Shown: positions 1 to 64,000 of the stretch, in pieces
How positions within the stretch are numbered: the first letter of the stretch is position 1
How the letters are laid out: every line of letters begins with the position of its first letter
Assembly: GCF_001650025.1 (NCBI RefSeq)
Contig: NZ_LVVY01000119.1
Span: 1 to 64,000 of the forward strand
From: Devosia elaeis
GTDB lineage: Bacteria; Pseudomonadota; Alphaproteobacteria; Rhizobiales; Devosiaceae
Direction of reading: 5' to 3'
DNA length: 64,000 nt
The notes under the pieces: generated by a model
Told to the model about the DNA's origin: nothing
The model's input: only the letters and a program-made list of their open reading frames with translations
Databases searched by the model: none
Program-made: the position numbers and the translations under genes

Positions 1-441
1 TTCGCCCATTGGGGCTTCAAATATCCGCTGGTGATCTCCGCCGCCATTTCATCGGCGGGCATCCTGGTCATGGGCTTTTACGTGCCCGGCACGCCGATCC
101 CGCTGATGCTGGCCATCCTGGTCTTTACCGGCTTCTGGCAATCGACCTTCTGGACCGGCTCGAACGCCTTCACCTTCGCCGATATCGAGGACAAGGATGC
201 CGGCCAGGCCAATGTGATGAGCCAGGTCTGGGGGCAATTGATGTTCGCCATGGGCGTGGCGCTGGGCGGGGGCATGCTGGAGCTGGCCCACAGGCTGCGC
301 GGCGGGGAAGAACTGGCGCTGATCGATTTCCATATCGCCTTCTATGCGGTGGCCGCCGTAGGCGCGATCGCGACGCTGCTGTTCCTGCGCCTGCCGAAAA
401 ATGCCGGCCACCAATTGCTCGGCGGCCCGCACGTGCATTGA
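1..441 (+). CDS. MFS transporter, C-terminal part (5' end outside window)
   Basis: The reading frame is open from base 1 and ends at a stop at 439-441, leaving about 146 residues. Hydrophobic segments alternate with short loops: one near ISSAGILVMGFYV, one near LMLAILVFTGFW, a GQLMFAMGVALGGG segment and a last one near AVAAVGAIATLLFL. This matches the last four helices of a 12-helix major facilitator permease and a short cytoplasmic tail ending in His. It probably belongs to the DHA1-like drug or sugar efflux group, but the substrate cannot be read from this part. It converges on the HxlR gene, with the two stops adjacent. Confidence 0.8.
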   Translation, partial: FAHWGFKYPLVISAAISSAGILVMGFYVPGTPIPLMLAILVFTGFWQSTFWTGSNAFTFADIEDKDAGQANVMSQVWGQLMFAMGVALGGGMLELAHRLRGGEELALIDFHIAFYAVAAVGAIATLLFLRLPKNAGHQLLGGPHVH

Positions 442-783
442 TCACGGCGCGGCGCGCGACATCTCGCGACGCGCCGGCGCGCCCGCCTCCCACCAATCGG
501 CAAGGTTTTCGATGAGCGGCACGAGCTGCACCCCGGCCGGGGTGAGGTCGTATTCGACCCGCAGCGGATAGCCCGGAAAAGCGGTCCGCATCACCAGACC
601 GGCCTGCTCGAGCTTGCGCAGTTCGTGCGCCAGGATGCGATGGGACACGGTGGCATTGTCGCGCCGCAGGTCGCTGAAGCGCTTGGTGCCGTCCTTCAGA
701 TAGTAGAGCAGCAGCGTCGGCCAGCGGCCGGACAGCACGCGCATGACGTCCTCGATGGGGCAGGCTGAGACCAGCGTCTGCAT
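442..783 (-). CDS. HxlR-family winged-helix transcriptional regulator
   Basis: 113 residues, the usual HxlR length. The N-terminus carries the family pattern: CPIEDVMRVLSGRW (the CP-x-x-x-x-x-x-x-x-G-K/R-W signature with Cys8), then KRFSDLRR, then the recognition helix ISHRILAHEL-like segment and the wing VEYDLTPAG. These regulators usually respond to reactive electrophiles or aromatic compounds through the conserved Cys; that is family knowledge. The gene is divergent from a glutathione transferase across 105 bases that hold a TTAC-N10-GTAA palindrome, so it probably controls that gene and itself. Confidence 0.9.
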   Translation of the reverse strand: MQTLVSACPIEDVMRVLSGRWPTLLLYYLKDGTKRFSDLRRDNATVSHRILAHELRKLEQAGLVMRTAFPGYPLRVEYDLTPAGVQLVPLIENLADWWEAGAPARREMSRAAP

Positions 784-796
784 GGGGCGCTCCTGG

Positions 797-814
797 TTAC
801 AAAAATGTCCGTAA
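797..814. promoter_or_regulatory. Candidate HxlR operator (TTAC-N10-GTAA)
   Basis: A short inverted repeat, TTAC at 797-800 and GTAA at 811-814, lies between the divergent HxlR and glutathione transferase genes. TTAC/GTAA half-sites are typical of HxlR operators. It is the only dyad I see here, and its placement fits autoregulation plus control of the transferase. Confidence 0.4.
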
Positions 815-888
815 TTTACTTAGGCGCGCGACAGCCTAGGTTCCACCCCGCTGCGCAGCATCAACTTGCCAATCTGGAAGGATGATGG

Positions 889-1602
889 ATGGAACCGATC
901 CTTGTTTACGGCCACCCGGCCGGTAGCTCCATGGGCCTGATCGCGGCGTTGGAATGGCTAGGCGCGCCCTATCGCCTGTGCCGTGTCGACATGCTCGGCG
1001 AAATGCGCGACCCAAGCTATGCGCGAATCAATGCCCGGCACGAAACCCCTGCCCTGATCACGCCGGATGGTCGCGCGGTGACCGAGACCATGGCCATCGC
1101 CGCATGGCTGGCCGCGCGCGACACCGAGCGAAAAATCAGCTTCGCGCCGACCAGCGCGGAGGCCGATCGCATGTGGCAGCTGACGGCATTCATCAATACC
1201 GGCTTTACGGCGGCCTTCGGCCCGCTCTGGGCGGCGCTGGAAATGGAAAAGCCAGACCCCGTGCTGCAAGCCAACCTGCGCCAATGGGGCCGCGAGGCCG
1301 TGATCGAACGTCACGACAAGCTGGAGGCCATGGCAGGCGAGGGGCCGTACCTGGTCGGCACACGCCCCACCCTGGCCGATGGCGTGCTCATCGGGGTGGC
1401 GCGATGGCTCGACTTTCACGAGGTCGCCGAGGCCGAACGCTGGCCCAAGCTGGCGGCGATCCGGCGGCGGCTGGAAGCGGAGCCGGCGGTCGCTTTCGCG
1501 CTGGCGCTGGAAGACGGCAAAAGCCCGACGGGATCAGGGGCGCTGAGGGGACACGTCGCGCTCGATAACCTCATCGAGAACCTTGGCCGGGCGGCTGCCT
1601 GA
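889..1602 (+). CDS. Glutathione S-transferase family protein
   Basis: 237 residues. The N-terminal thioredoxin-like domain (about 1-80) starts ILVYGHPAGSSMG, has the cis-proline segment ETPALI near residue 52, and ends with the glutathione-binding motif TETMAIAAWLA. The alpha-helical C-terminal domain follows (about 95-215) and contains GPYLVGTRPTLADGVLIGV, the usual N-capping box region. The enzyme would conjugate or reduce electrophiles with glutathione in the cytoplasm. Ser-Ser at 13-14 may supply the catalytic hydroxyl. It is divergent from an HxlR regulator, fitting an electrophile-inducible pair. The substrate is unknown. A strong hairpin follows at 1681. Confidence 0.88.
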   Translation: MEPILVYGHPAGSSMGLIAALEWLGAPYRLCRVDMLGEMRDPSYARINARHETPALITPDGRAVTETMAIAAWLAARDTERKISFAPTSAEADRMWQLTAFINTGFTAAFGPLWAALEMEKPDPVLQANLRQWGREAVIERHDKLEAMAGEGPYLVGTRPTLADGVLIGVARWLDFHEVAEAERWPKLAAIRRRLEAEPAVAFALALEDGKSPTGSGALRGHVALDNLIENLGRAAA

Positions 1603-1680
1603 CCGGACACCGGGCCTGGGTCAGTTCGCAGGCTCTTCAATCGCCTGCCGGCCCTGCCCGCCATTCGGGCCTTCCTGACC

Positions 1681-1705
1681 TGTGCGGCTCCACCGGAGCC
1701 GCACA
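1681..1705 (+). terminator. Hairpin, probable terminator of the glutathione transferase gene
   Basis: A perfect 11-bp stem (TGTGCGGCTCC / GGAGCCGCACA) with a 3-base loop lies 79 bases after the transferase stop and is followed by TTCGTTTCG. The T-run is imperfect, so termination is likely but not certain. It sits just before the repeat array and may serve both strands. Confidence 0.5.
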
Positions 1706-1720
1706 TTCGTTTCGTGCAAA

Positions 1721-2104
1721 GCCCCTGAAATCACGCTACCGGAGCTTTTTTCTTCTCCGGAGTGATTTGCCTTCGGCCGGGGCCACCCGCCATTCGGGCA
1801 CAGCCCTCATGGCCTCGGCCCCCAAAATCACTCCACTGGAGTGATTTTGCCTTCGGCCGGGGCCACCCGCCATTCGGACACAGCCCTCATGGCCTCGGCC
1901 CCTAAAATCACTCCACTGGAGTGATTTTGCCTTCGGCCGGGGCCACCCGCCATTCGGGCACAGCCCTCATGGCCTCGGCCCCTAAAATCACTCCACTGGA
2001 GTGATTTTGCCTTCGGCCGGGGCTTACCCGCCATTCGGGCATAGCCCTCATGGCCTCGGCCCCTAAAATCACTCCACCGGAGTGATTTTGCCTTCGGCCG
2101 GGGC
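1721..2104. repeat. Tandem array of an 80-bp unit with a 25-nt palindrome
   Basis: Four near-identical palindromes (AAAATCACTCCA then TGGAGTGATTTT) begin at 1824, 1904, 1984 and 2065, giving periods of 80, 80 and 81 bases. Between them lies a conserved spacer (CCTTCGGCCGGGGCC..., CATTCGGGCACAGCCCTCATGGCCTCGGCC). A degenerate first copy starts at about 1721, where the palindrome is split by CCGGAG...CTCCGG. Copies differ by only a few bases, for example GGACA for GGGCA and GGCTTACC for GGCCACC. Each stem has flanking A and T runs and could act as a bidirectional terminator. The 80-bp period is not a multiple of three, so reading frames through the array are incidental. It resembles REP/BIME-type intergenic elements. 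Confidence 0.9.
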
Positions 2105-2809
2105 CGAGCCTTTAAAACCCTTGGCGACGAGGTAGGCTTCCGCGGAGTCCTTGCGGCTCGAGGGGGGCTTGACGTGGAAGGTGGTGTTGAAATGGCGCTT
2201 GAGCATGTGCAGCAGCTCATGCTCGGTGCCGCCCTGGAACACCTTGGCGACGAAGGAGCCGCCGGGCTTGAGCACCTGGATGGCGAACCCGGCGGCGATC
2301 TCGATCAGGTGGACGATGCGCAGATGGTCGGTGGCGCGATGGCCGGTGGTGGGCCAGGCCATGTCGCTCATGACCACATCGGCCCCCTGCCCGCCCATGG
2401 CCTCGATAAGCATGGCGGGCGCATCGTCCTCGGTGAAATCCTTCTTCAGCAGCACGACGCCGGGAATGGGGTCCATATCGAGATAATCGATGCCCACCAC
2501 CAGCGGCTTTTCGATGGTGGAGCCCACCGCCTTGGCGGCGACCTGCGACCAGCCGCCAGGCGCGGCGCCCAGATCGACGACGCGCATGCCCTTCTTGAAG
2601 AGCTTGTGCTTCTCGTCCATCTCCTTGATCTTGAAGGCGGCGCGCGAGCGATAGCCTTCCGACCGGGCGCGGGCGACATAGGGATCGTTGAGCTGGCGCT
2701 CCAGCCATTTGGTGGACGCCACCTTGCGGCCCTTGGCTGTCTTTACCCGGATCTTGAGATCCTTGTCGGACTTGCGACCGCCCGTGCCCAATGCCTTGTT
2801 ATTGACCAT
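2069..2809 (-). CDS. rlmE: 23S rRNA (uridine-2552-2'-O)-methyltransferase RlmE
   Basis: 246 residues from an ATG at 2809 preceded by GGAGG; a longer frame to 2860 lacks support. RlmE (RrmJ/FtsJ) methylates the 2'-O of U2552 in the 23S A-loop during large-subunit assembly. The Rossmann SAM motif is [16 protein letters not shown]. The K-D-K-E catalytic set is visible as [24 protein letters not shown] and [11 protein letters not shown]. The gene overlaps the end of the upstream ppx by 11 bases, so the two are probably coupled. The family normally ends shortly after the YLVAKG strand; here the last residues ([10 protein letters not shown]) are encoded by the adjoining palindromic repeat. Confidence 0.95.
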
Positions 2810-3974
2810 TGCCCTGCCTCCGCGGATAGCGGCCGGGACGGCGCTGCGTCCGGTCCGCATCCATGAGTGAAATCAGAATGCCTTCGCGCAGGCCCCGATC
2901 GGCCACGCGCACGCGCTCGGTGGGCCATTCGCGGCGAATGGCCTCGAAAATGGCGCAACCCGGCAGGACCAGATCCGCCCGGTCCTTGCCGATGCAGGGA
3001 TGGGAAACGCGCCGATCGAACGGCATGCCGAGCAAGGCCCGCATGGTTTCGTCCACCTGGTCGCGCCGCATCCAGAGCCCGTCCACCTTCTGGCGCTCAT
3101 AGCGCTCCAGCCCCAGATGCAGGCCGGCCAGCGTGGTGACCGTGCCCGAGGTGCCGATCAGGTGCACGGGGTGGCTGCCGATCATCTGGCGCAGCTTTTC
3201 GCGGCCGCGGAACTGGCGCAGATGCTCGCCCACATGGGAGACCATGGCCTCGAAAATTGCGGGGGTGACATCGACGCCGCCGAATTTCTCGGCGATGGAG
3301 ACCACGCCGACCGGCAGCGATTGCCAGGAGCGGATCGAGGCCGACATGCGCCCCTGCGACCGCGGACGGCCGCCGCGAAAATCGAGCCAGGCCAGCTCCG
3401 AGGAGCCCCCGCCGATATCGAACATCAGCGCGCCCTGCGCCTCGCCATCGATCAGATCGGCGCAGCCGGTCACCGCCAGCTCGGCCTCGGTGCGGCGGTC
3501 GACGATTTCCAGATCCAGCCCCAGCTCGTCCTTGACCCGCTTGAGGAAGGCCGGTCCGTTCTCGGCCGCCCGGCAGGCCTCGGTGGCGATGAGGCGCATG
3601 CGGGTGGGCTGGTGATCGCGCAGCTTGTTGCGGCATTGCCGCAAGGCCTCCATGGTCCGCTCCATGGCCGCATCGGACAGGCGCCCCGTGACCGAGACCC
3701 CCTCGCCCAGCCGGACGATGCGGGTGAAACCGTCGAGGACGCGAAAGCCGCGTTCATGCGGCCGGGCGATCAGAAGGCGGCAATTATTGGTGCCCAGATC
3801 GAGCGCCGCATAGAGCGGGCCGCGCGCGCGACGGGGCGAATGGGCTGGCGTCCGCTGGTCGGTGCGGGGCGGCGATATGCCGGCCCGATCCTTCCGGATG
3901 GCGCCGGAAGGTGCACCAGACCCCGCATCGGCCAGGAGGACCGAGGCGGCGGCGGACCGATTCGAATCGGTCAC
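2799..3974 (-). CDS. ppx: Ppx/GppA-family phosphatase (exopolyphosphatase)
   Basis: 391 residues. An Ala/Arg-rich, probably disordered N-terminal tail of about 50 residues precedes the ASKHA-fold phosphatase domain. The domain opens with the phosphate-1 motif [16 protein letters not shown], and carries [13 protein letters not shown], the segment [11 protein letters not shown], the phosphate-2 motif [13 protein letters not shown] with the hinge glycines, and [16 protein letters not shown]. It would hydrolyse terminal phosphates of polyphosphate or convert pppGpp to ppGpp; the two activities cannot be told apart by sequence. The shared operon with rlmE is a common alphaproteobacterial arrangement. 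Confidence 0.9.
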
Positions 3975-4211
3975 GTCTGTCTCCTTCGTACGCGGTCGCC
4001 AGGACCGGTCCAGCCGGTCGCGCCCGAACGCACGTCATGTTGCATTGTCGGAAACGAGGGTAGAGCAAGGGGGGCCGCAGCGCAATGAAAACGATGTTTA
4101 CAGCAGAGTTCGCGCAGGCGCTTGCAATCTCATTCCGCTTTGTCTAATGAGACCCCGCGCCGTGCTTCGCAGCCTCAGCTCCGACACGCCGCCCAGCCTG
4201 ACGGCTGATGC

Positions 4212-4285
4212 TGGGGAATAGTTCAATGGTAGAACAGCGGACTCTGACTCCGTCGATCTTGGTTCGAATCCAGGTTCCCCAGCCA
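4212..4285 (+). tRNA. tRNA-Gln (anticodon CTG)
   Basis: A 74-base cloverleaf. Acceptor TGGGGAA pairs with TTCCCCA. The D arm holds AGTTCAATGGTAGAA, the anticodon loop is CTCTGAC with anticodon CTG at its centre, and the T arm has GGTTCGAATCC. Discriminator G and an encoded CCA end the gene. It lies alone between ppx and the autotransporter gene. Confidence 0.96.
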
Positions 4286-4421
4286 AAAACTCCCATGCCC
4301 GCTTTGGCGGCCAAATCCCAAAACAGACGGTCCTGTGAACCAGACATTGGTCCGCCCCAATAAATGACGGAGCCACTGGCCGAAGAGCGATGCGACGACG
4401 ACGCTCAAACGTTTGGCCGCG

Positions 4422-7400
4422 CTAGAAACCACCCTGAAGGCTGGCCCGGGCGCCCATGGAGGTCGTGCCGATCGTGTCCATGTTGAGCATCAGCCGCCCG
4501 TTTACCGACCACGCCCCGCGTTGCGTCAACGTCAGCCCGGCAGAGAGAGAGCCGAAGGCGCTCCACTTCTGCAGGGGCGAGAGGCCGGCATCAACGCCGA
4601 TCGACGGGGTCAGCATCATGCCGCCGCTCAGCGGAAAGAGCCGCGCGAGTTCCCCCCCGACACTTATCCGCAGCTGCTCGCTGGTAAAGCCGTCGATGGC
4701 CAACGTATCGCCCGCAGCGTTGGTGATCTCGTAGTCGTCAACGGTTTCGGACAGGTAGAGGGCCTTAAGGCGTGGCGTCAGCCTCGTCGTTTCGTCGAGC
4801 TGCCACTGGCCGGTAACCATCGTGTCGAACACCCACCTTCGGGTATCGAACGCGCCGTCCCATGAAAGCGTATCGATGTCGTTGGCGGATCCGCCGAAGA
4901 ACAGCCCCGTGTCCCAGAACACGCCCTCGCCCAGTTCGAACGAGCCATAGGGACCGGCCAGCCAGCCGGCGCCGGTCACGGTGCTGTGCTCCTCGGCAGG
5001 ATCGACCATGCGATCGACATGGAAAGCCACACCCACCAGGGCCTTTTCGCTCAGCAGATAGTCCGCACCCGCCGAAAGCATCGCGAAACTGCCCCAGCGA
5101 TCGTCGTCTCCGGAGCGGTTGTGGGCCATGATAGTGCCATCGATCCACAGGTTGAACCGGGGCATCTGGTCATCCTGCGCTCCGGCACCACTCATCTGCG
5201 CAAGGCTCGTCGCGAAGTTGAAGGCGAGCGCCGACTGCGAAGGCGAAAACGACGTCGATACAGTCTCGCCCCCGCTGCCAAGCCGCCGCCGCTCCAGAAG
5301 ACCCGGGACCTGCAAGCTCGACGCGACCAGCCCCATGCGGGTCTCGACGAAGCCTTCGAGCAGGGCGTGGGTCTCCTCGACGACCTTTTCCGGATCGTAG
5401 GCGATCACTAACGTGATCACGCCGACACCCGACGTGCCCACCGCGCTACGGAGCCGGAAACCAATCCTTGCTTCGCCGGCGAAGCCTTTGGCCGGCAAGA
5501 ATTTCAGATACCACCCGAGCGGTCCGACCGGCCCCGCCTGGGCTACGTCGCCATGGGACACGGTTGCCGTTCCCGCTTGGGGCGGATCGACGAAAACGAT
5601 CTGCGCATCGCTGAATGGCCCGCCGGTCGCGCCCTCGTCGAGGCGAACCGGCAGCGGCGTCGAGCCAGCCGGGACATCGATCTTCCGGCTGCTGACCGAG
5701 ATGCCCCGGGGTTTAACGACGAGAGTGTAGCCTGCCGACCCCGTGGTTCCGGCCCGGTCCGCCACGCCGATGGTAAACGCGTAATTCCCCTGCGCATCGT
5801 CATCAATGGGACCGGTCAGCTCCCCGGTCGCGGTGTTGAGCACCACGCCGCGAGGCAGACGACCGGCCTCGAGGCTGTAAAGAAGTGTCCCGGTTCCCCC
5901 GGTCGCCGTTATCGCCTGGCGATAGTCCTCGCCCGCCATCGCCTCGGCGAGGGCGCCGCCCGGCGGAGAAAAGACGAACGCTCCGGGCGCCTCCTCCTCG
6001 TACCGGAACCCGCCAGCGAGCCTCGCCTCGCCGATCGGGGTCGTGACGACGACGTCCACCGGACCGCCGCCATGCGGTGGCGTCATCGCTACGAGTTCGC
6101 GGTCCCCGTTCACTACATAGTCCAATGCGGGAACGCCGCCGAAGGTGACCGCCGTGGCGCCGTTCAGGTGCTCACCGGTGATGACCACGCGTGTTTCTCC
6201 CGTGACCGGGCCGGAACTGGGCGCGATGGAGCCGATCATCGGACCGTTCTCCTCGCGATAGGTGTATCCATTGGGCAAGCGGCCGTCCTCGGAGCGGGTG
6301 CTCACCACCACGTCAACCGGGCCTGCCGCCATTCCTGGCGGTACGCGTGCGGTCAATTCGGTCGAACTGACGAAAGTGTAGCTCGCAGATTGCGGGCCGA
6401 AGGTGACCGCTACCTCGCTCGTGAAGCCTGCGCCACGGATGGTTACGCTCTCGCCACCCGCAAGCCCGCCGCTGTCGGGTTCGACCAGGTCGACGCGGAT
6501 TGCGGGCCGTATGGAGAGCTTTGCGGGGTCGGAATAGATGGTTCTTCCGCGATCCCAATCGGTGACTGCGACGCGAAAATGCGTCCCGTCGGCAGACGCC
6601 GGCAGCTGGCTGATCGTCAGCGTGTCCGTTTGCTGCCCCGATACCTCGGGCAGACCGGGAACGTCATGGAAGTCCGCCGCGGGCGGTACCCGGATCTGCC
6701 ATTGGTAGGTTGCGGCATTTTCCGCCACGACACTGAAGACAGCCGTGCCCCCCTTATCGGCGATCACATCCGCAGGATGGACAAGAATGGCGGGTGGCGC
6801 GCCCGAATGGCGTGTAACGGCGACGGTGTAGATCGTGCTGTCGAGACTGAGTTGATCGAGCACCCTGATTTTCAGGATATTCTCGCCAGGAACAAGCGTA
6901 ATGGGCGATGAGCTTTGGCCGTGCGAGAGGGCTTCGCCCGCGATGATGGCCACCTGCCTTGCATCCCAGAAGGTCGGCGAAACGACGACCGAAGTGGTGT
7001 TGGTATCGACAGTGGCCGAATAATCCGTCCGGTACCGGTCGAAGGCGGGCGTCAACGTCCCAGCCGAAAGCGAAAGTCCATCGAGGCGCGAACTGAGATA
7101 GGTGTAGGCGCCTTCAAGGCTCCCTCCGCCCCACGGCGTCGCGACGAAGATATCGGCAAATCCAGGCGCGCCACGGCCGGGCGCTATGAATGAAATTTGC
7201 GTGTCGCTCTCGACGATCACATCAATGGCGGTTTCATCACCGATCATGACAAGATGCGCGCCCGAGAAATATTCTCCTGTGATCGTGATCCGCTCGCCGC
7301 CCTCAAGCTGGCCATAGGGCGGCGATATCCCGGTTATGACGGGGGCTTCGGTCGCCTCGCCGTAAAGAAGGCTGGTGTGGGTGCTTTCTGATCCGGTGGT

Positions 7401-8042
7401 GAGAACAAGATCGGCATAGCCGACTTCGCCGGGCGGCGCAGTCACGACGATGGTGGTGTCGCTCTCGATCATGAAAGGAACGTCGACGCCGCCGATCGTG
7501 ACACGCTCGACGCCCGTGAAGGTCTGTCCCGTGATCGTCACCTCGACATTCCCGGAAATCGGTACATTGTAGGGCTCCAGGGAGAATATCCGAATCGGCA
7601 TCGCCACCGTCAGCACGGCGATGTCGGAGACGATCTCGTTGCCGTCCGCGCCCAACACCCACACGCGATAGGCAACGCCGTTGCGCCAATTCATTGCAGG
7701 TACGGTGAGTGTCGATGTCCTAGCCCCCACGATGCCGGAACTGACATCGCCGAAAGCGCTCGTTCCGGGAAGCCTTTCTTCCCAGTAGTAGTCGACGGCA
7801 TCCCTCGCGCTGACCGAGAAGTTAGCGCTCGCCGAACTGGCAGCCCTCACATCCTGTGGTTGCGAGAGGATGACGGCGGATTGTGCAAGCGTCGGCAGCG
7901 CCATGGCGAAAAAGGCAAGCAGACCCAGCGCAACCCTGACAGATGGAAAAGCTGCCCGCCTCCGGCCCCCGGGGAAGCCCACTGTCGCCAGCGCCTTGCT
8001 CAATGCACGCCGGATCGCGCCTCGAAAAGCGAGAACTCCCAT
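4422..8042 (-). CDS. Autotransporter-type surface protein with IPT/TIG, Ig-like and cadherin-like domains
   Basis: 1206 residues. After a basic N-terminus comes a signal segment at about 35-54 (VALGLLAFFAMALPTLAQS), with cleavage likely after LAQ. Visible modules in order: Ig-like (about 55-150), two IPT/TIG domains (about 150-315, with VTITGQTFTGVERVTIGG and ITITGEYFSGAHLVMIG), a cadherin-like beta-sandwich starting LDGLSLSAGTLTPAF (about 320-410), an Ig-like domain with YQWQIRVP, two further IPT domains, a He_PIG-type putative Ig domain (LPRGVVLNTATGELTG), and a C-terminal beta-barrel of about 270 residues ending in Phe. That layout is a type V autotransporter exposing an adhesin-like passenger. 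No protease motif is seen. It is transcribed alone. The ligand is unknown. Confidence 0.85.
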   Translation of the reverse strand: MGVLAFRGAIRRALSKALATVGFPGGRRRAAFPSVRVALGLLAFFAMALPTLAQSAVILSQPQDVRAASSASANFSVSARDAVDYYWEERLPGTSAFGDVSSGIVGARTSTLTVPAMNWRNGVAYRVWVLGADGNEIVSDIAVLTVAMPIRIFSLEPYNVPISGNVEVTITGQTFTGVERVTIGGVDVPFMIESDTTIVVTAPPGEVGYADLVLTTGSESTHTSLLYGEATEAPVITGISPPYGQLEGGERITITGEYFSGAHLVMIGDETAIDVIVESDTQISFIAPGRGAPGFADIFVATPWGGGSLEGAYTYLSSRLDGLSLSAGTLTPAFDRYRTDYSATVDTNTTSVVVSPTFWDARQVAIIAGEALSHGQSSSPITLVPGENILKIRVLDQLSLDSTIYTVAVTRHSGAPPAILVHPADVIADKGGTAVFSVVAENAATYQWQIRVPPAADFHDVPGLPEVSGQQTDTLTISQLPASADGTHFRVAVTDWDRGRTIYSDPAKLSIRPAIRVDLVEPDSGGLAGGESVTIRGAGFTSEVAVTFGPQSASYTFVSSTELTARVPPGMAAGPVDVVVSTRSEDGRLPNGYTYREENGPMIGSIAPSSGPVTGETRVVITGEHLNGATAVTFGGVPALDYVVNGDRELVAMTPPHGGGPVDVVVTTPIGEARLAGGFRYEEEAPGAFVFSPPGGALAEAMAGEDYRQAITATGGTGTLLYSLEAGRLPRGVVLNTATGELTGPIDDDAQGNYAFTIGVADRAGTTGSAGYTLVVKPRGISVSSRKIDVPAGSTPLPVRLDEGATGGPFSDAQIVFVDPPQAGTATVSHGDVAQAGPVGPLGWYLKFLPAKGFAGEARIGFRLRSAVGTSGVGVITLVIAYDPEKVVEETHALLEGFVETRMGLVASSLQVPGLLERRRLGSGGETVSTSFSPSQSALAFNFATSLAQMSGAGAQDDQMPRFNLWIDGTIMAHNRSGDDDRWGSFAMLSAGADYLLSEKALVGVAFHVDRMVDPAEEHSTVTGAGWLAGPYGSFELGEGVFWDTGLFFGGSANDIDTLSWDGAFDTRRWVFDTMVTGQWQLDETTRLTPRLKALYLSETVDDYEITNAAGDTLAIDGFTSEQLRISVGGELARLFPLSGGMMLTPSIGVDAGLSPLQKWSAFGSLSAGLTLTQRGAWSVNGRLMLNMDTIGTTSMGARASLQGGF

Positions 8043-8113
8043 GCCTCATCATCCCAAGCCAAACTCGCGCGGATGGTAAGGTGGCGACCGCCCAAGCACG
8101 AGTGACCGGGAAT

Positions 8114-8123
8114 CTCAATTGAG
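8114..8123. promoter_or_regulatory. Palindrome CTCAATTGAG upstream of the autotransporter
   Basis: A perfect 10-bp palindrome 71 bases upstream of the autotransporter start, with a second CTCAAG half-site 14 bases further upstream. It could be a regulator binding site, but no protein can be assigned to it. Confidence 0.25.
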
Positions 8124-8135
8124 TGACAGAGCGTC

Positions 8136-8494
8136 TCAAGTTTTAGCGGCATGCACCGGGGCGATCGCCTCACGCATCTGGCCGGGCGTCGATCCAGACC
8201 GGGCCTTGAAGGCACGCTGGAAGCTGCGGGCATTGCCGGAACCGCAGCGGATAGCCGGGTCCTCGTTGGTCGGAGGAAAGTCGCCTGTTGCGGCAAATGC
8301 AGGGTCCGCTCGATACGCTGGACCAGCTCTGCTGGCGTCAATCCGTGCTTGGCAAGGCCCCCGGGCGAAGGTTGGTTCGCGTCGGCTGCAACGAACGCGG
8401 CATTGCCATGACCGCGCAACGTGGCGCGTTCTAGCGCGGGCTGCTCTGGTAGCTGCTCAAGCGTGGCAACTGAAATAGCCTCGCCCGCAGTCAC
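8136..8494 (-). pseudogene. Remnant of a GlxA/AraC-type regulator (C-terminal HTH)
   Basis: The last part translates to a normal second AraC helix-turn-helix, AIRCGSGNARSFQRAFKARS, followed by GSTPGQMREA and a stop at 8136-8138. Upstream, GLTPAELVQRIERTLHLPQQ matches the linker between the two HTH motifs (family pattern GMTPARYVERLR), but it lies in another frame, with the shift between about 8255 and 8285. The ligand-binding domain and most of the first HTH are missing. The rest of the stretch to 8684 shows no coding signal that I can support. It is therefore a decayed fragment, not a working gene. Confidence 0.6.
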
Positions 8495-8684
8495 GAACTT
8501 GGCGGACGGCGCAGCAAGTTATGTAGCCGACAGAATTCCTGCTCAGTCATGCCTCCACTTTGGTCGCTTGACGAGCCTTCACGAATTACCAAAAGCCAAC
8601 ATAAGTGCATCGACAAACAAGTGACGTCCCCTCTGGGAAAACCGGACGGTGGGCTCTTGAGCTTTGGCCAGCCGATGAAGGATG

Positions 8685-9593
8685 TCACATTCCGTTTGTT
8701 GGATCAGCCCGACCATATTGGCTGGGTGGCAAGCCGGTAAATTTGGAGAAGGCCACGCTGAAGGCGCTGGCCGATCCATACCCGACACGCCTGGCAATTT
8801 CCTTGATGCCCCCGTCACGGCGCCGCAGCATATCCTTGGCCAAAGCCATGCGCCACGAAAGTAGATATTCCATCGGGGCCATGCCCGTTTGCTTCTGGAA
8901 GCGATCGAAGAATGCGGATCGCGAAAGGGTCGCGGCGCGCGCCAACTCGTCCACCGTCCAACTCCTCGAAGGCGCCTCGTGCAGGAGACGGATCACGGGG
9001 CCAAGTTGCCTGTCCGCCAAGCCACGCAATAGCCCGGGGGTTTCAAGGCCAGCGGCATCGGAACGTAGCGCCTCTATCAGAAGCAATTGGAGAAGGCGCT
9101 CGAGTACGATGCCTTTCGCAGCCCGCTCCGCCTTCGCCTCCTCGCGGATCATCCGGACAAGGTCAGTGAGCCGCGCCTGACCACGGACAAGCAGCAGGCA
9201 AGGCAGCAACGCGAAGACCAGCGTTGTGTCAGGCGCTCCAAAAGCAAGTCGACCGATCAGGATACGCATATTGGGCTGCCCCGACGGATCACCGTGACGC
9301 GTTTCATCGCCAATCTTTGTGACCCGCAACGGATCACTGCCACCGTCCGGCTCGCAATCGCTGGACATGGTGAAGGCATAGGCTGCGGGAATGAGGACAA
9401 AGTCATCCGCTTCCAGCCGGATATCGGGCTGGCCATTGATCGACAAATTGATCGACCCTTCGAGGATGACCGCGAAGAACGGGCTTCCATCTCCGGCGCC
9501 GTCAACCCGCCAATAGCCGGCCCCGCTCGCCATCTTGGAGAAGGGCAAACTTGGCTGCAGCATGGATACGATTTCGGCCAAAGGGTCGATCAT
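8685..9593 (-). CDS. AraC-family transcriptional regulator with cupin sensor domain
   Basis: 302 residues. The N-terminal cupin_6-type domain (about 1-190) contains YWRVDGAGDGSPFFAVILEGSINL and LEADDFVLIPAAYAF. The C-terminal AraC domain (about 200-295) has two HTH motifs, WTVDELARAATLSRSAFFDRF and EIARRVGYGSASAFSVAFSK, ending with the FTGLPPSQY signature. It is divergent from an SDR dehydrogenase 94 bases away, which it probably controls; this cupin-AraC plus SDR pairing is common. The inducer is unknown. The gene lies between two decayed remnants in a small region that looks recently rearranged. Confidence 0.9.
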   Translation of the reverse strand: MIDPLAEIVSMLQPSLPFSKMASGAGYWRVDGAGDGSPFFAVILEGSINLSINGQPDIRLEADDFVLIPAAYAFTMSSDCEPDGGSDPLRVTKIGDETRHGDPSGQPNMRILIGRLAFGAPDTTLVFALLPCLLLVRGQARLTDLVRMIREEAKAERAAKGIVLERLLQLLLIEALRSDAAGLETPGLLRGLADRQLGPVIRLLHEAPSRSWTVDELARAATLSRSAFFDRFQKQTGMAPMEYLLSWRMALAKDMLRRRDGGIKEIARRVGYGSASAFSVAFSKFTGLPPSQYGRADPTNGM

Positions 9594-9687
9594 TCGGACG
9601 ATCTCTAACGCAGTCAGGATTTAACATTATAGAAGGTCCTAGCCTAACGGTCCACATAGGCGTCGTATCAACGCAAAGGACATTTCC

Positions 9688-10434
9688 ATGAAAACCGTTC
9701 TCATCACCGGCTGCTCCTCCGGCTTTGGTCTCGACACCGCTAGGCACTTCCTCGAACAAGGCTGGAAGGTTGTGGCCACCATGCGATCGCCGAAACCAAC
9801 GCTTTTGCCGGCATCCGATAACCTGGTCCTGCTGTCCCTGGACGTCGCCAACGGCGAAAGCGTTCGTAACGCCATCGAGGCCGCCGGTCCAATCGACGTA
9901 TTGGTCAATAATGCCGGCATCGGCTGGCTCAATGCGCTCGAGGGAACGCCGATCGACGTTGCCCGGTCGATCTTCGAGACCAATGCCATCGGCACCATGC
10001 GCATGGTTCATGCTGTCGTGCCGCAGTTCCGGCAGCGCAGGGCTGGGCTCATTATCAACGTGACATCAAGCGTCACCATGAAGCCACTGCCCTTGCTGTC
10101 AGTCTATACGGCCAGCAAGGCCGCAGTGAATGCTTTCACAGAATCCCTCGCACTCGAACTGGCCCCACTGGGGATCGCGGTCAAAATCGTGCTCCCTGGT
10201 GCGGCCCCCGATACAAGCTTCGGAAGCAACGCGATGGCCTTGCTGACCGCCAATGGTGGCTTCCCCGAGGCCTATTCTGATTTCGCGAACAGCGTTATCT
10301 CAGCCATGCGCACGCCGGGCGCGCCCAAGACGCTGTCGTCGGATGTCGTTGATGCCATCTGGCGGGCGGCGACCGATCCATCCACGCCAATGCGTATCCC
10401 TGCCGGTGCCGACGCGGTTGCCTTGGAACACTAG
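9688..10434 (+). CDS. SDR-family NAD(P)-dependent oxidoreductase
   Basis: 248 residues, the usual classical SDR length. The nucleotide-binding TGCSSGFG motif is at 8-15, NNAG near 75, the catalytic Ser in NVTSSVTM and the YTASK active-site pair near 137-141. It would reduce a carbonyl or oxidise an alcohol with NAD(P). The ATG follows AAAGGAC. It is divergent from the AraC regulator, and a carboxylesterase remnant lies immediately downstream. The substrate cannot be inferred. Confidence 0.88.
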   Translation: MKTVLITGCSSGFGLDTARHFLEQGWKVVATMRSPKPTLLPASDNLVLLSLDVANGESVRNAIEAAGPIDVLVNNAGIGWLNALEGTPIDVARSIFETNAIGTMRMVHAVVPQFRQRRAGLIINVTSSVTMKPLPLLSVYTASKAAVNAFTESLALELAPLGIAVKIVLPGAAPDTSFGSNAMALLTANGGFPEAYSDFANSVISAMRTPGAPKTLSSDVVDAIWRAATDPSTPMRIPAGADAVALEH

Positions 10435-10539
10435 AAAATCGTCCTTGGCGCGGTCTTTAGCGACAGCGCCGAGGACTTAAACTCGGAGGCAGACGGGCGG
10501 GACGTTAGCCAACCATCCAGATGGCTCGCTCGGCGCATG

Positions 10540-10744
10540 GCCGCACCTTGCACTACGGAAGCGCGCCCCTTTCCGGCGTTGAGACGGGTCGCCGGCTTCC
10601 CGAAATCCTGGCCGCGATGCGGCGCTGCAGCAGGCGTCATATACGGACGACGACGGGACATTGTCTGAAGCAATCATGGATGCCTGGCTGCGCTTTGCCG
10701 CGACGGGCGACCCAATGGCGTGGCAGGAAGATTGGCCCGCTTAG
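10540..10744 (+). pseudogene. Remnant of a type-B carboxylesterase (C-terminus)
   Basis: One frame ends ASYTDDDGTLSEAIMDAWLR then FAATGDPMAWQEDWPA and a TAG at 10742-10744. LSEAIMDAWLRFAATGDP is the characteristic C-terminal helix of type-B carboxylesterases (family pattern LSDAMQDAWVAFARTGDPN). The catalytic body is absent and the start of the remnant is approximate. The rest of the 10435-10882 gap between the SDR gene and the LysR gene shows nothing else I can support. Confidence 0.5.
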
Positions 10745-10882
10745 GAGAGTACGGAGCCGGTGCCGGGAACCCGATACCGAAAAGCTGGACTTCATGGGGG
10801 GCGCTGGACCAACGCGTAACGCAAGACATCGAGATAGTGGGACCATGCTCTGCTTACCCCCGCTATCGTCCGCAAAACCGGA

Positions 10883-11785
10883 TCAGCGGTGATAGCGCCA
10901 CTGGTTTGTCAGCATCTCGATGAAATGCTGTGCCGGAGGCGAAACATTGGCCCCGCGCCTGCTAACCACACCGATCGTCCGGGATATCGAAGGGGAAACC
11001 AGCGGCCGCGTCGTCAGTATCGGGTGCTCCTTGAACGGGGTCGCCAGCCGCGGCAGCACCGAAATGCCGAGCCCTGCCTCCACCAGCCCGAGCGATGTCG
11101 ACAGATGGGTGGTTTCGTAGAACCATTTCATCTGCAGGTTGGAACGGGCCAGCGCCGAATCCATCAGCGTCCGGTTGCCGCTCGAGCGATCTACGGTAAT
11201 CAAGCGATAGGATTGCAGGTCCGACCACCTCACCTCGTTCATGGCCATAAGCGGGTGATCCTTCAGGGCCGCCAGCACGAACGGATCGTCCACCAGCGGC
11301 AGGAAGTCGAGTTCCGCGCTGGCGCCGCCCAGGAAATTGATACCGAATTCCACCTCCCCCCTCGATACGGCATGCAACCCGTCATTGGCCGTCAGGTCGA
11401 GGATACGAAAACGGATATTGGGGAATTCCTCGTTGAAGTCGCGAATGACCGCCGGCAGGAAGTAGAATGCCGCCGTCGGCAGGCAAGCCATGGTCACGAG
11501 CCCCCCCCGGCGCATGCCCATGTCCCGGAACGAAAACAGCGACGTATCGAACTCATCGAGCAGACGGCGAACCAGTGGGGTCAGCTCACGGCCGACCGCT
11601 GTCGGGGCAACCTGCCGCGTTGTCCGCTCGAACAATTGCGCACCGACAGCCGCTTCCAGTTTCTGGATACGCCGCGACAGCGCCGGTTGGGAAATGTTCA
11701 AAGTCTCCGCGGCACGGTGAAAATTCCCCAATTCCATCAGTGCGAGGAAGGCGCGCAAATCGAGCGTGTCACAGTTAAAAATCAT
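10883..11785 (-). CDS. LysR-family transcriptional regulator
   Basis: 300 residues from the ATG at 11785 (MIFNCDTLDLRAFLAL); an upstream ATG at 11818 adds 11 unlikely residues. The N-terminal HTH (about 5-62) reads FLALMELGNFHRAAETLNIS then QPALSRRIQKLE, a clear LysR signature. The C-terminal ligand-binding domain follows, with GGLVTMACLPTAAFYFLPAV and EFGINFLGG. It is divergent from the tripartite tricarboxylate transporter genes, and the intergenic region holds an ATGC-N7-GCAT dyad. It is most likely the substrate-responsive activator of that transport operon. Confidence 0.9.
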   Translation of the reverse strand: MIFNCDTLDLRAFLALMELGNFHRAAETLNISQPALSRRIQKLEAAVGAQLFERTTRQVAPTAVGRELTPLVRRLLDEFDTSLFSFRDMGMRRGGLVTMACLPTAAFYFLPAVIRDFNEEFPNIRFRILDLTANDGLHAVSRGEVEFGINFLGGASAELDFLPLVDDPFVLAALKDHPLMAMNEVRWSDLQSYRLITVDRSSGNRTLMDSALARSNLQMKWFYETTHLSTSLGLVEAGLGISVLPRLATPFKEHPILTTRPLVSPSISRTIGVVSRRGANVSPPAQHFIEMLTNQWRYHR

Positions 11786-11810
11786 TCTTCCGAGGCCTCC
11801 CCAACAAGCG

Positions 11811-11825
11811 ATGCGCAAATTGCAT
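11811..11825. promoter_or_regulatory. Candidate LysR box (T-N11-A dyad)
   Basis: ATGCGCAAATTGCAT is a dyad (ATGC / GCAT) fitting the LysR T-N11-A pattern. It lies 25 bases upstream of the LysR start and about 150 bases before the divergent transporter gene, the usual place for the recognition site of an autoregulated LysR protein. Confidence 0.45.
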
Positions 11826-11939
11826 TAATATAACAAAAAAGCGCATTTTACATATCAATCCAACACAGCATAACTAACGGCCAATGCCGGATCGAACCGG
11901 CTATCCAGCAGGGTTTACAACCCTGCATCAATGTGTACC

Positions 11940-11951
11940 TTTGTATACGAT
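11940..11951. promoter_or_regulatory. Candidate GntR operator before the TctC-like gene
   Basis: TTTGTATACGAT matches the first nine bases of the perfect palindrome TTTGTATACAAA found at 23372, before the flavoprotein gene. It sits about 22 bases before the GTG start of the binding-protein gene, a position from which a repressor could block transcription. The regulator is inferred to be the GntR protein encoded at 18707. Confidence 0.45.
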
Positions 11952-11973
11952 AACGATGATGGGAGGAACTATC

Positions 11974-13074
11974 GTGATCAAGCTAAGCCGTCGTAACTTC
12001 ATAACTGCCGCTGCTTCGGGTCTGGCCGCATCGGCGCTTCTCGGGCCAAAGGCCCTGGCTCAGGGGCCTGTGGACTTTGCGGGACAGACCATCGAGTGGT
12101 GGATGCCGTTCGCGGAAGGCGGCGGTTCCGACGTATGGGCGCGCTTCTTCGCCCCCTTCCTGTCCAAGCATCTGCCGGGGCAGCCCAATGTCGTTATCCG
12201 CAATGTGCCTGGCGGCGGGTCGATCACTGGCGCCAATGAATTCGTCGCCCGCGCCCGTCCCGATGGGCTGTCGCTCCTGGGCACCTCCGCCTCGACGCAA
12301 TTCCCGTTCCTGCTGGGTGATCCACGCGTCCGCTACGATTATGCCAAGCTCGCTCCGGTACTAGTGTCGCCCACCGGCGGCGTGGTCTACCTGCCGGCCC
12401 GCTTCGGCGTTACCAGCCCCGCCGAACTCGGCAAGATTACCGGCGAGGAACTGGTCTATGGCAGCCAGGGGGCGACGTCGCTCGACCTCGTGCCCTTGCT
12501 GGCCTTCCGCGTACTGGGCCTCAACGTTCGCCATGTCTTCGGCATGACCGGCCGCAGCGATGGGCGCCTTGCTTTCGAGCGCGGCGAAGCGACGATCGAT
12601 TACCAAACCTCATCGGCCTACCTCACCAACGTCTTGCCGCTTGTCGAACAAGGCGACGCCGTACCCATGTTCTCCTGGGGCGTGCTCGATGCCAATGGCA
12701 CCGTGCAGCGCGACCCGACCTTCCCCGACCTGCCGCATTTCGTCGAGGCCTATGAGATGATGCATGGCAGCGCCCCGTCTGGCGTCGAATTCGACGCCTA
12801 CATGGCTTTCTTCGGTTCGGGCTTCGCCGCCCAGAAGCCGGCCATGCTGCCCGAGGGGACCCCGGAGGATATCGTCTTCACCTATCGCAAGGCCTTCGAG
12901 GACGCCGTCAACGACCAGGAGCTCCAGGCGATCAAGGGCGATATTCTCGGCGACTATGTCCAGGCGGTCGGCCCCGACATCGAAAAGCTCTATGCCGTTG
13001 CCACCAGTGTGGAGCCCGCCGCCCGCGACTGGGTGCGGGAAATGCTGACCACGGACTACCAGGTGCAGTTCTAG
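11974..13074 (+). CDS. TctC-like solute-binding protein of a tripartite tricarboxylate transporter
   Basis: 366 residues from GTG 11974, chosen because GGGAGG lies 7 bases upstream. A longer ATG frame from 11884 has no such site. The N-terminus IKLSRRNFITAAASGLAASALL is a twin-arginine (Tat) signal ending near ALAQ. The mature protein is a Bug/TctC-type binding protein (pattern IEWWMPFAEGGGSDVWARF, then VPGGGSITGANEFVARARPDG). It captures an organic acid in the periplasm for the TctA-TctB permease encoded next. Tat rather than Sec export of a TctC protein is less usual. The ligand is probably a di- or tricarboxylate, judged from the neighbours. Confidence 0.88.
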   Translation: MIKLSRRNFITAAASGLAASALLGPKALAQGPVDFAGQTIEWWMPFAEGGGSDVWARFFAPFLSKHLPGQPNVVIRNVPGGGSITGANEFVARARPDGLSLLGTSASTQFPFLLGDPRVRYDYAKLAPVLVSPTGGVVYLPARFGVTSPAELGKITGEELVYGSQGATSLDLVPLLAFRVLGLNVRHVFGMTGRSDGRLAFERGEATIDYQTSSAYLTNVLPLVEQGDAVPMFSWGVLDANGTVQRDPTFPDLPHFVEAYEMMHGSAPSGVEFDAYMAFFGSGFAAQKPAMLPEGTPEDIVFTYRKAFEDAVNDQELQAIKGDILGDYVQAVGPDIEKLYAVATSVEPAARDWVREMLTTDYQVQF

Positions 13075-13132
13075 TCTCCTCGGACCGCGGCCGACAGCGC
13101 GCCGCAGTCCGGCTTCGTTCGCCTCCCGGCAC

Positions 13133-13163
13133 CGGCCGTCGCCCTTCCGGGCGGCGGCACGGC
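13133..13163 (+). terminator. GC-rich hairpin between binding-protein and permease genes
   Basis: CGTCGCCC-TTCC-GGGCGGCG lies within longer complementary arms (GGCCG / CGGCC) 20 bases before the permease ATG. There is no T-run. It may lower permease expression relative to the binding protein or stabilise the upstream message, as seen in other binding-protein operons. Confidence 0.35.
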
Positions 13164-13182
13164 CGATCCTGAGGAACATGCC

Positions 13183-15198
13183 ATGATCGACGTTCTCCTT
13201 CACGCCCTGCAGAACCTGTTTACCCTGACCAATCTCGGCTTCATGCTAGTGGGCGTCACGGTCGGACTGGTTGTGGGCATCCTGCCTGCCCTGGGCGGTA
13301 TTGCAGGCATGTCGCTGCTCCTGCCTTTCGTCTATGGGATGGAACCTACCTCCGCGGTCGCCATGATGGTGGGCCTGCTGGCGGTCATCCCCACCTCCGA
13401 TACGTTTTCGTCCATTCTGATGGGCATTCCCGGTTCGGCTGCCTCGCAGGCCACCGTGCTCGACGGGTTTCCCCTGGCGCGCAAAGGCGAGGCGGCGCGG
13501 GCCCTGAGCGCCTCCTTTTCGGCCTCGCTGGTGGCCGGGCTGTTTGGCGCCTTGTGCCTGACCGGCATTGTCATTGTCGCCCGCCCGCTCATTCTCAGCT
13601 TCAGCTCCGCCGAGCTCTTCATGCTGGCCCTATTCGGCCTGTCCATGGTTGGCGTCCTGGCCGGTAACAACCTAGCCAAGGGCGTTGCCGCATGTGCCCT
13701 GGGACTGGCCGTCGGCTGCATCGGCACGGCGCCCGCCGCGGGGGGCGAACGCATGTCGTTCGGGTCGCTCTACATGATGAGCGGGATTGAAATCACCATT
13801 ATTGGCTTAGGCATCTTCGCCCTGCCCGAAGTGATCGATCTGTTGCGCTCCAATGCCAGCATTTCGAGCACCGGCAAGCTTGGCAAGGGCTGGCTCGATG
13901 GCCTGAAGGATACCTGGACACATCGTTTCCTGATGCTGCGGACGTCCGGCATCGGCGCCATGATCGGGCTGATACCGGGCCTGGGGGGCAGCGTCTCGGA
14001 CTGGATTTCCTATGCCCATACCGTGCAGACCTCCAAGGACAAGTCGCAGTTCGGCAAGGGCGACATTCGCGGCGTGATCGGTCCCGAAGCGGCCAACAAT
14101 TCCTGCGCCGGAGGCAACCTCATCCCGACCCTGCTGTTCGGCATTCCCGGCTCCGGCTCGATGGCCATCTTCCTGGCCGCCATGATCCTGATCGGCCTGC
14201 AGCCGGGCCCCGCCATGGCCGATCCCAACCGCGATCTCGACCTGACCTATACCGTGGTCTGGACTCTGGCCATCGCCAACGTCGTAGGCACCGCCGCCTG
14301 CATTCTGCTCTCACCCTCGATAGCACGACTGACAACGATACGGTTTGTGCTGTTCGCCCCGTTCATGATCCTGATCGTGACCTTTGGTGCCTATCAGGCC
14401 ACGCGGTCTTTCGAAGACCTGATTGCGCTGCTGGTGGTGGGCCTGCTGGGCATTTTCCTCAAGCGCTTCGGCTGGCCGCGCCCGGCTTTCCTGATCGGCT
14501 TCGTGCTGGCGGGACAGGTGGAGACCTATTTCTACCAGGCCGTACAGTTCTATGGCTTCGCCTTCCCATTGCGTCCGGTGGCCATCGTCATCGCCGTGTT
14601 AACCGTGGTCTCGGTGTGGTTCTCGACGCGCAAGAGAAAGCCGACCGAACCGCTCGATCCGGCCATCGAGGCGCTCGACGAGCTCGAGGAAGAATCGAAA
14701 TCGGTCGTCGCCAGCAATATCTGGCCGCAGGTGATCTTCACCGGCTTGACGCTTGGCTGGTTCGCCTTCGCGATCATCGACGGCTCGAGCAAGTCTTTCC
14801 TCGACAAGGTGTTCCCCATTACCGTGGGCCTTATCGGCGTCGGTGCCAGTCTGCTCGTGCTATGGCCGCAACTGATGGCGGCAACCGGCCGTCGGAAGAT
14901 CGGTGGATCGTTCAACTTCGATCTCGATGCCAACCGAGCCGCGGACTTCTGGCCCTATGTCGCCTGGATTGTCGGCTTCATCCTGGCAACTGGCGTGGTT
15001 GGCTTCTTCCTCGCCTTGGTCGGTTTCTTCATAGGCTTCCTGCGGCTCGTGGCCAAGGCTGGCTGGCTCCAGACACTGGCGCTGACGGTGGGCGCCGTTG
15101 CGCTGATCCTGGTGCTCACCTCCATCCTCCGCATGAACCTGCCTGGCGGCCTCCTGCAGCACTACTTCTACGACGCATTGGTCTGGCCCCTCCGTTAG
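13183..15198 (+). CDS. Tripartite tricarboxylate transporter permease, TctA-TctB fusion
   Basis: 671 residues. The first 500 form the TctA subunit: about 12 membrane segments with conserved LGFMLVGVTVGLVVGILPALGG-type and IGLIPGLGGSVSDWISYAHT-type regions and EAANNSCAGGNLIPTLLFGI. A polar linker rich in Glu (about 490-510) joins a C-terminal TctB-like domain with four membrane segments (IWPQVIFTGLTLGWFAF onward). TctA and TctB are usually separate genes, so this is a natural fusion. The permease would use an ion gradient to move the organic acid bound by the upstream TctC-like protein. Confidence 0.9.
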   Translation: MIDVLLHALQNLFTLTNLGFMLVGVTVGLVVGILPALGGIAGMSLLLPFVYGMEPTSAVAMMVGLLAVIPTSDTFSSILMGIPGSAASQATVLDGFPLARKGEAARALSASFSASLVAGLFGALCLTGIVIVARPLILSFSSAELFMLALFGLSMVGVLAGNNLAKGVAACALGLAVGCIGTAPAAGGERMSFGSLYMMSGIEITIIGLGIFALPEVIDLLRSNASISSTGKLGKGWLDGLKDTWTHRFLMLRTSGIGAMIGLIPGLGGSVSDWISYAHTVQTSKDKSQFGKGDIRGVIGPEAANNSCAGGNLIPTLLFGIPGSGSMAIFLAAMILIGLQPGPAMADPNRDLDLTYTVVWTLAIANVVGTAACILLSPSIARLTTIRFVLFAPFMILIVTFGAYQATRSFEDLIALLVVGLLGIFLKRFGWPRPAFLIGFVLAGQVETYFYQAVQFYGFAFPLRPVAIVIAVLTVVSVWFSTRKRKPTEPLDPAIEALDELEEESKSVVASNIWPQVIFTGLTLGWFAFAIIDGSSKSFLDKVFPITVGLIGVGASLLVLWPQLMAATGRRKIGGSFNFDLDANRAADFWPYVAWIVGFILATGVVGFFLALVGFFIGFLRLVAKAGWLQTLALTVGAVALILVLTSILRMNLPGGLLQHYFYDALVWPLR

Positions 15199-15205
15199 GG
15201 GGGCC
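15185..15205 (+). terminator. Hairpin overlapping the permease stop codon
   Basis: GGCCCCTC and GGGGGGCC pair across a 5-base loop over the TAG stop at 15196-15198. No T-run follows, so it is more likely a message-stability or partial termination element between the permease and the isomerase gene than a full terminator. Confidence 0.3.
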
Positions 15206-15236
15206 GGACAACCCAGCGGACCATGCCCGCAAAATC

Positions 15237-15250
15237 TGCATACATATGCA
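15237..15250. promoter_or_regulatory. Candidate GntR-type operator before the first PrpF-like gene
   Basis: TGCATACATATGCA is an imperfect palindrome with CATACA and TATGCA halves related to the TTGTATAC sites at 11940 and 23372. It lies 23 bases before the start of the PrpF-like gene and could give this part of the operon its own regulated promoter. Confidence 0.3.
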
Positions 15251-15272
15251 TTCAATATAGGATCAAAACTCA

Positions 15273-16364
15273 ATGACCGCCCAGATCGCCATACCGTGCA
15301 TCCTGATGCGAGGCGGCACCTCAAAGGGCCCATATTTCCGCGCCGATGACCTGCCATCGGACAAGGCCGAGCGGGATCGCGTTCTTCTGGCGGCAATGGG
15401 ATCGCCAGATATAAGGCAGATTGACGGCCTGGGTGGCGCGGACACCCTCACCAGCAAGGTGGCCATTGTCAGCCGTTCTGATCGCGAAGGGGTGGATGTG
15501 AACTACCTGTTCGCCCAGGTGTCGGTAGACAAGGCCATCGTCGATACGGCCCCATCATGCGGCAACATGCTGTCGGGCGTAGGTCCCTTCGCCATCGAGT
15601 CGGGGCTGGTGCCCCTCACGGAAGGCACGACCAAGGTCGTCATCTACGACATCAATACCGAAAGCCAGATCGAGGCGATTGTCCGCACAGAAGACGGGCA
15701 GGTCGTCTATGACGGCGACGTCGCCATTGACGGCGTTCCCGGGACGGCCGCGCCGATCCGCCTCAACTTCATGAATATCGTGGGCTCCAAGACGGGTGCC
15801 CTACTGCCGACCGGCAAACAGGTGGAGCAGATCGACGGCATAGACGTGACCCTAGTCGATGTCGCCGTGCCAATGATGATCCTGCGGGCCAGGGATATCG
15901 GCAAGACCGGCTACGAGACGGCCGCCGAACTCGACGCTGACAAGGCATTTTTCGCGCGCATCGAAGCGATGCGGCGCGAGGCGGGGCTGCGCATGGGGCT
16001 GGGAGACGTCGCCAACAAGGTCGTGCCCAAGGTTGCCATCCTGGCTGAACCGAGATCGGGCGGGACGATCGCCGCGCGATATTTCGTGCCGCACAAGACC
16101 CACGCGGCCTTTGCCGTGACGGGCGGCCTCTGCGTCTCCTCCTGCGTCGCCATTCCCGGCACGGTGGCTGACGGTCTCGCCCGGGGCGCGTTGGATGCCG
16201 AGTGTATCGTGGTTATCGAACACCCCAGCGGCACGTTCGAGGTAACCCTGTCGCTGGTGCGTGCCGGCAATAGTATCGAAGTGCTGAGCGGCGGGGTCCT
16301 GCGGACCGCGCGCAAGCTGATGGCGGGGCATGTCTTCGTTCCTGCGACACCGGTTCCGGCATGA
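15273..16364 (+). CDS. PrpF/GalD-family isomerase (4-oxalomesaconate tautomerase-like)
   Basis: 363 residues with the DAP-epimerase-like double fold of the PrpF family. Conserved segments are CILMRGGTSKGPYFRADDLP, SKVAIVSRS, the active-site loop PSCGNMLSGVGPFAIESGL and the second-half FAVTGGLCVSS. The MRGGTSKG start and SCGN loop are closer to GalD (4-oxalomesaconate tautomerase) than to methylaconitate isomerase, but substrates in this family are interchangeable by sequence. It would shift a double bond in an unsaturated tricarboxylate. It overlaps the next gene by 4 bases (ATGA). A second paralogue lies at 20738-21868. Confidence 0.85.
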   Translation: MTAQIAIPCILMRGGTSKGPYFRADDLPSDKAERDRVLLAAMGSPDIRQIDGLGGADTLTSKVAIVSRSDREGVDVNYLFAQVSVDKAIVDTAPSCGNMLSGVGPFAIESGLVPLTEGTTKVVIYDINTESQIEAIVRTEDGQVVYDGDVAIDGVPGTAAPIRLNFMNIVGSKTGALLPTGKQVEQIDGIDVTLVDVAVPMMILRARDIGKTGYETAAELDADKAFFARIEAMRREAGLRMGLGDVANKVVPKVAILAEPRSGGTIAARYFVPHKTHAAFAVTGGLCVSSCVAIPGTVADGLARGALDAECIVVIEHPSGTFEVTLSLVRAGNSIEVLSGGVLRTARKLMAGHVFVPATPVPA

Positions 16365-17419
16365 AGCTCCTTGTTCTGCCGGGTGATGGCATCGGGCCTG
16401 AAATCGTCTCATCCGCCACGGCCGTGTTGGCGGCCGTGGACCGACGTTTCGCGCTGGACCTCAGTTACCATCATCGCGACATGGGTCTCAAAACCCTCGC
16501 CGATCAGGGCACTACGCTGCCAGCCGACCTGCTAGACGTAGCTCGGGCGCATGACGGGGTTCTGCTCGGCCCGATCTCCCACCTGGACTATCCGGCGCGC
16601 GATCGGGGTGGCATCAATGTATCGGCCGCGTTCCGTGTCGGCCTTGACCTCTTTGCCAATATCCGGCCAGCACGCACCCGTGCCGGCGTACCCCATCGCG
16701 GCACGGAGATGGACCTGGTGATCATGCGCGAGGCTACCGAGGGCATGTATCCTGACCGCAACATGCTCGTCGGGACCGGTGAATACATGCCGGTCGAGGG
16801 CGTCGCGATCTCGATGCGCAAGGTCACCTGGATGGCGAGCGAACGCATCGCGCGCGCGTCGTTCGAGCTGGCGCGCAAGCGTCGCCGCAAGGTGACGGCG
16901 GTGCACAAGGCCAATGCCTTCGTGGTGACCGATGGCCTGTTTCTCAAGGCGGTCCGTCACGTTGCTGCGCAATATCCCGATGTCGCGCTCGAGGAGGAAC
17001 TGGTGGACGCCATGGCGGCCCTGCTGGTGCGCGATGCGTCCCGCTACGATGTGATCTGCACCACCAATTTCTACGGCGACATCCTCTCTGATCTGGTTTC
17101 CGAACTCTCGGGCAGCCTGGGCCTGGCCGGATCGCTCAATGCGGGCGACAGCCTGGCGGCAGCGCAGGCGCAACACGGCTCGGCACCGGGCATTGCGGGA
17201 CAGGACAAGGCCAATCCCACCTCGATGATCCAGTCGGCTGCCATGCTGCTCGATTGGTACGGCGCGCGCACGGACCGGCCCAATTTCGTCGCGGCAGCGG
17301 CGGCGATCCAGCAGGCCATGGATGTCGTGCTGGAGCATCCGCATCTGACGACGGCCGATCTCGGCGGTCCGTTGGGAACCAATGCCTACACGGCCGAAGT
17401 GATCGCGCGCCTCAGCTAG
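16361..17419 (+). CDS. Isocitrate/isopropylmalate dehydrogenase-family oxidoreductase
   Basis: 352 residues. It opens with LLVLPGDGIGPEIV and has the substrate loop MREATEGMY, the signature TAVHKANAFVVTDGLF, the metal-binding segment YDVICTTNFYGDILSDLVSEL, and the NAD-binding PGIAGQDKANPTSMIQSAAMLL. The family oxidatively decarboxylates 2-hydroxy acids such as 3-isopropylmalate, tartrate, malate or homoisocitrate. HKAN in place of the housekeeping leuB pattern, and its place in a tricarboxylate cluster, point to a catabolic tartrate/malate or tricarboxylate substrate. It is translationally coupled to the isomerase upstream. Confidence 0.88.
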   Translation: MKLLVLPGDGIGPEIVSSATAVLAAVDRRFALDLSYHHRDMGLKTLADQGTTLPADLLDVARAHDGVLLGPISHLDYPARDRGGINVSAAFRVGLDLFANIRPARTRAGVPHRGTEMDLVIMREATEGMYPDRNMLVGTGEYMPVEGVAISMRKVTWMASERIARASFELARKRRRKVTAVHKANAFVVTDGLFLKAVRHVAAQYPDVALEEELVDAMAALLVRDASRYDVICTTNFYGDILSDLVSELSGSLGLAGSLNAGDSLAAAQAQHGSAPGIAGQDKANPTSMIQSAAMLLDWYGARTDRPNFVAAAAAIQQAMDVVLEHPHLTTADLGGPLGTNAYTAEVIARLS

Positions 17420-18377
17420 GGCTGGCGAGCACGCGAACCGGCCGGCCGGCACGCCAGGCCACTATGTCTTCGACGGTGTCGCGATAGAATGCCTCGTATG
17501 CCGCTCGTGTGACGAAGCCCAGATGCGGTGTCAGCACCGTGTTGGGGGCGTGTCGCCAGGGGCTGTCAGCTGGCAGGGGCTCGATCTCGAACACATCGAT
17601 GCCGGCGCGGATTCGGCCGGACTCCAAAGCAGTCAGCAGGGCGGCTTCGTCGACCAGCGGTCCGCGCGACGTATTGATGAGCATGGCGCCCAGCTTCATC
17701 ATTCCGATTTCGCGCGCACCAACGATGCCGCGCGTCGTGTCACCCAGTACCAGATGCAGCGATACGATATCCGCCCGGCCGAACAGGTCCTCCTTGCTGA
17801 CTGCCTGAACGCCGACCTCGTCGGCGCGGTCCTGCGTGAGGTTCGGACTCCAGGCCATGACATCGAGCTCGAAGGCCCGGGCGATCGGAACCATCGCGCG
17901 GCCCAGCTTGCCCAGTCCCACTAGGCCCATTGTCTTGCCCGCTATGGCTTCGCCAAGCGTCTGCTGCCATTGCCCTGCCCGCAGATTATGATCCTCCGCC
18001 GGGATGGAGCGGGCGAGGGCAAGGATCAGGCCCCAAGCCAGTTCGGGCGTAGCCGCTGCCGATTGGCCGGGGATGGGTGTGGCATACGGTGATCCCCTGC
18101 GCCGCCGCGGCTTCGAGGTCGATGGTCCGTGTCCGCCCGCCCGTCACCACCACCAGCTTGAGCGCCGGCAGGCGCCGGATAAGACTTGCCGGCAGCGCAA
18201 GTCGCTCGCGCATCAGGCAAAGAACGTCAAACTCGGCCAGGGCGGCAGCCGCCGCGGCTTCATCGGCAAAGGGAGCGTTGAACACCGTCACCTGGACATC
18301 GCTTCCCAGCGAGGCCCAGTCGGCAGTTGCAATGCAACCGCCTGGTAGTCGTCCAGGATGGCGACGCGCAATGTCAT
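17412..18377 (-). pseudogene. D-2-hydroxyacid dehydrogenase interrupted by two frameshifts
   Basis: All parts of a D-isomer-specific 2-hydroxyacid dehydrogenase are present but in three frames. The start is MTLRVAILDDYQAVA at 18377. After a shift near 18325-18345 comes ADWASLGSDVQVTVF to LKLVVVTGGRTRTIDLEAAA. After a shift near 18066-18080 comes AATPELAWGLILALARSIPA and then the NAD-binding MGLVGLGKLGRAM, the INTSRGPLVDEAAL segment and the catalytic HLGFVTRAAYEAFY. The coding quality is otherwise intact, so the damage is recent or due to sequencing errors. It would have reduced a 2-keto acid or oxidised a 2-hydroxy acid. It converges on and overlaps the dehydrogenase at 16361-17419 by 8 bases. 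Confidence 0.8.
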
Positions 18378-18637
18378 CCGATGCTGCCGGGATGGATGTC
18401 GCGGTGGGCGACCCGCTGGCAGACGCGCAGCATGGTGTCCTGGCGGGTACCGAGCATCCGATAGGTCTGGTATCGCCTGATCGAGTCCAGATGGACATCG
18501 ACGGCATGAACCGCTTGCGCCATGAAACGGCCGATCTGCATTTGGGCCTCCTTGCGATCATCAGCCACACATAGATAGGCTTCCCGCCGGCAGGCAGGCA
18601 GTGCCAATAGCACGAAGGGGTCATCTTCGGCCGGCAT
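18374..18637 (-). CDS. Small conserved-looking protein coupled to the hydroxyacid dehydrogenase
   Basis: About 87 residues from the ATG at 18637 (MPAEDDPFVLLALPACRR). Its stop overlaps the start of the 2-hydroxyacid dehydrogenase frame by ATGA, which supports real translation. I do not recognise the family. It has three Cys, an amphipathic stretch QIGRFMAQAVHAVDVHLDSI and a basic, His-rich tail; no signal peptide or membrane segment. It is divergent from the GntR regulator. The frame is open to 18745, so the start is uncertain. Confidence 0.5.
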   Translation of the reverse strand: MPAEDDPFVLLALPACRREAYLCVADDRKEAQMQIGRFMAQAVHAVDVHLDSIRRYQTYRMLGTRQDTMLRVCQRVAHRDIHPGSIG

Positions 18638-18667
18638 GGGAAACGGGGGTGGCGCGCGATCCGGTCT

Positions 18668-18681
18668 CTGCATACAAGTGG
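18668..18681. promoter_or_regulatory. Candidate GntR operator in the divergent GntR promoter region
   Basis: CTGCATACAAGTGG holds the half-site ATACAA seen in the perfect palindrome at 23372. The bases that follow are also similar (ATACAAGTGGGC here, ATACAAATGTGC there). It lies about 25 bases before the GntR start, suiting autoregulation. Confidence 0.4.
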
Positions 18682-18706
18682 GCACAGTCAGTACTGGGGT
18701 CGATCC

Positions 18707-19369
18707 ATGTCCAACACAACCGAACCGGGCAAGACGCGAGGGCAAAATGCCTATGGAGCCATTCTGGCGGCGATCAGGGACGGGATATATCGGCCGGGTG
18801 ACGCAATACGCGAGGAAGAGGTTGCCAGCCGTATCGGCGTCAGCCGTACGCCGGTCCGCGAGGCTTTGGGCCGCCTGCAGGAGAAGGGTCTTGTCGAGGC
18901 TGCCCAGGGCCGGGGCGTCGCGGTCGCCATCCTATCGACCAGCCAGGTTTTCGAGCTTTATGCCATCCGCCAGGAAATGGAGGGCCTGGTTGCGCGCTTC
19001 GCCGCCCAGCATGCCACCACGGCCGAGATGGACAACCTGGCGCGCATCAACGACCTGTTCGGGAACGCGTCCGACAACCCCAGGCGGGCCGCCGAGCTCA
19101 ATCGGCAGTTCCATGCCCGCCTCTACGATGCAACGCGCAATCGCTATCTGCGCCAGATGGTTGAGGGGCTGCAGGAGACCATTGCGCTGTTGCCGACGAC
19201 CACCTTCGTCCAGCCGGGGCGTACCGAAATCGCCCGCGAGGAACATGCCGAGATCATCCGGGCCATCCGGGAGCGCGACACGGAGCGGGCCGAAACGGCC
19301 GCTGTCCGGCACATTCAGCGCGCGCTGGAAACCCGCCTCGCGATCAGCGAGGATCGGCCGGCCATCTAG
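18707..19369 (+). CDS. GntR-family (FCD) regulator of the organic-acid cluster
   Basis: 220 residues. The winged HTH (about 12-78) shows GIYRPGDAIREEEVASRIGV, SRTPVREALGRLQEKGLVE and QGRGVAVA, the GntR pattern. The FCD all-helical ligand domain follows (about 85-210), with metal-ligand type residues in NRQFHARLYDATRN and REEHAEIIRAI. FCD regulators usually sense organic acids and bind TTGTATACAA-type sites. Such sites occur at 11940, 18668 and 23372, so this protein probably controls the transporter and catabolic genes on both sides. Its end overlaps the convergent CoA-transferase by 26 bases. Confidence 0.9.
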   Translation: MSNTTEPGKTRGQNAYGAILAAIRDGIYRPGDAIREEEVASRIGVSRTPVREALGRLQEKGLVEAAQGRGVAVAILSTSQVFELYAIRQEMEGLVARFAAQHATTAEMDNLARINDLFGNASDNPRRAAELNRQFHARLYDATRNRYLRQMVEGLQETIALLPTTTFVQPGRTEIAREEHAEIIRAIRERDTERAETAAVRHIQRALETRLAISEDRPAI

Positions 19370-20741
19370 GCCGGTCTGAGCCAAGACGAACGGGGCCGCG
19401 ATGCCATCGCTGTGGCACCGGCCCGACCTGCAACGCCGGCGACAAGGCACGCACGAGGCCGAAGGGCGTCTCGTATTCGGCCGTCAGGTCGGCAGTATCC
19501 TCAGCGACGGGATTTGTGGCGGGGAGGTCGGTATCGTCGCCCAGCCGGTCGCGCCACGTCCACATCCATTGTGCCGTACCTGCCAGGGAGAGGTCGACGG
19601 CCCAGTTCCCGCCGGTTTCGACCGAGCGGATCAGCGCCACCATGGCGCCGAAGGCGGCAAGATAGCCTGTGAGATAGTCCAGCGGCTGGCAGGGCAGCAA
19701 GGCCGGCTCGCCATTCCGGCCCGGCATGGCGAGGCCCATTGTCGCCTGGACCAGACTGTCGTAGCCGCGGCGATCCGCCCAGCCGGTTCCGCCGGGAAAT
19801 GCCGACAGGTCGACGCTGACCAGGCCGGGCCGCCGGGCGAACATTTCCTGCCGCGTCAACCCGCGCCGGCCGAGACTTTGCGGCCGGTAGGCATCGATGA
19901 AAACGTCCGCCTCGTCCAGCAGCGATAGCAGTGTGTGGTAGTCCGCCGGGTCACGCAGGTCCAGGTAGCTCGATAGCTTGCCGAAGCCCGTATCGATGAC
20001 CAATGACTCGATAAAGGGCAGGTCGGGCCGGCTCACCAGCATGGTGGTGGCGCCGTGTTCGGCCAGCGTGCGGCCGGCCATCGGACCGGCGATCACCCGC
20101 GAGAAGTCGAGGACTTTTAGGCGCCCCAGCGCCGTGCCATCGGCCGTCGGCGGCCAGACCCGGCGTGGCGCGTCCCCGCAGGAGACGACCGAAAGCACCG
20201 GCGTGTCCGAAACCGCCGCGGCAAGCGGTGTTGCCTGCCACTGTTCCCGGCTTCGAACCTTCGCCGCGCACAGCCCGCGCTCGATTGCTTCTGCCTCGAT
20301 GTCGGAGGCATTGCGCGCCGCGACCACCAGGCGCACCGCTTCGGGGTCGTTGCCAGTGCCGAGCATGTCGAGCAGTCCGTCGCGCAGATGCGGGAAATTG
20401 CCGTGCAGATAGACGTATTCGCCATTCCGCGCCGGATAAAACCCTGTGAAGGGATCGCGGAACTTGGCATTGCGGCCGTCGCGCTGCAAATAGCTGGAGC
20501 TGCACATGGCCAGTTCTGCGGCGCGCGAGCTGAGCCTGACATCCGGTCGTTTCCCCGTGCGCAGCGTCTCGATATGCGAGGCCGCCAGGCCCACGGCAGC
20601 AAGGACGGCCATGGCCATCGGCGCGATCGGCCAGGGGGTCGCCAGCACCTTCCTGTCCCATTCGAGGTGGAGGCGGTCGAGCAGAGCATCGTCCCAACCG
20701 GCCTGCCGCAACAGGTGTTCGAGTATGGCCTCGACGCTCAC
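19344..20741 (-). CDS. Class III CoA-transferase (CaiB/BaiF family)
   Basis: 465 residues from GTG 20741, chosen because it overlaps the upstream stop as GTGA; a longer frame to 20951 runs inside the upstream gene. Family features are LKVLDFSRVIAGPMAGRTLAEHGATTMLV and IDTGFGKLSSYLDLRDPADY, followed by the LSLLDEADVFIDAYRP and LSAFPGGTGWADRRGYDSLVQA segments. The usual catalytic Asp after the R-x-G-R motif is not obvious. Enzymes of this family move CoA between organic acids without a free ester intermediate. Here it would activate the product of the flavoprotein and isomerase steps. Confidence 0.85.
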   Translation of the reverse strand: MSVEAILEHLLRQAGWDDALLDRLHLEWDRKVLATPWPIAPMAMAVLAAVGLAASHIETLRTGKRPDVRLSSRAAELAMCSSSYLQRDGRNAKFRDPFTGFYPARNGEYVYLHGNFPHLRDGLLDMLGTGNDPEAVRLVVAARNASDIEAEAIERGLCAAKVRSREQWQATPLAAAVSDTPVLSVVSCGDAPRRVWPPTADGTALGRLKVLDFSRVIAGPMAGRTLAEHGATTMLVSRPDLPFIESLVIDTGFGKLSSYLDLRDPADYHTLLSLLDEADVFIDAYRPQSLGRRGLTRQEMFARRPGLVSVDLSAFPGGTGWADRRGYDSLVQATMGLAMPGRNGEPALLPCQPLDYLTGYLAAFGAMVALIRSVETGGNWAVDLSLAGTAQWMWTWRDRLGDDTDLPATNPVAEDTADLTAEYETPFGLVRALSPALQVGPVPQRWHRGPVRLGSDRPRWPADPR

Positions 20742-21868
20742 CGTACTGCCACCTCGCCCCGCATCAGCAGGCGCGCCGTGCGCAGCACGGAAGCTGAGCG
20801 GGCATGCCATCGGCCGGCATCCCGTAAAACGTCGGCGCCGACCTCGACGATGCCGGATGGATTGCCGACGCGGATCGATCCCGCACGGCGATCGCGCGCG
20901 GCAAGCCGGGCTGCCAGCGTTCCATCGATGCGGGCGGCGACGGCGAGGCACATGGCGCCGGTCAGCGTCACCGCGCCATGCACCCTTTCCATGGATATGA
21001 TCCTGATGCCGATGTCATGCTCCGCAGCGCGGACCACCTGCCCGCTCAGGGTCGCGACATCGGCGGGACCGGAGATCATCGCCACCTTGGGATTGGCGAG
21101 GCCGACGGCATCGGGTGTCGCCCCCAGTCCCATCCGCACGCCGGCCACGCGCCGTATTTGGTCGAGCCGCGCCATCACGTCACGGCGCTGTTCGATTGCC
21201 GCAGGCAGTTCGGTCCCGGTCAGCCCCAGGCTGGCAGAGGCCACGAACACTACCGGATTGCAGGCATCGACAAGCGACACCTCATATGCCGTTCCATCCA
21301 CCTCGATGGTTTCGAGCTCGGTGCCGCTGGGCAGCAAGGCGGGAGTCACCGTTGCCCCGGGATCAAGGAAATCGAGCGTGATTGGCGCGCCTGTGCCGGC
21401 CACCCCACCGATCGCACAGGCCCCTTCCACCACGGCAAGGCCGCCCGCAACCGCGAAACGGGCGTGGATCAGCTTGCGTGTATTGACCTGGTGGATGCGG
21501 ATGGTCGCCATGCCGTCTTCGACCCGGACCAGCCCCTCGTCGACCGCAAAGGGGCCGATGGCCGAGGAGAGATTGCCGCAATTGGCACCCCAATCCACGA
21601 CCGGCTGCGAAATGGCGACTTGCGCAAAGGTATAGTCGATATCGGCGCCGGGGATCGTCGGCGGCCCGACAATGGCAGCCTTGGAGAGCGAGGAGACGCC
21701 GCCGCCCATCCCATCGAGCTGCCGCCCGAACGGGTCTGGGCTGCCAAGGATGGCCAGCAGCATGCGATCGAGCTGGGCAGGGTCCGCAGGGCAGTCGCGC
21801 GCATGCAGCATCACGCCCTTGCTCGTGCCGCCCCGGTAGAAAGCCGCCTTGACGAAACGCTGCTTCAT
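20738..21868 (-). CDS. PrpF-family isomerase (2-methylaconitate/oxalomesaconate type)
   Basis: 376 residues from ATG 21868, one base after the upstream stop; an in-frame ATG at 21889 is also possible. The N-terminus FVKAAFYRGGTSKGVMLHAR is the PrpF signature. The active-site loop is GANCGNLSSAIGPFAVDEGL, and the second half has MCLAVAARIDG. NCGN is the PrpF-like form, while the paralogue at 15273 has SCGN, so the two probably act on different unsaturated acids. It is translationally linked to the flavoprotein upstream and to the CoA-transferase downstream. Confidence 0.85.
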   Translation of the reverse strand: MKQRFVKAAFYRGGTSKGVMLHARDCPADPAQLDRMLLAILGSPDPFGRQLDGMGGGVSSLSKAAIVGPPTIPGADIDYTFAQVAISQPVVDWGANCGNLSSAIGPFAVDEGLVRVEDGMATIRIHQVNTRKLIHARFAVAGGLAVVEGACAIGGVAGTGAPITLDFLDPGATVTPALLPSGTELETIEVDGTAYEVSLVDACNPVVFVASASLGLTGTELPAAIEQRRDVMARLDQIRRVAGVRMGLGATPDAVGLANPKVAMISGPADVATLSGQVVRAAEHDIGIRIISMERVHGAVTLTGAMCLAVAARIDGTLAARLAARDRRAGSIRVGNPSGIVEVGADVLRDAGRWHARSASVLRTARLLMRGEVAVR

Positions 21869-21869
21869 G

Positions 21870-23363
21870 TCATTGCGCGGCCGCGCCATAGCCAGCGCGG
21901 CGCCCAAAAACCGCGCCGGATGTGAGACCCGATCCACCCGGATAGCCGTTGAAGAACACGCCGCCGACCAGCTCACCGCAGGCAAAGAGCCCGGGGATTT
22001 CGTGCCCCTCTTCGTGAACGACTCCGCCCCTATCGCTCACCTGCAATCCGCCATAGGTGAAGGTTATGCCCCCGGTTACGGGATAGGCCCGGAATGGACC
22101 TTTATCGATCTTCTGAGCCCAGTTCGATTTGGGAAGCGTCAGCCCCTTCGTGCCCTTGCCATCCCTGACGGTCGGATCGAAGGGCACGGCATCGTCAACG
22201 GCGGCGTTATAGCCGTCTATCGTACGACGCAGCTTGGCCTTGTCCTCGACGCCGTCGAGTTTCTCGATCAATGCGTCGAGCGTTGCCGCTTCAACATAAT
22301 GAGCATCGGCGAAATGATATTCCTCGTACAGGAGGTGGTTGATCTTGGAATCGAAGATCTGCCAGGCGAAGTGGCCAGGCTGCTCGATGATTGCGCGCCC
22401 GAACTGGGCATAGGTATAGTTGCGGAAGTCCTTGCCCTCGTCGACAAAGCGCTCGGCTTCCGCATTGACCATGATGCCGAGGAAGTAGCAGATCTTGCGA
22501 TAGTTCTTGCGCTGGTCGTGCGGCAGGTCGAGATTGCCGTATTCCGGCATGTGCAAATCCATCGGGGTCGCGTGGCAGCCCTCGTACAGGCCATGGGCCC
22601 GCGCCCCAAGCTTGAAAGCCATTTCCAGGCCGGCGCCGGTATTGAACGGGGTGCCGCGCACCTTGGCCTTGCCCCAGTCCTCGCCGATATATTTTTCGCG
22701 CAGCGCCTTGCTGGCCTCGAAGCCGCCGCAGGCGAGCACGACAGCCCTGGCGCGGATGTCTTCGCGCTGGCCGGCGTCGTTTTCGGTCACCACGCCGCAG
22801 ACGCGACCCTCCTCGACGATCAGGTCGATTGCCGCGCAGTCGAAGCGGATTTCGCCACCCAAGGCACGCAGGGCCTTCATCTCCGATTCCACCAGGCCGA
22901 CGCCTTCATGCCGGGCGGCCAGCGTCAGGCCGCCCCAGAAGATGTGTTTGCCGTCCTTCTGGAAGGTCTGGCGTGAATAGATCGGCTCGAACCGCACGTC
23001 ATGCGACGCCAGCCAGGCCATTGTGGGATAGCTCTGCGCCACGAGGTACTGCTGTTCCGGGCTGAGCGGCCGGCCATCATTGAAGCCCAGCAGGTCCTTG
23101 CTGAAATGCTCGGACGTATAGGCGCCGAATTCTGTGTCGGGCAGCCGGTGATCGTCAGGGTTCTGCAGCAGCGGCAGGAGATCCTGCTTGCCGTCATAGG
23201 CGAAGCGCATCGCGCCGGCGGTATATTTGGAATTGCCGCCTGCCATGTCCTCGGGCGCCTTTTCGATCACGAGGACCGTCGCGCCGCGTTCCTTCGCCGC
23301 CAGGCCGGCACATAGAGCGGCATTGCCCGAACCGACAACGATTACGTCATAATCAGACATCAC
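21870..23363 (-). CDS. FAD-dependent tricarballylate dehydrogenase-like flavoprotein (TcuA/FumC-type)
   Basis: 497 residues. FAD binding is shown by YDVIVVGSGNAALCAGLAAK and VLVIEKAPEDMAGGNSKYTAG. The fumarate-reductase-type catalytic core follows, with GLTLAARHEGVGLVESEM, VVLACGGFEASKALREKYIG and the C-terminal ITFTYGGLQVSDRGGVVHEE then VFFNGYPGGSGLTSGAVFGRRAG. This is the TcuA/CobZ family, whose best-known member oxidises tricarballylate to cis-aconitate. No TcuB-like electron carrier is seen here, which is a gap for that role. A perfect TTTGTATACAAA palindrome lies 9 bases before the start. It heads the isomerase/CoA-transferase operon. Confidence 0.85.
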   Translation of the reverse strand: MMSDYDVIVVGSGNAALCAGLAAKERGATVLVIEKAPEDMAGGNSKYTAGAMRFAYDGKQDLLPLLQNPDDHRLPDTEFGAYTSEHFSKDLLGFNDGRPLSPEQQYLVAQSYPTMAWLASHDVRFEPIYSRQTFQKDGKHIFWGGLTLAARHEGVGLVESEMKALRALGGEIRFDCAAIDLIVEEGRVCGVVTENDAGQREDIRARAVVLACGGFEASKALREKYIGEDWGKAKVRGTPFNTGAGLEMAFKLGARAHGLYEGCHATPMDLHMPEYGNLDLPHDQRKNYRKICYFLGIMVNAEAERFVDEGKDFRNYTYAQFGRAIIEQPGHFAWQIFDSKINHLLYEEYHFADAHYVEAATLDALIEKLDGVEDKAKLRRTIDGYNAAVDDAVPFDPTVRDGKGTKGLTLPKSNWAQKIDKGPFRAYPVTGGITFTYGGLQVSDRGGVVHEEGHEIPGLFACGELVGGVFFNGYPGGSGLTSGAVFGRRAGYGAAAQ

Positions 23364-23371
23364 GGCATCCT

Positions 23372-23383
23372 TTTGTATACAAA
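23372..23383. promoter_or_regulatory. GntR operator, perfect palindrome TTTGTATACAAA
   Basis: A perfect 12-bp palindrome just upstream of the flavoprotein start. It is the best copy of a motif repeated before the TctC-like gene (11940) and the GntR gene (18668). The TTGTATACAA core is typical of FCD-GntR repressors. Confidence 0.6.
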
Positions 23384-23701
23384 TGTGCGCAATAACTAGC
23401 GGCGCAGTCGGGCCGCGTCAAGGCACCCTCCCCCGTTGCGGTGGCAGCGAATCCGCCTCTGGTCGTGGCGGGCGCATGTGCCGCCTGGCCAAGATGCTTG
23501 TAGGTTACTCTATCCCTAAAGGCCCGGACCTCACTGTCGGAAGAAGATACGATGACCAACACCGCTACCGGCGCGCCGCCGCAGCCGATATTGCCTATGC
23601 AGGACCGGAATGAGGGCACGCGGGGAAATGCTCGATCCGCTCGACGGTTGCGTCTCGCGGCCATCAGGCCGACATTACGCCAACGTGTTATGGTCCGGCG
23701 C
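23384..23701. other. Gap without an identified gene
   Basis: 318 bases between the flavoprotein promoter and the end of the NanE-NanK gene. A short plus-strand frame from 23552 begins MTNTATGAPPQPILPMQDRN after GGAAGAAG, but then turns Arg-rich and has no family resemblance. It could be the truncated start of a lost gene. I see no terminator or RNA. Confidence 0.4.
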
Positions 23702-25252
23702 TCAGGGCAGAGCCGACCGAGGGAGTGCGGCTGACAGATCAGCTACGCCGATAATTCCGGCGTCGCCGCCCAGTGCTGCCGGTTGGATATTCGGGCGCAG
23801 ATGGTCGGGTTCCAGCGACAGCCGGGCGACCAGGTGGTCACGAAATTGCGGCAGCATGCCGATGCCACCGCCCAGCACCACGACCTGCGGATCGATCAAT
23901 CTTTGCAGATCGCCCAGGGCTACAGCCAGGTCCTTGACCACCTGGTCGAGCAAGGCCCCTGCCCATGGCAGGCCATTTTCGACGGCTGCGAAAATCTCAT
24001 GTGTCGTGGCGGCATGGCCCAGAGCGGCTGCCGACGCGACCATGCCGAAACCCGAAGCGCGCGCTTCGAGACGTTCCGCCGCCGGTGCACCTCTGATCTG
24101 ACCCAGGCTGCCGGCAAGGCCATTGGCGCCCTGCAGCAGCCTGCCCTGCAACACGATCCCGCCGCCAATGCCCGACGACACGGTGACAAATACCATGTCC
24201 CGCGCGCGCCCGGCCCCATGGCGATACTCGCCCCAGGCCGCGGCCTGCGCATCGTTTAGGGCGATGGCCGGCGCACCGAACAGCGTGGTCAGCCGCTGGG
24301 CCAGCGGCGTGCGCTCGGGAATGGCCAGCGTGCGCGGATTGAGCGCCGACCAGTGACCATCCCATACGACGCCGGTCACGGCGGCGCCGACAGCGTCGTA
24401 GCGCCCCTGCCAGTCGGAAGCCAACAAGCCGATCGTGCTGAACCATGCATCCGTCCCAACGCCCTGCGGCGTCTTTATCGCCTGCCGTTCGAGAATTTCC
24501 CCGTTTCGGACCAGCGCCGCCAGCGTCTTGGTTCCGCCGACATCGAGCGCCAGCACCGTGGCCTTGCTGCCGCTGACCGCCTCATCCACGGCACTACGGA
24601 ACCATTCGGTGACGTGCTCGGTGCGCGTGATGGCCGAGCCGACACAGACCGCACTGGCGCCTGCGGCAATGGCCGAGGCTGCCGCGGCGGGGGTATTGTA
24701 GCGTCCCTCGGCCACGACCACGCCGCCCAGCCGGCGGCAAGCCGCCACGAAATCGAGGTCGGGCCCGGCCGGAACAGGCCCGCCGGTATAGCCCGACATG
24801 GTAGTGCCCAGAATATCGAAGCCGAGCCGGCTGGCGATCCTGGCTTCCGCTTCCGTCGCCAGGTCGGCCATCGCCAGAGCTCCGGCGGCGTGGATGGCCG
24901 CCAGCAGGTCGGCCACCGGCACCGGACGGACCCGGTCGGTGCCATCAACGGCGATGACCGTCGCTCCGGCCGCTGCAAGCGCCTTTACGTCATCGATGAA
25001 CGGGGTGATGCGCACCGCGCTATCCGGCAGGTCGCGCTTGATAATGCCGATGATCGGCAGGTCGCAGGCCCTGGCCACGGCCGCCACATTGTCCGCACCC
25101 TCGATGCGCAGGGCACGGGCGCCTCCATTGCGGGCGGCCTGAGCGAAGGCGACGATAGCGGGGATCGTATCGAGCGGACCACCATCGACCGGCTGGCAGG
25201 AAACGATCAGGCCACCCTGGAGATCGGTCAGGAATTGGGCATTGTGCGGCAC
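23702..25252 (-). CDS. NanE-NanK fusion: ManNAc-6-phosphate epimerase and ROK-family kinase
   Basis: 516 residues from GTG 25252, preceded by AAGGA. Residues 1-225 are a NanE TIM barrel: GGLIVSCQPVDGGPLD, LPIIGIIKRDLPDS, ATVIAVDGTDRVRP, ALAMADLATEAEA, GFDILGTTMSGYTGG. Residues 230-510 are a ROK kinase: VLALDVGGTKTLAALV, the catalytic-Asp segment ALNDAQAAAWGEYRHGAG and VSSGIGGGIVLQG. The ROK zinc site is lost: the usual GH and CxCGxxGC are replaced by LGQIRGAPAAERLEARASG. Together the domains would turn ManNAc into GlcNAc-6-phosphate after sialate cleavage. It is last in the Dpp-type importer operon. Confidence 0.87.
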   Translation of the reverse strand: MPHNAQFLTDLQGGLIVSCQPVDGGPLDTIPAIVAFAQAARNGGARALRIEGADNVAAVARACDLPIIGIIKRDLPDSAVRITPFIDDVKALAAAGATVIAVDGTDRVRPVPVADLLAAIHAAGALAMADLATEAEARIASRLGFDILGTTMSGYTGGPVPAGPDLDFVAACRRLGGVVVAEGRYNTPAAAASAIAAGASAVCVGSAITRTEHVTEWFRSAVDEAVSGSKATVLALDVGGTKTLAALVRNGEILERQAIKTPQGVGTDAWFSTIGLLASDWQGRYDAVGAAVTGVVWDGHWSALNPRTLAIPERTPLAQRLTTLFGAPAIALNDAQAAAWGEYRHGAGRARDMVFVTVSSGIGGGIVLQGRLLQGANGLAGSLGQIRGAPAAERLEARASGFGMVASAAALGHAATTHEIFAAVENGLPWAGALLDQVVKDLAVALGDLQRLIDPQVVVLGGGIGMLPQFRDHLVARLSLEPDHLRPNIQPAALGGDAGIIGVADLSAALPRSALP

Positions 25253-25272
25253 GGATCGCTGTCCTTCAGGCG

Positions 25273-26240
<968 letters not shown>

Positions 26241-26241
<1 letters not shown>

Positions 26242-27248
26242 CAGAGTTCCTGCCAGCGGATGCAGCGGCTTTTCTGCGTCGGCGTCGTCTCGACCAAAGC
26301 CGGCATGGCGGCGCTGCAGGCGGCGATGGCGTAGTCGCAGCGATTGGCAAAGGCGCAGCCCTTGGGCAGGTTGCGCAGTGACGGCACATTGCCGCGAATG
26401 GTGGGCAGGGGCGTGCCGGCGCGTTTGAGCTCGACCGCCTGGCCCAGCCGGGGCACCGAGCGCAGCAGGCCCTTGGTATAGGGGTGCCGAGGATGGGCGA
26501 AGACCTCCGCCACTGGCCCCGACTCGACGATCCGGCCGGCATACATCACCACGACCCGGTCAGCGATCTCGGCCACGACACCCAGATTGTGCGTCACGAA
26601 CAGGATGCCCATGCCGCGCTCGCGCTGCAGCTTCTGCAACAGATCGAGGATCTGGGCCTGGATCGTCACGTCGAGCGCCGTGGTCGGCTCGTCGGCAATC
26701 AGCATGCGCGGATCGCAAGCCAGCGCCATGGCGATGGTCACCCGCTGCCGCATGCCGCCAGAAAGCTCGTGCGGATATTGCTGCGCCCGGCGGGCGGGGT
26801 CGGGAATGCCGACATCGGCCAGGAGGCGCACGGCATCGGCCGCCGCCTCGCGATGCGGCTTGCCCAGATGGATGCGGATCGGCTCGGCGATCTGCTCGCC
26901 CACGGTATAGACGGGGTTGAGGCTGGTCATGGGTTCCTGGAACACCATGCCGATGTCATTGCCCCGAATCTGGCGCAGGGTTTCGTCGGACATGGCGGCA
27001 AGGTCGATGACCTCGCCGCTCTTGCGCGACAGCATGACCTTGCCGGCGGCGATGCGGCCCACGCGCCTGGGCAGCAGGCCCATCACCGACAGGCTCGTCA
27101 CTGACTTCCCCGACCCGGATTCGCCGACCAACGCCACGGTTTCACCAGCGGCGATGGTCAGTTCCATGTCTTCGACGGCGGCAATGTCGGCGCCGCCGAT
27201 CCGGAACACGGTCCGCAGTCCAGCAATGTCGAGGATCGGGGCGCCCAT
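26241..27248 (-). CDS. Dpp/Opp-type ABC transporter ATP-binding protein (DppD-like)
   Basis: 335 residues. Walker [20 protein letters not shown]-loop [20 protein letters not shown], signature [15 protein letters not shown], Walker [17 protein letters not shown] and H-loop [10 protein letters not shown] are all present. The C-terminal extension contains the [15 protein letters not shown] cluster. It is the DppD half of the heterodimeric ATPase. It starts 2 bases after the aldolase stop and is followed directly by dppF. Confidence 0.92.
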
Positions 27249-27250
27249 GG

Positions 27251-28168
27251 TCAGCCGAGTAGTCCGACGGCTTTGAGCACGGCGTCGACCTTGGCCGTTT
27301 CTTCGTCATTGAGGTGGCGCTGCGGTCGCGCCATGGTGTTGTTGGCAATGATGCCGAGTTGGCGCATCGCGGTCTTGAAGGCACCGACACCGGCCGAACC
27401 GGCGCTGGTGCGGGCCGTCGAAATCCAGACAATCTCGAACAGCTTGCAGAGTCGCTCCTGCTCAGCACGCGCGCCGGCGAGATCGCCTGCCTGCACCAGG
27501 TTCCACAATTTGACATAGCCATGCGGGTCGACATTGGCGAGGCCAGGCACGACTCCGTGGGCGCCCATGGCCAGCACACTATCAACCACGATTTCCGAGC
27601 CGGTCATGCCGAAGAAATCGGCATCGTCCTGCATGTCGGCGAGCACATAGCGCAGGTTGCCGTCGTCGCCGCTCGAATCCTTGAGACCAACGATGGCGCC
27701 TTCCTTGGCCAGCGTCACCGTGGTCTTGCGGTCGAGCTTCAGCCCCACGCAGACCGGAATGTCATAGGCGATGACGGGCAGGTCCACCGCATCCTTGATG
27801 TAGCGGAAGTGGTCCACGGTCTCGGCCTGGTTGGTCCGCGTGTAAAAGGGCGCGGTCACGACCACGGCAGCGGCGCCGGCCGCCTTGGCGATGCGCGAAT
27901 GCTTGATGACGCGGTCGGTGGTGGGGTCGATCGTGCCGACCAGCACCGGAACGCGGCCATCGGTGACCTTGATGGCATGTTCGACAATGGCCTGGCGGGT
28001 TTCTGAATCGTGGAACACCACTTCGCTGGTCGAACCGAGCACGAACAGGCCGTGGACACCGGCATCGATCAGGTTTTCGAGCACCCGGGTAAAGGACGCA
28101 TAGTCCACGGTGAAATCGGTGTTGAGTGGCGTTACGACGGGAGGGACGACGCCGGTAAACAAGGGCAT
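27251..28168 (-). CDS. N-acetylneuraminate lyase/dihydrodipicolinate synthase-family aldolase
   Basis: 305 residues from ATG 28168, preceded by GAAGG. The TIM barrel shows [10 protein letters not shown], the carboxylate-binding GSTSE at 45-49, the catalytic Tyr135 in VIAYDIPV and the Schiff-base Lys163 in VGLKDSSGD. The family splits 2-keto-3-deoxy sugar acids or condenses pyruvate with aldehydes. Its place between importer genes, with NanE-NanK in the same operon, makes a sialate-lyase role (Neu5Ac to ManNAc and pyruvate) the best guess. Housekeeping DapA is unlikely in this context, but a keto-deoxy sugar-acid aldolase remains possible. Confidence 0.85.
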
Positions 28169-28185
28169 TTCAGAAACCTTCAGGG

Positions 28186-29070
28186 TCAGTTGAGAGCGGA
28201 GCGAGGGTCGAACGCGTCGCGCAGGCCGTCGCCAATGAAATTGATGGCCAACACGGTCAGCACCAGGGCCGCGCCGGGGAACATCCATTGCCAGGGATAT
28301 TGTTCGAGCACGACGGTGGAGCGCGCCAGGTTGAGCATATTGCCCCAACTGGCCTCGGGCGGCGCGATGCCCAGTCCGAGGAAGGACAGGCCCGCTTCGA
28401 GCAGGATGGCATTGGCGACCTGCAGAGTGGCGTAGACCACCAGGATGTCGATGCAATTGGGCAGACCGTGCTTGAACAGCAGATGGGGCACGCCGGCGCC
28501 CATGCCGCGCGCCGCCACGACGAAATCGCGCTCGCGCAGTTCGAGGAGACGCGCGCGCACCATGCGCGACAAAGTGGGCCAGGACAGTAGTGAGATCACC
28601 AGAATCGTCGGCGTGATGCCGGTGCCGGCAATCGAGGCGAGGACCAGCAAGAAAATCACCGGCGGCAGGGTCATGGCGAGATCGACCAGCCGCATGAGCG
28701 AGGCATCGACGACCCGACCACCGAAGCTGGCAAAGGAGCCGACGAGGAAACCGATGACGGTGGAAATCGCCACCGAGACGACGGCCACGATCAGCGAGAC
28801 CCGGCCGCCCTGCAACAACCGCGCCATAACATCGCGGCCCACGCCGTCGCTGCCCAACCAATGTTCAGGCGACGGCCCCTTGTTGAGCGCGCGCAGGTCG
28901 ATCTCATTTGGCCCCGAGCCCCACCACCAGTCATAGGTGATGATGGCCACAAGGATGGGCAGGAAGATCGCCAGCCCGACCATGGCCGCGCGATTGCCGA
29001 AGAAGCGCTCGATGGAGCGGCGGGTCGGACCCTTGGTCCGTTCGATGGGGGCGGTCGCTGCATCGGTCAT
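28186..29070 (-). CDS. Dpp-type ABC transporter permease (DppC-like)
   Basis: 294 residues. An N-terminal cytoplasmic OppC-N segment ([21 protein letters not shown]) precedes the membrane domain. The linker [21 protein letters not shown] is the DppC signature. The EAA loop region is [13 protein letters not shown]-like ([24 protein letters not shown]), and the C-terminus ends [14 protein letters not shown]. It forms the channel with the DppB-like subunit, whose stop lies one base upstream of this start. Confidence 0.92.
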
Positions 29071-29071
29071 G

Positions 29072-30031
29072 TCAGGCCACCTGGATGCGCGGATCGACCG
29101 CGGCGTAAGTGATATCGGTCAGCAGGTTCACCGCGATCACGCAAGCGCCAACGATCAAGGTGGCGCACATGATGACGGGGTAGTCGCGCGTGTTGACCGC
29201 ATTGACCAAGAGCAGGCCCATGCCCGGCCAGTTGAAGACGCTTTCGAGGAAGATAGCGCCACCGACTGCAATGCCGATGGTCGAGCCGATCAGGGTGACC
29301 ACGGGCAGCAGCGCATTGCGCGTGGCATGCTTGATGATGACCCAGAATTCTCGGACGCCCTTGGCGCGGGCGGTGCGCACATAGTCCTGGTTCAGCACTT
29401 CGAGCAGCGATGAGCGCATATAGCGCATGATCAGCGCGGCATGGCCGATGGAGAGCAGGAAGGCCGGCAGGATGAGATGCGACAGCAGGTCGGACACGGA
29501 AAATGGGGCGCCCGGCGTCAACATGCCGCCCGAAGGCGCCCAGCGCAATTGTACCGAGAAGAAATAGAGGCCGAGCAAAGCGGTGAGGAAGGCCGGGCTC
29601 GATATGCCAATGGAGGAGGCGACCGAGAGGGCGACATCGGTCGCCGAATTGCGACGTACGGCGCTGACAATGCCGGCGGCGATGCCCAGCACGATGGCGA
29701 GCAGCATGCCCGTCCCCATCAGCAACACCGTCGGCCCGATGCGCTCGAGCACCAGCGGCAGCACGGGCACGCCGGCGCGCTGGATGGAAAAGCCGAAATC
29801 GCCTGATATGGCGGCCCGCAGCCAACCGAAATATTGCACCGGCAGCGGCTGGTCGAGCCCCAGCCTTGTTCGCAAGGCAGCGAGTTCATCCATCGAGAGC
29901 GGCGCGGCAGGATTGATATAGGCGTCGATGGCATCACCCGGTGCCAGGCGTAGCAGCACGAAGACGAGGACGCTGAGAGCGACCAGCATCAACAGTCCGA
30001 TGCCGATACGGCGTGCGATGTAGTTCAACAT
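29072..30031 (-). CDS. Dpp-type ABC transporter permease (DppB-like)
   Basis: 319 residues. It starts [20 protein letters not shown], with the first membrane helix, then RLAPGDAID and the [23 protein letters not shown] segment specific to DppB. The EAA loop is [29 protein letters not shown]. The end, [13 protein letters not shown], is typical. It is the second membrane subunit of the importer. Confidence 0.92.
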
Positions 30032-30100
30032 GACCAGGTCCGGTGTGGATGGAAGGCGGCGCGGATCGTCCGCGCCGCCATGTGCAGAGGAGAACCGCGC

Positions 30101-31687
30101 TTACTTGATATCCCAGAGTTCAGGATGGGCGGCGAAGGGGCCACCAGCCGGCGCCGGCGTCCAGACGAAGTCGACCAGGTCGGCAGATGCCACGCCATAG
30201 CGATTGGCGACCCACATGGTGGCCCAGGGCAATTGCTCGTTCATCACCTTGCAGACGTCCTGCCAACGGGCATCGACCTGGCTGGCATCGGTCTCGCCGA
30301 TGGCGGCGTCGAAAGCGGCGCTCAGATCGTCGAACTCGATGCGCATGATGTTGGCGCCGGCCGGCGGCAATTGCGACTTGTTGAGGCCGACATTGATCCC
30401 CGCCGGGTTGGGCCCGTTCTGCAGGCCCGCATAGATCAGCGGGAATTCGTTCCAGTCAGGGTTGTTCTCCTGATAGACGGTGCCGTTATAGGTCGGCACG
30501 TCGACCACGCGCGGTACGACATTGACGCCGACCTGGGCCAGCATGGCCTGCACTGCAGCCATCACATTGGCGGCCTGGGGCGAGCCGTAATAAGTCAGCC
30601 AGGTGATCGGCTTGTCGCCGTTGATCTCGGCCCAGCCGGCTTCGTCGAGCAGCGCCCTGGCCTTTTCCGGATCATAGGCGTAGTCGTTGAGACCATCAGG
30701 CACCAGATGGGGCGCGACATAGCCGCAATTGGCGAGCTTGGCGGCACCACCATAGAGGCTTTCCACGATCGCGGCGCGGTCGATGGCATACATGAAGGCC
30801 TGGCGGACACGAACGTCCTTCCACAGATCAACCTTCTGGTTGAAGCCGATATAGTTGACCACATAAGAGTCGCCTTCGATGACCCTGAAGGCCTCGTTGC
30901 CGGCAAAGGTCGCAGCATCTTCCGGTTCGACATAGGTGAACTGGATTTCACCGGCGCGCAGCGCGGCCACCGCGGCAGCCGGGTTCTCGAAATAGCGGTT
31001 GATCAGCCGGTCAACCTTGGGTGCGCCGCCACGATAGTCCTCGTCAGCCGCCAGTTCGACATACTGGTCGGTGACATATTTGGTGAACTTGAAGGGGCCG
31101 GTGCCGATCGGGGTGGTCGACCACCAGGTGCTGGTGGCGATGCTCTCGGGCGCGACCGAAGCCAGGGCATGCTCGGGCAGGATCATGACCTGGGCCAGCA
31201 CCGACAGCAGGCCACCATCAGCCTCCGACAGTGTCACGACGACAGTACGATCATCGGGCGCCTCTACATTGGCGACCTTGCCCAGGCGACCGGTAAAGAC
31301 GCTGCCCGAGGCGGCGTCGCGGATCAGGTCGAGGGTGAACTTGACGTCGGCAGCGGTGAAGGCCTCGCCATCGTGCCAGGTCTCTTCGGCCAGGTTGAAG
31401 GTATAGGTCAGCATGTCTTCGCTGACAGTGTAATCGGTGGCCAGAGCGCCCTCGATGGCGTTCAGTTCCGCATTATAGATTACCAGCGGCTCGAAATAGG
31501 TGTTGAGCCAGGTAAAGCCACCGGTGGCGGCGAGCGGATTGAAGTTCTTGGGGAACCCGCCAGGACCGACATCGAAACCGCCGGTAATGGTCTTCGCATC
31601 CTGCGCGAAGGCCGGCGTGGTGAGTGCAGTGGCACCAAGCAGCAGGCCACCAATGGCCAGGGCTTGCGTGATCGTCCTGATATGCAT
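30101..31687 (-). CDS. Dpp-type ABC transporter substrate-binding protein (SBP family 5)
   Basis: 528 residues with a Sec signal peptide (ALAIGGLLLGATALTTPAFAQ) and a GGAGG site before the ATG. Family 5 features include NFNPLAATGGFTWLN, YTFNLAEETWHDGEAFTAADVKFT, GTGPFKFTKYV and the late segment EKARALLDEAGWAE. It binds the imported compound in the periplasm. Family 5 proteins bind peptides but also sugars, opines and sialic acid (SatA). The operon content favours a sugar acid here. It is the first structural gene after the GntR regulator. Confidence 0.9.
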   Translation of the reverse strand: MHIRTITQALAIGGLLLGATALTTPAFAQDAKTITGGFDVGPGGFPKNFNPLAATGGFTWLNTYFEPLVIYNAELNAIEGALATDYTVSEDMLTYTFNLAEETWHDGEAFTAADVKFTLDLIRDAASGSVFTGRLGKVANVEAPDDRTVVVTLSEADGGLLSVLAQVMILPEHALASVAPESIATSTWWSTTPIGTGPFKFTKYVTDQYVELAADEDYRGGAPKVDRLINRYFENPAAAVAALRAGEIQFTYVEPEDAATFAGNEAFRVIEGDSYVVNYIGFNQKVDLWKDVRVRQAFMYAIDRAAIVESLYGGAAKLANCGYVAPHLVPDGLNDYAYDPEKARALLDEAGWAEINGDKPITWLTYYGSPQAANVMAAVQAMLAQVGVNVVPRVVDVPTYNGTVYQENNPDWNEFPLIYAGLQNGPNPAGINVGLNKSQLPPAGANIMRIEFDDLSAAFDAAIGETDASQVDARWQDVCKVMNEQLPWATMWVANRYGVASADLVDFVWTPAPAGGPFAAHPELWDIK

Positions 31688-31708
31688 GGTTTTTCCTCCC
31701 CGGAAAGA

Positions 31709-32434
31709 TCAGGCTTTGGATGGTTCTGTGCGGTTCCTGGCAATGACCTGCTGGATGCCGCGGTAGTGATCGTCCAGGCGCTTGCGCGCCTGCTCCACGT
31801 CCTTGCGAGCGACCGCTTCGACGATTTCGTGATGGTCCCGCCACGTATCGAGCGGTTCAGGGTTGTCGAGATCGTTGAAGTTGGAGGCCTTGTTGAAGGC
31901 CGTCCAGAAGATATCGATCAACGCGCTCAACATGTGATTGTTCTGGCAGCGGAACAGCAATTGGTGGAAGCGCTGGTCCTCCTCGGCGAAGCTCTCCTGC
32001 CGCTCCGCCCGCACCTTCATGCGCGCCGTGACATCACGCAAAGCGGCCAGATCCGCCTCGCTGATCATGGCGATGGTCTTGCCGATCAGCCCGGTCTCGA
32101 GCACGCGGCGGATTTCGCGCAATTCCTCGACGTCGCGCAGCGAGTCCTGCAAGCCATAGGCCAGGTTATCGAGCAGCGGCTTGAAGGAGAATTCCTTGAC
32201 GAAGACGCCGATGCCGCGCCGCGTCTCAAGGATGCCCAGCGATTCCAGCGCCTTGATCGCCTCGCGCATGGAATTGCGCCCGACGCCCAATTGCTGGGCC
32301 AGGAAAGTTTCGGGCGGCAGAGGATCGCCGGCCTTGAGCTGATTGGCCTCGATATATTCCTTGAGACTCTCCTGCACTGTGACGTGAAGGAGAGGGGCCC
32401 GGCTCAACGGCGTCATCGCTTTCAAATTCGACAT
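31709..32434 (-). CDS. FadR/GntR-family (FCD) regulator
   Basis: 241 residues. The HTH region (about 15-80) reads LKEYIEANQLKAGDPLPPET, FLAQQLGVGRNSMREAIKAL and the wing LGILETRRGIGVFV. The FCD domain (about 95-225) has EEDQRFHQLLFRCQNNHML. It is the first gene of the Dpp/aldolase/NanE-NanK operon and is divergent from two Gfo/Idh genes across 118 bases. It probably represses both directions until its ligand, perhaps a sialate-derived sugar phosphate, appears. Confidence 0.9.
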   Translation of the reverse strand: MSNLKAMTPLSRAPLLHVTVQESLKEYIEANQLKAGDPLPPETFLAQQLGVGRNSMREAIKALESLGILETRRGIGVFVKEFSFKPLLDNLAYGLQDSLRDVEELREIRRVLETGLIGKTIAMISEADLAALRDVTARMKVRAERQESFAEEDQRFHQLLFRCQNNHMLSALIDIFWTAFNKASNFNDLDNPEPLDTWRDHHEIVEAVARKDVEQARKRLDDHYRGIQQVIARNRTEPSKA

Positions 32435-32552
32435 CGTGGTCCTCGTTTATCTGTTCCAGCTTTCTGGGCAGCACAGATCAACACCGTCAACGCTTGTTGT
32501 ATAGCGACATATGGGATATCCTGCAAGTCGATATTGGATAGGTGGCAAAAGC

Positions 32553-33524
32553 ATGAAGATTGCGCTGTTCGGGACCAGTCATTGGCACGCGGAAATGCAC
32601 CTGGACGCAGCCCGCGCGGCGGGGGCGTTGGTGGTCGGCGTGTGGGACGAAAACCCCGCCCATGCGGCTGCCTTTGGAAAGAAACATGCCCTGCCGGCGG
32701 TGGAGGATATCAGCGACGGCCTGATCCTGGCACCTGACCTGGTCGTGCTTATGGGTCATCCGACCACCCTGCCCGCCCGCGCGCAGGCACTGATCGAAGC
32801 CGGCATTCCCCTGATTCTTGAAAAGCCCGCTGCCAGCAACACAGCGGCCATCGCGGAACTGGCGCAACTGGCCGCAAAAAGAAAAGGCTTTGTCGGGGTG
32901 CCGCTGCCCAACCGCTTCGGGCCGATTTTCCATGCTCATCGTCAATTGCAGGAAGCCGGTCGCGCCGGCAGGCTTGCCCATGCCAGTTTCCGGCTGGTGA
33001 ATGGCCCGCCGGAGCGCTATCGGCAGGATGCCGTGGGCTGGCTGCTCGATCCCGCCATTGGCGGCGGTGGCGCCTTGCGCAATCTGGGCATTCACGGCGT
33101 CGATGCCGTATTGAGCCTGGCGGAGGGGCCGGTGACCCTGGTCTCGGCCAGTATCGGCAATCGCATCCATGACGAGGCCGTGGACGACCATGCCCTATTG
33201 GTGTTGACCGACGCGGCCGGCGCGCTGTTCACCGTCGAGGCCGGCTATACCTATGCCTCGATGGCGCCCGGCGGCGAATTCGAATGGCGGCTGGTCACGG
33301 CGAACGCCACCCTAGTGGATCGAGGCGACAATGCCAGTAGCGTGACGCTGGATGACGCGAGCACGCGCGCGTTGCCGCCCGAACCGACAGCCACCCGCTA
33401 TCGGCTGTTCATGGCCGATACACTGCAGCGCCTGCGCGACGGCCGCCCACCGGCAATCACCCTCAACGACTATCTCGCGGCGATGACCCTCATCGATGCC
33501 GCATATACAAAGGCAAGATCATGA
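32553..33524 (+). CDS. Gfo/Idh/MocA-family oxidoreductase 1
   Basis: 323 residues from ATG 32553 (AGGTGG upstream); an earlier in-frame ATG at 32511 lies in the regulatory region. The Rossmann start is IALFGTSHWHAEMHLDAARA rather than the usual GxGxxG. The EKPAASN motif (residues about 91-97) supplies the catalytic-region Lys, and GGGGALRNLGIHGVDA follows in the C-terminal domain. These enzymes oxidise or epimerise sugars with NAD(P). It overlaps the next gene by ATGA. The altered dinucleotide-binding loop may mean different cofactor handling. Confidence 0.85.
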   Translation: MKIALFGTSHWHAEMHLDAARAAGALVVGVWDENPAHAAAFGKKHALPAVEDISDGLILAPDLVVLMGHPTTLPARAQALIEAGIPLILEKPAASNTAAIAELAQLAAKRKGFVGVPLPNRFGPIFHAHRQLQEAGRAGRLAHASFRLVNGPPERYRQDAVGWLLDPAIGGGGALRNLGIHGVDAVLSLAEGPVTLVSASIGNRIHDEAVDDHALLVLTDAAGALFTVEAGYTYASMAPGGEFEWRLVTANATLVDRGDNASSVTLDDASTRALPPEPTATRYRLFMADTLQRLRDGRPPAITLNDYLAAMTLIDAAYTKARS

Positions 33525-34513
33525 TTGGAATTGGTATCATCGGCGCCGGACATTTTGGCGCGGTGCATGCAAAGGCAATGGCCGAGGTCGACGGCGTGCA
33601 GCTCGTCGCCAGTTGCCGGGAAGACCGGGCAGCCGCCGAGCAGTTCGCGCAGGAGCATGGCGGCAGCGCCTATTCCGACTGGCGCCAGCTTCTCGCTGAT
33701 CCCAAAGTCGATGCCGTCGTCATTGCCACGCCGCACCACCTGCATGAAGAGATCGCGATCGGCGCGGCCGAGGCCGGCAAGCACATCCTGCTGGAAAAGC
33801 CGATGGCGCCGACCACCCGTGCCTGCGACGCCATCAATGCGGCTGTCGCCAAAGCGGGCGTGCAGCTCATGGTCGGCCATGTGATGCATTTTGCCCTGCC
33901 CTGTCTCAAGGCGAAGGAGGTCCTCGACTCCGGCGTGATCGGCAAGCCGGTGCTGGGATCGAGCTGGATGATCAAGTTGTGGATGGAGAGCAATCGCCGC
34001 GACTGGCACAAGAATACCGCCTCGGGCGGCGGCATGCTGATGACCGCCGGCATCCATGCGCTGGACCGGCTGGTCTGGCTGATGGGGCAGGACGTGGTGG
34101 GCGTCAACGCCCTGGCCGGCACCTTCTTTCACGAGCAGCAGGCCGATGACAGCGCGCTGATCGGGCTGCGCTTCGCCAATGGCGGCATCGGCCAGGTGCA
34201 AAGCGTCGGCTACCGCAACGGCGCGGTCGGCTTTGCCATGGACCTGGTCTGCGAAAGCGGCACGCTGCGCATCGATTTCGACAAAGGCGTTTCGATCGGG
34301 CGCGACGCCGTCTGGACACCGGTGCCGGATTCGATCGAGGCCGACTGGATGCATCACGCGGTGGTGCGCGAATGGCGGGCCATGCGCGACGCCATAGCCG
34401 GCATCGCGCCCGTGCCCGTTGACGGTGCGTATGCCCGCCAGATTGTGGGAATTATCGAAGCGGCACATCAGGCCAATGACCAAAAGCGGGAAATCGAGAT
34501 CGGCCATGGCTAG
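33521..34513 (+). CDS. Gfo/Idh/MocA-family oxidoreductase 2
   Basis: 330 residues. The NAD-binding start IGIGIIGAGHFGAVHAKAMA has a standard GxGxxG, followed by VIATPHHLHEEIAIGAAEAG, the LEKPMAPTTRACD motif and the catalytic-region SGGGMLMTAGIHALDRLVWL. It probably acts with the first oxidoreductase on the same sugar acid. Members of this family (YjhC/NanOx) act on 2,7-anhydro-sialic acid; that link is inference. It overlaps the hydratase-like gene by 8 bases. Confidence 0.9.
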   Translation: MIGIGIIGAGHFGAVHAKAMAEVDGVQLVASCREDRAAAEQFAQEHGGSAYSDWRQLLADPKVDAVVIATPHHLHEEIAIGAAEAGKHILLEKPMAPTTRACDAINAAVAKAGVQLMVGHVMHFALPCLKAKEVLDSGVIGKPVLGSSWMIKLWMESNRRDWHKNTASGGGMLMTAGIHALDRLVWLMGQDVVGVNALAGTFFHEQQADDSALIGLRFANGGIGQVQSVGYRNGAVGFAMDLVCESGTLRIDFDKGVSIGRDAVWTPVPDSIEADWMHHAVVREWRAMRDAIAGIAPVPVDGAYARQIVGIIEAAHQANDQKREIEIGHG

Positions 34514-35264
34514 CCAATCGACCGGGCAGCTCGCCCGAGCCTATATCGCGGCGCATCGCGACCCGAGCAAGCCGGTGCCGGCCGCCGCCTTGCAGGCGCT
34601 GGACGCCACCGGCGCCATGGCGGTGCAGGGCGAAGTGCTGCGGCAATTGGGCGAGACCGCCTCGGTGGCGAAGGTCGCCGCGCCAGCCGGGGGCCCAGCC
34701 CTGGCCGCGCCGATCATCGATAGCTGGGTCACCAGAAGCGGCGGCACGCTGCAACTGAATGGCCGCAATATGATGGGTCTCGAAATCGAAATCGCCGCCG
34801 TCCTCAAAAGCGATATCACGCCCGATACTGCGCGCCAGGGCAAGACGGCCGTGCTGGCGGCGATCGACCATTTCATCGTGGGCATAGAGCTGATCGGCAC
34901 CCGTATCGACCAATATAAGCACGCTGGCGCGTATGGCTCGCTCTCCGATTTCATGGTGACGTCGGGCTATGTGACGGGGCCACAGGTCATCCCTACCCTG
35001 CCCGAAGTCGATGGTCTGCTGATCACGCTGGAAACCACCGCCGGCACCACCCAACTTGGACCGGCCAAACACCCCTTTGGCGGTGTACTCGAGCCCATCA
35101 TCGGCTATGCCAGCGCCCCCTTCGACCATTTCGGCGGACTGCGCGCCGGCATGGTTGTCACCACGGGCTCCCTATGCCCGCTCATCGAGGCGTCCCCCAC
35201 CGGCAGGACGACGTTGCGACTAGGTGATTTCGCCCCGGTTTCACTAACCCTGCTCGCCACCTAA
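34506..35264 (+). CDS. FAH/MhpD-family hydratase-like protein
   Basis: 252 residues from ATG 34506, which overlaps the upstream gene. The segments MGLEIEIAAVLKSDI, HFIVGIELIGTRIDQY and SDFMVTSGYVTGP match the 2-keto-4-pentenoate hydratase/oxaloacetate decarboxylase group of the FAH superfamily. The paired Glu residues of the metal site sit in GLEIEI and GIEL. It would hydrate or cleave a keto acid. It is the last gene of the three-gene unit divergent from the GntR regulator, so it may process a keto acid from the oxidoreductase steps. No terminator is seen. Confidence 0.75.
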   Translation: MASQSTGQLARAYIAAHRDPSKPVPAAALQALDATGAMAVQGEVLRQLGETASVAKVAAPAGGPALAAPIIDSWVTRSGGTLQLNGRNMMGLEIEIAAVLKSDITPDTARQGKTAVLAAIDHFIVGIELIGTRIDQYKHAGAYGSLSDFMVTSGYVTGPQVIPTLPEVDGLLITLETTAGTTQLGPAKHPFGGVLEPIIGYASAPFDHFGGLRAGMVVTTGSLCPLIEASPTGRTTLRLGDFAPVSLTLLAT

Positions 35265-35332
35265 GCAGGGCCCAATCCCAAAGCGAGGATATTTCAAGGA
35301 ACCGGTCATCAGATCGGCGGTATATACGAGGT

Positions 35333-36052
35333 CTAGCGCGATAGATCGCGAACCGGGCGAACGTGATCCTCGAACCGCACGTGTCGCCGTTGAAAAGTGG
35401 CCCCCTGGTTGACCTCCGGCATGCTGATCCGGTCCATTCGAAAATGACGGAAGTCATCGCGCTCAGGGTCCCATGCCACCAGATACCAAAGCGGTGGCAG
35501 GATCAGCATGGCGTGCGGTTCAACAACACGATTGGTCAGGGCGCCCTTTGCGTCACGGTACTGGAAGCCCATGCGCTGCCGCTGGAGAAATGCGGCCTCG
35601 AACGCGGGCAGCAATGCGGGATCCATCGCCGCCATATCGGCTATGTCCACCAGCGGCGAAAGCTGCCCGACATAGAGGCAATCCAGCAACCGGCGCAGAT
35701 CGCGCACCTTGTCCGGCGGCAGGGCTTTCTCGATCTTGGCAAGCCCGGCATCCGCAAGGCCCGCAAAGGGCAAATTCCCGGCGGCCCGCATTGATGCAAC
35801 GCTGATGAGCAGCGCAAAGACCTCGGGGACGGAGAGCTTGGCCGTGGTCTGGAGTGATTGCGGATCAAGTTGCAGGCCGCCGCCGCGCCCAGGTTCGGAA
35901 TGAATGACAAAGCCGTCGTCGCGCAGCGCGCTGATGTCACGCAGGATTGTGCGCCTCGAGGCGCCAACGTCCGCCGCCAGGTCCGCGATTGTGGACGTGC
36001 CGTTGCGGCGAAGGCTGCGCACGATGGCATCATGTCGAAGGCGAATATTCAT
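35333..36052 (-). CDS. YafY-type HTH/WYL-domain transcriptional regulator
   Basis: 239 residues. The N-terminal HTH_11 domain (about 8-60) reads IVRSLRRNGTSTIADLAADV, SRRTILRDISALRDDGFVI. The C-terminal WYL domain (about 135-235) carries the W-Y-L triad in LPPLWYLVAWDPERDDFRHF. WYL regulators sense small ligands or nucleic acids. It is divergent from an epoxide-hydrolase-like gene across 116 bases and probably controls it. It is convergent with the hydratase gene. Confidence 0.9.
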   Translation of the reverse strand: MNIRLRHDAIVRSLRRNGTSTIADLAADVGASRRTILRDISALRDDGFVIHSEPGRGGGLQLDPQSLQTTAKLSVPEVFALLISVASMRAAGNLPFAGLADAGLAKIEKALPPDKVRDLRRLLDCLYVGQLSPLVDIADMAAMDPALLPAFEAAFLQRQRMGFQYRDAKGALTNRVVEPHAMLILPPLWYLVAWDPERDDFRHFRMDRISMPEVNQGATFQRRHVRFEDHVRPVRDLSR

Positions 36053-36168
36053 GCCGCAAGCTAGCGCCCTTCAGTGCCAGCTTTTGGCACCATTGGTTTC
36101 TAGACGATCATTGTGCAGCGCCGCGGGCCACGCACACCTGATCGCCGAAACCATGGAAAGGATATGCC

Positions 36169-37101
36169 GTGTCGACCGCAACCGATTTTCCCCAGCCGAC
36201 CCTTATTCCCGTCAACGGTGTTGAACTGGAAGTCTTTGAAGCGGGACGCGAAAATGCAGGAAACCCAATCGTGCTCTGTCACGGCTGGCCCGAGCATGCC
36301 TATTCCTGGCGCCATCAGATGCCCGCCCTGGTCGCTGCAGGCTATCATGTCATCGTCCCCAACCAGCGGGGCTATGGCAACTCGTCCCGTCCGGACGATG
36401 TGACGGAATATGACATTGTTCACCTCGCGGGCGATCTCGTCGCGCTTCTCGATCACTACGGATACCGGGAGGCGACCTTTGTCGGCCACGATTGGGGCGC
36501 CTCGGTCGTCTGGGGGCTCGCCCTGCTGCATCCCGGCCGGGTCGACAAGGTGATCAATGTGAGCCTGCCCTATCAGGAGCGCGGCGAATTGCCGTGGATC
36601 GAGTTCCTGGAGATGATCCTGGGGAGTGACTACTACCTGGTTCACTTCAACCGGCAACCCGGCGTGGCGGACGCCGTATTGGACGAGAACGCGTCCCGCT
36701 TTCTTCGCAATCTGTACCGGAAGAACGTGCCCCTCCAGGCGCCGGAGCCGGGCATGGCGATGATGAACCTCGCTAGAGCTGAAACGCCGCTCGGAGAGCC
36801 CGTGATGAGCGATGACGACCTGGCCGTCTACATCTCTGCCTTCGAAAAATCCGGGTTCACGGGCGGCATCAACTGGTACCGGAATCTAGACCGCAACTGG
36901 CACCAACTGAGCGAGGTGGACCCAATCATCCATCAACCCACACTCATGATCTATGGCGACCGCGACGTGATCCCGAAATCTGAAAGACTGGCAAACTTCG
37001 TGCCCAATGTGGACGTGGTCAGCCTCGATTGCGGTCACTGGATCCAGGAAGAAAAGCCGGAGGAAACCAACCGGCTGATTCTGAACTGGCTGGCACGGTG
37101 A
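36169..37101 (+). CDS. Alpha/beta hydrolase, epoxide hydrolase-like
   Basis: 310 residues. The oxyanion motif HGWPE is at 38-42 and the nucleophile motif GHDWGASVVWG gives Asp108 where esterases have Ser. A lid with INWYRNLDRN follows (Tyr that activates the epoxide). The C-terminal charge-relay parts are MIYGDRDVIP and CGHWIQEEKPEE. This set is diagnostic of soluble epoxide hydrolases (or haloalkane dehalogenases, less likely given HGWP). It would open an epoxide to a diol. It is controlled by the divergent WYL regulator. Confidence 0.88.
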   Translation: MSTATDFPQPTLIPVNGVELEVFEAGRENAGNPIVLCHGWPEHAYSWRHQMPALVAAGYHVIVPNQRGYGNSSRPDDVTEYDIVHLAGDLVALLDHYGYREATFVGHDWGASVVWGLALLHPGRVDKVINVSLPYQERGELPWIEFLEMILGSDYYLVHFNRQPGVADAVLDENASRFLRNLYRKNVPLQAPEPGMAMMNLARAETPLGEPVMSDDDLAVYISAFEKSGFTGGINWYRNLDRNWHQLSEVDPIIHQPTLMIYGDRDVIPKSERLANFVPNVDVVSLDCGHWIQEEKPEETNRLILNWLAR

Positions 37102-37191
37102 TGAACATGCGTGCTTCCCGTTTGGGTATCCGGTTCGGCGCCGCGATGATAGAATCATAACGGTAGTGCACTGGTCATATTGGGATACGCG

Positions 37192-38103
37192 TTGGACAGG
37201 CTGGAATCCGACAGGATGTTCGTGGCGGTCATGGAGACCGGCAGTTTCACCGCCGCCGCCGCGCGGGTTGGCACGAGCTCGGGTCAGGCGTCGAAGCTGG
37301 TTTCGCGGCTCGAAAGCGAACTGGGCGTGCGGCTTCTCAGCCGGACCACCCGCGCCGTATCGCCTACCGAGGCGGGGCAAGCCTATTTCGACCGCCTCCG
37401 CCCTCTGCTGGAAGAGTTCGATAATCTCGACGCGGCGGTTCGCGATGCATCTCGCGCGCCGCGCGGACGGCTGCGCCTGACGGCGCCGCTGACCTTCGGG
37501 ACGATCGAGATCGCCCCGGCATTGAACGAGTTCGTCGCGGCGTTTCCCGAGATCGAACTGGATGTCAGCTTCTCAGACCGCGTGGTGAACCTGGTCGACG
37601 AGGGTTTCGACATGGCAATCAGGGTCGGTCGACCGGGCGATTCCAGCATGATCGCGCGCAAGCTCTGCGATGTCCGCATCGTGGTAATCGGCTCGCCGGC
37701 CTATCTCGAGCAGCGAGGCGAACCGGAGACGCCGGCCGACCTGTCGCGATTTGACTGCATCCTTGATACCAATTTCAGGGATCCGGAGCGCTGGCCATTC
37801 CGAGACGAATCTGGCGAGCCGTTCGGTGTTCATGTCGATGGCCGCATTCGCTATTCCAACGCCGAAGCCTGCCTCAATGCCGCCGAGGCGGGCCTAGGGC
37901 TCGCCTGCGTCCCGAGTTTCATCGCCGGCGAGGCTGTGCGGACGCGCCGGATGCTGCGTGTGCTGCGCCGCTTCGAGACTGCGCCCTATGCCGTGCACGC
38001 CCTTTATCCGCACAGCCGCCATCTCGCCGCGAAGGTCCGCGTTCTGGTCAATTTTCTTGTCGAGCGATATCGCGGCACGCCAGCTTGGGAGGAAGGCTGG
38101 TAG
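37192..38103 (+). CDS. LysR-family regulator of the quinone/catechol cluster
   Basis: About 303 residues from a TTG at 37192 (LDRLESDRMFVAVMETGSFT); a TTG at 37180 is also possible. The HTH reads FTAAAARVGTSSGQASKLVSRLESELGVRLLSRTTR. The ligand-binding domain has GRLRLTAPLTFGTIEIAPAL and the DMAIRVGRPGDSSM loop typical of the DsdC/AaeR-like subgroup. Unlike most LysR genes it lies on the same strand as the genes it precedes. Those genes encode a reductase, DoxX, a dioxygenase and a hydroquinone reductase, so it probably senses a quinone or catechol. Confidence 0.88.
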   Translation: MDRLESDRMFVAVMETGSFTAAAARVGTSSGQASKLVSRLESELGVRLLSRTTRAVSPTEAGQAYFDRLRPLLEEFDNLDAAVRDASRAPRGRLRLTAPLTFGTIEIAPALNEFVAAFPEIELDVSFSDRVVNLVDEGFDMAIRVGRPGDSSMIARKLCDVRIVVIGSPAYLEQRGEPETPADLSRFDCILDTNFRDPERWPFRDESGEPFGVHVDGRIRYSNAEACLNAAEAGLGLACVPSFIAGEAVRTRRMLRVLRRFETAPYAVHALYPHSRHLAAKVRVLVNFLVERYRGTPAWEEGW

Positions 38104-38220
38104 ATTTCTTCCTAATTGGAAGCAATTATCTTCCCCATAGCTGGATTATCATCTGGGATCGAAAAGATCATGTTCTCCTCGGAACGCGACGCGATGCGTC
38201 ACCAACGCAGGAGAACCGAC

Positions 38221-38853
38221 ATGAACATTTCCATTTTCGGGACGGGTAACATGGCCAGTGGGCTTGCCGTCCTCTTCGCCAAGTCTGGACACACCGTCAC
38301 CATAGCTTCGCGCGACGTTGCAAAGGCGCGCTCCGTTGCAGCCGAACTGGGCGCCGGCATCACTGCCAGCTCTTTCGCCGAAGCCGCGGCTGGCGCAGAA
38401 GCCGTCGTTCTGGCCGTGCCCTACGAGGCGGCTTTCGATGTCATCGCCGCCGCTGGCGGTCTGGCTGGCAAGATCGTCGTCGATATCACCAACCCGCTGA
38501 CCGCCGACTATTCCGGCCTCACCGTCGGCCACACCAGCAGTGCGGCCGAGGAGATCCAGAAGCGCGCGCCGTCGGCAAAGGTGGTGAAGGCGTTCAACAC
38601 CGTCTTCGCCTCGGTGCTCCAGAACGGCGGCAAGGCTGGCGGCAAACCGGCGACGGTCTTCGTCGCGGGCGACGATGCCGAAGCCCGCAAGAGCGTCGCC
38701 GCCTTGGCGACGGGCGCCGGCTTTACCGCTGTGGAGACGGGTGGCCTGGCCTCCGCCCGCTATCTGGAACCGGTTGCGGGCCTCAACATCGCGCTGGGCT
38801 ATGGCCTCGGCCATGGCACCGACATCGCGCCCACCTGGCAGGGCATCGCCTGA
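38221..38853 (+). CDS. NADPH-dependent F420-reductase-like oxidoreductase
   Basis: 210 residues from ATG 38221, with AGGAGA 7 bases upstream. The nucleotide-binding start is ISIFGTGNMASGLAVLFAKSG, followed by VTIASRD, VVLAVPYEAAFDVI, IVVDITNPLT and KVVKAFNTVFA. This is the F420-dependent NADP-reductase fold in a non-F420 organism. Such proteins are often found near DoxX and redox-stress genes. It would use NAD(P)H to reduce a flavin or quinone; the substrate is unproven. The DoxX gene follows 23 bases later. Confidence 0.85.
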   Translation: MNISIFGTGNMASGLAVLFAKSGHTVTIASRDVAKARSVAAELGAGITASSFAEAAAGAEAVVLAVPYEAAFDVIAAAGGLAGKIVVDITNPLTADYSGLTVGHTSSAAEEIQKRAPSAKVVKAFNTVFASVLQNGGKAGGKPATVFVAGDDAEARKSVAALATGAGFTAVETGGLASARYLEPVAGLNIALGYGLGHGTDIAPTWQGIA

Positions 38854-38876
38854 CCCCCCATTCGAAGGACAAGACC

Positions 38877-39320
38877 ATGACCAATGCAACTTCAGTAGGC
38901 ACAAGCCGCCCGACGCTCGTTGCCGGCGTCTCGAACGCCGATCTCGCCGCGACGATCCTGCGTGTTTCGATGGGCGTTCTCTTCCTCGCCCATGCCTGGC
39001 TCAAGCTCGTCATCTTTACGCCGGCCGGCACGGTCGGCTACTTTGAAAGCCTCGGCTTTCCGGGCTTCCTGGCCTATCTCGTCATCGCGGCCGAGCTGGC
39101 AGGCGGCATTGCGCTGATAGCCGGTGCCTGGACGCGCTGGGTCTCGCTGGCGCTGGTGCCGATCCTGCTCGGCTCGATCTATGCGCCGCACGGTGCGGCC
39201 GGCTTCTTCTTCTCGAACGAAGGCGGCGGCTGGGAGTTTCCCCTCTTCTGGGCGATCGTCCTCGTCGTGCAGGCACTGCTCGGTGACGGAGCCTATGCCG
39301 TCAAGCGCACCCGCGCCTGA
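38877..39320 (+). CDS. DoxX-family membrane protein
   Basis: 147 residues with four membrane helices: LAATILRVSMGVLFLAHAWLKL, GFLAYLVIAAELAGGIALIAG, WVSLALVPILLGSIYAPHG and FWAIVLVVQALLGDGA. The RVSMGVLFLAHAWLKL helix is typical of DoxX. Bacterial DoxX proteins often take part in redox or thiol-stress membrane complexes. It is part of the LysR-led set, and a hairpin separates it from the dioxygenase gene. Confidence 0.88.
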   Translation: MTNATSVGTSRPTLVAGVSNADLAATILRVSMGVLFLAHAWLKLVIFTPAGTVGYFESLGFPGFLAYLVIAAELAGGIALIAGAWTRWVSLALVPILLGSIYAPHGAAGFFFSNEGGGWEFPLFWAIVLVVQALLGDGAYAVKRTRA

Positions 39321-39329
39321 CCCTCTCAT

Positions 39330-39355
39330 GCGGCCGTGGATTAAACCGCGGCCGC
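39330..39355 (+). terminator. Hairpin between DoxX and dioxygenase genes
   Basis: GCGGCCGTGG pairs with CCGCGGCCGC (one G-T wobble) around the loop ATTAAA, 10 bases after the DoxX stop, followed by CCCTTTCCCC. It may terminate part of the transcripts or adjust downstream expression. Confidence 0.45.
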
Positions 39356-39377
39356 CCTTTCCCCCGGAGCAACCGCC

Positions 39378-40241
39378 ATGACCAACGCGAATGATTTCTT
39401 CGACATGAGTTCCGCCCCGATGCATATCGGCAAGGTCAAGCTGAAGGTGCGCGACCTCGATGCCGTCTCGGCGTTCTACCAGAGCGTGCTCGGTCTGGCC
39501 GAAATCGCCCGGAACGATCGCGAGGCAACACTGGGCGCGGCGCGCACGCCCCTGCTCGTTCTCGAGGCCGATCCGACGCTGGCCCCAAATGACCACCGGC
39601 AGGCAGGGCTGTTCCATACGGCCTTCCTGATGCCCACCCGCGCCGATCTGGCGAACTGGGTCGGCCATGTCGCCGATGCACGGGTCCGGCTTCAGGGCGC
39701 GTCCGACCACATCGTCAGCGAGGCGCTCTACCTCGCCGATCCGGAAGGCAACGGCATCGAAGTCTACTGGGACCGGCCCGTCGCGCAGTGGCTGGACGCC
39801 AATGGCAATATCCAGATGGCCACCGAGCCGCTCGACGTGCAGGACCTGCTCGCGGCCGGCAACAGCTTCGGCTGGACCGGCTTTCCCGAACAGGGCAGCA
39901 TCGGCCACGTTCACCTGCAGGTCGGTGAGACGGCAGCGGCCGACCGCTTCTATCGCGATGTACTGGGCTTTGATGTCACCGTCGACTATCCCGGCGCCAG
40001 CTTCTACGGCAGCGGCGGCTATCACCATCAGCTTGCCGGCAACGTCTGGAACAGCCGCGGCGCCGCGCGCCGGCCGGAAGGCATGGCGGGGCTCGACACG
40101 GTCGAGATCGTCCTGCGCGACGCCGCTGACATCGCGAACATCGTCGCACGCGCCGAAAAGGCTGGCATCGAGCCGACGAACGATGGTGAAGGTACGACGC
40201 TGCGCGACCCCTGGGGCGTCGCCATCATGCTGAAGAACTGA
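39378..40241 (+). CDS. VOC-family ring-cleavage dioxygenase-like protein (CatE-type)
   Basis: 287 residues with two glyoxalase/VOC modules. The first starts MHIGKVKLKVRDLDAVSAFY and ends with DPEGNGIEVYWDRP. The second starts IGHVHLQVGETAAADRFYRD and has SGGYHHQLAGNVW and the distal DPWGVAIML. The His residues of GHVH and YHHQ with the Glu of GIEVYW form the metal set of extradiol catechol dioxygenases of the CatE/MhqO group. It would cleave catechols or hydroquinones that arise from quinone stress. The gene is followed after 11 bases by the hydroquinone reductase. Confidence 0.88.
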   Translation: MTNANDFFDMSSAPMHIGKVKLKVRDLDAVSAFYQSVLGLAEIARNDREATLGAARTPLLVLEADPTLAPNDHRQAGLFHTAFLMPTRADLANWVGHVADARVRLQGASDHIVSEALYLADPEGNGIEVYWDRPVAQWLDANGNIQMATEPLDVQDLLAAGNSFGWTGFPEQGSIGHVHLQVGETAAADRFYRDVLGFDVTVDYPGASFYGSGGYHHQLAGNVWNSRGAARRPEGMAGLDTVEIVLRDAADIANIVARAEKAGIEPTNDGEGTTLRDPWGVAIMLKN

Positions 40242-40252
40242 GGAACCGAACC

Positions 40253-41233
40253 ATGCTCGTGGACGGAAAGTGGATGGCCGACTGGCAGCCGGTGCAGGCC
40301 AAGGACGAGAAGGGCGGCTTCGTGCGCCAGACCTCGACCTTTCGCAATTGGGTCACGCCGGACGGCAGCGCCGGCCCGACCGGCGAAAGCGGTTTTACGG
40401 CCGAGGCGGGCCGCTATCATCTCTATGTCGCCTATATCTGCCCGTGGGCTTCGCGCACGCTGATGGCCCGCAAGCTCAAGAAGCTCGACGACGTGGTCTC
40501 GGTGTCGGTGGTCGAGCCGGCGCTCAGCGACCAAGGCTGGCGCTTCGGCGACTATCCGGGTTCGACCCGCGACGAGGTCAACGGCGTGACCTATCTGCAC
40601 GAACTCTACACCCGCGCCGATCCGGCGGTCAGCGGCCGCGCCACGGTGCCAGTGCTATGGGACAAAAAGCGCGGAACCATCGTCAACAACGAGTCGGCCG
40701 AAATCCTTCGCATGTTCAATACCGGCTTCGGCGATCTTGGTGACACGACAGTCAACCTCTATCCCGAGGATTTGCGCGCCGAAATCGATGCGCTGAACGA
40801 GCGTATCTATCCCCGGCTCAACAACGGCGTCTACCGCGCCGGCTTCGCGACCACGCAGGAAGCCTACGAGGAGGCTTTCGTCGAGGTCTTCGCCATGCTC
40901 GACGAACTCGATGAGCGGTTCGGCGACGGCCGGAAATTCCTCAGCGGCGACCGCTTCACCGAAGCGGACATTCGCCTGTTTGTGACGCTGATCCGGTTCG
41001 ATCCCGCCTATTACGGGCTGTTCAAGTGCAATCTAAGGCGCCTGGCGGACTATTCCAACCTGAGCGCCTATGTCGGCCGGGTTCTCGCCCTGCCGGGCAT
41101 TCGCGAGACGGTCAATATCGACCACATCAAGCGTGGCTATTATTCGATCAAGGCGCTCAACCCGACAGGCATCGTACCCGTAGGGCCGGAGATGCCGGAC
41201 CTGTCGTCCGCCAGCAGGGCGGGCCATTTGTAG
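40253..41233 (+). CDS. Glutathionyl-hydroquinone reductase (Xi-class GST, YqjG-like)
   Basis: 326 residues. The thioredoxin-like domain has the catalytic CPWA motif in LYVAYICPWASRTLMARKL, and TVPVLWDKKRGTIVNNESAEI supplies glutathione binding. The C-terminal helical domain has NNGVYRAGFATTQEAYEEAF and FTEADIRLFVTLIRFD, diagnostic of the Xi class. The enzyme reduces glutathionyl-hydroquinones to hydroquinones. It is last in the LysR-led set, which supports the view that the set detoxifies quinones. Confidence 0.92.
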   Translation: MLVDGKWMADWQPVQAKDEKGGFVRQTSTFRNWVTPDGSAGPTGESGFTAEAGRYHLYVAYICPWASRTLMARKLKKLDDVVSVSVVEPALSDQGWRFGDYPGSTRDEVNGVTYLHELYTRADPAVSGRATVPVLWDKKRGTIVNNESAEILRMFNTGFGDLGDTTVNLYPEDLRAEIDALNERIYPRLNNGVYRAGFATTQEAYEEAFVEVFAMLDELDERFGDGRKFLSGDRFTEADIRLFVTLIRFDPAYYGLFKCNLRRLADYSNLSAYVGRVLALPGIRETVNIDHIKRGYYSIKALNPTGIVPVGPEMPDLSSASRAGHL

Positions 41234-41282
41234 TCGGGGCTCGGACATCGCGCCACCGGCTCATGACGGTGTGCCGATCCGG

Positions 41283-41690
41283 TCAAAAGTGGCCCAGACG
41301 GAAACCACTCGAGGTCGTAGGCAACACGCAATGCTCGGTGGCCCAAATCTTGATGGCTTCTCCACGGACCTCGCCCAATTGAAGGCATGTCTGTTCGGTG
41401 CAGAGCCTCCAGGGCGATGGGGTCGTGCCTGAGGCCGCCAGGATTAACTGGTTCAGGGGGGCGAGGTTGGGCCGATAGGTCCAAAGCCCGTCGCGCAAAA
41501 TCGCGTCATCCGGCAGATCAATGCCCGCGCCTGAACCTTGCACGCTCGCTTCATCAAGCCGCAGTCCGTGTTCAACCACAGTCCACCTTTCCACCCACGC
41601 GGTTTTCTCGACCGAATGGGTCCAGCTCAGCGAGAAACTGGTCGCCGCAAGCGCAATGAGCGTCCCGCTTGCGGCGATGCAAAGGCTCAT
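41283..41690 (-). CDS. DUF1850 protein associated with TRAP permease
   Basis: 135 residues from ATG 41690, overlapping the permease stop as ATGA; the longer frame through the permease is incidental. An N-terminal hydrophobic helix (LCIAASGTLIALAATSFSLSW) precedes a small beta-rich domain starting WTHSVEKTAWVERWTV, the DUF1850 signature (WxHSVEK). DUF1850 genes are found beside fused TRAP permeases and TAXI binding proteins. The role is unknown, but the HSV-E pattern suggests a periplasmic or membrane-surface accessory. Confidence 0.88.
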   Translation of the reverse strand: MSLCIAASGTLIALAATSFSLSWTHSVEKTAWVERWTVVEHGLRLDEASVQGSGAGIDLPDDAILRDGLWTYRPNLAPLNQLILAASGTTPSPWRLCTEQTCLQLGEVRGEAIKIWATEHCVLPTTSSGFRLGHF

Positions 41691-43807
41691 GCGGGCAGGC
41701 CCTGTTCTTTTCGCGCCTCCATCCGTCCACGCCGAAACTGCAGACCCACCAGGACCAGACCTGCGACCAGCCCGATCTCGTCGGTCAGTGGCAAGGTCAG
41801 GATCAGCGAGATGCCGGCAGCGAGGAAAAGCAGGCGCTCCAGCCATCCGGCCCGGACGAACAGGAACCCGACAAGGCCTACACCGGTAAGCCCGATCCCG
41901 GCACAGGCCTTGAAGATCACGTAGGCGACTTCCACCGGATAGCCGAAGGCTTCCGCCATCCAGCCGCCGTCCTGCAGCATCAGGGATGGGGTATAGACTG
42001 CCATGAACGGGATCACGAAGCCCGCCGCCGCCAGCTTGACGGCGTTGAGCGAAATCTTGAGCCCACTCGACTTGGCAATCGGCGCCGCCGCGAAACAGGC
42101 CAACGCAACTGGCGGCGTGAGGTCCGCCATGATGCCGAAATAGAAGACGAACATGTGGCTGACCAGCAGCGGCACGCCCAGTTCCAACAGCGCCGGTCCG
42201 GCCAGCGAGGAGGTGATGATGTAGTTGGGAATGGTCGGAATCCCCATGCCCAGAACCAGGCAGGTGAGCATGGTCAGGACCAGCGACAGGAAGAGATTGT
42301 TTTCCCCGATGCTGATGATGGCGCTGATGAAGGTGGAGGCAATGCCGGTCAGTGTCAGCGTGCCGATCACGATGCCGACCACCGCGCAGGCCACGCCCAC
42401 GGGCAGGGCATTCCGTGCCCCCTGCGCGAGAGCATCGCGGCAAATGGCCAGCGTTTCCCGGCCGCCTTTGAAAAATGCGCAGGCGGCAATCAGGCCCACG
42501 ATCACCGCGACGAGCAGATTGACGCCGACCCAGGCGAAAGAGGCCGCGGCCAAGCCGAGCGCTACCCAGAATACGACGCGGAATACGAATGGTCCGATGC
42601 GCGCGGCCAGCGGCGTGCCCAGGATCAGCACGACGACAAGCGAGAGGCCCATCGTGCCGGCAAAGACCGGCGTGTAGCCCGCGAAGAGCAGATAGACCAG
42701 TGCCGCCAGCGGCAGAATGAGGGGCCATTGCTCCCTGGCAGCCTGCCACGGATTGGGAAGCTGGTCTTTGGGCAGGCCCTTAAGACCAAGCTTGGAGGCT
42801 TCAAGGTGAACCATCCAGAAGCAGACGGCGAAATAGAGGATGGCCGGGACAATGGCCGCCTGCACGATCGCCGCATAGGGCACATTGAGCGTTTCGGCCA
42901 TGATGAAGGCCACTGCGCCCATGACCGGCGGCATGATCTGTCCACCCATGGATGACGTTGCCTCGACGCCACCGGCAAAGGCGGAGCGATAGCCAAAACG
43001 TTTCATCAGCGGGATGGTGAATTGCCCGGAGGCCACGACGTTAGCGACGCCGGACCCCGAAATCGTGCCCATCAGGGCCGAGGACAGGACCGCTACCTGG
43101 GCCGGGCCGCCCCGTGTGCCACCGACCAGGCCCAAGGCGAAATCGTTGAACAATTTGAGCATGCCCGCCCTCTCGAGAAAGGCGGCAAAGACCACGAAGA
43201 TAAAGATGTAGGCGGCCGAGACATAGATCGGGGTTCCGTAAATGCCTTCGGTGCCGAAGCCGAAATGCTCCACGATCAATTCAAAATTATAGCCGCGATG
43301 GATCAGCGGCGAAGGGAGATATTGGCCAAAGAAGCAATAGGCTAGGAAAATGCCCGCAATCAGCGCGAGCGGCCAGCCCAGGATGCGGCGCGCCGCTTCG
43401 AAGACGAGTAGAACAACGCCGGCGCCCACAACCAAATCCATGGTGGTGAGAAAGCCGGTGCGGCGGATGAGGTCGACATAGAAGACCCAGTTGTAGATGC
43501 CGGTGAGGAAGCCCGCTATGCCCAGGCTCCAGAAGAAAATCTTGCCCGGCAGCGTCTTCGCCACGAGATTGGCCACAAGCCCGAAGGTCAAAAGCAGCAG
43601 GAAGCCCACATGCATGGCGCGGACGACCTGGCTGGGCAGGCTGCCATAGGCGGCCGTCCACAACGTGAAAAGGGCGAAGGCGATGGCAATGCCGAAGGCG
43701 ATCCTGCCGGTGATGCCGGGGCCAAAGCCAGGCGGCAGGCCCTCGGCCACTTCGTCCTCAAATTGATGGACCTGAGTATCGGCGCTGGCCGCAGCAGTGT
43801 TGGTCAC
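41687..43807 (-). CDS. TRAP transporter fused 4TM/12TM permease (TAXI type)
   Basis: 706 residues from GTG 43807, preceded by GGGAGG; the frame to 43873 lacks a ribosome site. The small DctQ-like part (about 50-190) is fused to the DctM-like part. The latter has the LGLVGGTRGGPAQVAVLSSALMGTISGSGVANVVASGQFTIPLMKR-type region (GTISGSGVANV), SSMGGQIMPPVMGAVAFIMAET and LGMGIPTIPNYIITSSLAGPAL. The carrier would be driven by sodium or protons with the TAXI binding protein encoded upstream. Substrates of TAXI systems are mostly unknown organic acids such as glutamate or 2-oxoglutarate. Confidence 0.92.
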   Translation of the reverse strand: MTNTAAASADTQVHQFEDEVAEGLPPGFGPGITGRIAFGIAIAFALFTLWTAAYGSLPSQVVRAMHVGFLLLLTFGLVANLVAKTLPGKIFFWSLGIAGFLTGIYNWVFYVDLIRRTGFLTTMDLVVGAGVVLLVFEAARRILGWPLALIAGIFLAYCFFGQYLPSPLIHRGYNFELIVEHFGFGTEGIYGTPIYVSAAYIFIFVVFAAFLERAGMLKLFNDFALGLVGGTRGGPAQVAVLSSALMGTISGSGVANVVASGQFTIPLMKRFGYRSAFAGGVEATSSMGGQIMPPVMGAVAFIMAETLNVPYAAIVQAAIVPAILYFAVCFWMVHLEASKLGLKGLPKDQLPNPWQAAREQWPLILPLAALVYLLFAGYTPVFAGTMGLSLVVVLILGTPLAARIGPFVFRVVFWVALGLAAASFAWVGVNLLVAVIVGLIAACAFFKGGRETLAICRDALAQGARNALPVGVACAVVGIVIGTLTLTGIASTFISAIISIGENNLFLSLVLTMLTCLVLGMGIPTIPNYIITSSLAGPALLELGVPLLVSHMFVFYFGIMADLTPPVALACFAAAPIAKSSGLKISLNAVKLAAAGFVIPFMAVYTPSLMLQDGGWMAEAFGYPVEVAYVIFKACAGIGLTGVGLVGFLFVRAGWLERLLFLAAGISLILTLPLTDEIGLVAGLVLVGLQFRRGRMEARKEQGLPA

Positions 43808-43872
43808 GAGTCTTTCCTCCCCAAAAGAGCGATATGCGGGCCCGCCGACGAGATCGGCAGGCCCAAAGGGCA

Positions 43873-44826
43873 TTATTGGATGATGCCCTGCTCCCGGTAA
43901 TAGCGCTCCGCGCCCGCATGGAGCGGAATGGGAAGCCCCTTGATTGCCGCCTCGATGTCGATGCTCTCTGCAGCGCTATGCGCCGCGCGCATGAGGTCGA
44001 GATTTTCGAACATCAGCTTGGTCATCTGATAGGCGGTTTCCTCGCTGACGCCTTCATGTGACACCAGGATATTGCCGATGGCAGCGGTCGGAATATCCTC
44101 ATCCTGGCCGCGATAGGTACCGGCCGGAATGACGGCCGGAACATAGGGTTCGCCGATCTGCACCACGGTTTCGGGCGGAATGGCCACGATGTTGATCGAG
44201 TGGGTGGCCGTCAGATCCTGGATGAAGGCGACGCCCAGCCCGGCGGACTGCAACGTTGAATCGAGCTGGCGGTTTTTGATCAGCTCGGCCGATTCCGCAT
44301 AGGGCAGGTATTCCAGCCGCCCGAGATCCTCGTAGCTGATCCCCGCGGCTTCGAAGATGGCGCGGGCATTGAGTTCGGTACCCGATGCGGGCGCGCCCAC
44401 CGACATGGATTTGCCGGGCAGGTCTTCGAGCGAGACAATACCGGATTGCGCATCGGCCACGATCTGCACGTAATTGGGATAAATTGCTGCAATGGCGCGC
44501 AGGCTTTCAAGACGCCGCGGGAAGCCGGCCTCCTCGTTGCCTTCCCAGGCCAGTGCCACAGAATCCCCCAGCGCAAAGGCGATTTCGCCGCGGCCCTGGG
44601 CCAGCAGGTTGAGATTTTCGACCGAAGCCTTGGTCGCTTGCACCTGGGTACGCGAACCCTCGATGCCATCTGCATAGATTTCGCTAAGCGCGACGCCCAA
44701 CGGATAATAGACGCCGGACGTGCCGCCGGTCAGAACGTTGATGAATTCCTGGCCATGAACGGCCGGGGTGATAAACGCCGTGCACAGCAGAGCAGCCGCG
44801 CCGAGGCGCGTCATTGTTTTGGTCAT
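43873..44826 (-). CDS. TAXI-family TRAP transporter solute-binding protein
   Basis: 317 residues from ATG 44826, preceded by GGGAGGAA. A Sec signal (LGAAALLCTAFITPAVHGQ) comes first. The mature protein opens FINVLTGGTSGVYYPLGVAL, the TAXI hallmark. LPGKSMSVGAPASGTELNARAIFEAAGISYED follows, in the expected place. It binds an organic acid in the periplasm for the fused permease. The promoter upstream has a near-perfect sigma-54 site, and the DctB/DctD-like pair is encoded just upstream. Confidence 0.92.
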   Translation of the reverse strand: MTKTMTRLGAAALLCTAFITPAVHGQEFINVLTGGTSGVYYPLGVALSEIYADGIEGSRTQVQATKASVENLNLLAQGRGEIAFALGDSVALAWEGNEEAGFPRRLESLRAIAAIYPNYVQIVADAQSGIVSLEDLPGKSMSVGAPASGTELNARAIFEAAGISYEDLGRLEYLPYAESAELIKNRQLDSTLQSAGLGVAFIQDLTATHSINIVAIPPETVVQIGEPYVPAVIPAGTYRGQDEDIPTAAIGNILVSHEGVSEETAYQMTKLMFENLDLMRAAHSAAESIDIEAAIKGLPIPLHAGAERYYREQGIIQ

Positions 44827-44885
44827 CGATTTCCTCCCAAAAGGTTTGGTGGTCGCCGATCCTCGCGGCGTCCCGTGCAAGTTAT

Positions 44886-44901
44886 CGCAAGGGCCGTGCC
44901 A
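44886..44901 (-). promoter_or_regulatory. Sigma-54 promoter of the TAXI-TRAP operon
   Basis: On the minus strand TGGCACG-GCCC-TTGCG matches the RpoN consensus TGGCACG-N4-TTGCA/T in all but the last base, with exact -24/-12 spacing. Transcription would start near 44875, about 50 bases before the binding-protein ATG. The adjacent upstream genes encode a GAFTGA-containing activator and its kinase, which need exactly such a promoter. Confidence 0.8.
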
Positions 44902-44940
44902 ATCTTTCCGCGCTGAAATTGCTAATCTTTTTAGTTTTCT

Positions 44941-44958
44941 CGGGCGAAAAACCGCCCG
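44941..44958 (-). terminator. Hairpin after the DctD-like gene
   Basis: CGGGCG and CGCCCG pair around a 6-base loop just past the activator stop. It may separate the regulator transcript from the sigma-54 operon. There is no T-run on the minus strand, so it is a weak terminator call. Confidence 0.35.
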
Positions 44959-44966
44959 ACACCGCG

Positions 44967-46301
44967 TTAGCCGAGCGAAGTTTCGCCAGGCGCAGGTGCG
45001 GCGCGTAGTCCATATTTGGCGATCTTTTCGTTGAGCGTGCGGCGCGGCACGCCCAGGCGCTCGGCTGCCTCCGCCGTAGCGCCGCCAACCGCCTCAAGCG
45101 TGGCCGCGATAACCCTGGCTTCGTAGGCGGCGAGAATGTCCGGCAGCTTGCCCGGAATCGTTGGGCGCGACGTCGCCGCTTCCATTCCGATAATAGTGCG
45201 CTCGGCATGGGATTTCAGTTCGCGGACATTGCCTGGCCAGTCCTGACGAACAAGGTCGATAAGTCGGTCCGCGGGCAGTTCCCGAAATGCGAGCCCGTAA
45301 CGATCCGCAGCCCTGCGCGCAAAGATGGTGTGAAGCAGACCAATATCTTCAGGGCGGTCGCGTAGCGGGGGCAAGGGCAGGTCGATCGTCGCGAGGCGGA
45401 AATAAAGATCTGGCCGGAAGCGGCCGGCATCGCTCTCGGTCTTGAGATCGACCTTGGTCGCCGCAATGAACCGGACATCGACTGGGATCTGGCGATTGGA
45501 GCCCACCGGCTCCACGATTCGCTCCTGGATCACCCGCAGCACTTTGGCCTGAAGCGATAGCGGCATGGATTCGATTTCGTCGAGAAAAACCGTGCCGCCG
45601 GATGCATGGGCGATCTTGCCCTGCCGGGCGGACTGGGCCCCGGTAAAGGCGCCACGCTCATGGCCGAACATCTCGCTTTCGAAAATGGTTTCGGGAATGG
45701 CGGCGCAATTTATTGCAACGAACGGCCCCGAGCGGCGGCGTCCGAAATCGTGCAGAGCGCGGGCGACGACCTCCTTGCCGGTACCGGTCTCGCCGGTGAT
45801 CAGTACATCCACATCGATATCGGCCAAATGCTGCACCGAGCGGCGAACGGCAGCCATAGCTGGTGACGCGCCGATCAATCTGGCCTCGATATCGTCCACC
45901 CCCCGCCGCAGGCGTTCGATTTCCTGCTTCAGCCGTCGGCGCTCCACGGCATTGTCGAGAATGGAGACCAATTGGTCGGCGTCGTAAGGCTTTTCGAGAA
46001 AATGATAGGCGCCGGCCTGCATGGCCTCGACGGCCAGGGCCACGTCGCCGTGGCCGGTCAGCAGGACAACCGGCAGGTCCGTATCGCGCTTGCGGATCTG
46101 CTCGAGCAATTCGAGCCCGGACAGGCCGGGCATGCGCATGTCCGAGACCACGCAATCGCCGGCCGCCATGTCGATTTCGTCCAGCGCCCTGCCTGGATCG
46201 CTGAACACCTGGACCGCAAATCCGCTGGCCCCAAGCCAGTCGGCTGCAGCCGCGCAGAGTTCGGGCTCGTCATCGACAAAAACGATCCTGCCACGGCTCA
46301 T
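44967..46301 (-). CDS. Sigma-54-dependent response regulator (DctD-like)
   Basis: 444 residues from ATG 46301, overlapping the kinase stop by ATGA. The receiver domain has the acidic pair Asp10-Asp11, the phospho-acceptor Asp54 (VVSDMRMPG) and Lys104. The AAA+ domain has Walker A GETGTGKE (170-177), the sigma-54 contact loop GAFTGA (217-222) and Walker B VFLDE (238-242). The Fis-type HTH is ATAEAAERLGVPRRTLNEKIAKYGL. Phosphorylated by the kinase encoded next to it, it would open the promoter at 44886-44901 for the TAXI-TRAP genes. Confidence 0.94.
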   Translation of the reverse strand: MSRGRIVFVDDEPELCAAAADWLGASGFAVQVFSDPGRALDEIDMAAGDCVVSDMRMPGLSGLELLEQIRKRDTDLPVVLLTGHGDVALAVEAMQAGAYHFLEKPYDADQLVSILDNAVERRRLKQEIERLRRGVDDIEARLIGASPAMAAVRRSVQHLADIDVDVLITGETGTGKEVVARALHDFGRRRSGPFVAINCAAIPETIFESEMFGHERGAFTGAQSARQGKIAHASGGTVFLDEIESMPLSLQAKVLRVIQERIVEPVGSNRQIPVDVRFIAATKVDLKTESDAGRFRPDLYFRLATIDLPLPPLRDRPEDIGLLHTIFARRAADRYGLAFRELPADRLIDLVRQDWPGNVRELKSHAERTIIGMEAATSRPTIPGKLPDILAAYEARVIAATLEAVGGATAEAAERLGVPRRTLNEKIAKYGLRAAPAPGETSLG

Positions 46302-48100
46302 TCGGCTGGCTCGCGTTGGGCTGGCTGCCGCGCCAGCGGCAGGGAAACGATGGCGCATGTTCCACCGCCGGGCGCGGACGAGAACGAGAGGGTGCCGTCG
46401 TAGTCCTCAAGGATGGCGCGGGAAATGGACAACCCTAGCCCCAGCCCCTCACCGGTCGCCTTGGTGGTGAAGAAAGGCTCGGTAATCTGGTCGGCAATCT
46501 CCTCGGGTATGCCGGGGCCGGCATCACGGAACTCGACCAGCGCGCGCCGTCCTGCCTTTCGCAACAGGATTGTGATCTGGCTATTGCCCATGCTGGCTGT
46601 CGCATCGATGGCGTTGAGCAGAAGATTGATGAACACCTGTTCGATCCGCACGGCATTGACCGACGCCATTGCAGAGGGCGCCTCGTTGTCAAAGGAGAGG
46701 GATACTCTTTTCTCTCGTGCCTGGGACATGACGATTTCCAGCGCCTCGGCCACGGACTGGCCGATGGCGATCGGTTCGTTCGGCAGGGCTTTGGCGCGAG
46801 ATGAAAAGGTCCTGAGACTTTTGATCGTGCGCTGCATACGCTTCAGCAAGTCGCGGCCTGCCGTGATGGATGCTGCGGTTTTGTCATGAGCGTGATTGCC
46901 TGCATGCAGCCCCGCTGCGGCCAGGGTATTATCCAATGCAGAGAGCGGCTGGCTGACTTCGTGCACGATAGCGGCAGACATGCGGCCCAATGCGGCCAGC
47001 TTGGCCGCGTGGATGAGACTGTCCTGGGTTTGTCGCAATTCTTCCTCGGTGCGCTTGCGTTCCTCCACCTCCCGCGCAAGGGCGCTGGTGCGTTCGCTGA
47101 CGCGGCGCTCGAGCACACCATTCTGTTCGAGTTTCCAGCGTGTGAGTTGGCGGCGCTGGTAGCTATAGAGACCGAGAAGAAGACAGACGAGCGTCAGCAG
47201 CCCCACGACGCCGGCGACAAGCCGGGCTTCGTCTCGGACGGGCGCTGAGGGCAAGGCGCTGAACAATCGCCAGCCTTTGGGATCGACCAGCACGGTACTC
47301 ATCGCCAGACGCGGTGAACCGTCTTCGGTCATATGGGTCAAGCCGGAAGCATCGAGCGCACTAACCAGCGGGACGCGGCCAAAGACGTCATTGCCGTCAT
47401 AACGGCGCTCCGTCTCTATGCGATCCCTATCCACATCTTTAAGGGTGAAGAGCGGGCGGTAGCGCCAATTCGGCACCCCGCTCAGAAAGACGATCCCGGC
47501 ACCATCGGCGACGCCGGTCATTTCGCCCGCTTCCGCCCATACCCGCTCGAGCGGAGACATGTCGACCTTGACCACGGCGACGCCTAATATCCCGTCCGGC
47601 CCGTCTATCCGGCTGGAGAGGAAATATCCGGGCACCCCGGTGGTTACGCCCACTGCGTAATAGTCACCACGACCCAGTTCGACTGCATCAGTGAAATAGG
47701 GTCGAAATCCATAATTGTGGCCGACAAACGAGCTGGGCAGGTTCCAGTTTGACGCCGCGAGTGTCAGCCCGGTGGGATCGATCAGATAGACCACATCGGC
47801 CTGGGAGTGGCGCGCCACATTGGCAAGGTAGGCATTAACCTCTTGCACGCGCATGTCCGAAGGGTCGGCAAGAAGCCCCAGAACGCGCGCATCTTCACCC
47901 AGCACCTGTGGCAGATAGGCAAAGCGCTCGATCTCGCTTTCCACGGCGCGTTGCGACAAGGTCAGGCGATCGCGCAACTGGCCCGCCAGCCGATCTGTGC
48001 CGGCCTTATGAGCCACACTATAAGCCGCGGTCGCAAGGCCACAGACCAGAACTGTGGCAGCAATGCCGAAATACCACCTTGATCGCGCCCGTAAGGCCAC
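46298..48100 (-). CDS. Sensor histidine kinase (DctB-like)
   Basis: 600 residues from GTG 48100, preceded by GGGGAGGG; a frame to 48130 is open but weak. One membrane helix (WYFGIAATVLVCGLATAAYSV) is followed by a periplasmic Cache-type sensor (with VVYLIDPTGLTLAASNW, GHNYGFRPYF and LGVAVVKVDMSPLE) and a second helix (LVAGVVGLLTLVCLLLGLYSY). A coiled coil (SALAREVEERKRTEEELRQT) leads to the H-box HEVSQPLSAL, the N-box INLLLNAIDATAS and the G-boxes. It would sense an external organic acid and phosphorylate the DctD-like regulator. Confidence 0.92.
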   Translation of the reverse strand: MALRARSRWYFGIAATVLVCGLATAAYSVAHKAGTDRLAGQLRDRLTLSQRAVESEIERFAYLPQVLGEDARVLGLLADPSDMRVQEVNAYLANVARHSQADVVYLIDPTGLTLAASNWNLPSSFVGHNYGFRPYFTDAVELGRGDYYAVGVTTGVPGYFLSSRIDGPDGILGVAVVKVDMSPLERVWAEAGEMTGVADGAGIVFLSGVPNWRYRPLFTLKDVDRDRIETERRYDGNDVFGRVPLVSALDASGLTHMTEDGSPRLAMSTVLVDPKGWRLFSALPSAPVRDEARLVAGVVGLLTLVCLLLGLYSYQRRQLTRWKLEQNGVLERRVSERTSALAREVEERKRTEEELRQTQDSLIHAAKLAALGRMSAAIVHEVSQPLSALDNTLAAAGLHAGNHAHDKTAASITAGRDLLKRMQRTIKSLRTFSSRAKALPNEPIAIGQSVAEALEIVMSQAREKRVSLSFDNEAPSAMASVNAVRIEQVFINLLLNAIDATASMGNSQITILLRKAGRRALVEFRDAGPGIPEEIADQITEPFFTTKATGEGLGLGLSISRAILEDYDGTLSFSSAPGGGTCAIVSLPLARQPAQREPAE

Positions 48101-48395
48101 GCAACCCTCCCCGCAGCTGCATATTTGCATTTCTGCCGGATCAGATTAGCGCGAAATAACGGGACGCGTCATCTGTTGAGCTGCTCTGGCGCCCGATCAA
48201 TAATGACGAGATCAGAAACTCCATCCGCCCAGCCGATTAGCGGCGCTGAAGATTTGTTCCGAATGATCGATCCTGGCCGAGTTGGGTGGCGATGCTCCTG
48301 GTAAAGTGAAGCTTTCGAGGCGGCGGGGCGTGTACGGCGTTCCTTGACCTGGTCCGGCCGCGGGGGCACACTTGGTTGGCGGACAGGAGGCGATC

Positions 48396-48629
48396 ATGGA
48401 CCAGGAACACTTAGTGCAGGACATTAGCGTTCAGATGGGTCAGGAGATCTACAAGGCCACCTATTTCGTCGAAGGCGGCACCATTCATGCCAATATAGCG
48501 GGGCAGACATGGCGCCTGCCCCTGGGCCAGGTTCCGGCAGAGCAGGCGGTGCGCTCGCTTTTGATCGAAAAGCTGCGCCGGAACAATTTCCGGCAGGCCA
48601 TGGCCGAAAAATGGTTCGGTGACAAATAG
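48396..48629 (+). CDS. Small hypothetical protein
   Basis: 77 residues from ATG 48396, chosen for the AGGAGG 5 bases upstream; an ATG-like start at 48372 is less likely. The sequence (MDQEHLVQDISVQMGQEIYK, then TWRLPLGQ and a basic LIEKLRRNNFRQAMAEKWFG end) has no signal peptide, membrane segment or domain I recognise. It is probably a small alpha/beta protein. It lies alone between the DctB-like kinase and the M20 gene, with no obvious partner. The 295-base gap before it holds nothing else I can support. Confidence 0.65.
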   Translation: MDQEHLVQDISVQMGQEIYKATYFVEGGTIHANIAGQTWRLPLGQVPAEQAVRSLLIEKLRRNNFRQAMAEKWFGDK

Positions 48630-48667
48630 ATAGGCGACAATGGAGCCCTGCCCTCCGGCTCGGCTCG

Positions 48668-50074
48668 CTATTCATAAGATCGACCGGCGCGGCGGCGCGC
48701 ATGGTCTTGCCAGGCTTCGGCCTGGATTTCGGGGCGAAGGATGATTTCGAGCCCGGTGCCGGCCATGATTTCGGCAGCCCGGATCATGGCGCGATGCGCG
48801 CCGGGCGATTTTCCCTGGGCCACGACCTGCCAGCTATGGCTGGCGGTCCCTGCCGCCCAGGTCGCTGTGGCGCATTCCACCACCGACACGACCCAGCTCA
48901 CGTCTCCGACATCGGTGGAGCCGGTGCCCTGCGCCATGCGCCCATCATAGGCGCGGAGTCCCTCATGAAGCGGCACCAGGCCCTCGCCAGCAGGCAGGAG
49001 GGCATCGGGTAGCGCGGCATCGCGCCTGTCGGTCGCCGCGACATTGGCGAGAGTGGCGCGGATATCGGCGGCAAAGGCGCGTTCGGCCTCGGTGAAGGAC
49101 AAGCGGCCCAGCCGCATCATCACCCCGTGCATGACCGCACAGAGCGGGGCATTGGGCAGCACATTGGCGGCACCGCCCTGCGGCACGATTTCAAACGCGG
49201 TGCCGGTCATCAGCGCGGCGCCTTGCGCGATGTCGTCGACGCGGGCCACCAGGTCCTGCAATTCGTCGCGCTCGGGCGAGCGGATCATATAGAGCACTTC
49301 GGCGCGTGCCTGCACGACGCCCGGGGCATGGCCACCCGCATCGGTGATGGCATAGTGCAGTCTTGCATCGGCGGGCATGTGCTCGCGCAGGAAATTGGCG
49401 CCGATATTCATCAATTCCACCGCATCGAGCGCGCTGCGGCCCAGATGCGGGGCCATGGCGGCATGGGCGGCCCGGCCCTCGAAGCGATAGATGCGATTTG
49501 AAATGGCCAGGGTGGAGCGGGCCCTGACGCCGTTGAAAGTGCCGGGATGCCAGCCGATGGCGGCAGTCACACCATCGAACGCGCCGGCACGCACCATGAT
49601 GGCCTTGCCCCAGCCGCCCTCCTCCGCCGGACAGCCGTAATAGCGCAGGCGCGCCTTGATGCCGGACCGGGCGAGCACCTGTGATAGCGCAATTGCGGCC
49701 AGCATGGAGCCGCTGCCGAGCAGGTTATGACCGCAGCCGTGGCCGTTGCCGCCCGGTTCGAGCGGCCTGGCCTCGGCAATGCCCGCAACCTGGCTCAGGC
49801 CCGGCAGTGCGTCGAATTCGCCGAGAAAGGCGATGAGGGGGCCATCGGCCGCGCCATCCCCACCCCAATCGGCGGTGAAGGCGGTCTCCAGGCCGCCCAC
49901 ATTGCGAGTGATGCGGAAGCCATGCGCCTCCATGGCCCCGATCTGGGCGGCCACCGAGCGATGCTCGTTGAAGCAGAGTTCGGGCGTGGCCCATATGTCA
50001 TCGGCCAGGGCGGTGAAGACCGGCGCCAGCCTTTGTATTTCCGCGGCCAGAAGGTCGGTCGAACCCTGCTCCAT
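48668..50074 (-). CDS. M20-family amidohydrolase (AbgB-like)
   Basis: 468 residues. The M20 metal site is seen in AFLGEFDALPGLSQVAG, GHGCGHNLLGSGSML, CPAEEGGWGKAIM and AIGWHPGTFNGV. A dimerisation domain with FEGRAAHAAMAPHLGRSALDAVELMN sits in the middle. The closest type is AbgB (p-aminobenzoyl-glutamate hydrolase subunit B) and related N-acyl amino acid amidases. It would cleave an amide bond to free an amino acid and an acyl or aryl acid. It is the last gene of the long operon with an acyl-CoA synthetase and Dpp-type importer. Confidence 0.9.
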   Translation of the reverse strand: MEQGSTDLLAAEIQRLAPVFTALADDIWATPELCFNEHRSVAAQIGAMEAHGFRITRNVGGLETAFTADWGGDGAADGPLIAFLGEFDALPGLSQVAGIAEARPLEPGGNGHGCGHNLLGSGSMLAAIALSQVLARSGIKARLRYYGCPAEEGGWGKAIMVRAGAFDGVTAAIGWHPGTFNGVRARSTLAISNRIYRFEGRAAHAAMAPHLGRSALDAVELMNIGANFLREHMPADARLHYAITDAGGHAPGVVQARAEVLYMIRSPERDELQDLVARVDDIAQGAALMTGTAFEIVPQGGAANVLPNAPLCAVMHGVMMRLGRLSFTEAERAFAADIRATLANVAATDRRDAALPDALLPAGEGLVPLHEGLRAYDGRMAQGTGSTDVGDVSWVVSVVECATATWAAGTASHSWQVVAQGKSPGAHRAMIRAAEIMAGTGLEIILRPEIQAEAWQDHARRRAGRSYE

Positions 50075-50077
50075 GGG

Positions 50078-51991
50078 CTAGCCTTCCTGCATGACCGGCA
50101 GGATCAGGCGCGAGGGATGCGCCGGATCGTGGTGAATGGCGTTGACGGCCACGCGCTTGTGGGTATGCCGGCCGATGGGTTCGCCGGTATTGGGATTGAC
50201 GTCGAAACGCGGGAAGGACGAGGACGAGACCAGCAACCGCAGGCTGTGGCCGGCCTTGAAGCGGTTCGAGATCGGGTAGAGCTCGAAGCGAACCTTGACC
50301 ACCTCGCCCGGCTTGAGCATGACCGGCTTGTCGAAGCCCTCGCGATAACGGACGCGGAAGATGCTTTCGGTCAGGTTCATCCGGTAACCGTTCGGCCACG
50401 TCTCGCTGGGCGGATAGACGTCCTGCAATTGCACGAAAATATCGGTGTCCGGCGCATCGGAGGAGAGATAAATCTCGATTTCGGGCGCTCCGGTGACGTC
50501 GAAATCCTGCGCCAGCGGCTCGGAGGTGAAGGCCAGGACATCGGTGCGCTCGGCCAGATCGCCATAGGGCGCTTCAGCGCCGTGGACGCCGGCATGGGTG
50601 ACCTGATCCCCGGCCCCCTGCAGGACGATGCTTTCGCGCAGCGAGATCGGGTCGCCGGTGCGCATCATGCGGGGGAATGGCGGCAGGTTCTGCGTCATCG
50701 AAGAGACGTTCGAGGCGACGGTGGGCATGGGCCGGTCCGGATCGAACGTATAACTGGTGGGCCCGTGGTCGGCGGGCAGCTTCGGATCGAGCCCGCCGCC
50801 GCGATGCAGGTGCCAATCCTGAACGGATATCCCGCGCGGCGGCCATTGGTCGGCGGTTTTCCAGGTGCCGCCATGGACCAGGCGGCCCAACTCGTTCCGG
50901 CTGCCATCGCCGCCCATATGGAAATAGCGCACCTTGGGAATGTCGGGCTAGGCCTGCTCGTCGCCGCGCAGAAAGCGGTCGAAGAAGGCCAGCATGATTT
51001 CGTGCCGGTCTTTGTGGATGTTGCCCTTGATGGGCGCGCCCTTGCCCATATCGACTTCGCCGACCAGAGGATTGTCGAAATTGGGCCCGCCATGCACGCC
51101 GCCGCCCATCAGCAGATATTGGTGCGACAGCTTTCCGGCGAGATCGGTGTAGTTCTTGATGCTGGCGCGGGGATAGGTGTCGTACCAGGCGCCGGCATAC
51201 ATGGTGGGCACATCGGCTGTGCGGTCGCGATAGGCTTCCGGATTCAGCGTCGGGTTCATCCAAAAGGCGCTGAAATCGCCATTGCGATAGAAGTCGAGGG
51301 CCTGCTTCTCCCATTTCGGCAGTGGGGACAGCGGGCTATTGCCCTCGCTCCAGGGCAGGCGCTGGAACCATTCGAACATCTTTTCGGCATTGCGGACCAG
51401 CTTGGCCTGCAATGCCGGATCGGCATGGGCTTCCTGGGAATGGATGGCATTGGTGACCAGCCAGGCCAGCCAGCGCAATTCCAGCGTTCCGTGATGGCGC
51501 ACGGCATGCATGAAGCCGTTGGAACCGGATTGATTGACCCACATGGCCTTCAGGTGCGGCGGGTTCTGCAGGGCGGTCGCGGTCTGGTTCCAGGCACGGA
51601 GCGAAGAGCCCTGCGTGCCGATCATGCCGTCGCAATAGGGCTGGGCCGCCAGCCACTCGATCACGTCATAGCCATCCTCGCCTTCCTTGGCGTCGAGGAG
51701 CGTGAATTCCCCCTCCGAGCCGAAGCGGCCGCGGGAATCCTGGACCACATAGAGATAGCCGCGCCTGGCGAAATATTCGCCATTGCCGGCCTGGCCCGAA
51801 GGTCCCTTGCCGGAACGCGTATCGTAGGGCGAGCGGGTGATGACGGCCGGGAACGGCCCCGGCAGGGCTTCGCCGTCCCGGGCCGGGCGGTAGATATCGA
51901 GAGACAGCCGGACGCCGTCCCGGGCGACGCATTTGACCGACCGGGCGATCACGACATCATAGGGCGCTGCGGACTTGCTCGTGTCGGTCAT
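50078..51991 (-). pseudogene. CocE/NonD-family hydrolase split by an in-frame TAG
   Basis: The N-terminal half (51991 to 50951) is an alpha/beta hydrolase domain: KCVARDGVRLSLDIYRPA, PAVITRSPYDT, RGYLYVVQDSRGRFGSEGEF, the nucleophile region GTQGSSLRAWNQ. After RFLRGDEQA comes TAG (50948-50950), and the same frame continues PDIPKVRYFHMGGDG into the CocE C-terminal jelly-roll domain (LTSEPLAQDFDVTGAPEIEIY to RLILPVM). Without the stop it is a normal protein of about 637 residues. No frameshift is involved. The change is one base (GAG or CAG to TAG). A GTG at 50932 could restart translation of the C-terminal half, but that half alone would not be an enzyme. Confidence 0.88.
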
Positions 51992-52002
51992 GGTCTATCC
52001 CC

Positions 52003-53670
52003 TCAGGCTGGTGTGTTGGTCTGTTGCGATTGGCTGGCGAATTCCCGCAGCCGCAGGTCGCGTCGCTGGATCTTGCCGACGGCGTTCTTGGGCAATTCGT
52101 CGATGAATTCGATGCGGCGCGGATATTTGTAGGGCGCCGTCATCCGCTTGACGAAGTCCTGCAATTCCTTGGCGAGGGCCGGGCTGCCCTCGAAGCCGTC
52201 ATGCAGGACGATGAAGGCCTTCACCACCTCGCCGCGCTCCGGATCGGGGCTGGGCACGGCGGCCGCCTCGCGCACCATGGGGTGCTCGATCAGGGCGTTT
52301 TCCACCTCCTGGGGACCGATGCGATAGCCGGCGGAATTGATCACGTCGTCGGCACGGCCCTCGTAATAGAGATAGCCGTCAGTATCGGCGCGGGCATTGT
52401 CGCCGGTGAGGAAATAGTCCCGGCCGTCGATCGTCCTGAGGGTCGATGCGGTGCGCTCCTCGTCCTGCCAATAGCCCAGCATCATGTTGGGGCTGGGCAG
52501 GCGCAGCGCGATCTGCCCGGTCTGGCCGGGCGCGGCGATCTCGCCGTCACCGGTGATCAGGTCGAGTGCTACGCCCGGAAGCGGCCGGCCCATGGCCCCG
52601 GGCCGGATTTCGGTATCGCGGTAATTGGCCACCAGCATGAGCGTTTCGGTGAGGCCATAGGCCTCCAGCACCGGCCGACCGGTCATGGCGCTCCAGGCGG
52701 CAAGCACCGGCGGGTTCAGCGATTCACCGGCCGAAACGGTGATCCGCAAGCGGGGGAATTGCCGGCCCGAGAGATCGAGCGCCACCAGGCGGCGCAATTC
52801 GGTTGCCGCCGCGCAATAGACGCTGACGCCGTGGCGGGCGATGAGCTCGACGCGATATTCGGCATCGAAGGGGCCATCGTAGAACAGGACGGCCGATCCC
52901 CGGCCCCATGGGCCGAAAAGGATAGAGGTTCCCGCCTTGGACCAGCCCGTATCGGCGGTGCAGAACATGACATCGTCCGGGCCCAGGTCCAGCCAGTATT
53001 CGGCCGAGACCGACCAGGCATGGAGCGCGCGCGAAGCGTGGGTGACGCCCTTGGGCAGGCCGGTCGAGCCGGACGTATAGAAGATCAGCGCCGGGTCCTC
53101 GGCGCGCACTTCGGCCGCGCGGAAGGCGCCGGGCTCCTCGGTCAGCAGTTCGGCAAAGGACAGCCAACCCTCGGGAGCCGGAGCCCCTGCCCCGGTGCCG
53201 GCGGCCACTGTCGCATCGACGGCAATTCGCAGGGCTCCGTCCGGAGCGTCGGCGAACTTGTCCACCTCGAGGCCGGTGGTGACGATCGTCGTCGCCCCCG
53301 AATTGGCCAGGCGATAGGCGATGTCCTTGGGCGTCAGCATGGTGACGCAGGGGATCGCGATGGCGCCCAGTTTCAGGATGGCCACCATGGATATCTGCCA
53401 GGCCGGAATGCGGGGCAGCATGACCATGACCCGGTCGCCCGCCCGCACGCCACGCCGCCGTAATGCCGCGGCCAGCCGGTCGGTCAGGGCCGCGATATCG
53501 GCGAAGCTGTAGTTGTGCGTCGCGCCGGCGGCATTGCACCAGATCAGCGCTGGCGCGGCGGCGTTGCGCTGTTCGTCGGCCGCCCAGGCATCGACGATAT
53601 CGGTGCCGAAATTGAACGTCTTCGGCACCGTCGGCCGGTATTGCGCGCGCAGGCGCTCATATCTGTCCAT
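52003..53670 (-). CDS. Acyl-CoA synthetase (AMP-forming)
   Basis: 555 residues. The AMP-binding P-loop is LIFYTSGSTGLPKGVTHASR. Later motifs are LEAYGLTET, YLTGDNARADTDGYLYYEGRADD-like (DYFLTGDNARADTDGYLYYE), and the hinge SAGYRIGPQEVENALIEHP. The C-terminal catalytic Lys is in LPKNAVGKIQRRDLR. It activates a carboxylic acid with ATP and CoA; the group includes medium-chain and aryl-acid ligases. Here it would take acids freed by the neighbouring hydrolases. Its ATG lies 21 bases after the alpha/beta hydrolase stop. Confidence 0.9.
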   Translation of the reverse strand: MDRYERLRAQYRPTVPKTFNFGTDIVDAWAADEQRNAAAPALIWCNAAGATHNYSFADIAALTDRLAAALRRRGVRAGDRVMVMLPRIPAWQISMVAILKLGAIAIPCVTMLTPKDIAYRLANSGATTIVTTGLEVDKFADAPDGALRIAVDATVAAGTGAGAPAPEGWLSFAELLTEEPGAFRAAEVRAEDPALIFYTSGSTGLPKGVTHASRALHAWSVSAEYWLDLGPDDVMFCTADTGWSKAGTSILFGPWGRGSAVLFYDGPFDAEYRVELIARHGVSVYCAAATELRRLVALDLSGRQFPRLRITVSAGESLNPPVLAAWSAMTGRPVLEAYGLTETLMLVANYRDTEIRPGAMGRPLPGVALDLITGDGEIAAPGQTGQIALRLPSPNMMLGYWQDEERTASTLRTIDGRDYFLTGDNARADTDGYLYYEGRADDVINSAGYRIGPQEVENALIEHPMVREAAAVPSPDPERGEVVKAFIVLHDGFEGSPALAKELQDFVKRMTAPYKYPRRIEFIDELPKNAVGKIQRRDLRLREFASQSQQTNTPA

Positions 53671-53691
53671 GATCAGAACTCCCCTGCCCCC

Positions 53692-54540
53692 TCAAGCGCG
53701 CGGGAGGTCCTGGAGGAAGGCGCGGGTCCGCTGGGCCAGGTAGTCCGGCTGATCACCCCAAATGGTGTGATTGCTGTTCTTGACCATTTCCAGCGTCGCA
53801 TTAGGGAAGGCCTTGGCCAGGTTTTCGGCCTGGTTGGCGCTGAGCACGTTGGAACGATCGGCATTGAGCACCAGGACCGGCGCCTCGATGGCGGCGATGT
53901 CGGCGGATTGATCGGTCGAGAGGTTGAGGAAGAGCTTGGTGATGGCGAGCAGGTCATAGGCCCAGCTCCAGGTGCCGTCCTCTTCCTGCCGGAAATCGCC
54001 CTCATTGGCGAGGCGATGCATTTCGGCGCTGAGGCCGGCCCGCTGCGGCAGGGCACGAGCGAAAGCCTCGGCTTCGGCCAGGGTGGGGTAATTGCGCCGG
54101 CGGGTATGGTGCGAGCGCAGATATTTGACAATCTCGCCATCGGCGACGAAGAAGCTGGGATCGGACAGGATCAGGCCCGCAACGCGGTCGGGATTGGCCG
54201 CCGCGAAGGAGACCGCGACCTGGTTGCCCACCGAGCTGCCCACCAGGGTGATGCCCCTGAGATCGAGCTTGGCCGCCAGCCGGGTGATGTCGCCGGCCAA
54301 TTCCTTGATCGTATAGGTGGTATTGGGACGGTCCGAGGCGCCGTGACCGCGCATGTCGACCGCGATGACCCGATAGAAGTCGCGCAGGCTGGCGGCCAGA
54401 TGGCCCCAGGCATGGGCGCTCATCGAGGTGCCATGCAGGCAGACCAGGACCGGGCCGGTGCCGCCATTGTCGAGATAGCGAATCTTCACGCCGTCGAGGT
54501 CGGCGGTGTGGGACGTCCAATTCGGATTGATATCGGTCAT
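53692..54540 (-). CDS. Alpha/beta hydrolase
   Basis: 282 residues. The oxyanion motif LVCLHGTSMSAHAWGHLAAS comes first. The nucleophile elbow is LVGSSVGNQVAVSFA (Ser in GSSVG), the acid lies in VLVLNADRSNVLS and the catalytic His in VKNSNHTIWGDQPD. It is an esterase or C-C hydrolase of unknown substrate. It is preceded by the importer genes and followed by the acyl-CoA synthetase, which suggests it cleaves the imported compound. Confidence 0.88.
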   Translation of the reverse strand: MTDINPNWTSHTADLDGVKIRYLDNGGTGPVLVCLHGTSMSAHAWGHLAASLRDFYRVIAVDMRGHGASDRPNTTYTIKELAGDITRLAAKLDLRGITLVGSSVGNQVAVSFAAANPDRVAGLILSDPSFFVADGEIVKYLRSHHTRRRNYPTLAEAEAFARALPQRAGLSAEMHRLANEGDFRQEEDGTWSWAYDLLAITKLFLNLSTDQSADIAAIEAPVLVLNADRSNVLSANQAENLAKAFPNATLEMVKNSNHTIWGDQPDYLAQRTRAFLQDLPRA

Positions 54541-54564
54541 TTTCGAAATCTCGTTGAGAAGGGT

Positions 54565-55528
<964 letters not shown>

Positions 55529-55536
<8 letters not shown>

Positions 55537-56560
55537 CGTGGCGTTCCAGATCATCGGCGCGCAGGCAGCGCATGACACGGCCATCGGCGGCGGGTTGCAG
55601 CGCCGGCGCGCTATCCTGGCAGAGGGGGAGCGCGGCAGGGCAGCGCGGATGGAAACGGCAACCACGCGGCATGGCGCCGGCATGAGGCACGGAACCCGGC
55701 AGCGCCTGGATGCGGGCGCCGGCCTCGCCGGTGGGAATGCTGGCCAAGAGGGCCTGCGTATAGGGATGGCGCGGCGTGCGAATGATCTCGTCAACGCTGC
55801 CGGTCTCGACAACCTGGCCCCCATACATGACCGCCACGCGGTCGGCCATGGCCGCCACGACGCCGAAATCGTGCGTCACCAGCACCAGGGCCAGATTGAG
55901 TTCCTTCTGCAGCCGGCGGATCAGGTTCAGCACCTGGGCCTGGATGGTCACGTCCAGCGCCGTGGTGGGCTCATCGGCGATGAGCAAGGCGGGTTCGGAT
56001 GCCAGCGCGATGGCGATCATGGCGCGCTGCCGTTGGCCGCCGGACAATTGATGCGGATAACAATCGAGCGCTTCCTCGGGATCGGGCAGGCCGACATGGC
56101 GCAGCCATTCCGCGCCCTTGGCGCGCAGTTCGACCTTGCCCTTGAGGCCCGTGAGACTCAAAGCCTCGTTGAGCTGCTGGCCAATGGTGAAGACAGGGTC
56201 CAGCGCCCGCGAAGGGTTCTGGAAGATCATGCCGATCCGCTTGCCCAAAAGCCCACGGCGGCGGCGTTCGCGTTCGGAGAGATGGGAGATTTCCTCGCCG
56301 TCCAGCTTGACGCTGCCCCGCACGATCGCCCCGCCCCGCCCGAGCAGGCCCGTCACGGCCAGAACCGTGACGGACTTGCCCGAACCGGATTCCCCGATCA
56401 GGGCCAGGGCCTCGCCGCGTCGGACGTCGATGGAGACGTCCGAGCAGACTTCTAGGAGGCCGCTATAGGTGACCGCCATGCCCTCCACGGAGAGCGCGAC
56501 GGGGCTTGTCCCACTCTCTGTGTTCGCCCGGGGCAAGGCATTCGAGGCCATGGCGGTCAT
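55529..56560 (-). CDS. Dpp-type ABC transporter ATP-binding protein, second system (DppD-like)
   Basis: 343 residues. After an extended, flexible N-terminus come Walker [21 protein letters not shown]-loop GMIFQNPSRALDPVFTIGQQ, signature LSGGQRQRAMIAIAL, Walker [16 protein letters not shown] and H-loop VTHDFGVVAAMA. The C-terminal cluster is GCRFHPRCPAALPLC. It starts 5 bases after the binding-protein stop. Confidence 0.93.
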
Positions 56561-56565
56561 CGCGC

Positions 56566-58170
56566 TTATTCCTCGACCCAGACTTCCGGCAGGCTCGGGA
56601 AGCCCTGCGTGATCATCGGGTGCCAGCCGCGGATATCGGCCTGGGCCGGATGCAGCAGGACGGCAGCCCAGATCGGCAGCGGGTTCTGGACGTTTTCGTA
56701 GACGTAGCGCTGGATTTCCCAGATCTTTTCCTGGCGCGCCGCCACATCCATGATGCCCTGCTGTTCCTCGATCATCGCGGTCAGCGTCGGGTCATCGATG
56801 CCGGTATAATTGCGCACCGCGCCCGGCAGGTAATGGCTGGTGAAATACTCGTCCGCTTCCGCAAACGGACTCATCATCAGGAACATGGCCTGGTAATCGC
56901 CCTCCTTGCCCAGCGCCTGGCCGGCAACGGTATCGACCATCTTGATCTCGGCGGTCACGCCGATCTCGGCCAGATCCTGCTGGATCCATTCGGCCTCGCG
57001 CACGAATTCCTCGCCGTAATTGAGCACGGTGAATTCGAAGCTGAACCCGTCGGGATAGCCGGCCTCGGCGAGGAGGGCCTTGGCCTTTTCATGATCCGGC
57101 GTGCCGTAAAGCGCGATGCGCTCTTCTTCGGGCAGCGTCTGGGCGTTCAGGGCCGGGCCGACCACGCCGCCGATGCCGCCGCCGCCGCGCACCACTTCAC
57201 CGAGGCCGAGCCGGTCGATCGCCAGGTTGAGCGCCTGGCGCACCTGCAGGTTGGCGAAGGGTTCGAAGCTCGGATTGAGATAGAGCTCGCTCTGGGTATT
57301 GGCGACCGTCTGCACATCCTGCAGATCGGGCAGCGCCTGCTGCAGCCCCTGCATCTGCGTCATGTTCAGCGGACCGAACCAGATATCGACCTGCCCGGAC
57401 CGGAACGCCATGATGCGGGCATTGAGGTCCTTGATCGGCAGGATTTCCACTTCATCGAGATAGGGAAGCTGCTCGCCGTTCTCGTCCTTGCCGAAATAAG
57501 CTTCGTTGCGGACATAGCGGGTAGCGACGCCGACCTCGTCGGCCTCCAGAATCCACGGGCCGGTGCCGATCACGGTGGTGTTGCGGTCATAGGAGCCATC
57601 GAAGGCTTCGGTCGGCAGGATCCACATATTCTGGTGGGCGAGGTTCTGCAGCAGCACCACATTGCGGCGATTGAGCGTGAGCACCACGGTCTGGTCGTCG
57701 GGCGCCGTGATGGTATCGACGGCCGCGAGCAGGCCCTTCTGCACGCCGGATTCCTTCATGGCCTCATAGGTGGCCACCACGTCGGCGGAGGTGACGGGAC
57801 GCCCGGAAACCGGGGCGATATCCTGCCACACCGCATCCGGGCGCAGCTTGAACGTATAGGTCAGGCCGTCTTCCGAAATCTCCCAGCTTTCGGCCAGGCC
57901 GGGCTTCGGCACGAATTGGCCATAGCCGATATCGGGGCCGGTCTTCCATTCGACCAGCCGGTTCATGGCGAGGCCGAGGCGGGAGTGAACGCCGAATTCG
58001 GTGCTGGCCAGGGGATCGAAATTGGGTGCATCGGCATGGACGTTGATGACGACCTTGCCACCGTGCTTGTCCTGGGCCATTGCGGGCGCCGCCACGACCA
58101 TCGCCGCGGCGATGGCAAGCGCGGGCAGCGCGGTGACGAAGCGATGGCGGGCGAGTAGTCCTTTTAGCAT
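56566..58170 (-). CDS. Dpp-type ABC transporter substrate-binding protein, second system
   Basis: 534 residues from ATG 58170; 58194 is an alternative. A Sec signal (FVTALPALAIAAAMVVAAPAMAQ) precedes a family 5 binding protein with INVHADAPNFDPLASTEFGV, LTYTFKLRPDAVWQDIAPVSG, VIGTGPWILEADE and ALLAEAGYPDGFSFEFTVLN. The ligand is unknown. It lies in the order permeases, binding protein, ATPases, hydrolases, synthetase, so it probably delivers the substrate of the M20, CocE and alpha/beta hydrolases. Confidence 0.9.
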   Translation of the reverse strand: MLKGLLARHRFVTALPALAIAAAMVVAAPAMAQDKHGGKVVINVHADAPNFDPLASTEFGVHSRLGLAMNRLVEWKTGPDIGYGQFVPKPGLAESWEISEDGLTYTFKLRPDAVWQDIAPVSGRPVTSADVVATYEAMKESGVQKGLLAAVDTITAPDDQTVVLTLNRRNVVLLQNLAHQNMWILPTEAFDGSYDRNTTVIGTGPWILEADEVGVATRYVRNEAYFGKDENGEQLPYLDEVEILPIKDLNARIMAFRSGQVDIWFGPLNMTQMQGLQQALPDLQDVQTVANTQSELYLNPSFEPFANLQVRQALNLAIDRLGLGEVVRGGGGIGGVVGPALNAQTLPEEERIALYGTPDHEKAKALLAEAGYPDGFSFEFTVLNYGEEFVREAEWIQQDLAEIGVTAEIKMVDTVAGQALGKEGDYQAMFLMMSPFAEADEYFTSHYLPGAVRNYTGIDDPTLTAMIEEQQGIMDVAARQEKIWEIQRYVYENVQNPLPIWAAVLLHPAQADIRGWHPMITQGFPSLPEVWVEE

Positions 58171-58224
58171 TTCAGTGCGTTCCCTTATTATCATGGCGTT
58201 GGAGTTCGACCCGCAGTTCTTCCG

Positions 58225-59097
58225 CTAGCGGTTTCGAGGATCGAGGACGTCGCGCAAGGCGTCACCGATGAGGTTGAGGGCAAGGACGCTGATGGTCAGC
58301 ATCAGCCCGGGAAAAACGATCAGCCAGGGCGCCTGGCCGATGAACCGTGTGCCCTGAGACAGCATGGTGCCCAGGGATGGGTTGGGCGGCGGGGTGCCGA
58401 CGCCCAGAAAGCTGAGCGCAGCCTCGGTCATGATGGCGATGCCGAAAGCGAGCGAGCCCAGCACCAGCATGGTCGGCATAAGATTGGGCACGCCATGGGT
58501 CAGCATGATCCGCAGCGGCGAGGCGCCGATGACGCGCGAGGCGGAGATGAAATCATGCCCGCGGATTTTCATGGTTTCCGAGCGCACCACGCGAACGAAG
58601 CGCGGAATTTGGGCCAATGTCACCGCGATGATTACGTTGCGGACGCTGGGCCCCAGCATGGCGGCGATGAACAGCGACAGCACCAGCGAAGGCAAGGTAT
58701 CGAGCGCTTCGACGATGCGCTGGATGATCATATCGACCCAGCCGCCGAAATAGCCCGAGATCATGCCGATCAGGCCGCCGATGACCATGGTGATGATCAC
58801 CACCATCAGACCGACGAGCAGCGAAATCTGGGTGCCGTAGAGGACGCGCGAGAACACGTCGCGGCCGATATCGTCGGTGCCGAACCAATGCACCAGCGAT
58901 GGCGGCTGGAGGATGGCGCGGCGGTTCTGCACCAGCGGATCGAACTGGGCGATGATGGGCGCGAAAATGGCCAGCGCCAGAACCAGCGTCAGAATGACCA
59001 GCGCCGTGCAACCGATGGGATCGCTGAGCAAGGCCTTGAAAATGGCCAGCGTGCGACTGCCCCGGCGCGGTGCATTTTCCTGGAGGATCGTGGTCAC
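58225..59097 (-). CDS. Dpp-type ABC transporter permease, second system (DppC-like)
   Basis: 290 residues. The N-terminal segment LLSDPIGCTALVILTLVLALAIFAP is followed by HWFGTDDIGRDVFSRVLYGTQ and the EAA loop DFISASRVIGASPLRIMLTHGVPN. The end is LIGDALRDVLDPRN. It overlaps the DppB-like gene by 4 bases. Confidence 0.93.
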   Translation of the reverse strand: MTTILQENAPRRGSRTLAIFKALLSDPIGCTALVILTLVLALAIFAPIIAQFDPLVQNRRAILQPPSLVHWFGTDDIGRDVFSRVLYGTQISLLVGLMVVIITMVIGGLIGMISGYFGGWVDMIIQRIVEALDTLPSLVLSLFIAAMLGPSVRNVIIAVTLAQIPRFVRVVRSETMKIRGHDFISASRVIGASPLRIMLTHGVPNLMPTMLVLGSLAFGIAIMTEAALSFLGVGTPPPNPSLGTMLSQGTRFIGQAPWLIVFPGLMLTISVLALNLIGDALRDVLDPRNR

Positions 59098-60047
59098 GAG
59101 CGTGCCTCCCGGATGCGCGGATCGACGAGCCCATAGGAGAGATCGACCATCAGATTGACGATGATGGTGATCAGCCCATAGGTGAGCACGGCGGCCTGGA
59201 TGACGGTGTAGTCGCGATAGGCGACGGCCTCGAACAGCAGATTGCCGAGCCCGGGCACGTTGAAGATGCGTTCGATGATCACGGTGCCGGAGAGCAGATT
59301 GCCGAACTGGGTGCCCAGGAGCGTGATCACCGGGATCAGCGCGTTCTTGAGCGCGTGGCCGAGATAGAGCCCGGACGACGACACGCCTCTTGCCCGCGCA
59401 GCGCGGATGAAATCGGCGCCGGTGACTTCCAGCATGGCCGAACGCGTCAGGCGGGAGAGCGCCGCCGCCACGCCCAGCGACAAGGCCAGGGCGGGAAAGA
59501 TCACCTGCTGGAAGTTGGCCCAGGGATCAGTGGCGAAGCTGCGATAGGGCAGCGGAATGTAATAGCCGATCAAGGCGAGCCCGGTCAGCGTCAGCAGGCC
59601 CAGCCAGAGTTGCGGGATGGCGAGGAACACGGTGGAGAGCATGCGCAGCACCATGTCGCCGGCAGTGCCGCGCCAGAGCGCCGCCAGGACGCCCGCCCCG
59701 ATGCCGAACAAGGCGCCCAGGGCTATGGCCATGATGGACAATTGCAGCGTCGGCAACAGAGCGGCGCCGATCTGAGCGGAGACAGGGCGGCCGGTCCACA
59801 GCGAGTGGCCGAGATCGCCACTGACGATGCCGCCGGCCCAGACCAGGAATTGCTCGGCAATGGGTTTGTCCAGCCCCATGGCAGCGCGCTTTTCCTGCAG
59901 AAGCTCGGGGGTCACGGCCCCGGCTTCGGCCAATTGCTGGTTGACGATGTCACCGGGAATAAGGCGAATGGCGACGAAGACCATCAGCGCCACCGCCACC
60001 AGCACCAGCACACCCAGAACAGCGCGGCGGATTGCAAAGACGATCAT
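59094..60047 (-). CDS. Dpp-type ABC transporter permease, second system (DppB-like)
   Basis: 317 residues. It starts MIVFAIRRAVLGVLVLVAV and has RLIPGDIVNQQLAEAGAVT, GLDKPIAEQFLVWAGGIVSGDLGHS and the EAA loop DFIRAARARGVSSSGLYLGHALKNALIPV. The end is DLSYGLVDPRIR. It follows the rhodanese gene by 3 bases, tying that gene into the operon. Confidence 0.93.
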   Translation of the reverse strand: MIVFAIRRAVLGVLVLVAVALMVFVAIRLIPGDIVNQQLAEAGAVTPELLQEKRAAMGLDKPIAEQFLVWAGGIVSGDLGHSLWTGRPVSAQIGAALLPTLQLSIMAIALGALFGIGAGVLAALWRGTAGDMVLRMLSTVFLAIPQLWLGLLTLTGLALIGYYIPLPYRSFATDPWANFQQVIFPALALSLGVAAALSRLTRSAMLEVTGADFIRAARARGVSSSGLYLGHALKNALIPVITLLGTQFGNLLSGTVIIERIFNVPGLGNLLFEAVAYRDYTVIQAAVLTYGLITIIVNLMVDLSYGLVDPRIREARS

Positions 60048-60050
60048 GGC

Positions 60051-60470
60051 TCAGGGCTTCCGCTGCCAGCGCGAGGTGGCGGCGACATCCTCGACCGGCT
60101 GCCCGGCAGCGGCCCAGCCGCCGAAGCCGCCATCGAGATGCCAGACGGACTTGTAACCCATCTCCATCAGCGCGAGCGCGGCCAGCACCGAACGCCCGCC
60201 GCCGGCGCAATAGAGCACGTAGCGGCCATCCTCGACGAAATAGTCGCGGTAATAGCCCATGGCCGGATCGGCCCAGAATTCGAGCATGCCGCGCGGCACA
60301 TGATGCGCCCCGGGGATGGCGCCCTTGTCGATCCGCTCCTGCAATTCGCGGATATCGATCAGCGTCAGCTCTTCGCCGGCGGCGAGGCGCTGCGCCAATT
60401 CTGCGGCAGTCAGCGTCGGCACTTGCGGGCGCAGGCTATCAACCCAGGCAAGGGTATTGCGGATGGCCAT
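60051..60470 (-). CDS. Rhodanese-like domain protein
   Basis: 139 residues, single domain. ELTLIDIRELQERIDKGAIP and GAHHVPRGMLEFW are standard, and the active-site loop YVLYCAGGGRSVLAALALME has the catalytic Cys. The C-terminus is WHLDGGFGGWAAAGQPV. It would move sulfane sulphur between thiols. Its ATG overlaps the GntR stop (TAATG), and the importer genes follow closely. A sulphur-handling enzyme in this operon hints that the imported compound contains sulphur or forms a thioester. Confidence 0.9.
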   Translation of the reverse strand: MAIRNTLAWVDSLRPQVPTLTAAELAQRLAAGEELTLIDIRELQERIDKGAIPGAHHVPRGMLEFWADPAMGYYRDYFVEDGRYVLYCAGGGRSVLAALALMEMGYKSVWHLDGGFGGWAAAGQPVEDVAATSRWQRKP

Positions 60471-61186
60471 TATTTCTTTCCTCCCGCCGCGACGCCCTTG
60501 ACGTCAGATGGCATTGGCGCCAGCGCGCGACGCAGGCCGTCCAGCGGATCGACCTCGCGCACCATGTGGACCTTGGAATCCCAGGTCCCGAGATGCTCGC
60601 GCATGCATTCGCCCGCATCGGCCAGGCGGCCGGAGGCCAGCGCCTCGACGATGGCGACGTGCTCCTCATAGGACATCCGCGCGTCGCCGGGCGTCTGGTG
60701 CCGCATGGTGAAGAGCGTGGTGAGCACGGTGAAATCGCGCAGCTTCTCGGCCAGCAGCCGATTGCCCAGGCATTCAGCGAGGCAGACGTGAAAATTGCCC
60801 AGCAGATAGGAGCGGCGGCCGACATGGCCCGCTTCCAGCGCCAGCTGCTGCTCGGCCAGATGCGATTGCAGCCGCTGCACCAGATGCGGCTCCAGCGGGC
60901 GCCCCTTCTGCGCGAAATGGCGAAGCAGGCCGGTTTCGATGATCTGGCGCGCGTCATAGAGCTCGCGCGCCATTTCGGCATCGACCTGGGTAAGGAACCA
61001 GCCGCGCCGCGGGATGACCGTCACGATGCCGCGGGCAGCGAGATCGAGCATGGCTTCGCGCACGATGGTGCGGCTGCAATTGAACAGCGTGGCGAGCTCG
61101 GATTCCCCCAGCCGCGCCTCCGGCGCCAATTGCTGGCTCAAGATCGCCTCGACGATCTTGTTGCTGATGCTGGCTGCAACGGTCAA
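60470..61186 (-). CDS. GntR-family (FCD) regulator of the second importer operon
   Basis: 238 residues from a TTG at 61186, chosen because GGAGGG lies just upstream; the open frame reaches 61375 across the operator. The HTH reads LAPEARLGESELATLFNCSRTIVREAMLDLAARGIVTVIPRRGWFL. The FCD domain follows, with YLLGNFHVCLAECLGNRLL and SYEEHVAIVEALASG. It heads the operon that runs from the rhodanese gene to the M20 gene. An 8-bp inverted repeat at 61201-61227 upstream suits autoregulation. Confidence 0.88.
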   Translation of the reverse strand: MTVAASISNKIVEAILSQQLAPEARLGESELATLFNCSRTIVREAMLDLAARGIVTVIPRRGWFLTQVDAEMARELYDARQIIETGLLRHFAQKGRPLEPHLVQRLQSHLAEQQLALEAGHVGRRSYLLGNFHVCLAECLGNRLLAEKLRDFTVLTTLFTMRHQTPGDARMSYEEHVAIVEALASGRLADAGECMREHLGTWDSKVHMVREVDPLDGLRRALAPMPSDVKGVAAGGKK

Positions 61187-61200
61187 AACATCCCTCCATG

Positions 61201-61227
61201 TCTTGTATGCAACATTAATATACAAGA
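61201..61227. promoter_or_regulatory. Candidate GntR operator of the second importer operon
   Basis: TCTTGTAT (61201-61208) and ATACAAGA (61220-61227) form a perfect 8-bp inverted repeat with an 11-base spacer. They lie 15 bases upstream of the GntR start. The halves resemble the TTGTATAC sites of the other GntR cluster but the spacing differs. Confidence 0.5.
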
Positions 61228-61402
61228 TGAAGGTCTCCGCAAGGGGTCTTGTTGTGCCCTCATAAGCATGGGGACACCCGCCCTTCGCGGCAAGAAATAG
61301 GATTGTTAATTCAAAGCGATAGCAGGAACGTAAATGCCGTGTTCCGGCAGGTAAGCGCCAAGTCTTTCCGTTCAACGGGGAATTTTTTCGAACGAGCGCT
61401 CG

Positions 61403-62107
61403 CTATCGTGGTGCGATTGCGGCTCTGACGAAACTGGTGACACGCTCGGCATATTGACCGGCCGAAATGCCCGCCTTGCGATATTTGGCGCGCTTGACGT
61501 ACCAGTCCTGCAGCAGCGGCTTGATGATCGCCGCGGTCAGTGGAACATCGTCTATAGCGAAGCCACCGGACGCCACGCCACGGCGCAGCGCATCGGCGAA
61601 GATCGCCTCGGTCGCCGCCTCACTTTCGATGGCGATGCGCTTGGCCGGCTCGGGGAAGGCCTTGGCTTCCATGAACACGAAGACGAACCAGGGCTGCATC
61701 ACTTCGGTAAGCTGGATATGAGTGGCGATCAGCCAGTCCAGGTGCAATGCAGGATCCGCCGCCATTTCGGGCGGGGGCGTGCCCAGCACCTCGTTGGCGG
61801 ATGACGAGACCGCGTCCAGGATCATCAGCAGCAGGGTCTGCTTATTGTCGAAGTAGGAATACATCCCGCCCATGCTGAGGCCGGCCGCACCGGCCAGCTC
61901 GCGCAGGGACATGGCGTGAAAGCCCTGCCGGTTCGACAGTTTCAGCGTCGATTGTATGATGCGCGACAGATTGGCCACGGCCAGATGCGGCTTCTGCACC
62001 GAAACGGCCTTACGATGGCGTTGCAGCAGCCGCTCGCAAATGGCCTCGGTGGAATAATCCTGCTGCAATTGCCTTGGCGTCAAATCCATCCATCCAATAG
62101 CGCGCAT
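61403..62107 (-). CDS. TetR-family transcriptional regulator
   Basis: 234 residues. A polar extension of about 40 residues precedes the HTH, which reads IIQSTLKLSNRQGFHAMSLRELAGAAGLSMGGMYSYFDNKQTLLLMIL, a clear TetR pattern. The C-terminal ligand domain is helical (LDWLIATHIQLTEVMQPWFV, EATEAIFADALRRGV-like). It lies 43 bases after the stop of, and downstream from, a FadB-type gene on the same strand, so it may control fatty acid or aromatic acid breakdown. Confidence 0.9.
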   Translation of the reverse strand: MRAIGWMDLTPRQLQQDYSTEAICERLLQRHRKAVSVQKPHLAVANLSRIIQSTLKLSNRQGFHAMSLRELAGAAGLSMGGMYSYFDNKQTLLLMILDAVSSSANEVLGTPPPEMAADPALHLDWLIATHIQLTEVMQPWFVFVFMEAKAFPEPAKRIAIESEAATEAIFADALRRGVASGGFAIDDVPLTAAIIKPLLQDWYVKRAKYRKAGISAGQYAERVTSFVRAAIAPR

Positions 62108-62150
62108 CGGCCCGGCTCCACTGACCGCATGCGCAAAAGCCGGGACCGAG

Positions 62151-64000
62151 TCAATTGCGAAGTGGCTTGCCGGTCCCGATCATGTGGCGGATGCGGTCCT
62201 GGCTTTCTCTGGTCGAGAGCAGCGCAATGAACGCCTCCCGTTCGAGATTCATCACTGTTTCCTCGCTCATTTCCCGCAATGGGTCGCCATCGGCGCCGCC
62301 GGTCAGCACCTTTATCAGTTCGTCGCCGATCAGCCGATCATGGGGCGACGCCGTTCCGGCCGCCTGCGCCGCCTCCAGCATGTTGCGCAGGGCCGAGGCG
62401 CCCGAGGGCCCCGACAGCGCCAGGGCCGGCGCCTGAGGCGGCCTATAGCCTTCTGCCAGCGACAGCGCCCGCGCCTTGGCGTCCGCCAGCAGCCGCGTCC
62501 GGTTCATCGTGATCCCGTCATCCGGCCGCAGGAAACCAATATTTCTGGCGTCATGCGCACTGCGCGACTGCGTGGCGGAGCCGATCAGGTCGAACACGGC
62601 AATCGCGGGGGCGCTCGGCCCGCGCATGATCTGACGCGCGCTGGCCGCACGCAGCAGCATTTCCTTGCACCCACCCCAGCCCGGAACGAGGCCCACGCGC
62701 GGCTCGACCAATCCGATCTGGCTTTCCGCATGGGCCTGAATGGCGGCGCAATGCAGGAGCAGTTCGCAGCCCCCGCCCAGGGCAAAGCCTGCCACCGCCC
62801 CGACAATGGGAATGGGCGCATATTTTATGGCCGACATCACCGATTGGCCCCGCGCGATCAGATACCCCGCCGCCGACCAATTGCCGGCCTCGGCGAGCGC
62901 CAGAATATGGCCGAGATCGGCGCCCACGGAGAAGTTGGCGCCATCCGATCCGATGACCAGACCCGCAAAACGCTCTGCGGCGATGGCGACGAGTTCATCG
63001 AGGGCATCCAGGGCCCCGGCATTGAGCACGTTCATCTTGGTGCGCAATTCGATGCCCCCGACCCCGTCCCCGAAATCCCACAGCGCCGCATGGTCGCCGC
63101 TCATCCGGACGGGTTCGCCGCGCCGGGCCAGGCCGGCAATGGTCAGGACGCCCGAGGGCTCCGGCATGGGCGTGTAAGGGCCATTCGGCTGCAAGACGGC
63201 CAGTTCGCCCGCGTCCAGCCGGTAGAAGCCACTCCGCTCGATCGCCAGGGACAAAAGGGCGGGCACCGGCTCACCGATCTCGCGGAGCGCTTCGGCCACC
63301 CATTGGGCGCCGCAGCGGTCGATCAATTCGAATGGCCCCTGTTTCCACGCATATCCCAGCCGCATGGCCGCATCGACAGCGGCCGGATCGTCGGCGATTT
63401 CGGGCACCAGGTGGGCCGCATAGGCCATGGTCTTCAGCATGACGCGCGCCGCGTAGCGCCCTGCCCTGGCCGGATGCGCCATCAGCGCAGCCGGGTCCCC
63501 CCCACTGGCGGCAAGGCTGTCCGGCACCGGCCGCGCGGCGGGGTGATAAGCGCCGGTCGCCAGGTCGAAGACCTCCAGCGTCTTCCGGTCTGCGCCCATG
63601 CGGTAAAAGCCGCCGCCGCCCTTTCGCCCCGTCCGGCCGGCCGCGATCATGCCGCCAATGATGGCGGGCCCGGCCTCATAGGCCTGGATCGGATCGCCCG
63701 CAGGCAGCGCCTTTTGCAGGCTCTCCAGGATTTGCGGCACCAGATCGATGCCGATCAGGTCGAGCAGCCCGAAAGCGGCTGTTCGGGGAATGCCGAAGGG
63801 CGCGCCCAGAACCGCGTCCGCTTCTTCCACCGACAGGCCGAGGGCCAGCGCTTCGTTCTGCGCCGCCGCGAGCCAGAAACAGCCGATGCGGTTGGCGATG
63901 AAACCCGGCCGGTCCTTGCAGTCGATCACGCCCTTGCCCAGGTGGATATCGGCGAAGCGGCGTATCGTCTCGGCCACATCCGAACGGGTCGCGGGACCCG
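62151..64000 (-). CDS. 3-hydroxyacyl-CoA dehydrogenase/enoyl-CoA hydratase (FadB-like), 5' end outside window
   Basis: The frame is open to the window edge, giving at least 615 residues. What is seen starts at the end of the dehydrogenase domain: VIDCKDRPGFIANRIGCFWL, then FGIPRTAAFGLLDLIGIDL. A C-terminal dehydrogenase repeat with LGYAWKQGPFELIDRCGAQWV follows. The last part is a crotonase domain with GLVIGSDGANFSVGADL, VGAVAGFALGGGCELLLHCA and IGLVEPRVGLVPGWGGCKE. The two domains would carry out hydration and NAD-dependent oxidation in beta-oxidation. The order dehydrogenase then hydratase is the reverse of E. coli FadB but common in this class. Confidence 0.9.
   Translation of the reverse strand, partial: GPATRSDVAETIRRFADIHLGKGVIDCKDRPGFIANRIGCFWLAAAQNEALALGLSVEEADAVLGAPFGIPRTAAFGLLDLIGIDLVPQILESLQKALPAGDPIQAYEAGPAIIGGMIAAGRTGRKGGGGFYRMGADRKTLEVFDLATGAYHPAARPVPDSLAASGGDPAALMAHPARAGRYAARVMLKTMAYAAHLVPEIADDPAAVDAAMRLGYAWKQGPFELIDRCGAQWVAEALREIGEPVPALLSLAIERSGFYRLDAGELAVLQPNGPYTPMPEPSGVLTIAGLARRGEPVRMSGDHAALWDFGDGVGGIELRTKMNVLNAGALDALDELVAIAAERFAGLVIGSDGANFSVGADLGHILALAEAGNWSAAGYLIARGQSVMSAIKYAPIPIVGAVAGFALGGGCELLLHCAAIQAHAESQIGLVEPRVGLVPGWGGCKEMLLRAASARQIMRGPSAPAIAVFDLIGSATQSRSAHDARNIGFLRPDDGITMNRTRLLADAKARALSLAEGYRPPQAPALALSGPSGASALRNMLEAAQAAGTASPHDRLIGDELIKVLTGGADGDPLREMSEETVMNLEREAFIALLSTRESQDRIRHMIGTGKPLRN

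What the first reader, a model, noticed from the sequence alone, without database searches (positions are those of the whole stretch)
23702..25252. NanE-NanK fusion whose ROK domain has lost the zinc motif
Epimerase and kinase are joined in one 516-residue chain. The ROK half keeps the ATP and Asp motifs but replaces the GH/CxCGxxGC zinc site with LGQIRGAPAAERLEARAS. The ROK zinc site normally shapes the sugar pocket, so the substrate range or fold may differ. Fusion would also pass ManNAc-6-phosphate directly between sites.
Basis: partly seen in the sequence, partly recalled or inferred. Interest (0 to 1): 0.55.

Follow-up and report, generated by a model that had tools for sequence, protein, structure and literature searches.

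The report
Fused sialic-acid enzymes, zinc-free kinase half
Two neighbouring steps of bacterial sialic-acid breakdown are joined in one protein whose kinase half lacks the usual zinc site, but both features are shared with many related soil bacteria and zinc-free kinases of this type are already known to work, so this is a mild variant and not a surprise.

Summary
On the minus strand, 23702-25252 encodes one 516-residue chain: NanE epimerase (Pfam 233 bits), then a ROK kinase (156 bits), no frame break. The ROK half keeps DVGGTK, Asn333-Asp334 and Glu396, but has Ser382 and Gln385 where E. coli NanK has His153 and His156, and no zinc cysteines. The two features are separate. Zinc loss is old: in a 114-row ROK tree a 50-row alphaproteobacterial clade has no zinc cysteine, 30 rows fused and 20 not. 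Fusion is nested in that clade and was gained or lost about five or six times. The window's operon (SBP5-OppBC-lyase-OppDF) also occurs in Burkholderiales next to separate, zinc-bearing NanK, so zinc loss need not mean a new substrate. Published zinc-free NanKs are active, and kinetics do not track zinc. Both halves are under purifying selection and model well onto NanE and NanK structures. Best reading: a working, zinc-independent NanE-NanK fusion for sialic acid or ManNAc catabolism in a Devosia-like bacterium. Channelling is unsupported. Activity is inferred, not shown.

The parts
23702..25252 (-). NanE-NanK fusion gene (516 aa, GTG start)
   Evidence: translation; Pfam; fused relatives
24575..25252 (-). 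NanE (ManNAc-6-P 2-epimerase) half, residues 1-226
   Evidence: Pfam NanE 233.4 bits; NCBIfam NF002231 271 bits, over its cut-off of 189; 55% identity to S. enterica NanE 3igs in the fold search
23705..24556 (-). ROK (NanK-like) half, residues 233-516
   Evidence: Pfam ROK 155.5 bits; best solved relatives are NanK 6jdc and 2aa4
24065..24109 (-). shortened loop that replaces the ROK zinc site, residues 382-396 (Ser382, Gln385, no Cys, Glu396 kept)
   Evidence: alignment of 125 ROK domains
25262..25266 (-). AAGGA ribosome-binding-like site before the GTG start
   Evidence: sequence printed
25273..26241 (-). ABC ATPase, OppF type (context)
26241..27248 (-). ABC ATPase, OppD type (context)
27251..28165 (-). 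DHDPS-family lyase, NanA-like (context)
   Evidence: Pfam DHDPS; best solved relative 5c54 'Dihydrodipicolinate synthase/N-acetylneuraminate lyase', E 4e-74
28186..29070 (-). ABC permease, OppC type (context)
29072..30031 (-). ABC permease, OppB type (context)
30101..31687 (-). solute-binding protein, family 5 (context)
31709..32434 (-). GntR/FCD regulator (context)

Best explanation
The gene encodes a working bifunctional enzyme for sialic-acid or N-acetylmannosamine catabolism. Inferred steps: an Opp-type ABC importer brings in a sialic acid; the DHDPS-family lyase releases ManNAc; the C-terminal ROK half phosphorylates ManNAc with ATP, using Asp334 as base, without zinc; the N-terminal NanE half turns ManNAc-6-P into GlcNAc-6-P; NagA- and NagB-like enzymes elsewhere in the genome finish the job. 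The zinc site was lost long before the fusion, in an ancestor of most of the alphaproteobacterial NanKs sampled, and the shortened loop holds the pocket without metal. The fusion arose later, by joining abutting or overlapping nanE and nanK genes, and chiefly ties the two activities in one-to-one amounts.
For: Domain content and intact frame. Asp237, Asn333, Asp334 and Glu396 are invariant in 125 of 125 aligned ROK domains. In the 114-row tree set, 52 rows have no zinc Cys: 30 fused, 22 not; 50 of them form one alphaproteobacterial clade (SH-aLRT 85) and 2 are betaproteobacterial; all 55 zinc-bearing rows are unfused. None of the 52 zinc-free rows keeps the zinc-ligand His (position 385), against 54 of 55 zinc-bearing rows, so His and Cys went together. 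Fusion is common: 19 of the 47 matched genomes out of 397 searched in the order and 20 of 79 named loci. The operon is kept with the fused gene in Devosia, Solirhodobacter, Rhizobium Root1334 and Microvirga arabica, and with separate zinc-type NanK in L113, L148 (Paraburkholderia) and L152 (Duganella). A fused gene sits beside nagA in Microvirga ossetica. nagA-like and nagB-like genes occur in the window's genome. Purifying selection acts on both halves. Confident model (pLDDT 93.7, pTM 0.82) matching NanK and NanE structures. Zinc-free NanKs are active in print.
Against: The ROK half falls below NCBIfam's NanK cut-offs (208 of 283 and 184.3 of 450 bits), so ManNAc specificity is inferred. Gln385 and Ser382 replace residues that bind ManNAc in other NanKs; FnNanK keeps its His, so it is an imperfect precedent. 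The lyase falls below NanA cut-offs and resembles a lyase that also has DHDPS activity. Other fused loci, such as the one in Rhizobium anhuiense, sit with a second, sugar-type ABC transporter, so the imported substrate may vary. No biochemical data exist for this protein that I know of.
Confidence: 0.85

Rival explanations
1. The zinc-free ROK half has shifted to another sugar (for example GlcNAc, glucose or mannose).
For: Both pocket positions next to the former zinc site differ from NanKs of known activity (Ser382, Gln385); the NanK equivalog cut-offs are missed.
Against: The chain joins it to NanE, whose substrate is the NanK product; the operon carries a NanA-like lyase; the same operon type uses zinc-bearing NanK in Burkholderiales; Microvirga arabica has His at 382 in the same operon; in print, kinetics do not track zinc.
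Confidence: 0.08
2. The ROK half is no longer catalytic and serves as a scaffold or sensor for NanE.
For: Two conserved sugar-pocket residues are changed; ROK regulators without kinase activity exist (general knowledge).
Against: ATP motif and catalytic Asp intact; pN/pS 0.27 over the ROK half. The genome's best ROK match (L001) does have a zinc site and could be another kinase, so a back-up kinase is not excluded.
Confidence: 0.05
3. The fusion channels ManNAc-6-P directly from the kinase to the epimerase site.
For: The two sites are on one chain with a short linker of about ten residues.
Against: Fusion was gained or lost at least five or six times on the trees, as expected of a low-barrier event between abutting genes; no measurement bears on channelling.
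Confidence: 0.1

Closest known systems
Zinc-free NanK of Fusobacterium nucleatum (PDB 5nck) and Staphylococcus aureus (6q26-6q28)
   Same: ROK fold, ATP and Asp motifs, no zinc cysteines; model match Z 33.2 (5nck) and Z 27.8-29.0 (6q26, 6q27)
   Different: Separate proteins, only about 22-26% identical; FnNanK keeps Glu156 and His159 in the pocket, here Ser382 and Gln385
E. coli and Pasteurellaceae NanK (2aa4, 6jda-6jdo)
   Same: Closest solved relatives of the ROK half by sequence and fold
   Different: They carry the CGCGxxGC zinc ligands (His153/His156 named for E. coli) and are not fused
NanE, ManNAc-6-P 2-epimerase (3igs, 5zjp, 4utu)
   Same: N-terminal half, over the NCBIfam cut-off, Z 29-32
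   Different: Stand-alone enzyme
Mammalian GNE, UDP-GlcNAc 2-epimerase/ManNAc kinase
   Same: An epimerase joined to a ROK ManNAc kinase
   Different: Unrelated epimerase domain and substrate, biosynthetic direction, zinc present (from general knowledge; start of the abstract of PMC2742894)

Membership tests
NanE (PF04131 / NF002231) | score over the curated family cut-offs | tested here: met
   233.4 vs 27 bits; 271 vs 189 bits
NanE (PF04131 / NF002231) | catalytic Lys and Glu (numbering recalled: Lys66 and Glu180 of CpNanE) | tested here: met
   Lys72 and Glu182 are invariant in 9 of 9 fused rows and align with a Lys and a Glu of 4utt
ROK superfamily (PF00480) | Pfam score, DxGGT ATP motif and catalytic Asp | tested here: met
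   155.5 vs 22.9 bits; Asp237 and Asp334 in 125 of 125 rows
Canonical zinc-binding ROK kinase | ExGH and CxCGxxGC zinc motif | tested here: not met
   Ser382, Gln385 and no Cys. Accepted ROK members FnNanK and SaNanK also lack the cysteines, so this does not bar ROK membership
NCBIfam NanK models (NF003461, NF047821) | score over the curated cut-off | tested here: not met
   208 vs 283 and 184.3 vs 450 bits; these are still the best kinase models for this half
Zinc-free NanK of the F. nucleatum kind | no zinc Cys but the sugar-binding His kept | tested here: not met
   Cys absent as in FnNanK, but the His is Gln385 here, and 0 of 52 zinc-free rows of the tree set keep it
ManNAc kinase (function) | phosphorylates ManNAc | not testable with these tools
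   inferred from fusion partner, operon and relatives only

The most novel reading that the evidence does not exclude
The alphaproteobacterial NanK clade rebuilt its sugar pocket without zinc and without the shared zinc/sugar histidine, using a short metal-free loop with Gln or Leu (and Ser in the window's subclade). This would be a second way of holding ManNAc, distinct from that of the F. nucleatum enzyme, possibly with relaxed N-acyl or sugar specificity suited to non-host sialic acids in soil.
Probability: 0.2. Interest if true: 0.35.

Novelty: new variant of a known kind. Interest (0 to 1): 0.2.

Why it matters
It shows that the ROK zinc site, often called a signature of the family, is dispensable across a whole bacterial lineage of NanK-like kinases, and that nanE-nanK fusion and zinc loss are separate events. 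In two annotated records the fused protein is named only as an epimerase, so kinase counts in such genomes can be too low.

Tried and rejected
Rejected: pseudogene or frame artefact (intact frame). Rejected: zinc loss as a result of fusion (20 unfused zinc-free rows in the same clade). Rejected: fold change. Set aside: channelling (no evidence either way).

Led nowhere: the paper search for nanEK-type terms listed mostly papers that only share the letters of the terms, and none of the 20 listed was read. No paper describing a NanE-NanK fusion was seen in the search listings, nor in term look-ups in PMC2693436, PMC10570557, PMC8482478 and PMC3658417. These searches cover only the held library. 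From memory, unchecked, UniProt holds entries named 'putative bifunctional enzyme NanE/NanK' for some alphaproteobacteria. The S. aureus NanK paper and the comparative NanK paper could not be read (look-ups by recalled DOI found nothing held), so their results are taken from the review PMC10017367 (passages).

Limits: the samples were gathered with the fused protein or an alignment of fused proteins as query, and the named set is 79 loci from the best 80 of 563 confirmed stretches, so the share of fusions is inflated. Rows dropped before the ROK tree: loci without a kinase match, duplicates removed by script to give 125 rows, then near-copies removed to give 114. In 'sep' means not fused, including two loci (L038, L065) where no NanE lies in the fetched DNA. 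The NanE tree has 110 rows; near-copies, distant NanE rows and loci whose NanE is not next to NanK were left out by a list in the script. The trees are quick searches with a midpoint root, several deep branches have support under 95, and warns of long branches (L135 with L104 and L123). An attempt to search the genus of L143 failed on its argument form and was not repeated.

Full report
What is there. The finding lies on the minus strand. window:23702-25252:- translates to 516 residues from a GTG start with no internal stop, 20 nt after the stop of the upstream ABC ATPase gene and with an AAGGA 9 nt before the start. Residues 33-223 match Pfam NanE (233.4 bits) and 234-506 match Pfam ROK (155.5 bits). 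NCBIfam names the first half a ManNAc-6-P 2-epimerase (271 bits, cut-off 189). For the second half its NanK models are the best kinase matches but stay under their cut-offs (208 of 283, 184.3 of 450 bits).

The zinc site. Against solved NanKs the ROK half loses the stretch that carries the cysteines. In an alignment of 125 ROK domains it keeps Asp237, Asn333, Asp334 and Glu396, each present in 125 of 125 rows. It has Ser382 and Gln385 at the positions of His153 and His156 of E. coli NanK. The F. nucleatum NanK paper lists these positions as sugar contacts, and says that the second His binds both zinc and ManNAc in the human enzyme (PMC5458393, passages).

Is it special to this protein? No. Of the 114 rows used for the ROK tree, 55 carry the zinc cysteines (none fused), 7 carry some of them (none fused) and 52 carry none (30 fused, 22 not). 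Fifty of the 52 form one clade (SH-aLRT 85), whose named members are alphaproteobacteria; two betaproteobacterial rows (L104, L123) look like a separate loss. The His at position 385 is kept in 54 of 55 zinc-bearing rows, in 1 of 7 partial rows and in 0 of 52 zinc-free rows, which fits its role as a zinc ligand. Zinc loss therefore seems to precede fusion and not to depend on it. The tree, built without the zinc columns, needs at least six changes between fused and unfused states; the NanE tree needs five.

How common is the fusion? In the window's order 47 of 397 genomes matched at E 1e-40, and in 19 of these the match covers both halves in one open frame. One further case came from 6 matching genomes of 385 in the class. 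Of 25 matching genomes of 398 in the phylum, 20 lie outside the class and none of those has an open fused frame. Among 79 named loci 20 are fused. Fused genes also lie on large replicons of Rhizobium and Microvirga, where the product is named only as an epimerase. The closest named relative is Devosia sp. Root436 at 86% identity, so the window comes from a Devosia-like bacterium. The share of fusions in the named set is biased upwards, as the query was fused.

How fusion arises. In most unfused loci the two genes abut or overlap by a few bases; in fused proteins the last NanE helix runs into the first ROK strand over roughly ten residues. Joining such genes is easy, which fits repeated origin.

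What it does. Upstream on the same strand lie a GntR/FCD regulator, a family-5 solute-binding protein, two Opp-type permeases, a DHDPS-family lyase and two Opp-type ATPases. The lyase best matches a solved 'Dihydrodipicolinate synthase/N-acetylneuraminate lyase' (5c54, E 4e-74), which I recall to be the C. glutamicum enzyme CgNal. CgNal is a Neu5Ac lyase that also shows DHDPS activity (PMC5380162, passages). This operon is kept with the fused gene in Devosia Root436, Solirhodobacter olei, Rhizobium Root1334 and Microvirga arabica. It also occurs in two Paraburkholderia loci (the regulator was seen in one of the two) and one Duganella locus, where NanE and NanK are separate and NanK has the full CGCGRxGC site. 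The same pathway context thus works with either kind of kinase, which argues against a change of substrate. In Microvirga ossetica the fused gene is next to a SIS-domain gene and nagA. The window's genome has a nagA match over the cut-off and nagB-family matches. Not every fused gene sits in this operon: of the 20 fused named loci the lyase was found within 8 kb in 4, and in Rhizobium anhuiense the fused gene has its own sugar-type ABC transporter beside the Opp operon.

Is it alive? Between the window and Devosia Root436, pN/pS is 0.148 for the NanE half, 0.268 for the ROK half and 0.242 for the loop region, which is small. The model from 61 aligned sequences has mean pLDDT 93.7 and pTM 0.82. 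The ROK half aligns with E. coli NanK at Z 36.4 (278 residues, 1.8 A) and with zinc-free FnNanK at Z 33.2, and the NanE half with V. cholerae NanE at Z 32.2. The fold is not changed.

What is known. Zinc-free NanK is not new. The F. nucleatum and S. aureus enzymes lack the site, and a comparison with zinc-bearing NanKs found that kinetic differences did not correlate with zinc (PMC10017367, passages). What differs here is the fusion, the loss of the histidine as well, and the Ser at the first sugar contact in the window's subclade. I saw no description of this fusion in the searches listed under Tried and rejected.

Verdict. The two unusual features are unlinked, widespread and most likely compatible with ordinary ManNAc kinase activity. 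Activity itself is inferred. Interest is low, with one modest open question: how the zinc-free pocket of this lineage holds ManNAc.

Noticed in passing
L010 / L046 (window's genome, contig C1, about 77258-77833): A second NanE (about 43% identical) lies beside an ORF that looks like a BadF/BadG-type GlcNAc kinase (judged by eye, no family search), with nagA about 13 kb away on the same contig: a second amino-sugar locus that may use a different kinase family.
   Followed up: partly
L030, relative in the same family: NanE and ROK are in the same frame but separated by a single TGA, a state next to fusion or fission.
   Followed up: no
L031, L042, L112, L119, L124, L136: A separate clade of NanKs with a half-eroded zinc site (one or two Cys left, His replaced by Phe or Ala).
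   Followed up: partly
L104 and L123 (betaproteobacteria): NanK-like kinases without zinc cysteines and with Arg at the zinc-His position, apparently an independent loss.
   Followed up: no
window 19344-23363, minus strand: Tricarballylate-dehydrogenase-like (over the TcuA cut-off), PrpF-like and CoA-transferase family III genes follow downstream on the same strand, probably another catabolic unit.
   Followed up: no
L003 and L008 (window's genome): Two other ROK proteins of this genome also show no CxCG zinc motif (read by eye).
   Followed up: no
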